A DNA stretch of 38,038 bases, taken from the NCBI GenBank assembly GCA_030700105.1, contig JAUYKG010000046.1, positions 1 through 38,038 of the forward strand, in the 5' to 3' direction. Position numbers and translations under genes: made by a program. Origin of the DNA: Candidatus Veblenbacteria bacterium. Its GTDB lineage: Bacteria; Patescibacteriota; Patescibacteriia; Veblenbacterales; UBA10138. The stretch's first letter is position 1, and every line of letters starts with the position of its first letter. Positions 1 to 38,038 of the stretch are shown piece after piece. The notes beneath the pieces are model-generated. The model had not been told where the DNA came from and made no database searches. It saw only the letters and a program-made list of their open reading frames with translations.

Positions 1-165
1 GATCGCTACGCCACCCAGAAGCGGCGTGGGGTAAGCGTGCAGCTTGCGCGGTCGGCTGGGTACGTCAACAATGACCCGGCGCAAAGCCCAACGCCGCACT
101 ACTATGGTGGCAGCCGCCGTTACTATGAGCCCCAAGGTAAACCCGGTAAGATAAAGCGCAGTCAT
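1..165 (-). CDS. Glycosyltransferase family 4 / WecA-MraY-like undecaprenyl-phosphate transferase, N-terminal part (truncated by window edge)
   Basis: Manual translation from ATG at 165: MTALYLTGFTLGLIVTAAATIVVRRWALRRVIVDVPSRPRKLHAYPTPLLGGVAI; TM segment plus R..H..PTPLLGGVAI motif; start overlaps the ruvX stop (ATGA). Confidence 0.75.
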   Translation of the reverse strand, partial: MTALYLTGFTLGLIVTAAATIVVRRWALRRVIVDVPSRPRKLHAYPTPLLGGVAI

Positions 166-590
166 GCGGAAGCTGGCGGCTCGGCTGGGCGAGCACGCTC
201 CAGGTAATCCTGCAGTAAAAACATAGCCGCCAGCTCATCGCGTGAGCGAGTGGGCGCACGAACGCCGAATGTCACCGCGTCCGCTCGTTGACTCGTAAGC
301 CGCTCGTCCATTAAGGTTACCGGCACTGCTAGGCGGCTCGTCAATAATTTGGCAAACGCCCGGCTAACCCCGGTTTGTTGAGAGGTACCACCAGAGAGAG
401 TGATCGGCTCACCCACGATAACCTGTTCTATCTCCTCCTCATCCACGATGTCCTGAATTTTTTGGGCCACCTCCTCCGCCGAACTTAACTCCAATACACC
501 ATGAGGTAAGGCCAAATTCACCTCCGTATCGCCTATGGCCAATCCCACCCGCTTGGCGCCGTAGTCTATAGCGAGAACTTTCATAATCAA
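162..590 (-). CDS. ruvX: Holliday junction resolvase-like protein YqgF/RuvX
   Basis: MKVLAIDYGAKRVGLAIGD N-term, VGEPITLSG, LMDERLTS motifs. Confidence 0.93.
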   Translation of the reverse strand: MIMKVLAIDYGAKRVGLAIGDTEVNLALPHGVLELSSAEEVAQKIQDIVDEEEIEQVIVGEPITLSGGTSQQTGVSRAFAKLLTSRLAVPVTLMDERLTSQRADAVTFGVRAPTRSRDELAAMFLLQDYLERARPAEPPASA

Positions 591-597
591 TAAACTC

Positions 598-1113
598 CTA
601 TGACTGCTGTAACAAGAGTTTTGCTACCTCTTGATGCGTCTGCCAACCGATGGTCGGCAAATCATTAATTGGGAACCACTGAATAGCTTCATTTTCTTTT
701 CCATCATTAACGAGTTCTCCTGAGTAGCGGTTAATCCTATAAAAAATACTAAAATGTCCAGGCGATCGAGGATCATCAACTGATTGCAGTAGCGTAAAAT
801 ATTTCCATTCATGAATTACCAATCCCGTTTCTTCCTTTACTTCCCGAACTAAAGCTTCCTCGGGGTGTTCCCCGTATTCGACGAAACCAGCCGGGAACAT
901 CCACGTACCGCGATACGGCTCCCGGCCGCGCCTTACCATAAGCACCCTTTCATTATTCATGATGACACCACCCACAGCAGCCGCGACGTGTGGATAGTAT
1001 GTCCAATTGCAATGCGAACACGCTTGCCGCTCTTTATCTTCCTCCATTCTTACTTCGAGTGTGCTACCACAGAACGGACAGAAAGAGTACTTTTTAGAAT
1101 TTAGAACTATCAT
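598..1113 (-). CDS. NUDIX hydrolase with N-terminal zinc ribbon
   Basis: CPFCGS...CSHC zinc ribbon; Nudix box GFVEYGEHPEEALVREVKEETGL. Confidence 0.93.
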   Translation of the reverse strand: MIVLNSKKYSFCPFCGSTLEVRMEEDKERQACSHCNWTYYPHVAAAVGGVIMNNERVLMVRRGREPYRGTWMFPAGFVEYGEHPEEALVREVKEETGLVIHEWKYFTLLQSVDDPRSPGHFSIFYRINRYSGELVNDGKENEAIQWFPINDLPTIGWQTHQEVAKLLLQQS

Positions 1114-1164
1114 GAGGAATAAAGATAGTTAATCGACTGAATTAGCATATAATCTACACCAAAA

Positions 1165-2364
1165 TTACACTAACAGTGAGGAAAACTTCTGGTCAATAAT
1201 ATTTGCAACTCTCTGTAAGTAACTCTCTGAAACTTGTTTTTCTTCAACAGATGCCTCATTACGACCTCTATCAAGTACAATCGGCTTTCCTTCTCCCGCC
1301 AATATTTTACTTACGGAGGATGTTGTAATTACCCGCGGCAATATATCAAATCGGACAATGTCTGATTCATTAGAAAATGATAGGTTTATCAGGCCCACAA
1401 AACCCCTGGTAAACCAAGCTTCGGATGCGGATTTCATATCACGGAAATTGCTTCCTGATGCCGACTTTATATTTTTTACAAGATAGTCCAACAAGCCTAT
1501 AGATTCTTGCGAAAGCCAGTCTTGGTTACGTTTAATATAATCACTAGCCAAGGCGCGCCGTTTATCCTCTTCAAGTGGTATATACCTGTTAGTCAATGGG
1601 TCAATATTTTTGTCTGTAAATAAGTGTTCAACCTCCTCATACTCCTTTTGCATCGTCCCTAAAAGTGCCCTTACGTCCGGAAAGATTTCCTGAATCTTTG
1701 CCTGATCTTTGAACCGCATAGAAAAATACCCCGGGTGCATTACTGTTTCCTGCGAAGCCAGAAAATCCGTAAATAGCTTCTGCTTTTTAACAATTGTTTC
1801 CACAAAATCTTTGTATAGTGGCGCAAACGGTTCTACGACACTAAGCCGTTTGAACCAATCTAAGTCTTTCCACTGAACCGATCTGCGGTTTGCCTCCACA
1901 TATTTATCCCTGGTAACAAATATATGGGAATGAAGTTTGGTTTGAATCGAATGCTGGCCCGGCAAGTGGTCTTCAACATTAAATCCAATGGACACATTAA
2001 CCTCCCTATTATCGGGGCTTATTACACCTAAAGCGACTTCTTTATTTATATCAAAAAATAACTTTCCTTCATCATCGTTGAGATTTTCGATTGTTTGTAC
2101 CTCCCTCCCCGTACTACCGGCAAAAATATTTACATCCTGATATGTCCACGATGGCGATTTTGGGGTCAAAAGAAACTCAAGACCGGTGTCTGAATACTTG
2201 AGGGTACGGAACGGCTGCATGCGTTCCTTAAATTCATCCCAGGAAAGCTCCTCAGCCTCGCCACCCGCCAATTTTTCAGGATAATATTGAGGGGTTTCCA
2301 TGCGACCAACCTCAATCTCTCGTCCTTGTAGAAATGATTTTAAGAAAGGATTCTGTTCTGGCAT
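1165..2364 (-). CDS. Hypothetical protein (399 aa)
   Basis: Long ORF in an operon-like position; contains HSHIFV but no family recognised. Confidence 0.7.
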   Translation of the reverse strand: MPEQNPFLKSFLQGREIEVGRMETPQYYPEKLAGGEAEELSWDEFKERMQPFRTLKYSDTGLEFLLTPKSPSWTYQDVNIFAGSTGREVQTIENLNDDEGKLFFDINKEVALGVISPDNREVNVSIGFNVEDHLPGQHSIQTKLHSHIFVTRDKYVEANRRSVQWKDLDWFKRLSVVEPFAPLYKDFVETIVKKQKLFTDFLASQETVMHPGYFSMRFKDQAKIQEIFPDVRALLGTMQKEYEEVEHLFTDKNIDPLTNRYIPLEEDKRRALASDYIKRNQDWLSQESIGLLDYLVKNIKSASGSNFRDMKSASEAWFTRGFVGLINLSFSNESDIVRFDILPRVITTSSVSKILAGEGKPIVLDRGRNEASVEEKQVSESYLQRVANIIDQKFSSLLV

Positions 2365-2379
2365 AACATCTAGTAAGAC

Positions 2380-3147
2380 TTACATTCTGGTCAGGATTTC
2401 GCAGCCGTTCTCAGTCACCAGAACAGTATGCTCAAAATGGGCGGATAAGCTGTTGTCGGCGGTAACCACCGTCCATCCATCCTCAAGCGTTTCCACTTCA
2501 TCGCCTCCTGCATTCACCATAGGCTCAATGGCTATCGTAGCGCCTGCAGGCAAAACCGGGCCGGTACCGGCGTGCCCAAAGTTAGGAATGGGCGGCTCTT
2601 CGTGCACGGTGCGCCCTACCCCGTGGCCGGTTAACTTGCGCACCACGGTGAACCCCTGCGCTTCTACAAAACTCTGTACTGCCTGGCCAACATCGCCCAC
2701 TCGTACCCCGCCCCGTACTTGCCGCAGGGCCATGTCCAACGCCTGACGCGTTACCTTAATGAGTTTCTTGGCTTCGACAGAAATAGTGCCCACAGGAACG
2801 GTAATCGCCATATCAGTACACAATTCCTTATACCAACAACCTAAATCCAATCCCACAATATCCCCCTCCTGGAGCACTTTGGTTTGGCTGGGGATGCCAT
2901 GCACCACTTCGGTGTTAACTGAGGTACACAAAGTAGCGGGGTAGGGGTTTCCCTCTTCTTTTCCGTAGTCTAAGAACGATGGCGTAGCACCCAATTCGCG
3001 CAAACGCCGCTCGGCCAAAGCGTTAAGCTCCCCGGTGCTCACCTTAGGCCGCACCGCCGCTGCCACTTCCCCCAACACGGTGGCGAGTATACGGCCGCCT
3101 GCCCTCATAGCCTCAATCTCGGCCGCAGTTTTAACCAACGAATTCAT
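2380..3147 (-). CDS. map: Methionine aminopeptidase type I
   Basis: AAAVRPKVSTGELNALAE, HGIPS, GLDLGCWYKELCTDMAITVPVG, GHGVGRTVHEEPPIPN, IEPMVN. Confidence 0.97.
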   Translation of the reverse strand: MNSLVKTAAEIEAMRAGGRILATVLGEVAAAVRPKVSTGELNALAERRLRELGATPSFLDYGKEEGNPYPATLCTSVNTEVVHGIPSQTKVLQEGDIVGLDLGCWYKELCTDMAITVPVGTISVEAKKLIKVTRQALDMALRQVRGGVRVGDVGQAVQSFVEAQGFTVVRKLTGHGVGRTVHEEPPIPNFGHAGTGPVLPAGATIAIEPMVNAGGDEVETLEDGWTVVTADNSLSAHFEHTVLVTENGCEILTRM

Positions 3148-3785
3148 ACGCCCAAGTTCTTTCGGAGTCTGGCAGTAACTTCCGGTATGGGCGGCGTGCC
3201 ATCAACCTTAATCAACTGGCCTCGCTGCCGATAAAATTCCAACAACGGCTCTGTTTGTTTGTGAAAAGTAACCAACCGATCACGCACCAAGGGTTCAGTA
3301 TCGTCCACCCGCTGAAGCAGTGGAGCCCCATCACTATCGCACACGTCTGGCTTAACTGGGGGTTTGAACTGTACGTGATACACCGTGCCACAGACCGAAC
3401 AGCTGCGGCGCCCGGTAATGCGCTTTACCGCCTCCTCATCCGACAGTGTTAAATATATCGCCGCAACTTCTGTGTTCAAACGCGCCAAAAACTCCGCCTG
3501 CACAAGATTCCTGGGGTAGCCGTCTAAAATAAATCCGCCAGCCGCATCTGCTTGTTGTAAACGCTGCTTGACCAGGGCGTTCGTAACTTCGTCTGGCACC
3601 AAAATACCTTTGCTAAAGTACTCATCCCTGGCCTTAACGCCCAGGGGGTCGCCCGCGGCGGCCATTTGCCTGAATATCTCGCCGGTTGAAATGTGGGGTA
3701 CTCCCAAAAAGCCAGCCAAGGCCTGCGCTTGCGTACCCTTGCCCGAGCCTTGTGGCCCCAGAAAAATGTAACGGCTACCTGTCAT
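3144..3785 (-). CDS. adk: Adenylate kinase
   Basis: FLGPQGSGKGTQAQ P-loop, ILDGYPRNLVQA, zinc-type LID CSVC...VCD. Confidence 0.97.
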   Translation of the reverse strand: MTGSRYIFLGPQGSGKGTQAQALAGFLGVPHISTGEIFRQMAAAGDPLGVKARDEYFSKGILVPDEVTNALVKQRLQQADAAGGFILDGYPRNLVQAEFLARLNTEVAAIYLTLSDEEAVKRITGRRSCSVCGTVYHVQFKPPVKPDVCDSDGAPLLQRVDDTEPLVRDRLVTFHKQTEPLLEFYRQRGQLIKVDGTPPIPEVTARLRKNLGV

Positions 3786-3867
3786 AACGCTCGTAAGTGT
3801 AGCGTATTTAATGATGAAAGAAAAAGGCTCGCCAACTAAGCGAGCCCGACAAAATCACAGGAGAAAA

Positions 3868-5145
3868 TTATAGCTCCTCGTAATCTCGCATTACCAGTTG
3901 CGCGTTTATCTGGCGCATGGTCTCGATAACAACCTGCACCACGATAAGCACGGAAGTGCCACCAATCACCAAGAGTTGCGAACCAGTGAACGATTGCAAC
4001 GCCAGGGGCAGTATGGCAATGGCAGAGAGGAACAGGGCGCCTGGGAAAATGATGCGATTCATAGTTTGCCCGAGGTGCTCCACAGTGGAACTGCCCGGGC
4101 GAATGCCGGGTATGAACCCGCCCTGTTTTTGTAAGTTCTCGGCAATTTGGTCGGGTTTAAAAATAACCGCGGTATAAAAATACGTGAACCCGAACACCAA
4201 AACGAAGTAGGCAACGGCGTAAAAGACCTGGTTTTGGAACAATGTAATAGTGAACTCAGCTGCTTGCACCAGCCAATCGGCTTGCGAGCGCACGAAGAAC
4301 TGGGCCACCATGGGCGGGAACAGAATAACGGAAATGGCGAAAATAATAGGGATAACACCAGCCTGCAACAAGCGCAGGGGCAGGTGGGTAGTAGCGCCGC
4401 CCACGGCGTGCGGCCCGCGCATCATACGGGCGTAGTTCACCGGAATGTTGCGTTGTGCCTCGGTTACCACCACTACTCCAACCACGGTAACCAGAGCCAC
4501 CACTAGGAACGCAATAACGCTAAAGAGCTGGGTGGGGTCGAAAGTGGCCGCCACCTGCTGGATTTGCTGCGGTACAGAGGCCACGATACCGGCAAAAATG
4601 AGCAAGCTGATGCCGTTGCCCACCTTGCGCTCGGAAATAATCTCTCCGAGCCACATAAGGAAAATGGTTCCGGCCGTAACCATGGCCAAGCTCACCGCCA
4701 ACTGCCAGGGGTCGAGCGCACCCACCAGCCGCCCGCCTGCCTGTTGGCGCAGAATAGCGATAAAGCCGTACCCCTGCAGAACAGCTAATGGCACGGTGAG
4801 GTAACGGGTGTACTGGTTAATACGCCGTTGTCCAGCTTCTCCATCCTTGGATATCTCCTCCATTCGCGGCACGATCATGGTTAACAGCTGCACAATGATG
4901 GAGGCGGTAATGTACGGCCCGACACCCAACATGACCACGGAAAAATTCTCCAACCCGCCGCCGGAGAAAATGTTAAGCAGTCCCAAAAATTGATTCTGGG
5001 CAAAAAAATTGCGCAAGGCCACGGCATCCACGCCTGGAATGGGCAGGTGCGCACCTACACGAAAAACAACCAAAGCCAGGAGTACCAGCAAGATACTGTT
5101 ACGTAGGTCGGGGGTGGTCCAAATCTGCTGGAGCTTGCGCCACAT
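3868..5145 (-). CDS. secY: Preprotein translocase subunit SecY
   Basis: RVGAHLPIPGVD, GLLNIFSGGGLENFSVVMLGVGPYITASII, IPVNYARMMRG; multiple TM segments. Confidence 0.98.
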   Translation of the reverse strand: MWRKLQQIWTTPDLRNSILLVLLALVVFRVGAHLPIPGVDAVALRNFFAQNQFLGLLNIFSGGGLENFSVVMLGVGPYITASIIVQLLTMIVPRMEEISKDGEAGQRRINQYTRYLTVPLAVLQGYGFIAILRQQAGGRLVGALDPWQLAVSLAMVTAGTIFLMWLGEIISERKVGNGISLLIFAGIVASVPQQIQQVAATFDPTQLFSVIAFLVVALVTVVGVVVVTEAQRNIPVNYARMMRGPHAVGGATTHLPLRLLQAGVIPIIFAISVILFPPMVAQFFVRSQADWLVQAAEFTITLFQNQVFYAVAYFVLVFGFTYFYTAVIFKPDQIAENLQKQGGFIPGIRPGSSTVEHLGQTMNRIIFPGALFLSAIAILPLALQSFTGSQLLVIGGTSVLIVVQVVIETMRQINAQLVMRDYEEL

Positions 5146-5150
5146 ACGTT

Positions 5151-5621
5151 TTACTTTTTTATCGTTACCTTGACTGGCGGCAAGATCTCAACCGTACCGC
5201 CCGCCGCTGTAATAGCCTTCTGGGCGCCACCGGTAACCACCTGAACCTTAACTGTGAGCTTCTGGGGTGCACTACCGCCTCCAATAAGCTTAACAGGCAA
5301 GCTGGCACTCTCAATCAGCTTCCGCCGCTGAAGAAGTTCGGGCGTAACCACTTCGCCGGCCTTGAACTTACCGAGCGCTGCTACGGTGACCACTTGGGGC
5401 TGCGCCTTAAAACTCTCAAAGCCGCGCACCTTGGGCAAGTGGGAAACGAAATGCTTAGCACCAAACTGAATTAACCCCTTGCGACCTCCTTGACGGGCAC
5501 GCTGACCTTTGGTGCCGCGCGTAGCCGTGGTGCCGTGCCCGGAAGCGTTACCCCGCCCCAGGCGCTTGCGAGAACGGCGAGCACCTCGGTTGGCTTTTAA
5601 ATTATGTAATGCTAATGACAT
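5151..5621 (-). CDS. rplO: 50S ribosomal protein L15
   Basis: MSLALHNLKANRGARRSRKRLGRGNASGHGTTATRGTKGQRAR. Confidence 0.97.
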   Translation of the reverse strand: MSLALHNLKANRGARRSRKRLGRGNASGHGTTATRGTKGQRARQGGRKGLIQFGAKHFVSHLPKVRGFESFKAQPQVVTVAALGKFKAGEVVTPELLQRRKLIESASLPVKLIGGGSAPQKLTVKVQVVTGGAQKAITAAGGTVEILPPVKVTIKK

Positions 5622-5622
5622 G

Positions 5623-6132
5623 CTAGGATTTTAATTTGAGTTGACTAAAAGCCTGCATGACAGCTCGAACGTTATTGATCTTGTTGGAAGAACCTAAAAT
5701 CTTGCTCACTACGTTGGGCACACCAGCGAGCTCCAGCACCGCACGTACCGGTCCACCGGCAATGATACCGGTACCGGTCGGGGCGGGCTTAAGGAGCACC
5801 CGAGCGCTCTTGTACTTAATGGTAATTTGATGCGGCAAAGTGTCACCCTTCAAAGGAACGCTCAATATGGCGCGCCGCGCCTTGGCTGTGGCCTTGCTCA
5901 CCGCTAGGCTCACGTCGGAGCCTTTAGCCAACCCAGCACCCACCTTGCCTTGACGGTTACCGAGCACAACCAACGCGCGGAAACGCATGCGCTTGCCGCC
6001 GGCCATCACGCGAGTTACGCGCGCGAGCTCAACTATCCGCTGCTCAAATCCGTCATCCGGTCGCTCCCGCCTGGGCCCGCGCCCGCCGCGCCCGCCGCCA
6101 AATCCTCTGCTTCGTTGTGATAGTGGAGTCAT
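5623..6132 (-). CDS. rpsE: 30S ribosomal protein S5
   Basis: [55 protein letters not shown]. Confidence 0.97.
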
Positions 6133-6154
6133 AGGTTACAACAAGACGAAATTA

Positions 6155-6508
6155 CTAAAACTCAAGTCCCCCTTCGCGCGCGCCATCGGCCAAGGCCTGC
6201 ACGCGCCCGTGGTAGGCGTACCCACCGCGATCAAACACCACGCGCGTAAGGCCGAGCGCGCGGGCGCGCTCGGCTACCAGCTTACCCACGGCGTGAGCTG
6301 TCTCACACGGAGTAGTTTTAGCCTTAACAACAATTACGGTATCGGTCACGGCCGCCAAGGTCTTCTGCGCCACATCGTCAATCAGCTGCGCCCTAATGTG
6401 CTTAAGGCTACGGAAAACAGCCAGACGCGGACGCTCTGGCGTGCCTGCCACGCGAGCGCGCACGCGGCGATGTCGGCGAGAACGAGGTTGTACTTTATAG
6501 TATGCCAT
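6155..6508 (-). CDS. rplR: 50S ribosomal protein L18
   Basis: [35 protein letters not shown]; start taken at MAYYK (6508). Confidence 0.95.
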
Positions 6509-6518
6509 ATAAAATGCC

Positions 6519-7070
6519 TTACTTGGTACCAACTGATTTTACCACCTTGCCAGCCTTGCGGCGCACGAGTTCACCGGCATAACGAATACCTTTACCCTTG
6601 TACGGCTCGGGTGGTTTCAGGCCACGAATCTCGGCCGCGGTTTGCCCCACGAGCTGTTTGGAAGCCCCCGCCACGCTAATAACATTCTTCTCCACCGTAA
6701 TGGTAATGGTGCTAGGCACGGCATAGCGGACTGGGTGCGAAAAACCGAGGTTTAAGACCAGGTCCTTACCTTCCACCTGAGCCTTATACCCAATGCCAGA
6801 GATCTCCAACTTTTTAACAAAACCTTCATGCACACCCTTAACGGCGTTGGCGACCAATTGGCGCGCCAAACCCCACAGGGCGCGCTCGTGCCGTTGCCCG
6901 GGGTGCGGTACCGTTACCGTAATCTGGTTGCCCTCTTGTGTGAGCATCACCTCCCGCGGCAGGGTTTCTATCAGCTCACCCTTGGGGCCTTTTACCACCA
7001 CACCATTGGGCTGTTTTTCAACCTGCACGCCGGACGGAATAATAATAACCAATTTACCTAAGCGGGACAT
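6519..7070 (-). CDS. rplF: 50S ribosomal protein L6
   Basis: [17 protein letters not shown]..; [16 protein letters not shown]. Confidence 0.97.
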
Positions 7071-7073
7071 AGG

Positions 7074-7460
7074 CTAGTAGATTTCACAAATAACCTCACC
7101 GCCCAGATGTTTGGCTCTAGCATCGCGGTTGGTCATTAAGCCTTGCGAAGTGGAAATAATGGCCATACCTAGCCCAGACAATACCGGGGGCTGTTCACCG
7201 TACTTTACGTAGTGCCGCCGGCCAGGCGTACTTACGCGCTTCAAATTGCGAATAGCAGGCTGACCCGCTTCGTAGCGCAATTTCAGCTTTAAGCTGCGGC
7301 TAGGTAATTCAACCTCACTCACACCCTCCAGGTAGCCCTCCTGCGCCATAATATTGGCCAAGCCGGCCTTAATTTTGGAATAGGGCACCAACACGTCCGG
7401 CTTGTGCACCAAGACGGCGTTGCGAATGCGAGCTAACATGTCACTAATGGGATCGGTCAT
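7074..7460 (-). CDS. rpsH: 30S ribosomal protein S8
   Basis: MTDPISDMLARIRNA; STSQGLMTNRDAR. Confidence 0.97.
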   Translation of the reverse strand: MTDPISDMLARIRNAVLVHKPDVLVPYSKIKAGLANIMAQEGYLEGVSEVELPSRSLKLKLRYEAGQPAIRNLKRVSTPGRRHYVKYGEQPPVLSGLGMAIISTSQGLMTNRDARAKHLGGEVICEIY

Positions 7461-7493
7461 AATCGTACGAGTGAAACATTTACGTGATACTGA

Positions 7494-7685
7494 CTAACTG
7501 GCCTTGCGAATACCCGGCAACTCACCGTTATTGGCCAACTCGCGGAAACAAATGCGGCACAAATCGAACGTGCGCATGTACCCGCGACGTCGGCCACAGC
7601 GCCAGCAACGGCGCACCACCCGCGTGGAGTACTTAGGATTGGTGAGTGAACGGCGTGATTTAACTTCTTGGCTGGTGGTAGACAT
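7494..7685 (-). CDS. rpsN: 30S ribosomal protein S14 type Z
   Basis: [38 protein letters not shown]; start taken at MSTTSQ (7685). Confidence 0.95.
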
Positions 7686-7686
7686 A

Positions 7687-8247
7687 TTAGCTAGCAAAAG
7701 GAAATCCTAAAAGTTCAAACAAACGCTTGCCGCGCTCGTGGTTGCGGGCGGTGGTGGCAATGATCACCTCAAGACCATGAATGGATTCAACCTCGTCAGA
7801 ACGGATCTCGGGAAAAATGAGGTGCTCACGGAACCCGATGGCCAAATTCCCCTGGGCGTCAATTGAGCGAGGCGGCAGGCCGCGGAAATCCCGCACTCGG
7901 GGCAGGGACACGTGGATGAGCTTTTCCAAAAAACTGTACATTCGCTCCCCACGCAAAGTGACGGCGGCTCCCACCACCATACCCTGACGGATCTTGAAAT
8001 TGGAAATGGACTTCTTGGCGCGGGTGAGCACCGGCTTTTGTCCGGTCACACGACTTAAGGTATTCAGCACGACTTCTTGAAGCTTTCCTTCATGAGTCCC
8101 CTGGCTCAGCCCCACGTTCAGCACCACCTTGGCAAGTTTAGGTACAGCCATAACGTTCTTCAGACCGAACTCCTGCTGCAAGACAGGCACCACCTGCTTG
8201 AGGTAATGGGTGCGGAGCGACGAATTGTGTTCTTGACGGGAAGACAT
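7687..8247 (-). CDS. rplE: 50S ribosomal protein L5
   Basis: [46 protein letters not shown]; start likely MSSRQEH (8247). Confidence 0.96.
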
Positions 8248-8257
8248 AAGGAGTGGT

Positions 8258-8572
8258 TTATAAGCTCTGTGCACAGTGCCGGCACACCCGAGCGCGTTGT
8301 CCTTCGACCCCTACCTGAATGCGTACCCGGGTAGGCTTGCTACAGTGAGGACACACCACGCTCACCTTAGATATCGGCAAGGGAGCGGCGTATTGTACGC
8401 GACTGCCCGTGCTGCCCCGCTTGCGGGTTTTGAGGTGCTTCACGCGCATATTCACACCCTCTACCACGAGCAATCCGAGGCGGGGGAAAAGCTGAGTTAC
8501 CTTACCTTGCTTGCCCTTATCGCGGCCGGAGAGCACGGTAACGGTATCGTTCTTTTTTACCTTGAATATCAT
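8258..8572 (-). CDS. rplX: 50S ribosomal protein L24 (C-terminal CPHC...CRHC zinc site)
   Basis: KKNDTVTVLSGRDKGKQGKV; two CxxC motifs. Confidence 0.95.
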   Translation of the reverse strand: MIFKVKKNDTVTVLSGRDKGKQGKVTQLFPRLGLLVVEGVNMRVKHLKTRKRGSTGSRVQYAAPLPISKVSVVCPHCSKPTRVRIQVGVEGQRARVCRHCAQSL

Positions 8573-8586
8573 ACGTGAAAAATGAA

Positions 8587-8958
8587 TTAGAGCACCTCGG
8601 GGGCAAGGGAAATAATCTTTTGGAAACCACGTGCCCTTAACTCGCGGGCGATGGGGCCAAAAATACGCGTGCCGCGGGGCTCTTTGGACTTTTTATCGAT
8701 AATAACCACGGCGTTGTCGTCGAAACGGATGTAGGAACCGTCGGGCCGGCGGTACTCCTTGCGCGTGCGTACCAACACGGCGTGCACCACGTCGCTCTTC
8801 TTCACAGTGCCGTGCGGTTCGGCGGATTTAACCACCGCCGTTATCACCTCGCCTAAACGGGCATAGCGCTTCTGGTAACCGCCCAGCACCCTAATGCACT
8901 GCACCTTTTTGGCGCCAGTGTTATCGGCTACGGACAACATGGAACGAAGCTGGACCAT
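8587..8958 (-). CDS. rplN: 50S ribosomal protein L14
   Basis: [27 protein letters not shown]. Confidence 0.98.
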
Positions 8959-8964
8959 ACGCGT

Positions 8965-9234
8965 TTAGCTGGCTAATTTCTCCACAATCCGCCAGCGCTT
9001 GGTTTTGGAGTACGGCCGGCAGGCCTCTATGACCACGCGGTCACCGAGTGCGTAACTGTTACTCTCATCATGAGCGGCAAAACGGCGTGTCAGACGGTAG
9101 CGCTTACCATACTTAACGTGCGCCACCACACGGGTAACCTCGACCTGACGGGTCTTGTCCGTGCGTGCCGCCACCACCACACCCGTCAAGTGGCGTCGAA
9201 TAGTGCTCTTAGCTTTTTCTGGTGTCATGGTCAT
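8965..9234 (-). CDS. rpsQ: 30S ribosomal protein S17
   Basis: LTGVVVAARTDKTRQVEVTR; GDRVVIEACRPYSKTKRWRIVE. Confidence 0.95.
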   Translation of the reverse strand: MTMTPEKAKSTIRRHLTGVVVAARTDKTRQVEVTRVVAHVKYGKRYRLTRRFAAHDESNSYALGDRVVIEACRPYSKTKRWRIVEKLAS

Positions 9235-9239
9235 ACGTG

Positions 9240-9443
9240 TTATGATTTAACCCTCTTGATTTCACTTAAACGGGTGCTCAAGCGGGCGACTGAACGGCGC
9301 AAACTACGCAGGGCACGAACATCCTTAAGGTCCTGGGCCGCCACTTTCACCTTGAGCTGACGGATTTCGATTTGGGTTTCCTTGAGTAAACGATCCAGCT
9401 CGGGCCGTTCCTTGGTGCGAATGTCTTTCATGGGAAGCTTCAT
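9240..9443 (-). CDS. rpmC: 50S ribosomal protein L29
   Basis: MKDIRTKERPELDRLLKETQIEIRQLK; operon position; exact start uncertain. Confidence 0.9.
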   Translation of the reverse strand: MKLPMKDIRTKERPELDRLLKETQIEIRQLKVKVAAQDLKDVRALRSLRRSVARLSTRLSEIKRVKS

Positions 9444-9456
9444 ATGCCAAATCGCC

Positions 9457-9873
9457 TTACCCAACCGACTTCTTAGCGATGACTGTTTTTACCGGCAACT
9501 TGTAGGCAGCTAATTTGAGGGCCACCGTGGCTTGCTCCAGTGTTACGCCGTCCACCTCAAAGAGTATCGTGCCAGGCCGGATCGGCGCTACGTAGTGATC
9601 AACCGCGCCCTTACCGCCACCCATGCGGATCTCGTTGCCTTTCACCGTTACCGACTTGTCAGGGAAGACGCGGATCCACAGCTTGCCCTTGCGCTGTAAG
9701 TTGCCGGTAATAGCGCGGCGGGCCGCTTCCAACTGGCGCGATGTTATCCACCCCGCCTCCAGAGAACGCAAACCAAAATCCCCAAAACTCAACGTAATCT
9801 TACGGCTGGCTTTGCCGCGAATCTGGTCGCCGCGATGGCTCTTACGATATTTTACTTTCTTTGGTATCAACAT
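9457..9873 (-). CDS. rplP: 50S ribosomal protein L16
   Basis: MLIPKKVKYRKSHRG; RKGKLWIRVFPDKSVTVKGNEIRMGGGKGAVDHYVA. Confidence 0.97.
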   Translation of the reverse strand: MLIPKKVKYRKSHRGDQIRGKASRKITLSFGDFGLRSLEAGWITSRQLEAARRAITGNLQRKGKLWIRVFPDKSVTVKGNEIRMGGGKGAVDHYVAPIRPGTILFEVDGVTLEQATVALKLAAYKLPVKTVIAKKSVG

Positions 9874-9882
9874 ATGCAAAAA

Positions 9883-10572
9883 TTAACTTTTAGGCCCCCG
9901 ACCACCGCTCGGACGAGTAAGACTTATCGGATTCGACTGTGGGGCAACCTCACCGCGATTAATCCATACCTTCACCCCAATCACACCATAGGTCGTGCGG
10001 GCTCCAGTGCGCGAGTAATCAATATCCGCCCGCAGTGTGTGCAAGGGCACCTTACCCACACTGAGTTTCTCGCTGCGGGCGATCTCGGCGCCATTCAGCC
10101 TTCCGCCTACCATTACCTTTACCCCCAACGCTCCTGCTTTCATGGCCTGGTCCATGGCCTGCTTCATCACCCGCCGGAAAGGCATACGTCGCTCAAGTTC
10201 CAAGGCCATACCTTCCGCTACCACCTCGGCTGAAAGCATGGGGTTGGCCACCTCCTGAATGTTAAGCTGTAAACTGTCCCCTGGCTTTAAGAACTGCTGC
10301 TTAATAGCCTTCTTAAGCTCTTCCACCTGAGCCCCGCCACGGCCAATAACCATGCCGGGCTTAGCTGTTTGGATGTTCACGGTCAGGCTGGAAGCGCCGC
10401 GCTCTACCTCAATACCCGCCACCGAAGAGCCGCGGAGCTTGCCTTTAAGCCAGCGCCGTAGACGGATATCGGCCTTCAGCTGCTCACGGTAATTGCGGTT
10501 GGAGAACCAGCGCGACTTCCACGAGTAAATGACGCCGATGCGGAATATCTTAGGATGTACCTTCTGTCCCAT
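9883..10572 (-). CDS. rpsC: 30S ribosomal protein S3
   Basis: MGQKVHPKIFRIGVIYSWKSRWF; PGMVIGRGGAQVEEL; KVMVGGRLNGAEIAR. Confidence 0.97.
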   Translation of the reverse strand: MGQKVHPKIFRIGVIYSWKSRWFSNRNYREQLKADIRLRRWLKGKLRGSSVAGIEVERGASSLTVNIQTAKPGMVIGRGGAQVEELKKAIKQQFLKPGDSLQLNIQEVANPMLSAEVVAEGMALELERRMPFRRVMKQAMDQAMKAGALGVKVMVGGRLNGAEIARSEKLSVGKVPLHTLRADIDYSRTGARTTYGVIGVKVWINRGEVAPQSNPISLTRPSGGRGPKS

Positions 10573-10583
10573 AGTCGTTCAAT

Positions 10584-10940
10584 TTAGCGAGCGTGGCTCT
10601 TGGCGGCCGGTTTAACGTCGCTCACCACCAGCTTAATATGGGCGGTGGGGCGACGAATTGGATGAGCGGAACCGTGAGCCGCCGGGCGCCAGCGCTTAAG
10701 CACTTGGCCTTGCCCGACCTCAACACGCGTCAACCACAGCTCACTCTCTAGTTTATGATTGTTCTTAGCATTAGCGGCCGCCGAGCGCAAGAGCTTCGCC
10801 ACCGGCCGAGCCACACCCTGTGGCATGGCGTCCAGCTGGCGTAGCGCCTCAGTGAGCTTGCGTCCACGCACGAGATCTACAACCAGTTTGAGCTTACGGG
10901 GTGAAGCGCGCAGATTCATGAGTTTAGCACGTACTTCCAT
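10584..10940 (-). CDS. rplV: 50S ribosomal protein L22
   Basis: LRASPRKLKLVVDLVRGRKLTEAL; GSAHPIRRPTAHIKLVV. Confidence 0.96.
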   Translation of the reverse strand: MEVRAKLMNLRASPRKLKLVVDLVRGRKLTEALRQLDAMPQGVARPVAKLLRSAAANAKNNHKLESELWLTRVEVGQGQVLKRWRPAAHGSAHPIRRPTAHIKLVVSDVKPAAKSHAR

Positions 10941-10949
10941 ACTTCAAGA

Positions 10950-11288
10950 TTACTTAGCTGGTGCCTTAGGATCTGCCGGCGCTACCGGGGCTGCCGCCGC
11001 GGCCTGGGCTGCCGCCGCCTGCTCGCGCGCCATACGCCCGCCATGGCCACTGAATTTACGGGTGGGCGCGAACTCACCTAAACGGTGGCCTACCATATCC
11101 TCAACAATGAGCACTGGTAGATGTGCTCGGCCGTTGTGCACAGCAATGGTGTAGCCTACCATCTCAGGGGTAATGGTGGAATCCCGCGACCAGGTCTTCA
11201 CTATAGTTTTGTCGCCTGGCTTAACCCGGCTGAGCTTCTTTAAAAGCTTGGCGTCCACGAACGGTCCTTTTTTGAGGCTGCGTGACAT
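10950..11288 (-). CDS. rpsS: 30S ribosomal protein S19 with Ala/Pro-rich C-terminal extension
   Basis: [26 protein letters not shown] then [22 protein letters not shown]. Confidence 0.97.
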
Positions 11289-11297
11289 AAAATATTG

Positions 11298-12134
11298 CTA
11301 GCGCTGCTTACGGCGGCGCGAAATGATAAAACGGTTGGAAGCCTTGTGGGCCCGACGCGTACGCACGCCTAGCGCCGGCTTGCCCCAAGGGGTCTTGGGG
11401 TGCTTCATACCAATGGGGTTGTGCCCTTCACCACCGCCATGGGGATGGTCAACCGGGTTCATGGCCTTACCGCGCACGGTGGGGCGGAAACCAAGGTGCC
11501 GCATCCGCCCGGCCTTGCCCAAGCGAACGTTGCTGTGATCCACGTTACCAACTTGCCCCACGGTGGCTAGGCACATCTCAGACACGCTACGGGTTTCGCC
11601 CGAAGGTAATTTCAAACGCGCCTGCCCGACTTCCAATGACATCAACGTGGCCCACGAACCGGCCGAGCGTACCATAACGCCACCCCGGCCCGGGCTAAGC
11701 TCTACATCGTGCACCTGCATGCCCGGCGGCACAAACTTTAAAGGTAAACGGTTGCCCACCTTAACCTCAATAGATTTCTGGGAAGACATCACCTGCTCGC
11801 CCACTTGCAAGCCTTCGGGGGCGATAACATAGCGCTTATCGCCGTCATGATAGTGCAAGAGGGCCAAATTAGCCGTGCGCGAGGGATCATATTCCAGAGC
11901 GGCCACACGCGCCGCCACGTCGAACTTGTCGCGCTTAAAATCGACCAGCCGCAACAGTCGCTTAGCGCCGCCGCCGCGGTGCCGCACGGTAATTTTACCC
12001 TGAGCGTTGCGCCCGCCACTCTTCCCAGCGCCACGCACCAAGCGCTTCTCCGGCCGCTTATTCGTAAGCTCGGCCTGCAGCACGCCAGCATGACGGCGGC
12101 CCGGAGTAATAGGTTGATAGAGTTTAACTGGCAT
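11298..12134 (-). CDS. rplB: 50S ribosomal protein L2
   Basis: [51 protein letters not shown]. Confidence 0.98.
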
Positions 12135-12137
12135 AGC

Positions 12138-12491
12138 TTACATCCCTCGGCTAAGGTCTATGGTTTGTCCGGCGCCCAAACGCACCACCAAATGCCGGCG
12201 CGCCCGCTGGCGGCCCGCCGTGCGCCCCCGACGCACCACCTTGCCTGGCAAACTCACGCTATTCACTCCCAACACGCGCACACCAAAAACCGATTCCACC
12301 GCCCGCTTAATCTCCAACTTGGTTACCTGGCCTCGCACGGCGAATGTGTACTGTCCGCTCTGCTGTAAACGAGTCGCCTTCTCTGTTGCCACCGGCAACA
12401 AGGCTGCTCCCGCACGCAGCTGATAGGTAACAGCCGTGGGCTTCGCGCCCCGCTGTGGCGAAGGAGTCATTTTTTTGTTGAATAGCGCCAT
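12138..12491 (-). CDS. rplW: 50S ribosomal protein L23
   Basis: YTFAVRGQVTKLEIKRAVESVFGVRVLGVNSVSLPGKVVRRGR; operon position. Confidence 0.94.
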   Translation of the reverse strand: MALFNKKMTPSPQRGAKPTAVTYQLRAGAALLPVATEKATRLQQSGQYTFAVRGQVTKLEIKRAVESVFGVRVLGVNSVSLPGKVVRRGRTAGRQRARRHLVVRLGAGQTIDLSRGM

Positions 12492-12495
12492 ACGG

Positions 12496-13128
12496 TTACA
12501 CGAACTTTATAAGCTCGGCGGCTCCCGCTTGGGATACCAGCCAGCGTGGATAACGAAGACCATCGTAGGCATTGAACTCCCGCACTCCCATTACCTCAAC
12601 CTTGGGCAAATTCATCAACCCCCGTCGCAATGACTGCTCGGAAGAGGTTAAAAGCACGAGCGTACGCCGCCCCGACAATTTAAGATCCTTGAAGAGCGTA
12701 GCAAAAACCTTGGTTTTGTCGGCCTGCGGCAACTCGTTCACCACCGTTACCTTAGCCGAAGCGAGGTAATCCCCCACCACCATAGCCCGTGCCTGATTTT
12801 TCAGCTCACGCGGCAAACGCTGAGTATAGTTGCGGGTAGAACGCGGACCAAACACCACCCCACCACCCACCCATAATGGTGAACGGATAGAGCCGTGCCT
12901 GGCTCGCCCAGTACCCTTTTGACGCCATGGCTTCCGGCCGCCGCCAGCCACCTCGTCCCGTGTTTTAGTGTGCGCCGTGCCAGCGCGGCGGTTGGCCGCA
13001 TACGCCACCACCACCTGATGCACCAAACCGGATTTTAGGGAACGCGTGCGCACCGCCTCGGGCAACGCGAGCTCACGCACCGCTTCGCCCTGGGCATTCA
13101 CTACCGTAATGTGATCTGTGGTTGCCAT
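12496..13128 (-). CDS. rplD: 50S ribosomal protein L4
   Basis: RAGTAHTKTRDEVAGGGRKPWRQKGTGRARHGSIRSPLWVGGGVVFGP. Confidence 0.97.
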   Translation of the reverse strand: MATTDHITVVNAQGEAVRELALPEAVRTRSLKSGLVHQVVVAYAANRRAGTAHTKTRDEVAGGGRKPWRQKGTGRARHGSIRSPLWVGGGVVFGPRSTRNYTQRLPRELKNQARAMVVGDYLASAKVTVVNELPQADKTKVFATLFKDLKLSGRRTLVLLTSSEQSLRRGLMNLPKVEVMGVREFNAYDGLRYPRWLVSQAGAAELIKFV

Positions 13129-13146
13129 AGTATAATAGCTATAACT

Positions 13147-13758
13147 CTAAGCCGTGCGTATCACCAGTAAACCGCGCGGCGCGCCCGGTACCGCACCCTT
13201 AAGCCACAACTCATTCTGCTCGGGGTGCACTTCCACCACGGTAAGATTTTGAGCCGTCACACGCGCACCGCCCATACGGCCCGCCATACGCATACCCTTA
13301 CGCACGTGCTGTACACCGCCCGCGCCAATGGAACCAGGCATGCGGGCCTGATCTTTGTGGCCGTGCGAAGCCGGGTGCCCGTGGAAACCGTGCCGCTTCA
13401 CCACACCCTGGAAACCGCGCCCCTTGGACGTGCCTACCACGTCCACCACGTCGCCGGGCGCGAATTGCGTTACGTCCAGTACCTGACCCACGACAAACTC
13501 ACCCTCCGTCACACGAAATTCTTTCAGGTGCCTGAGGTTCTTCCCCACGGCCTTCAGGTGTCCGGCGCGCGCTTTGCTGGCCGGCGCTTTCACTTCGCCA
13601 AAACCAACCTGCACCGCACGGTAGCCGTTCTTGGCCTCATCCTTCACCTGCGTTACCACGCATGGGCCAGCCTTCAGCACAGTCACAGGCACCATCGTAC
13701 CATCTTCACGGAAGGTACGGGACATGTTTACCTTGTAAGCTAGAATGACCTTAGGCAT
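13147..13758 (-). CDS. rplC: 50S ribosomal protein L3
   Basis: MPKVILAYKVNMSRTFREDGTMVPVTVLKAGPCVVTQ; GTSKGRGFQGVVKRHGFHGHPASHGHK; start at 13758 rather than the ORF-track start 13947. Confidence 0.96.
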   Translation of the reverse strand: MPKVILAYKVNMSRTFREDGTMVPVTVLKAGPCVVTQVKDEAKNGYRAVQVGFGEVKAPASKARAGHLKAVGKNLRHLKEFRVTEGEFVVGQVLDVTQFAPGDVVDVVGTSKGRGFQGVVKRHGFHGHPASHGHKDQARMPGSIGAGGVQHVRKGMRMAGRMGGARVTAQNLTVVEVHPEQNELWLKGAVPGAPRGLLVIRTA

Positions 13759-13772
13759 AACGCGTGAGCTAA

Positions 13773-13825
13773 AAAACCATTCGCCGAACACTCTCTCGCA
13801 CCTCTCTGAATCGGCAAACGGTTTT
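13773..13825 (-). promoter_or_regulatory. 15-bp stem hairpin followed by a U-run in the rplC leader (attenuator or terminator-like)
   Basis: Minus-strand RNA AAAACCGUUUGCCGA / UCGGCGAAUGGUUUU pairs at all 15 positions, two as G-U, then UU; 23-nt loop. Confidence 0.65.
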
Positions 13826-13972
13826 ACTGAACATACGAATAGGGAAGGTGGGTGATAAAAGTGAGTGAGTACTCCAGATGCTCCGAGTGCGGGCTGTCGC
13901 AGGTTTCCACCTATAGGGCGGACCGTGCGCGATGCTGGCACGAGCATGAACTGAGTAAAAAGGATAAGGTAG

Positions 13973-14338
13973 TTACATTTTTATCTCTACGTCGACGCCG
14001 GCAGGCAAATTTAAGTTGGTTAAGGCGTCGATGGTCTTGGCGGTTGGTTCCATGATGTCCAGGAGGCGCTTGTGCACGCGCATTTCGTACTGTTCCTGGG
14101 AATTCTTATCGATGAACGAAGAGCGGATAACACTGTAACGAGAACGCTCAGTGGGCAAGGGTATCGGCCCCACCACCTGGGCGTTGGTCCTCACCGCGGT
14201 CTCCAAGATGGTGCGCACGGCTTGGTCGATAATCTTGTGGTCGTACGCCCGAATGCGGATACGAAGGCGTGAACGAACTTCTTCCTCTGCTGGCGCAGCA
14301 GTTGCTTTTGTTTTGTGCTCAACCTTAGCTGTGCTCAT
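13973..14338 (-). CDS. rpsJ: 30S ribosomal protein S10
   Basis: [71 protein letters not shown]. Confidence 0.98.
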
Positions 14339-14367
14339 GCCACGCGGATTACTTGAATACTGAAAGA

Positions 14368-15570
14368 TTACTTAATAATCTTACTCACTACGCCCGAGGC
14401 CACAGTGTGGCCACCCTCGCGAATGGCGAAACGAATCTTTTCCTCCAACGCCACTGGGGTAATGAGCTTTACGGTAACTTTCACATTATCGCCCGGCATC
14501 ACCATTTCGGCGCCCTCGGGTAAACCAACCTCGCCCGTTACGTCGGTAGTGCGGATGTAGAACTGAGGCTTGTAGCCCTTGACGAACGGCGTGTGACGGC
14601 CGCCCTCTTCTTTGGACAGCACGTACACCTCGGCCTCGAACTCGGTGTGTGGCGTTACGCTACCTGGCTTGGCCACCACCTGGCCGCGCTCCACATCATC
14701 CTTCTTCAAACCACGCAGGAGCAGCCCGGCGTTATCACCGGCGCGGCCCTCGTCCAGAGACTTGTTGAACATCTCGATGCCGGTAATCACGGTCTTCTGG
14801 GTATCTTTAATACCAACGACCTCAACTTCATCGTTCACCTTAATAATGCCGCGCTCAATACGACCGGTTACCACTGTACCACGGCCTTCGATGGAGAAAA
14901 TGTCCTCCACCGGCATGAGAAACGGCTTATCGATATCACGCACGGGCTCGGGGATGTACTCATCCAAAACCTTCACCAACTCAAGGATCTGCTTAACCGA
15001 TTCGTCATCTACCTTGCCAGCCTTGGCCGCTTCCAGCGCCTTCAAGGCGCTACCGCGGATAATGGGGGTTTTATCGCCCGGAAATTCGTACTTCTTCAAC
15101 AGGTCGCGCACTTCCTCTTCCACCAGGTCCACCAGGTCTTTTTCGTCCACCATATCAATCTTGTTCAGGAAAACCACAATGTAAGGCACGCCAACCTGAC
15201 GAGCCAACAGAATGTGCTCGCGCGTTTGCGGCATAGGGCCGTCGGCGGCGGACACCACCAAAATGGCGCCATCCATCTGCGCCGCGCCCGTGATCATGTT
15301 TTTCACGTAGTCGGCGTGGCCCGGACAATCCACGTGAGCATAGTGCCTAACGTCCGATTCGTACTCAACGTGAGCGGTGTTAATGGTGATACCGCGCGCC
15401 TTTTCTTCCGGCGCGTTATCAATTTGGTCCACGCTCTTGTCTTGGGACTTGTGCCCGGTAAGCTTAAGCACCTGCAGTAGGGCTGCGGTGAGCGTGGTTT
15501 TGCCGTGGTCAACGTGGCCAATCGTACCTACGTTGATGTGCGGCTTAGAACGATCAAATTTCTCTGCCAT
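14368..15570 (-). CDS. tuf: Elongation factor Tu
   Basis: [46 protein letters not shown]. Confidence 0.99.
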
Positions 15571-15611
15571 GGTTTCAGTCTCCTTAACTCCTGCCGCCCG
15601 ACCCTCCTGAG

Positions 15612-15640
15612 CACCCCCGTAAGCGAACTTAACGGGGTGG
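15612..15640 (-). promoter_or_regulatory. UUCG-capped hairpin in the tuf 5' leader
   Basis: Minus strand CACCCCGTTAAG-TTCG-CTTACGGGGGTG. Confidence 0.5.
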
Positions 15641-15710
15641 CAAATTGGGGTAACCTGGGGCTAACTAGGACAGCTAAATATTTAAGGTTTAATGGGTTAT
15701 GGGTAAAAAA

Positions 15711-15739
15711 ATAACAGTAAAAACACGATAATCTGGCAA
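15711..15739 (-). promoter_or_regulatory. Candidate sigma70-type promoter for tuf
   Basis: Minus strand TTGCCA-N17-TGTTAT. Confidence 0.4.
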
Positions 15740-15823
15740 ATGAGCTTGTTCACCGTAGCACGGGCGCAGTCGTTTGGCAAGGGGACTCACGAAATTGACT
15801 TTTCCCCACCTTTTACACCCAGA

Positions 15824-16108
15824 CTAGAGCGGCTCGGGAAAGTACTGGTCATCATCAGTCACCCCTCCTTGGAGCGGGTCTACTAGTTCCACTGTCGGGG
15901 CAACTGGCTTGGCCTCAAGTTGGGGTTTATCTTGGCTAACAATAGCGGATTTGGCTGGTCCGCGCTTAGGAGCCCCCTGCACCAACCGTTCATACTCTGA
16001 AAGCGGCACCACCACCAAAGGTTCACGCCCGGGCAATACCAGCACGGGCCGCTCGCCGCGGTTCATGAACACGCGATTTAGCTGTTCTAGATCAATAAGG
16101 GCTGGCAT
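15824..16108 (-). CDS. Small protein (94 aa), Phd/YefM antitoxin-like N-terminus, acidic/Pro-rich tail
   Basis: RPVLVLPGREPLVVVPLSEYERLVQ resembles the Phd/YefM fold; no toxin partner adjacent. Confidence 0.55.
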   Translation of the reverse strand: MPALIDLEQLNRVFMNRGERPVLVLPGREPLVVVPLSEYERLVQGAPKRGPAKSAIVSQDKPQLEAKPVAPTVELVDPLQGGVTDDDQYFPEPL

Positions 16109-16125
16109 AATATGCGCCTCTGCAC

Positions 16126-18210
<2,085 letters not shown>

Positions 18211-18238
18211 ACGAAAAAATCAAAAATAAAAAATGACT

Positions 18239-18697
18239 CTAGTTTACACTTCTGGAACGTAGATCTTCAATTAACGTAGTTATCCGCTGCTCTTTACCTT
18301 CTTCCCAACGCTTCCTCTTTAAATCCCACTGATAATTGTCGGCAGCTGTTTCATGCCAATCAGGATGAAAATAATCTGCTGCCAGTTCTGCTATACCTTT
18401 TAAATACTGTTCATCAGGCTCTAAACCGGTTCTGTACGTTAAATAAATCTGCTCGGCTAAACCATGTATAGCCGACAATTTATCTTCTGTAGTACGTTCT
18501 GCCCGCTCACGCTCGTTCTCTATGCCGCGTTGGTGCTTCGCTTGCCAGCTCTTATCCTCCGGTGACGGAATATCTGGAATCCTTGCGGGTGCATCTGCAC
18601 TAATGAGCAAGGAATCTATTAACAAATGGAGTATTTGCAAATGCTCGTCGCTGACCTCAGGCCCAGGTAACTTCTCTGCCATACCCTTACTCTTCAC
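18239..18697 (-). CDS. Hypothetical protein (152 aa) inserted between rpsG and fusA
   Basis: Intact ORF in str operon; no family recognised. Confidence 0.65.
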   Translation of the reverse strand: MKSKGMAEKLPGPEVSDEHLQILHLLIDSLLISADAPARIPDIPSPEDKSWQAKHQRGIENERERAERTTEDKLSAIHGLAEQIYLTYRTGLEPDEQYLKGIAELAADYFHPDWHETAADNYQWDLKRKRWEEGKEQRITTLIEDLRSRSVN

Positions 18698-18712
18698 TCT
18701 ATTCTCCTACTG

Positions 18713-19180
18713 CTACGCGAAATGGGCAAAGGCACGGTTGGCCTCGGCCATGCGGTGCACATCCATCTTCTTCTTAATGGCGTCGCCCTCGTTCTTGGAC
18801 GCCAGCACCAGCTCCTCGGCCAGCTTTAAGTGCATGGGCCTCCCCTTTTTGCCGTTGGCCGCCTCAATGAGCCAGCGGAAAGCCAGGGCCTGCCGCCTGT
18901 CACCGCGCACCTCCACCGGCACTTGGTAGTTGGCACCGCCCACGCGCCGTGATTTCACTTCCACCTGAGGCGCCACATTCTTCAAGGCTAATTCAAAGAC
19001 GTCCCGCGGGTCCTCCTTAGTCTTCTCGTGCACCACGTCAAACGCCTGGTACACTATCTTGCGCGCCACAGTCTTCTTGCCCCGCTCCATAATTTTGTTT
19101 ATAAACTTGGCCACCAGTACGCTCTGGTACTGTGGGTCGGGGAGAATAACACGCCGGGGTGCTTGCTTTTTGCCTCGCAT
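18713..19180 (-). CDS. rpsG: 30S ribosomal protein S7
   Basis: [47 protein letters not shown]. Confidence 0.98.
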
Positions 19181-19184
19181 AAGG

Positions 19185-19598
19185 TTACTTCTTCTTTACG
19201 CCGTACAAACTGCGGCCTTGTTTACGGTTCTCCACGCCCGTTGTGTCGTACACGCCGCGCACAATGTGATAGCGCACGCCTGGCAAATCCTTCACGCGGC
19301 CGCCGCGGATCATAACAATGGAGTGCTCCTGTAGGTTGTGCCCCACACCCGGAATGTAGGCTGTTACCTCCATACCGTTGGAAAGCCTCACGCGGGCGAT
19401 CTTGCGCAGAGCCGAGTTCGGCTTTTTGGGGGTCATAGTAGTTACCTTAAGACAAACCCCGCGCTTGAACGGGCTGCCTTTGGGCAGGTCGGTGCGCAGG
19501 CGCTTCTCGGTGTTCAAAACCGGTTCCAGAGCCGGGGTTTTGGACTTACGCCCTGCGCTCTTGCGGCTGTGCCGGACAAGCTGGTTAATAGTTGGCAT
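19185..19598 (-). CDS. rpsL: 30S ribosomal protein S12
   Basis: [70 protein letters not shown]. Confidence 0.99.
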
Positions 19599-19701
19599 TC
19601 GCTAGGTATAAAAAAATAGGGTTTAGTTCCGCGTCGGAGTGTACCAAGTAGCCCAGTTGCCGTCAAGTCCCAGCTCAGCCACGAATCTGTTCGGCCAAAA
19701 T

Positions 19702-19733
19702 AAAAAAGCCCCGCATTATAGAAATTACGGGGC
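19702..19733 (-). terminator. Rho-independent terminator (minus strand)
   Basis: GCCCCG...CGGGGC stem then TTTTTTATTTT on minus strand, downstream of the 123-aa ORF. Confidence 0.7.
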
Positions 19734-19753
19734 CTTATTCACTTACAAAAATT

Positions 19754-20125
19754 TCAGCCGGATGCCTTCTCGGCTAACTGGAGGCCTTCAACTTTCGCAG
19801 GATTAAGGTTGTTTCCGTGCCCGCGCGGAGAAAAAATGATGGCATCACCCGTAACCAGGGTAAAACACAAACGGCTATCACCAAGCCCAATAACGGCTCC
19901 AATCCACAAGGAAGCACGGTAATTCAGTTCATTGGCCTTAACCCACTGCTTCGGTATCGGGGGGTAACTTTCTCCTTTGGCTACCCAAGCCCACGTAACG
20001 TGGAGCTCGCCATCCTCCACTGTGACAGCGGCAATTTCTCCGCAGTAAATGTACCCCTCTTTGCTGTTCTGAACCTCCATCTGCCCGCCAGCGTATGGGG
20101 CGAGTAATTCTGTTGTTATTTTCAT
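19754..20125 (-). CDS. Hypothetical protein (123 aa)
   Basis: Intact ORF with AAAGGAG SD upstream of ATG and a terminator downstream. Confidence 0.65.
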   Translation of the reverse strand: MKITTELLAPYAGGQMEVQNSKEGYIYCGEIAAVTVEDGELHVTWAWVAKGESYPPIPKQWVKANELNYRASLWIGAVIGLGDSRLCFTLVTGDAIIFSPRGHGNNLNPAKVEGLQLAEKASG

Positions 20126-20215
20126 AGCATCTCCTTTCCAAGAGAATGTTTTGTTAATGTGTTATTTAATTCCTTTTTCGCAACCTTAATATATGGGGGT
20201 CCAAAAGTCAATACC

Positions 20216-20236
20216 AAAAACCGCCACCTAGGGCGG
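20216..20236 (-). terminator. Terminator-like hairpin (minus strand)
   Basis: Minus strand CCGCCCTAGGTGGCGG followed by TTTTTGG. Confidence 0.5.
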
Positions 20237-20342
20237 CAGATACGCATCTACCTGCGGCAGACAGGACTTGTTACGTAACTAATTACGTAATCCTAACTTG
20301 GCCTTGTAAAACGACACTCGAGAAATAATTAGTTATGGCGGC

Positions 20343-20882
20343 TTAGGTTTTAACTCCGCAGCTCTTTAAAACCTGTATGAATTGTTCTGCAACCTGGTGG
20401 GGAGTAGCAGAAGAAGTATCAATAATAGGCTCACCAAAGCTCTCCGCCTGTTTACGTAAAAATTTCAGCCAATTTTTCATGTCTTCGCTAGCAAGCCAAG
20501 CCTGTTGCCTCCCGTCAACTAACCTTTTTACCATTATCTCCTGCCCGCAATCTATCAAAACTATCTTATATTTCTTAAAGCTCTGTATTGCAAAACCGGC
20601 TTTTATAAATTCAAGGTTTGCCTGGCCATCCATAATTATTACTTCTTTGTCCAAAAAAGCCGTAACCATTTTATTTATCCACTCGTAGGTCTTAGTGCGT
20701 TGCCAATTTTCTGCTGAACCATATTCTTTAATCATTTCCTCTGTAGAAGGAACATCCATGGAATCGAACTTTAAAAATTCCCAATTTTTTCTATCAGAAA
20801 ATTTTAGTTTCAAGTTATCTAGCAGGGTAGTCTTACCCACGCCCGAGGCACCAGTTATAAAAATTATGAGCTTGCTGTTCAT
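20343..20882 (-). CDS. P-loop nucleotide/nucleoside kinase-like ATPase (AAA_33-type)
   Basis: IIFITGASGVGKTTLLDNL Walker A; LIDCGQEIMVKRL. Confidence 0.75.
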   Translation of the reverse strand: MNSKLIIFITGASGVGKTTLLDNLKLKFSDRKNWEFLKFDSMDVPSTEEMIKEYGSAENWQRTKTYEWINKMVTAFLDKEVIIMDGQANLEFIKAGFAIQSFKKYKIVLIDCGQEIMVKRLVDGRQQAWLASEDMKNWLKFLRKQAESFGEPIIDTSSATPHQVAEQFIQVLKSCGVKT

Positions 20883-20911
20883 AAATAGTTTTCAGGCCCT
20901 GAAGTCGGGGC

Positions 20912-21238
20912 TCATTTTACTTCTTCCCACTCCCCTGTTTCAGATTTGTATACCACAATTTTATCTCCACCCACTGCCATTTCACCCTGGTAATACACAC
21001 GGTAAATCGCAGATTCTGATGCCTCGTTATGGTTTGGAAACCTTCCTTTCCTCATGTACTCATATTGGATAATTTCACCCTGCTCTTCACTTGCGCCTTT
21101 TACTTCAAGCAAATAGAGCCCTTGTTCGTCAAATAATTCACGTACGAGTACGGGGTTTTCTACAAAACGAGAAATGACTTCTAACACTTCTTCTTTTGTT
21201 AGTATCCGTTCCGGGCCCTTTTCAATTCCGTTTTCCAT
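20912..21238 (-). CDS. Hypothetical protein (108 aa)
   Basis: Intact ORF; no family recognised. Confidence 0.6.
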   Translation of the reverse strand: MENGIEKGPERILTKEEVLEVISRFVENPVLVRELFDEQGLYLLEVKGASEEQGEIIQYEYMRKGRFPNHNEASESAIYRVYYQGEMAVGGDKIVVYKSETGEWEEVK

Positions 21239-21388
21239 TACTCAATTATATGAGCGCTAAAATTATTTACGAGCCTGATGGAACGGTGTTCGAACAATTA
21301 TTCAGGAGAATTTTACTAATTTATATTCTGCAACCTGAATATGGCTCTCTGGCATGAAGCTGGGACCAGCAATCGAACTCAAGGAGTT

Positions 21389-21538
21389 TTAAGAATGGAA
21401 TTTTTTCTGTAAATTTCGCTTATACTTATGCGTTTGCTTCCTGGCTTCCAGCATAAGCCGCTTTATCTCTAGCCGCTTCTTGGTTTTGTGAGAGCGTGAT
21501 TTTTTGCCCTTGCCAATACCGGTATCTCTTTTTGCCAT
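21389..21538 (-). CDS. Very basic 49-aa small protein (not in supplied ORF track)
   Basis: Manual translation MAKRDTGIGKGKKSRSHKTKKRLEIKRLMLEARKQTHKYKRNLQKKFHS*. Confidence 0.55.
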   Translation of the reverse strand: MAKRDTGIGKGKKSRSHKTKKRLEIKRLMLEARKQTHKYKRNLQKKFHS

Positions 21539-21582
21539 ATTGTTTATACAACCATTAATAGTTATCTAACCAGAAGTATAAC

Positions 21583-21612
21583 AAAAATCCCTAAGTTAAG
21601 CACCAAGGGATT
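21583..21612 (-). terminator. Rho-independent terminator downstream of site-2 protease
   Basis: Minus strand AATCCCT-loop-AGGGATTTTTG. Confidence 0.6.
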
Positions 21613-21614
21613 GT

Positions 21615-21636
21615 TGGCGGGGGCGGTAGGAATCGA
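21615..21636 (-). other. tRNA 3'-end-like fragment (possible att remnant)
   Basis: Minus strand TCGATTCCTACCGCCCCCGCCA: T-loop end, T-stem 3' strand, acceptor 3' strand, discriminator and CCA; no tRNA body upstream. Confidence 0.4.
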
Positions 21637-21647
21637 GCACTGCTGAA

Positions 21648-22265
21648 CTACAACAAAAACTGACCGGCGGCAAGGTAATAGAGCCAAGCCATTATCGGCT
21701 GCAGCCAATCGAATAGGAACAGAAGGAAGAAAATAAGAATAATAAACCCAAAGCGCTGCAGCCAAACTTTAAAGCTGTACAAACTGTCCGGCAGGAAGGA
21801 GAACAGCACGTGGCTGCCATCCAACGGCGGAATGGGCACCAGGTTAAACACCGCCAAGAGAACGTTAGCGTACACCACAATGGAAAGGAACACGGTAAAG
21901 GTAGAGGGATCCATAAACCGCACGAACAGCCCCAGGCCAAAAGCCAGCACCAGGTTCGCCGCTGGTCCGGCTAGGCCCACCACTGCCGGCCCCCAGCGCC
22001 GCAGGCGCAAAGCCAGGGGGTTAAAAGGCACGGGCTTGGCGTAAGCGAACAGGAAACTACCGCTGGTTAAAAAGAACAGCAAAAAAGGCAGCAACAGCGT
22101 GCCCCAAATGTCTATGTGCGGAATGGGGTTTATTGTCAGCCGCCCAGCCAGGCGCGGGGTAGGGTCCCCCAGCTTATCGGCCGCGAACCCATGCGCCCAT
22201 TCGTGCAGAATGGCCGAAGGGATAATGACCAGAATAAAGAACAAAAGTTGTATGGTGTTTTCCAT
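21648..22265 (-). CDS. Site-2 protease (M50) family intramembrane zinc metalloprotease
   Basis: ILHEWAHGFAADKLGDPTPRLAGRLTINPIPHID; NLVPIPPLDGSHVLF. Confidence 0.95.
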   Translation of the reverse strand: MENTIQLLFFILVIIPSAILHEWAHGFAADKLGDPTPRLAGRLTINPIPHIDIWGTLLLPFLLFFLTSGSFLFAYAKPVPFNPLALRLRRWGPAVVGLAGPAANLVLAFGLGLFVRFMDPSTFTVFLSIVVYANVLLAVFNLVPIPPLDGSHVLFSFLPDSLYSFKVWLQRFGFIILIFFLLFLFDWLQPIMAWLYYLAAGQFLL

Positions 22266-22382
22266 AGCCTTGACGATTTAAGTGGACCTGCTACACTAAA
22301 CCAGTCTTAGTTTTCTCACTACTTGCTACTCCCTACTAGCTACTAGCTAGTTTAACTATATACTACCTCCTTTTTTCTCGCT

Positions 22383-22559
22383 ATGGCTCGAACTTGCGAC
22401 AAATGTGGACGCGGTTATTACAAAGCCCTTTCCCGCAGTCACTCCAATATTAAAACCATAAAGCGCCAACACCTAAACTTGCAAAGCAAGGTGGTGGAGG
22501 GCAAGCGTTTGCGTGTATGCACTAGTTGTATTAAAACCCTGGCCAAGGTCGCGGCCTAA
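22383..22559 (+). CDS. rpmB: 50S ribosomal protein L28 (not in supplied ORF track)
   Basis: Manual translation MARTCDKCGRGYYKALSRSHSNIKTIKRQHLNLQSKVVEGKRLRVCTSCIKTLAKVAA*. Confidence 0.93.
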   Translation: MARTCDKCGRGYYKALSRSHSNIKTIKRQHLNLQSKVVEGKRLRVCTSCIKTLAKVAA

Positions 22560-22587
22560 CCCCTACTTAAACCTGCCTTGTCGTGCC

Positions 22588-22615
22588 GCCCTCCAGAAAG
22601 TCCGGGGGGCTTTTT
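22588..22615 (+). terminator. Rho-independent terminator after rpmB
   Basis: GCCCTCC-AGAAAGTCC-GGGGGGC-TTTTT. Confidence 0.8.
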
Positions 22616-22625
22616 GTATATAAAT

Positions 22626-22664
22626 AAGGGTGTAAAACGTTGGAGAAACGCTCTACACCCTTTT
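22626..22664. terminator. Hairpin between convergent genes, possibly a bidirectional terminator
   Basis: AAGGGTGTA...TACACCCTTTT with nested CGTT/AACG. Confidence 0.5.
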
Positions 22665-22702
22665 ACGCACAGCATCTTTGTTTGGGAGGGATTTAAATTA
22701 TT

Positions 22703-23185
22703 TCAGAACCTCAGCCAGACGTAGCCAAGGGCGAAAGCCGTAGCACAAGTAAGCGCATGTAATAAAAAGTATGTTCGGCCGCTAGTCTTTGTTTTTGACC
22801 AGTCGCCCAAAAGATACCACAGCACGTAGAACAATATAGGTATAAGGCCAAAGTAAAACCCAGCTGGCCCCAGCCAAACACCTGCAACCGATAAACCTAC
22901 AGCGGCGACACTCATTTGACTGGCAAAGTGCTGCAACATTATGGATTCCTTCCAAAAATCGCAGGCTGAAATAGTAAGTAGGAAGGACAGCACGCCGACA
23001 GCAAGTACAATATAAGTAAGAGCGGCTAGGGGCTTAAATTCTTCAAAATAAAAGAACAATGAAGCTCCTAAGATTAGCGCCAGTATGACGAACAAGACTA
23101 CGGCCAACTGCGGCGTTACCGACCCCTTTTTTTCTTCTTTTTCCGAGTGGTAGTACTGAGATTGGGTACGAACTGTGTTAACCAT
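22703..23185 (-). CDS. Hypothetical multi-TM membrane protein (160 aa)
   Basis: Several hydrophobic segments (LAVVLFVILALILGASLFFYF etc.); GGAGG-like SD upstream. Confidence 0.65.
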   Translation of the reverse strand: MVNTVRTQSQYYHSEKEEKKGSVTPQLAVVLFVILALILGASLFFYFEEFKPLAALTYIVLAVGVLSFLLTISACDFWKESIMLQHFASQMSVAAVGLSVAGVWLGPAGFYFGLIPILFYVLWYLLGDWSKTKTSGRTYFLLHALTCATAFALGYVWLRF

Positions 23186-23261
23186 TAGATTTACCTCCTT
23201 TATTTATTGTTTTTTGTTTTGCCACGAGCTTACAAGCTCCCTTCCAAAAAGTCAAGTCAAA

Positions 23262-23295
23262 CAAAAAAGTGCGGAAGGTATTGGATTCCTTTCGC
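23262..23295 (-). terminator. Rho-independent terminator of first T9SS-CTD gene
   Basis: AGTGCGGAAGG-TATTGGATT-CCTTTCGCACT; minus strand continues TTTTTTG. Confidence 0.8.
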
Positions 23296-23317
23296 ACTAA
23301 ATTTCGGTAGGGTGGTG

Positions 23318-25171
23318 CTACTTGGTGAGCACCATTTTGTTTGTTTTTGTGAACGGTCCAGCTTGGAGCTGGTAAAAGTAGGTTCCACTGGGGAGGTTTT
23401 GGCCGATGAATTCAGCCGTGTAGCTACCGGGCGGCAGCTCCTCGTTGACCAGTATGGCCACCTCTTGTCCGACTAGGTCGTAAACAACCAATCGAACATG
23501 GGTGGTATTGGGTATCTGGTAACTAATTACTGTTACCGGATTGAATGGGTTTGGATAGTTCTGGCTAAGCGAGAACTCTAGGGGAGCACCAACAGTAACA
23601 GCGAAAGAATCGCTGTATTCGTATGTGCCATCAAAGTCCACTTGCTTCAAACGGTAGAGGTAAATGCCTGATAGTGCACTATTGTCCACAAAACTATAGT
23701 AATGAGGAACGGGAGTAGTCCCATGGCCAGGCACGAATGCCACTGTGGTATAGGCTTGGCCTACAGCTTGTCTCTCTATCTCGAAACCACTGTTATTCAG
23801 CTCAGTTGCCGTTATCCAGGAAAGATATACTTTCCCTTCTATTGCAACTGCGCTAAACGTAGTTAGCTCAACTGGCACTGGCACTTCAACGTGCAATACC
23901 CAGCTTAGAGTATCGCTACCTCCCCTGCCGTCTTCCACCATGACAGAAATTGGGTGAAAACCGGTATCTGCCATTGTTGGCGTGCCTACGAAATGGGCAG
24001 TGAGGATAGAGCTCTCAAGCTCTATCAGGAACGACAGAAATCCTGGTTTTTCCAATAAGGTAAAGGCTAGGGTGTCGTTATCAACATCCTCAGCCATTAC
24101 CACAACATCGTAAGGCTCTCCTACGGTTGCTGTGGTTGGGGGCAATGGCCCAACAAAGTTGGGGCTATTGTTCTGGGTCTGGTAATCATAATAGTAGACA
24201 TGGAACTGCCCCACGAACCACATGTGGCGCTCGTCTATAAAGCATGCACGCAGAAAGTCTGAGTCGTACCCAATACTACTAGGCTGGAAGGTCTCTCCTG
24301 CGTCGGTGGTCTTCATAATCTGGTTCTCGGAACCAAGCCCTACCGCAACGTATGCAACTTGATCATTGATGACTATGGCATCACGAGGCAGGTATGAAGG
24401 TTTTGGTGTGTACGGCAACCATGAAGCACCTCCATCAGTAGTTCGATAACCACCATATTCCCATGTGACTCCATTAGACCATTCAAGATAACCGGTCTGA
24501 CCCGACGGACTGAAGGAAAGGAAATTGTGGTTCACCGAGGTGTCGTTTACGATAGCGTGGTCAATCCACGTATTGCCGCCGTCAGTCGTTTTTATAAGTG
24601 TTCCCTTAAGGCCAGCGATCCAAGCTACAGAATCGTTCACTACAGCAATACTTCGTAGTCCCCCATATTGCGGAAACTGAATCAGTTGCCATGAAACCCC
24701 CTTATCCGTTGAATAGAGCAATAGGCCGTATTGATCCCACGAGTTCATCCAGTAACCACCTGCAACTACAAGTTTGGAACCGAAGTGTTTCATATCCCAC
24801 CAGCGGCTATTGCCTGCGGGATGTGATATGGTGTTCCAGCTATTTCCATTGGTAGTTGTACTAGCCAATATACCAGGACCGCTGCCAAAACCGCTTGAAC
24901 CCGCGACCCATACGGTTTCGCCTTCTATGTGAATAGTTACGTAATCGTAGATACCCGAAGGCAAACTTGCTACATCTGCCCAATCGCGTCCACCATTTGT
25001 GGATTTCACTATTTTATTGTTTCCTACAGCCCATCCATTAAGAGTGTCACTAAAAATGATATCATTAAAACCCGATGGGGGGCCGGGGAGCTCAACCCTA
25101 AACCACTGCGCGCTTACCGTTGAAACGGCGAGCGCAATTATAACTACTACGAACATTGCAAGCCGTTTCAT
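23318..25171 (-). CDS. Secreted protein: signal peptide, YCF48/BNR-like beta-propeller, Ig/FN3-like domains, T9SS type A C-terminal sorting domain
   Basis: MKRLAMFVVVIIALAVSTVSA|QW; STNGGRDW / TTDGGNTW / TTDGGASW repeats; VELTTFSAVAIEGKVYLSWITATELNNSGFEIERQ; FSLSQNYPNPFNPVTVISYQIP...GTYFYQLQAGPFTKTNKMVLTK. Confidence 0.9.
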   Translation of the reverse strand: MKRLAMFVVVIIALAVSTVSAQWFRVELPGPPSGFNDIIFSDTLNGWAVGNNKIVKSTNGGRDWADVASLPSGIYDYVTIHIEGETVWVAGSSGFGSGPGILASTTTNGNSWNTISHPAGNSRWWDMKHFGSKLVVAGGYWMNSWDQYGLLLYSTDKGVSWQLIQFPQYGGLRSIAVVNDSVAWIAGLKGTLIKTTDGGNTWIDHAIVNDTSVNHNFLSFSPSGQTGYLEWSNGVTWEYGGYRTTDGGASWLPYTPKPSYLPRDAIVINDQVAYVAVGLGSENQIMKTTDAGETFQPSSIGYDSDFLRACFIDERHMWFVGQFHVYYYDYQTQNNSPNFVGPLPPTTATVGEPYDVVVMAEDVDNDTLAFTLLEKPGFLSFLIELESSILTAHFVGTPTMADTGFHPISVMVEDGRGGSDTLSWVLHVEVPVPVELTTFSAVAIEGKVYLSWITATELNNSGFEIERQAVGQAYTTVAFVPGHGTTPVPHYYSFVDNSALSGIYLYRLKQVDFDGTYEYSDSFAVTVGAPLEFSLSQNYPNPFNPVTVISYQIPNTTHVRLVVYDLVGQEVAILVNEELPPGSYTAEFIGQNLPSGTYFYQLQAGPFTKTNKMVLTK

Positions 25172-25334
25172 GGCTGCCTCCTTTTGTTTTTATTTTAGAA
25201 TCCGCCCAAGGCGGACGAGTTATGAATTAAGAATCACGAATTAAGGCTCCGCGGTTCCAATTATTTATTAACGAACTAAACGTTAAGTTCCTTCTACCTT
25301 CATTAATTACATTAAAAAAAGAACTTAACAAGTT

Positions 25335-25362
25335 AGTATACAACAAAAATGATAGCTGTCAA
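25335..25362 (-). promoter_or_regulatory. Promoter for first T9SS-CTD gene
   Basis: Minus strand TTGACA-N16-TATACT. Confidence 0.75.
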
Positions 25363-25400
25363 AAGGCTACCGTCTAACTACTACAAAATAGGCTAAGTCC

Positions 25401-25646
25401 TTACGCTATCTTGAGCTGCTGCTTTACTTCAGCCAGTTCTTTGGTATGACGTTCAACCTCCTCCTCAATCCGGCGCACCCACTCAACAGTAAAGATACGC
25501 TCTTGGTCCAAGCGGCGTAAAATGCTCATCATCTGATCATACCCTGCCAAGTATTCATCACGCCTTAACGTAGCATCAAGCTTGCGCTCGATGTTAGCTA
25601 AACGTTCGCCGTGCTCCACTAAAACTTTTGTAGCTTTTTCTTCCAT
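25401..25646 (-). CDS. Small coiled-coil protein (81 aa)
   Basis: Heptad-rich MEEKATKVLVEHGERLANIERKLDATLRRDEYLAGYDQMMSILRRLDQ...VEWVRRIEEEVERHTKELAEVKQQL. Confidence 0.65.
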   Translation of the reverse strand: MEEKATKVLVEHGERLANIERKLDATLRRDEYLAGYDQMMSILRRLDQERIFTVEWVRRIEEEVERHTKELAEVKQQLKIA

Positions 25647-25714
25647 AGTAAGATTTAAATACCTAGGTTTCTAGAGTAATAATACTACCAATAAAAATCA
25701 CGTCAAGTCAAATA

Positions 25715-25749
25715 AAAAAGTGCGGAAGGTATTGGGTTCCTCTCGCACT
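25715..25749 (-). terminator. Rho-independent terminator of second T9SS-CTD gene (paralogous to that at 23262)
   Basis: AAGTGCGGAAGGTATTGGGTTCCTCTCGCACT; minus strand continues TTTTTTATTTG. Confidence 0.75.
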
Positions 25750-25791
25750 AAAATTCGGTAGGATCCGCCCAAGGCGGACAAGTTTCGGTTC

Positions 25792-27642
25792 TCATTTAAG
25801 GAGAACCATTTTGTTTGTTTTTGTATAGTCGCCTGCTTGGAGGCGGTAAAAGTAGGTTCCAGAAGGAAGTGTTGAAGCGTCGAATGAGGCCTCATAGACT
25901 CCTGGTGTTTGGTACTCATTAATAAGTACCTCTACTTCCTGCCCTAGCAGGTTATAAACGGTGAGTTGCACCTCACTAGCGTGAGGTATCTCGTAACGAA
26001 TGGTCGTTACCGGATTGAATGGGTTGGGATAGTTCTGAGATAGTGAGAACTCTAGGGGAGCACCTACAGTGATTTCAATGGTATCGGAATATTCATAAGT
26101 TCCGTCGTAGTCTATCTGTTTGAGCCGATAGAGATATGTACCTGTGGTTACCCAGTCGTCTGTAAAGTTGTAATGACTGATAGTTGCAGTGGTTCCACGA
26201 CCAGGTACATAACCTATGGTCTCATAGACTCCGCCGAGCTTCTGGCGTTCAACTTGGAAACCATAGTTATTGGTTTCGGTGGCTGTTGTCCAGGAAAGGT
26301 GTACTTTCCCTTCGATAGCAACCGCGCTGAACGTGGTGAACTCAACTGGTGTCGGGTCAGCAACTATGACATGAAGTGTCCAAGATAGAGTATCGTAACC
26401 ACCGTGGCCATCACTCACGCTAGCAACAATTTCATGGTAGCCAGTATCGTTGATACTCGGCACCCCTTGAACAATGGCAGTCTGTATGATGATATCCGGG
26501 GTGAGCATCACTAAGAACGGCGGCTTTTGCAGCAGGAAGAACGACAAGGTGTCGTCTTCTGGGTCTTCAGCATATAGCATTACGCTATACACCGAATCAA
26601 CATAGGCAACCGTGTCGGGGAATGGAGGAATGAAATTTGGGTTTCCATTCTCTGGCTGGTAGTCGTAATAGTAGACATTAAGGGGATCTATAAACCAAAT
26701 ATGACGAGCGTCAATAACCCACGATGCTAAGAAACTTGACCAGCTGCCAAACATTGGACTGCTACTTTGAAACGTAACGCCGCGATCAGTACTCATAAGT
26801 ATCTCATTGTCTGGATCTGGTCCGTACATGCCCACATACACCGTGTCGTTGCCAACTGCAGCCGAGGCGCCAACATAATAACCAGGCTTTGGATTCCAAG
26901 GGACCCAGGTGTCTCCGCCGTCTGTGGTTCGGAGTGGTACATTCGTGAATTCTCGCCAGCCGTTAAGATATCCGACTTGTCCATCTTTGGAAAATGTTAC
27001 TTGTGTATAGTCTACGGTTGTATCAATTGACCTATCAACCCAAGAAAATCCTCCATTAGTGGTTTTTAATATTGCCCCGTGCGCACCCACGATCCAAGCA
27101 ACGGAATCATTCACCACAGCAATAGACTTGAGTGTACCGCACTGTGGGAATTCTGTGAGTTGCCAGGAAACACCATTATCACTGGAACGCATGAGCAAGC
27201 CATCACCAAGACCGGGCTGCGTTGGAGACGTACCGACAACAATGATGTTCTGTCCGAATTGAGCGACATCGTACCACCAGCTATTAGTTGCTGGGTGATC
27301 AATCACCTGCCAACTCGCGCCGCGGTCAGATGAGTAAAGCACAATACCAGCTCCTGGAGTGCCTTGATTCGAACCAACAACCCACACATTATTCTCTTTG
27401 GCCAGTACTCCCCAATACTGGTACCAAGTTACCGGCAGGCCTACCTGTTGCCAGTTCCTTCCGCCGTCAGTGGACTTTTTCACAAGATTATCCCATGCTC
27501 CCGCAACCCATCCTTCGGAAGTATCGCGGAAAGAAATGTCTTGGGCATCGATGGTACCCATATCAACCCTGAACCACTGTGCGCTTACCGTTGAAACGGC
27601 GAGCGCAATCATGACTACTACGAACATTGCAAGCCGTTTCAT
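25792..27642 (-). CDS. Secreted paralog: signal peptide, YCF48/BNR-like beta-propeller, Ig/FN3-like domains, T9SS type A C-terminal sorting domain
   Basis: MKRLAMFVVVMIALAVSTVSA|QW; TDGGRNWQ, TNGGFSWVD, TTDGGDTWVPW; FSLSQNYPNPFNPVTTIRYEIP...GTYFYRLQAGDYTKTNKMVLLK. Confidence 0.9.
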   Translation of the reverse strand: MKRLAMFVVVMIALAVSTVSAQWFRVDMGTIDAQDISFRDTSEGWVAGAWDNLVKKSTDGGRNWQQVGLPVTWYQYWGVLAKENNVWVVGSNQGTPGAGIVLYSSDRGASWQVIDHPATNSWWYDVAQFGQNIIVVGTSPTQPGLGDGLLMRSSDNGVSWQLTEFPQCGTLKSIAVVNDSVAWIVGAHGAILKTTNGGFSWVDRSIDTTVDYTQVTFSKDGQVGYLNGWREFTNVPLRTTDGGDTWVPWNPKPGYYVGASAAVGNDTVYVGMYGPDPDNEILMSTDRGVTFQSSSPMFGSWSSFLASWVIDARHIWFIDPLNVYYYDYQPENGNPNFIPPFPDTVAYVDSVYSVMLYAEDPEDDTLSFFLLQKPPFLVMLTPDIIIQTAIVQGVPSINDTGYHEIVASVSDGHGGYDTLSWTLHVIVADPTPVEFTTFSAVAIEGKVHLSWTTATETNNYGFQVERQKLGGVYETIGYVPGRGTTATISHYNFTDDWVTTGTYLYRLKQIDYDGTYEYSDTIEITVGAPLEFSLSQNYPNPFNPVTTIRYEIPHASEVQLTVYNLLGQEVEVLINEYQTPGVYEASFDASTLPSGTYFYRLQAGDYTKTNKMVLLK

Positions 27643-27803
27643 GGCCGCCTCCTTTTTTGTTTTAGAATCCGCCCAAGGCGGACAAGTTATGAATTAAGAA
27701 TCAGGAATAAATCCAAGATTCTTAGTTATTTGTTAATTAACTTTTTGAATTAGGTGCTAAACCTATTACTAGTATGTACACAATAAATCAGGTTTAACAA
27801 GTT

Positions 27804-27832
27804 ACTATACACGAGTTAACCTTATTTGTCAA
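27804..27832 (-). promoter_or_regulatory. Promoter for second T9SS-CTD gene
   Basis: Minus strand TTGACA-N17-TATAGT. Confidence 0.78.
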
Positions 27833-27862
27833 GCCTAATTACAAATAAACGCTTAATAGAGC

Positions 27863-27900
27863 AAAAAGCCCCAGGCACTTGCGAGCCTAGGGCTAAAAAA
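27863..27900 (-). terminator. Terminator of the 985-aa gene (possibly bidirectional)
   Basis: AGCCCCAGGC-ACTTGCGA-GCCTAGGGCT flanked by A-run and T-run on minus strand. Confidence 0.8.
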
Positions 27901-27912
27901 CCTCTTAACAAC

Positions 27913-30837
27913 CTACTGCTTTATAATAACCGGCGGTTGGTTACTGATAATTAGAGTCGCATACCCAGAACCTGAAATCCCAGCATTATCACGCAGGATA
28001 GTCGACAAATCAACCGCTATATTCGCGTTTTGATTTCCATTATTCGGAACAGTAAGAATCAATGTATTACCACTGGGACTACATGTTCCTCCTGGTATAA
28101 GTAAACTCAAATTTACTAGATTACCAGAATTACGCCTCCCCCTCACATTCGCGCACGTTAGTACAGATAAATTACAGCCGGACCCGGAATCTACACAGGT
28201 AATTCTGAACGTGGGGTAGTTAGAGTTGGTGCTACATGAGTTGGTTGAAGTAGGAAGTGCGCATGTAGTGGTCCAATTCCTTTTAGGTGGTTGGTTAGTG
28301 ATCACCTGTAACTGGTGCGTGGGAGCGGTGGTGTCGGTGGCCACTGTGCATGAACCGCTGCCGGACTGGCCCGAAACATTGCCGACATTATCACGAGCCA
28401 GCACGCGGTAGCTACGCGTGCCGTTGCTCTTGCCGCTGTAGCTGGTGGAGTTACCGGGTGCTATTACCGTCCTGGAATACACCCCGTTCTCGTACACGTC
28501 GTACGAGGCTAGGCCCGAGGTGGCGTCGGTTGAGGCGGTCCAGGAAACCGTATAACTCCCGTTCGGGCTAGGGTTGGGGCTGCAACTGGGCGTGCCAGGG
28601 ACGGTGGGAGATGTAGTATCCACAATAATGCTGTCGGAGTAACAAGAGCTTGGGTTGCCGGCCCAATCACTGAACCTCACCGAAGCTGATCTGGTGCCGT
28701 CGCCGGAGGGTAGGGTCCTGTTTATCGATGAAGCATAAGGGTTGACGGTGCTCCCAGCGGAACAAATGCCATCGGTATACGTAGTCATGACGATGCAACC
28801 GCTGCCGGAATCGCTGCAGGTTAAATTCAACGTTACGGTGCTGGAACCGGTGTAGGTGGCGCCTTTGTTGATGGAGATGGTACCCGTGGGCGGGGCGGTA
28901 TCCACGATAATGCTGTCGGCGATACAGGCGCCCTGGTTGCCGGCCCCATCCCTAAACCGCACCGAAGCTGATCTGGGGCCGTTGCCGGACGATAGGGTGA
29001 TGACTTTCGATGAACCATAAGCGGTGGTGTTGCCCCCAGCGAAACAAGAGCCATCGGTGTACGTAGTCACCTGGCTGCAGCCGCTGTCGGAATCGCTGCA
29101 GGTTAAATTCAACGTTACGGTGCCGGAAGTGGTGTAGGTGGCGCCGTTGTTGATGGAGATGGTACCTGTGGGCGGGGCGGTATCCACGATAATGCTGTCG
29201 GCGATACAGGCGCCCTGGTAGCCGGCGCCGTCGATGAACCGCACCGAAGCGTACCTGGTACCGTTGCCAGAGGGGCTAAGGGGGAAAAGGCTGACGGTGG
29301 AAGAGTAAGCCACATTACTAAGGTAGGGAAAGGAAGAACACGTGTTGTTATTGTTCCACACGTGCATCCGGCTGCAACCGCTGCCGGAATCGTTACAGGT
29401 TAAATTCAATGTTACGTTGCTGGAAGTGGTGTAAGCGGCGCCGTTGTTAATGGAGATGGTGCCGGCGGGAAGGGTGGTATCCAAAATAATGCTGTCGGAG
29501 GAACAAGAGCCCGAGAAGCCAGCACCATCTATAAACCTAACGCTAACATTCTTTGCGCCGTCGGGCGTGGCCGGCGACAGGGGGAAGAGGGTGCGTGTTG
29601 GGGAGTAAACGACGTTGTTAAGGTACGGTGAGCCAGAGCAGCTATTGCTGTTGTTCCAAATGTGCATGCGGCTGCAGCCGGTGCCGGAATCGCTGCAAGG
29701 CAGGTTCAACGTTACGGTGCTGGAAGTGGTGTAGGTAGCGCCGTTGTTGATTGAGACGCTGCCGGCGGGAACGCCGGTATCCAAAATAATACTGTCGGAG
29801 TAACAGATGCTCTGGTTGAGGGCGCCGTCGGTGAACCTGACGCTAACATTCTTTATGCCGTCGGGCGTGGCCGGCGACAGGGGTAAACCGGCGCGTGTTG
29901 GGGAGTAAACGACGTTGTTATCGTACGCCGCGCCGGAGCAGCTATTGCTGTTGTTCCAAATGTGCATGCGGCTGCAACCGGTGCCGGAATCGCTGCAAGG
30001 CAGGCTCAACGTTACGCCGATAAAGGCGGTCCAGGCGGCGCCGCTGTTGATGGAGACGCTGCCGGTGGGTGCGGCGGTGTCGATGGGCGCTACTGTGCAC
30101 GAACCGCTGCCGGATTGGCCCGAAACATTGCCGACGTTATCACGAGCCAGCACACGGTAACTGCGCGTGCCGTTAGTCTTGCCGCTGTAGCTCGTGCTGG
30201 TACTCGGGGCTGTTACTGTTTTGGAATACGAACCGTTCTCGTACACGTCGTACGAGGCTAGGCCCGAGAGTGCGTCTGTTGAGGCACCCCAGGAAACCGC
30301 ATATCTCCCATCTGTGCTGGGGTTGGGGCTGCAACTGGGCGTGCCAGGGACAGTGGGGGCCGCGGCATCAGTTACAACATTCAAAACCTGTTCATCGGGC
30401 CAGACAGGAGACCAAGGTGAATGCGCAGTGCCTTCTTGCTCTTGGACGCGCCAATTGTATCTGGCTGCGGAAAACGACATAGTATACCACGCATTAGTTA
30501 TAAACTTACCACTAACATAACTCCCTCCTGCGTTATAAGGATTAGTCCACACCTCCAGTTCATAAAGGTCACAAGGCGGTGGAACGCCGCCTGTAGGTGG
30601 CATATAACAATGTTCAATCCAACCTAATGTAACCGTTTTTGTGCCACCAGAGGCTACATATAGGGTCGTATTGTCAAGCGGGTAAAGATCGCTGGGCGGC
30701 AAGACCGCGGCGCGGGCTTCGGGTGCGCTACTGGCAAACCACACCAGGGCAATTATAAAACCAAAAACAGCTGTTACACCCAACCGAATAGCTGTTCCAT
30801 GTACTGGTAATTTTTCCGAGGCTTGGTGATGCGTCAT
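27913..30837 (-). CDS. Large exported protein with two FN3-like domains bracketing five tandem Ig-like repeats (ORF track start 30870 is TTG; ATG at 30837 preferred)
   Basis: N-terminal hydrophobic segment; five repeats of type DTxxPTGTISINNGATYTTSSTVTLNLTCSDSGSGC...SVRFxDGAGNxxxCxxDSIIV; two VPGTPSCSPNPS...GSGSCTV domains. Confidence 0.88.
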   Translation of the reverse strand: MTHHQASEKLPVHGTAIRLGVTAVFGFIIALVWFASSAPEARAAVLPPSDLYPLDNTTLYVASGGTKTVTLGWIEHCYMPPTGGVPPPCDLYELEVWTNPYNAGGSYVSGKFITNAWYTMSFSAARYNWRVQEQEGTAHSPWSPVWPDEQVLNVVTDAAAPTVPGTPSCSPNPSTDGRYAVSWGASTDALSGLASYDVYENGSYSKTVTAPSTSTSYSGKTNGTRSYRVLARDNVGNVSGQSGSGSCTVAPIDTAAPTGSVSINSGAAWTAFIGVTLSLPCSDSGTGCSRMHIWNNSNSCSGAAYDNNVVYSPTRAGLPLSPATPDGIKNVSVRFTDGALNQSICYSDSIILDTGVPAGSVSINNGATYTTSSTVTLNLPCSDSGTGCSRMHIWNNSNSCSGSPYLNNVVYSPTRTLFPLSPATPDGAKNVSVRFIDGAGFSGSCSSDSIILDTTLPAGTISINNGAAYTTSSNVTLNLTCNDSGSGCSRMHVWNNNNTCSSFPYLSNVAYSSTVSLFPLSPSGNGTRYASVRFIDGAGYQGACIADSIIVDTAPPTGTISINNGATYTTSGTVTLNLTCSDSDSGCSQVTTYTDGSCFAGGNTTAYGSSKVITLSSGNGPRSASVRFRDGAGNQGACIADSIIVDTAPPTGTISINKGATYTGSSTVTLNLTCSDSGSGCIVMTTYTDGICSAGSTVNPYASSINRTLPSGDGTRSASVRFSDWAGNPSSCYSDSIIVDTTSPTVPGTPSCSPNPSPNGSYTVSWTASTDATSGLASYDVYENGVYSRTVIAPGNSTSYSGKSNGTRSYRVLARDNVGNVSGQSGSGSCTVATDTTAPTHQLQVITNQPPKRNWTTTCALPTSTNSCSTNSNYPTFRITCVDSGSGCNLSVLTCANVRGRRNSGNLVNLSLLIPGGTCSPSGNTLILTVPNNGNQNANIAVDLSTILRDNAGISGSGYATLIISNQPPVIIKQ
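28610..30080 (-). repeat. Five tandem coding repeats of about 280-300 bp within the 985-aa gene
   Basis: Near-identical blocks starting around 28613, 28906, 29187, 29487 and 29785 (gtatccacgataatgctgtcgg...). Confidence 0.85.
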
Positions 30838-30886
30838 AAAAAGGCTTTGGCTTATGCAACTTTTATTCAAAAAATTGCCTAACGCT

Positions 30887-30915
30887 ATTATAACATATAA
30901 AATATATTATAGCAA
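30887..30915 (-). promoter_or_regulatory. Promoter of the 985-aa gene
   Basis: Minus strand TTGCTA-N17-TATAAT with TGT extended -10. Confidence 0.75.
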
Positions 30916-31025
30916 CCTGGCGCAGAGCTGTTAAAGCCGAACAGTATATAGTATAATGAATATCGCCTATACCTTAGGCCAATAAGCTTTTCTAAAGCTT
31001 ACCTTATCAATAATACCCTTTTTCT

Positions 31026-31538
31026 ATGGCAGACCCCATACCCAGCCCGAGCGGCGCCACGCACACCCCCGCCAAAGCCGCAGTGGTAGCAATTATAATC
31101 GCGGTACTGGCCGTGGCGGCGTACTTTATCTTCCGCCCCGGCGGCTGGACACCGCCAGCGGGTAACCAGCCGACCCCGCCCGCCGAACAAACCAACCAGG
31201 AGCCAACGCCCTCCCCCACGCCCAACGAAGTGTACTCGTACGTGGGTGAAGTGCAGGCGGTGGGTAACGGACAAATTACCGTGCTAGCCAAAAAAGACCT
31301 TAACCTGCTGGAAGAGGACGCCACGCTCACCGTGAAAGCGGACGCCAACACGCAGGTCATCCGCCGCACCATTCCGCGCGAGCTGCCCGAGGACGGCGGT
31401 GCTGGCCTGTTCTCGCAAGAGACCATCGCCCTGTCGGACGTTCAGGTAGGCAACCAGGTAACCGTGGTATCGGCTACCAACATTCGCGGCGTGAGCGAAT
31501 TCACCGCCTCGAGCGTGGAAGTGCTGAACATAAAGTAA
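31026..31538 (+). CDS. Hypothetical membrane-anchored exported protein (170 aa) with Pro-rich linker
   Basis: TM VVAIIIAVLAVAAYFIF then PGGWTPPAGNQPTPPAEQTNQEPTPSPTPNE, followed by a beta-rich domain. Confidence 0.7.
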   Translation: MADPIPSPSGATHTPAKAAVVAIIIAVLAVAAYFIFRPGGWTPPAGNQPTPPAEQTNQEPTPSPTPNEVYSYVGEVQAVGNGQITVLAKKDLNLLEEDATLTVKADANTQVIRRTIPRELPEDGGAGLFSQETIALSDVQVGNQVTVVSATNIRGVSEFTASSVEVLNIK

Positions 31539-31574
31539 TAACCAGTAAGAGTTAAGAGCTACGAACAAGTTTTG

Positions 31575-31613
31575 CCCCACCCCTTCTTTGGAAGGGGTGG
31601 GGTTTTAGTTTTC
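31575..31613 (+). terminator. Rho-independent terminator
   Basis: CCCCACCCCTTC-TTTG-GAAGGGGTGGGG-TTTTAGTTTT, perfect 12-bp stem. Confidence 0.92.
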
Positions 31614-31709
31614 AGTCCACCCCAACCCATAGTTCAACCTTAGCAACAACGAGCCACTGATACTTAAGTAGTAGAGGTACCTCCGCTGCTAATAGCTGCC
31701 CAGCCGCCC

Positions 31710-31755
31710 TCCTCCCTTATGGTACTATTCTATAGAATAGTACCATAAGGGAGGA
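31710..31755. repeat. Perfect 46-bp zero-loop palindrome
   Basis: TCCTCCCTTATGGTACTATTCTA|TAGAATAGTACCATAAGGGAGGA, verified base by base. Confidence 0.97.
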
Positions 31756-31909
31756 ACCACAATAATCCCTAACCCGGCCAGTGCACGTAACACCAAACAA
31801 CTCATTCAATAGCTGGTAATCAATATTATGACCGAGCGGATATAATATTAATTTAAAGCCGCAGCGAGCGATTACCACTCTCAATTATTCAGGGGGTTTA
31901 TTTGGGGTA

Positions 31910-31938
31910 TTGATATGGCGGCTAGATTTTGCTACAAT
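31910..31938 (+). promoter_or_regulatory. Promoter for lemA
   Basis: TTGATA-N17-TACAAT with TGC extended -10, about 38 bp before ATG. Confidence 0.75.
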
Positions 31939-31976
31939 CTGTATGCTTTTGCATTAATTACTTAAGACAATATCAT

Positions 31977-32534
31977 ATGACTACTCTAACCTGGATTATC
32001 GTTATTGCGGTGGCGGCCGTGGTACTCTGGCTGGTGGCCACCTACAACCGGCTGGTAAGTTTAAAGAACCGAGCCGCCGAGGGCTGGAGCGATATCGACG
32101 TACAGCTTAAGCGCCGCTACGACCTTATACCGAACCTGGTGCAAGCTGTGAAAGGCTATGCCAAGCACGAGGACGCCGTGTTCACCAAGGTAACCGAGGC
32201 GCGCACGCGCGCTATGGGCGCCCAAGGCGTGGCGGACAAAGGCGCGGCCGAGAATATGCTTACGGGAGCGCTCAAAAGCCTGTTCGCGGTAGCCGAAAGC
32301 TACCCCGACCTTAAGGCGAGCGCCAACTTCCTAAAACTGCAGGACGAACTCTCCGACACCGAGAACAAGGTCCAGGCCGCACGGCGCTTCTACAACAGTA
32401 TGGTGCGCGATCTTAACACGCTCATAGAGACCTTCCCCTCCAATGTGGTAGCGAACCTGTTCAAATTCCAAAAGCGCGAATTCTTTGAGGTAGGGGGCGA
32501 GGCCGAGCGCCAGGCGCCGCAGGTAAATTTTTAG
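31977..32534 (+). CDS. lemA: LemA family protein
   Basis: YNRLVSLKNRAAEGWSDIDVQLKRRYDLIPNLVQAVKGYAKHE; YNSMVRDLNTLIETFPSNVVANLF. Confidence 0.96.
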   Translation: MTTLTWIIVIAVAAVVLWLVATYNRLVSLKNRAAEGWSDIDVQLKRRYDLIPNLVQAVKGYAKHEDAVFTKVTEARTRAMGAQGVADKGAAENMLTGALKSLFAVAESYPDLKASANFLKLQDELSDTENKVQAARRFYNSMVRDLNTLIETFPSNVVANLFKFQKREFFEVGGEAERQAPQVNF

Positions 32535-32580
32535 CACCTAGCCACTGGTTCCTAGCCAATGGCCATTAAGAGCTACAGCC

Positions 32581-32937
32581 ATGAAGTCCTACCGGGAACT
32601 GGAAGTTTGGCAACGGAGCTGCGATTTAGTCCTAGAAATCTATAAACTTACCTCTACCTTCCCTCACACTGAACAATACGGCTTAATAAACCAAATGAGG
32701 AGAGCGGCGATTTCCATACCATCTAACATCGCTGAAGGTTTTAGCAGGCGGACACTAGCCGATAACCATAACTTCGTTCGGATTGCTTTTGCTTCCGGCG
32801 CAGAGCTCGAAACCCAAATATACTTGGCTGAAAAACTCAAACTAGCCCAAACCAAACAATTCAAGGCTGCTCAAGATGCCCTGGAAGTAATTATGAAGAT
32901 GTTAAACAAGCTGGGGCAAAGCCTTACTAGTGGCTAA
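32581..32937 (+). CDS. Four-helix-bundle protein (23S rRNA intervening-sequence/S23 family, PF05635-like)
   Basis: MKSYRELEVWQRSCDLVLEIYKLTSTFPHTEQYGLINQMRRAAISIPSNIAEGFSRR signature. Confidence 0.93.
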   Translation: MKSYRELEVWQRSCDLVLEIYKLTSTFPHTEQYGLINQMRRAAISIPSNIAEGFSRRTLADNHNFVRIAFASGAELETQIYLAEKLKLAQTKQFKAAQDALEVIMKMLNKLGQSLTSG

Positions 32938-32964
32938 CGACCAGGAACTATTGGCTATTATTCT

Positions 32965-33861
32965 ATGTACGATTCCATTGCCGCCAACAAAAGGAAGAGC
33001 TGGCTCTTGGTAGTACTCTTCGTGGTGGTTATCGCGCTCCTTGGGTACGCCTGGGGCGCTTACTCCGGCGATACCTTTGGCGCGCTCTCGGTAGCTGGCG
33101 TGGTGGCTATTGTTATGGCGCTCACGAGCTATTACGGGGGCGCTAAAATTGCGCTCTCACTCTCTGGCGCCTACCAACTAGCGAACCGCGAACAAAATTC
33201 TTACGTTTGGAACCTGGTGGAGAATCTTTGCATCGCGAAGGGTCTACCTATGCCCAAGGTATACCTGATACCCGAACCGGCCATAAACGCTTTCGCCACC
33301 GGCCGCTCGCCTGAACACGCCGCTATCGCCATTACCGAAGGGGCGGTGGCCAAACTGGAGAATGAGGAACTGGAAGGCGTGATAGCGCACGAACTCTCGC
33401 ACATTGCCAACTACGATATCCGCCTGGCCACGCTTGTTATCGTGCTCTTGGGCACGCTTTCCATACTCTCCGACATCTTTCTGCGCTCCACGCACTTTAT
33501 CGGCGGCGGGCGGCGCGGGAGTTCCCGCGGCGGCAACGCCGCCGGAATCATGCTCCTTATTGGCCTGGTGCTAGCGCTGCTCTCGCCCCTCTTGGGCAAG
33601 CTCATCCAGCTCGCTATTTCCCGTCGGCGCGAATTCCTGGCCGACGCCGCGGGCGCGCTCCTTACGCGCTACCCCGAAGGCCTAGCGCGGGCGCTGGAAA
33701 AGATAGAACAGGACAACACACCGCTTAAGCGCGTGTCCGAGGCCACCGCTCACCTCTACCTCGCCTCACCGTTCGGCAGTAAACCGTCACTCTTAGGGCG
33801 GCTGTTTATGACCCACCCCCCTCTGGCTGAACGCGTACAAGCCCTACGCCAAACAACTTAA
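32965..33861 (+). CDS. htpX: M48 family zinc metalloprotease HtpX
   Basis: GVIAHELSHIANYDIRLATL (HExxH); four hydrophobic segments; C-term THPPLAERVQAL. Confidence 0.96.
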   Translation: MYDSIAANKRKSWLLVVLFVVVIALLGYAWGAYSGDTFGALSVAGVVAIVMALTSYYGGAKIALSLSGAYQLANREQNSYVWNLVENLCIAKGLPMPKVYLIPEPAINAFATGRSPEHAAIAITEGAVAKLENEELEGVIAHELSHIANYDIRLATLVIVLLGTLSILSDIFLRSTHFIGGGRRGSSRGGNAAGIMLLIGLVLALLSPLLGKLIQLAISRRREFLADAAGALLTRYPEGLARALEKIEQDNTPLKRVSEATAHLYLASPFGSKPSLLGRLFMTHPPLAERVQALRQTT

Positions 33862-34001
33862 CCAAGTCCCACCTAAGCGAGGTTTAGCGTGTGGTACAAG
33901 CAGCTTAACCTGCCATTTGCTTTTACATTTCGTTCCCATACTATAGGCTTGAATTTTTCCCTCAGCGGTGGCAAAATAAGAAAACCGCTATACTACATAC
34001 T

Positions 34002-36515
34002 ATGCTCGATATATTCTCTAAATTCACCACCCACTACCAAAAAACCCTCACCTTGGCCCGTGCTACCGCGCTAGGCTCGGGCCGACGGCAGTTGGAGGTG
34101 CAAGACGTGCTGGTGGCGCTCTCTTCCCAGCGCGGCAGCTTGTCGGCGGAGATTCTGGATAAACACGGCCTCTCTCCCTTGCGGCTCCACGCCAAGCTAA
34201 GCACCACGCCTATACCAGCAAAGCCCCTCTTAAACGAGGAACCCAATGAGGAGGCACTGCTCGACATACTGACCGACGACCTCTCGCTTGCCGTGAAAAA
34301 ACTAGTGGAGCGCTCGGTGCTAACGGCCTGGCGCTTGCAACACCACTATATCGGCACCGAGCACCTGCTCTACGCGCTCGTAACGAGTGAGGAGGCGGAA
34401 GTGAAGGCGCTCTGGCTTAAGCTGGGCGTGAACTTGCGCGGACTTAAACAGAGCGTGAACTCCCTGCTGAAGAGCACCTCCAAATTCCCTGACATCACCG
34501 AGGCTTTCGCCCCTGGCGATGTGAGGAGCGAGCCGGAACACGACGGCGCCACGCCGGCGCTGGATTTCTTTTGCACCGACCTTACCTCGCAAGACGTGCA
34601 AACCAAGGTGGACCCGGTGATAGGGCGGGAGAAGGAGATTCAACGCCTCATCAATATCCTCGGGCGCCGCACCAAAAACAATCCCCTGCTCTTAGGTGAC
34701 CCGGGCGTGGGCAAAACCGCCATCGTGGAAGGTTTGGCTAAGCGGATTATGGAAAACAAGGTGCCGGAATTTTTACAGGACAAGAAGATTATGGCCCTGG
34801 ACCTCGGGCTGGTGGTGGCGGGTACTATGTACCGCGGCGAGTTCGAGGGTCGGCTTAAGCAAATTCTGGACGAACTTAGGGCACACCCGGAGATTATCCT
34901 TTTTATAGACGAGGTGCACACCATCGTAGGTACGGGCGCCGCGCCGGGGTCGCTCGACCTCGCGAACATCATTAAACCGGCACTGGCTAAAGGCTTAGTG
35001 CGCTGCATTGGCGCCACTACCCAAGAAGAGTACAAAAAATCCATTGAATCCGACGCCGCGCTGGAGCGCCGGTTCCAAGTGGTGCAGGTGGTGGAGCCCA
35101 CGCCCGAGGAAACTGCCGCGGTGCTAAAGGGTATTCGCTCCAACTACGAGAAATTTCACCGGGTGGAAATTACGGACGAGGCTATTGAAGCGGCTATTAG
35201 CCTGTCGGAACGCTACCTGCCGGAAAAATTCCTGCCGGACAAGGCTATTGATCTTATTGACGAGGCTGCCTCGCACGTCCGCACCTCCCAAGCACCGCAG
35301 GGCAAGGCCAAGCCCAGCCGTGAACTGGAAGCCAAGCTCAAGCAGCTGCACGAGGCTAAGGAGTTGGCAGTAACGCAAGAAAATTTTCCGCTCGCCAACG
35401 CTTATAAAGAAGAAGAGGAGAAGGTACGCCTGGAGCTGGAGCGGCTGCGCCAACATGAAACGCCCGCCCCCGCTACCGTGGGCACTATTACACGGGCCGA
35501 CATTGCGCAAGTAGTGGCGCAAATGACTGGCGTGGCGCTTACCGAACTCCTGGCTGAAGAGCGCACCAAGCTGGTGGCTTTGGAAGAAAAGTTAAGTGCC
35601 CGCGTGGTCGGGCAAGAGGAAGCTGTGGCGGCCGTGGCACGCGCCATTAGGCGGGGACGCCTGGGGCTAGGGAACCCCCAGCGCCCCTTGGGCTCGTTCC
35701 TGTTCTTGGGCCCCTCGGGCGTCGGGAAAACCGAACTCGCCAAAATGGTGGCGCAGGTGGTGTTCGAAGACCCGAATGCGCTGATTAGGCTGGATATGTC
35801 GGAATTCTCCGAAGGTTTTAATATTTCCAAACTCATCGGTGCCCCGGCTGGCTACGTAGGTTATAAAGATTCCAACAAGCTCACAGACCTGGTGAAACGC
35901 AAACCTGCCTCGGTGGTGCTGTTCGACGAGGTGGAGAAAGCCCACCCCGACATTTTTAACCTCTTGCTCCAAGTTTTGGACGAGGGCCACCTGGCTGACG
36001 CCGCCGGCAAGCAGGTGAACTTTAAGAACACACTCATCATTATGACCTCTAACCTGGGGCTGCGAGAACTTACCCAGCAGGCCAAGCTTGGCTTTGCGGC
36101 CGATAACGATAAAGGAAAAACCAACTGGCACACCGAGTGGCAGGCCAGCAAGGAACAGCTCATGGCCGAGGTGAAAAAGTTCTTCCGCCCCGAGTTCTTG
36201 AATCGTCTGGACGGCGTGGTGGTATTCAACCCGCTCACCGAGGCACACTTGGGAGAAATAGTTAAACTGCAGGTAGGCGACCTGAACGCGCGACTGAAGG
36301 AACAAAAGCTTGAACTCGCAGTGCGCTTGGGCCGAGGGGCAGCCACCGTAATTGCCCACGCCACTTTCTCTCCCCAAGAAGGAGCACGCAACATCCGCCG
36401 CTACCTCACGGAAAAAGTGGAAGATCCCCTCACCCAACAGCTACTCAAGGGTAAGCTTAAAACACCCGCTCACCTCACCCTCACGGTTAAGGGGGGCCAG
36501 GTAACACTAAAGTAA
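34002..36515 (+). CDS. clpC: ATP-dependent Clp protease ATP-binding subunit (ClpC-like)
   Basis: Clp N domain; Walker [16 protein letters not shown] and [17 protein letters not shown]-like middle segment. Confidence 0.95.
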
Positions 36516-36544
36516 GGGCGAGGGAGTACAGGGTAAGAGCAATT

Positions 36545-37306
36545 ATGCCCAAGTCCTTAACTCTTACGCTTACCCAACCCTCTTACGCTTTACTAGCTGC
36601 GGCCTGGCAGTGGCTGTTGGACGCGCTCTTTCCCCGGCGTTGTGTAGGTTGCCGACGCTGGGGCAGCTGGTGTTGCGCCGCGTGTTTAGCCTCTCTCAGT
36701 TTCCCCCGCCAGCTCCACTGCCCAGGGTGCCAGAATGTTAGTCCGCTGGGCGAGTGGTGCCAGGATTGCGTGGCCGGACAGGCACTCCGGGGCCTGTGGT
36801 GCACGCAGAACTACGCCAACCCTCTGCTGCGCAATATGATCCGAGCCCTGAAATACGAAGGGCTCACCGAACTGGCGGTACCTCTGGGCCGTCTCCTCAG
36901 CGCCACACTCACTACCTACGGGCTACCGCCCGCCTGGCACGAAGTGCCGCGTGAACGCTGGTACCTAACGCCCGTACCATTAGCGCCACGGCGGGAGCGG
37001 CAAAGAAATTTCAACCAAACCGAGCTCCTGGCCCAAGCTGTCAGTACGACTACCAACTTGGCGCTAGCGAGCGTGTTACAACGTGTCCACTCCACTAAGC
37101 CACAGAGCGAACTGGCCCAAGACGAACAGCGACACAGCAACGTACGCGGCGCCTTCGCGCTTCAGAGCGACGCCCAGGTAGCTGGTAATGCTTATATCCT
37201 GGTGGACGACGTGTATACCTCCGGCGCCACTATGGAAGAATGCGCCCGCGTGCTTAGAGCCGCCGGTGCGCGCGAGGTGTGGGGCCTTACTGTGGCCAAG
37301 GGGTAA
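36545..37306 (+). CDS. ComF family protein (phosphoribosyltransferase domain)
   Basis: N-terminal CVGC...CPGC...CQDC cysteines; TPVPLAPRRERQRNFNQTELLAQ; YILVDDVYTSGATMEEC. Confidence 0.94.
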   Translation: MPKSLTLTLTQPSYALLAAAWQWLLDALFPRRCVGCRRWGSWCCAACLASLSFPRQLHCPGCQNVSPLGEWCQDCVAGQALRGLWCTQNYANPLLRNMIRALKYEGLTELAVPLGRLLSATLTTYGLPPAWHEVPRERWYLTPVPLAPRRERQRNFNQTELLAQAVSTTTNLALASVLQRVHSTKPQSELAQDEQRHSNVRGAFALQSDAQVAGNAYILVDDVYTSGATMEECARVLRAAGAREVWGLTVAKG

Positions 37307-37343
37307 TCCCTAAAGACGTAATGACAACGAGCAAGCGGTTGCG

Positions 37344-37372
37344 TTGACAGTTACGCCCGCTCTTAGTATTCT
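37344..37372 (+). promoter_or_regulatory. Promoter for the tRNA-Ser pair
   Basis: TTGACA-N17-TATTCT. Confidence 0.7.
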
Positions 37373-37437
37373 AGCGTGGCTAGAGCTTAGGGTGGGGTGG
37401 CGGAAAAACTGAACTGGTTTAAAGATTGCCACAGGGC

Positions 37438-37524
37438 GGAGGCGTGCCAGAGCGGTTGAATGGGCCGGTCTTGAAAACCGGAGTACCTGCAAGGGTACCG
37501 CAGGTTCGAATCCTGCCGCCTCCG
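37438..37524 (+). tRNA. tRNA-Ser (anticodon TGA), no encoded CCA
   Basis: GGAGGCG/CGCCTCC acceptor; anticodon loop CTTGAAA; long variable arm; GCAGG-TTCGAAT-CCTGC T arm. Confidence 0.95.
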
Positions 37525-37559
37525 CCCTGTGGCACATCCGTATTTAACATATCAGGCTT

Positions 37560-37649
37560 GGAGAGGTGGCTGAGCGGTCTAAAGCAACAGGTTGCTAACC
37601 TGTGACCCCGTAAGGGGTCCCGTGGGTTCAAATCCCACCCTCTCCGCCA
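37560..37649 (+). tRNA. tRNA-Ser (anticodon GCT), CCA encoded
   Basis: GGAGAGG/CCTCTCC acceptor; CAGGTTGCTAACCTG anticodon arm; long variable arm; GTGGG-TTCAAAT-CCCAC T arm; GCCA end. Confidence 0.95.
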
Positions 37650-38038
37650 GATTTCCAAGTTTGAACCTTAGTGTTTGCAACGTGTTTTGACCCCCTTGGG
37701 GGTTCAGGAGGTTCAATCTTGGCAACTTGAAGGTCCATAAGAACATCAAAGACTGGCGTCCATATCGGCGTCAGTTTTTGATTTCTAACGACGAATCCCT
37801 CGAAGCAAAGCTTCATCAGCGTGCGCTTCTGATTGAATCCACTGGTTTGGAATACCCGGTCGGCATGATCGGTGAAATCCAACAGCTCATTGAACTTCTG
37901 CACGAACTTGTCCGACTTTCCCTCCATCTCACCCAAGCGACCCTGATACATCTCTTTCTCCCTTAAGAGCTCATCCTGAATCTTTATAAAGACCTCTGCG
38001 TCAATGATGCGTTTTGAGCGATCCACGACGATGTTGCG
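37628..38038 (-). CDS. Probable serine recombinase, C-terminal part (gene continues past the window edge)
   Basis: ELLDFTDHADRVFQTSGFNQKRTLMKLCFEGFVVRNQKLTPIWTPVFDVL resembles the coiled-coil/C-terminal region of large serine recombinases; frame open to the edge (RNIVVDRSKRI...); stop lies inside tRNA-Ser(GCT). Confidence 0.65.
   Translation of the reverse strand, partial: RNIVVDRSKRIIDAEVFIKIQDELLREKEMYQGRLGEMEGKSDKFVQKFNELLDFTDHADRVFQTSGFNQKRTLMKLCFEGFVVRNQKLTPIWTPVFDVLMDLQVAKIEPPEPPRGSKHVANTKVQTWKSGGEGGI

Follow-up and report, generated by a model that had tools for sequence, protein, structure and literature searches.

The closest described counterparts of the proteins considered here are the type A cargo proteins of the T9SS in Bacteroidota and their FCB relatives. 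Proteins with the corresponding C-terminal sorting domain (CTD) have been reviewed as confined to Bacteroidota and as tracking the T9SS machinery with few exceptions, and two components of the system itself, PorU and PorZ, retain their CTD and dock through it (PMC10202324). The envelope of Patescibacteria has been argued to be of the monoderm type in a published analysis (PMC12102498). As to the bodies that precede the CTDs at the locus described below, their nearest counterparts are the propellers of Ycf48/HCF136 and of BNR-repeat proteins.

We analysed a window of 38,038 bases, which is an entire contig (C31) of a Candidatus Veblenbacteria genome comprising 811,473 bases in 47 contigs, with a completeness of 95.7%. 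A missing uL30 is a hallmark of CPR bacteria, and in the ribosomal operon of the window uS5 indeed lies directly beside uL15, uL30 being absent; together with the small size of the genome, this bears out the CPR-like character ascribed to the chromosome in the initial annotation. The genes and domains of main concern are the following:

23318..25171, minus strand: ORF 1, 617 aa, with signal peptide, BNR/Ycf48-like propeller, Ig-like domain (He_PIG/Big_9-like), PVELTTFSA FN3-like domain and type A CTD
23321..23575, minus strand: residues 533-617 of ORF 1, type A T9SS sorting domain (TIGR04183, PF18962; boundaries from our own HMM)
25401..25646, minus strand: 81-aa ORF between both CTD genes, possible coiled coil, no Pfam match over cut-off
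25792..27642, minus strand: ORF 2, 616 aa, a paralogue in tandem with ORF 1, with profile matches as for ORF 1
25795..26049, minus strand: residues 532-616 of ORF 2, type A T9SS sorting domain (TIGR04183; boundaries from our own HMM)
26050..26364, minus strand: FN3-like PVEFTTFSA domain N-terminal to the CTD of ORF 2 (AlphaFold2 model)

Both ORFs have the paralogous architecture initially read from them, a propeller body followed by a PVEfTTFSA domain and a terminal CTD, and profile searches corroborate the assignment of the latter to type A: TIGR04183 scores 51.6 bits in ORF 2 and 40.1 bits in ORF 1 (cut-off 23), PF18962 scores 42.1 and 34.6 bits, respectively (cut-off 27), and the matches span almost the full profile and end at most three residues from the C-terminus in both proteins. 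With our own CTD HMM, the distance to the C-terminus is zero residues in ORF 1 and ORF 2, and zero or one in nearly all members of the class. These two ORFs hold the only TIGR04183 matches of the genome (811 kb, 47 contigs), in which the profile of the type C sorting domain gave no match, the controls of that search being equally silent. Both bodies have PSII_BNR/Ycf48 and BNR repeats recognised by profile, and the N-termini (MKRLAMFVVVxIALAVSTVSAQ, read from the sequence) form a predicted Sec signal peptide. For the 190 residues covering the FN3-like domain and the CTD of ORF 2, AlphaFold2 gave a pair of beta-sandwich domains with a mean pLDDT of 91, and tandem FN3 domains as well as PorU were among the top structural matches when Foldseek was run with this model. 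The PVEFTTFSA FN3-like domain is common to the loci L059, L071, L091 and L022.

The CPR proteins and T9SS type A cargo have in common the domain family, its exact C-terminal position, the signal peptide, the varied payloads and the conserved columns; unlike this cargo, they occur in bearers in which SprA, PorU and, with one exception (G066), Omp85 were not found, and they are present in 1-7 copies per positive genome as opposed to tens in most Bacteroidota genomes. PorU and PorZ offer a precedent for an uncleaved, docking CTD, and PorU is a top structural match of the model; they differ in docking to barrels of the outer membrane, whereas Omp85, which assembles outer-membrane proteins, was not detected in the window genome. 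The propeller body is shared with Ycf48/HCF136 and BNR propellers, but the window proteins, in contrast to Ycf48/HCF136, are predicted to be secreted, consist of multiple domains and score far below the Ycf48 equivalog cut-off.

The machinery was searched for with profiles of three components, SprA (TIGR04189), PorU (NF033707) and Omp85 (PF01103), in 54 CTD-positive genomes of the class, our own included, most of them more than 90% complete. A search for related loci gave matches in Edwardsbacteria and Ignavibacteria only, and one genome of each was therefore taken as a T9SS-positive control. SprA was found in none of the 54 genomes, PorU did not exceed its cut-off in any of them, and Omp85 was absent from 53 (the exception being G066), while both controls were positive for all three. 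The PorU matches below cut-off in CPR genomes cover the tail end of the profile only and mostly coincide with the CTD matches themselves. The paradox formulated in the initial annotation, T9SS sorting domains in a CPR-like chromosome although CPR bacteria generally lack the outer membrane that the T9SS requires, thus persists in the source genome, which has neither sprA nor Omp85 nor a porU over cut-off, and extends to its class. One could suspect that the class has a hidden T9SS along with an outer membrane, given that completeness sometimes is below 100%, but the consistent absence from so many nearly complete genomes and the strong signals in the controls render this extremely improbable. 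The T9SS tag probably does another job in this class.

Based on TIGR04183, 57 of 193 relatives are CTD-positive (about 30% of the class genomes sampled), compared with nine of 381 genomes drawn evenly from the phylum, three of these nine belonging to the class. In 37 genomes a CTD gene is located on a contig of at least 20 kb (counted from the match tables), and among the genomes assembled into a single contig, G136 (946,732 bases) has four CTD copies and G173 (1,035,212 bases) has one. Contamination may account for some of the matches located on contigs of just 2-5 kb; the contigs that bear Omp85 and the CTD in G066 measure about 2.6 kb each. The class-wide extent of the trait had escaped the initial annotation. 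We are dealing with a real, class-wide exception to the rule of CTD proteins being confined to Bacteroidota and linked to the T9SS (PMC10202324), and an earlier report of T9SS or CTD in CPR, Patescibacteria or Parcubacteria was not found in the open-licence PubMed Central literature. In about 30% of the sampled class genomes the sorting domain occurs apart from the tested components of its secretion system, the annotation 'T9SS sorting domain' is not proof of a T9SS, and candidate surface and lytic proteins can now be named for the little-understood interaction of CPR bacteria with their hosts.

Within the window, short repeats lie at the ends of the two CTD genes and beside them:

23251..23311, minus strand: conserved 3' flank of ORF 1, 93% identical to 25702-25762
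25092..25191, minus strand: conserved 5' end (leader and signal peptide) of ORF 1, DNA 93% identical to 27563-27662
25201..25215, minus strand: REP-like palindrome TCCGCCTTGGGCGGA, more copies at 25764-25778 and 27668-27682
25702..25762, minus strand: conserved 3' flank of ORF 2, with its ORF 1 counterpart repeat family D7
27563..27662, minus strand: conserved 5' end of ORF 2, with its ORF 1 counterpart repeat family D6

At the protein level the bodies of ORF 1 and ORF 2 are 51-53% identical and their CTDs 67% (CTD dN/dS 0.17, dS 1.7), whereas the flanks are identical at 93% of the DNA positions; this mosaic suggests either an exchange of payloads within a conserved frame or gene conversion that kept the ends alike. 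Further occurrences of the palindrome are on a second contig of this genome and in six of seven relatives from the family, whereas 6.3 Mb of the two control genomes contain none.

How long the CTD gene has resided at this place can be judged from its neighbours, three groups of which serve as reference points:

21648..22265, minus strand: M50 peptidase, syntenic anchor, 66% identical in G006
27913..30870, minus strand: 985-aa Ig-repeat protein without CTD, neighbour of the CTD gene in the window as well as in G006
31026..37306, plus strand: hyp170, lemA, htpX, clpC and comF, anchors on the opposite side, 50-71% identical and in the same order in G006

G006 is a six-contig genome of a different genus in the same family. 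Order and orientation are conserved from EF-Tu, EF-G, uS7 and M50 (87, 83, 74 and 66% identity, respectively) via the CTD propeller gene and the Ig-repeat protein to hyp170, lemA, htpX, clpC and comF (56, 71, 60, 59 and 50%), and the CTD gene has hence occupied one chromosomal locus in the family since before the split of the two genera. From M50 to the CTD gene the two genomes differ in content, and this interval probably is a hot spot of insertion. No synteny was seen around the CTD genes of G003, G007 and G005 in the stretches examined. A binning or assembly artefact, which had initially been listed among the explanations, might have been suspected from the composition of both window genes, which are lower in GC and in GC3 (0.46-0.48, compared with 0.58-0.76 in most core genes), and from the short contigs bearing some of the CTD matches elsewhere as well as the Omp85 of G066. 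It is refuted for the window locus by the gene order shared with G006; the CTD genes inside the two single-contig genomes and the flanking palindrome, shared within the family and missing from the controls, tell against it too, so that its probability is practically nil.

In a tree of 155 CTDs, for which the FCB references were a small set chosen by best score, CPR and FCB domains are interspersed: the labels change at least 23 times, as compared to 49 with shuffled labels. With 85 columns the tree is too poorly resolved to date or count transfers, its starred branches forcing just three label changes, and some same-genome groups are visible, for example in G020 and G136. The interspersion, together with the low GC3 that sets the window genes apart, favours repeated transfer from Bacteroidota/FCB donors with subsequent duplication, and the CTD likely reached the CPR class in this manner, by what were probably several horizontal events. 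In groundwater Patescibacteria, Bacteroidota are over-represented among the gene-exchange partners (PMC12455944). Of the four possibilities put forward initially (horizontal acquisition, a CTD redeployed as an Ig-fold module, an unrecognised secretion route and an artefact), the first two are the best supported.

The CTD could, however, also be an inert leftover, which is the main rival to a docking role: whole FCB cargo genes would have been acquired, and the domain would persist merely as a stable C-terminal fold. Besides the interspersed tree and the foreign-looking GC3, the occurrence of M23 relatives without a CTD fits this possibility, as does the correlation of per-column CTD conservation between CPR and FCB (r = 0.93), the FCB pattern being kept as if many of the domains had arrived fairly recently. 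(In CPR the last 12 columns of the CTD seemed to be relaxed, an observation set aside because the FCB sample had been chosen by best score.) What argues against mere legacy is that the CTD was retained at one locus in two genera, at 64% identity between G006 and ORF 2, during which time the body fell to 31% in a global alignment and 26% by BLAST. Pairs within one genome give a similar picture, with 73% identity in the CTD versus 22% in the body in G055, and 72% versus 24% in G125, where an M23 enzyme is paired with a CHAP enzyme. CPR CTDs are under purifying selection and usually are more conserved than the bodies attached to them; dN/dS amounts to 0.09-0.47 in within-class CTD pairs with computable dS, the ratios being rough as many dS values are saturated. 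Such selection would be equally expected if the domain were needed for folding only. Taken together, we regard an inert CTD as possible, if unlikely.

On balance, we lean towards Sec-exported CPR proteins that gained the CTD repeatedly from FCB and now use it as a C-terminal, Ig-like docking module. The fast-changing propeller would end in an Ig-like domain whose ancestor was a type A sorting domain on T9SS cargo, the protein would cross one membrane by Sec, the CTD would stay on the exported protein uncleaved, and the retained domain may dock it to the cell surface, an S-layer or a partner cell. Other anchors are scarce among the 79 complete CPR CTD proteins, with a lipobox in two, a marginal TM in two and LPxTG in none, and an N-terminal hydrophobic signal is present in 75 of them according to a hydropathy heuristic; as the tested machinery is absent and other anchors are almost lacking, Sec export with an uncleaved CTD as docking module is the simplest reading.

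The payloads invite further proposals. Of the CTD proteins from class and near-class genomes, 88 in all, 13 contain Peptidase_M23, five C25 and one CHAP, and S8, FG-GAP, PKD and dockerin domains as well as propellers also occur. That one tag is common to cargo as varied as M23, CHAP, C25, S8, propellers and dockerins would be expected if a CPR machine or surface receptor recognised the CTD independently of the T9SS. The likeness of CTDs on unrelated bodies is in line both with this and with the docking reading, averaging 72.5 bits within a genome versus 59.3 between genomes (none of 1000 permutations was as high), although several transfers from one donor lineage with mutually similar CTDs could be an alternative source of it. 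No candidate receptor emerged, and the sole recurrent neighbour family tracks the hydrolase payload instead of the CTD, which makes such CPR-encoded sorting improbable. We would rate as rather doubtful the broader idea that the whole class employs the T9SS domain as a T9SS-independent surface-docking or sorting tag of its own, with a putative receptor in the CPR envelope, so that propellers acting as adhesins and hydrolases of peptidoglycan are presented against host cells. Finally, released CTD proteins might be processed by PorU and PorV of a T9SS-positive host or neighbour and be placed on that host. The T9SS recognition positions are still conserved, and the gene exchange of groundwater Patescibacteria with Bacteroidota (PMC12455944) also speaks for it, but known substrates arrive at PorU from the inside, via SprA and PorV (PMC10202324), and sorting in trans is therefore very improbable. 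Docking of a Sec-exported protein through its own CTD remains the reading we prefer.

The M23 payloads are associated with a second gene. A PsbP-like gene, whose product is N-terminally membrane-anchored, is found 42-316 bases upstream of 10 of the M23 CTD genes on the same strand, and the CHAP CTD gene likewise lies downstream of a PsbP-like gene, assigned through a BLAST relative. If tag and receptor operated as outlined above, these membrane-anchored partners may protect the producer of the hydrolase. The same kind of M23/PsbP-like pair occurs without a CTD in G051 and G796 and with one in G655, which makes the CTD an optional module at this locus.

The tandem CTD genes (paralogous propeller proteins, both ending in a type A T9SS sorting domain, CTD), ORF 1 (23318-25171, minus strand) and ORF 2 (25792-27642, minus strand), share flanks and signal peptides that are 93% identical, and identity in their insides falls to about 51% at the protein level. 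Such like ends around diverged insides point to payload exchange or to conversion of the ends. The palindrome is a repeat belonging to the family of the source bacterium.

25092-25244 and 27563-27711: matching 5' ends and signal peptides
23251-23311 and 25702-25762: matching 3' flanks
25201-25215, 25764-25778 and 27668-27682: REP-like palindrome TCCGCCTTGGGCGGA

Further genes near the locus were compared with G006, a syntenic genome of another genus of the same family.

20343-21238: AAA_18 NTPase gene and 108-aa ORF, with low GC3 (0.36-0.40)
27913-30870: 985-aa Ig-repeat protein, start codon TTG
32581-32937: four-helix-bundle (S23-like) gene, named by appearance, between lemA and htpX, with low GC3

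The NTPase gene and the 108-aa ORF are unmatched at the corresponding locus of G006, which carries different genes between M50 and its CTD gene, one of them resembling alaS; the S23-like gene is likewise missing from the lemA-htpX position there. The Ig-repeat gene, whose internal repeats of about 300 nt are 60-100% identical, has a relative adjoining the CTD gene of G006.

In relatives, M23 or CHAP peptidoglycan hydrolase genes, most of their products bearing a CTD, lie directly 3' of a gene whose PsbP-like product is anchored in the membrane and has a linker rich in Asn and Thr (loci L042, L047, L051, L053, L054, L055, L065, L068, L087, L093, L104, L193, L194, L195); at L193 such pairs alternate in tandem without CTD. 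They possibly represent effector-immunity or enzyme-inhibitor pairs of CPR bacteria.

Among the 54 genomes tested, G066 is the sole CTD-positive genome of the class with an Omp85 match. Since its Omp85 and CTD matches (L209, L210) each lie on a contig of about 2.6 kb, both probably reflect contamination of the bin. Type A CTDs are also present, albeit sparsely, in other classes of the phylum (G215, G216, G239, G280, G519, G529; L028-L031, L033-L035).
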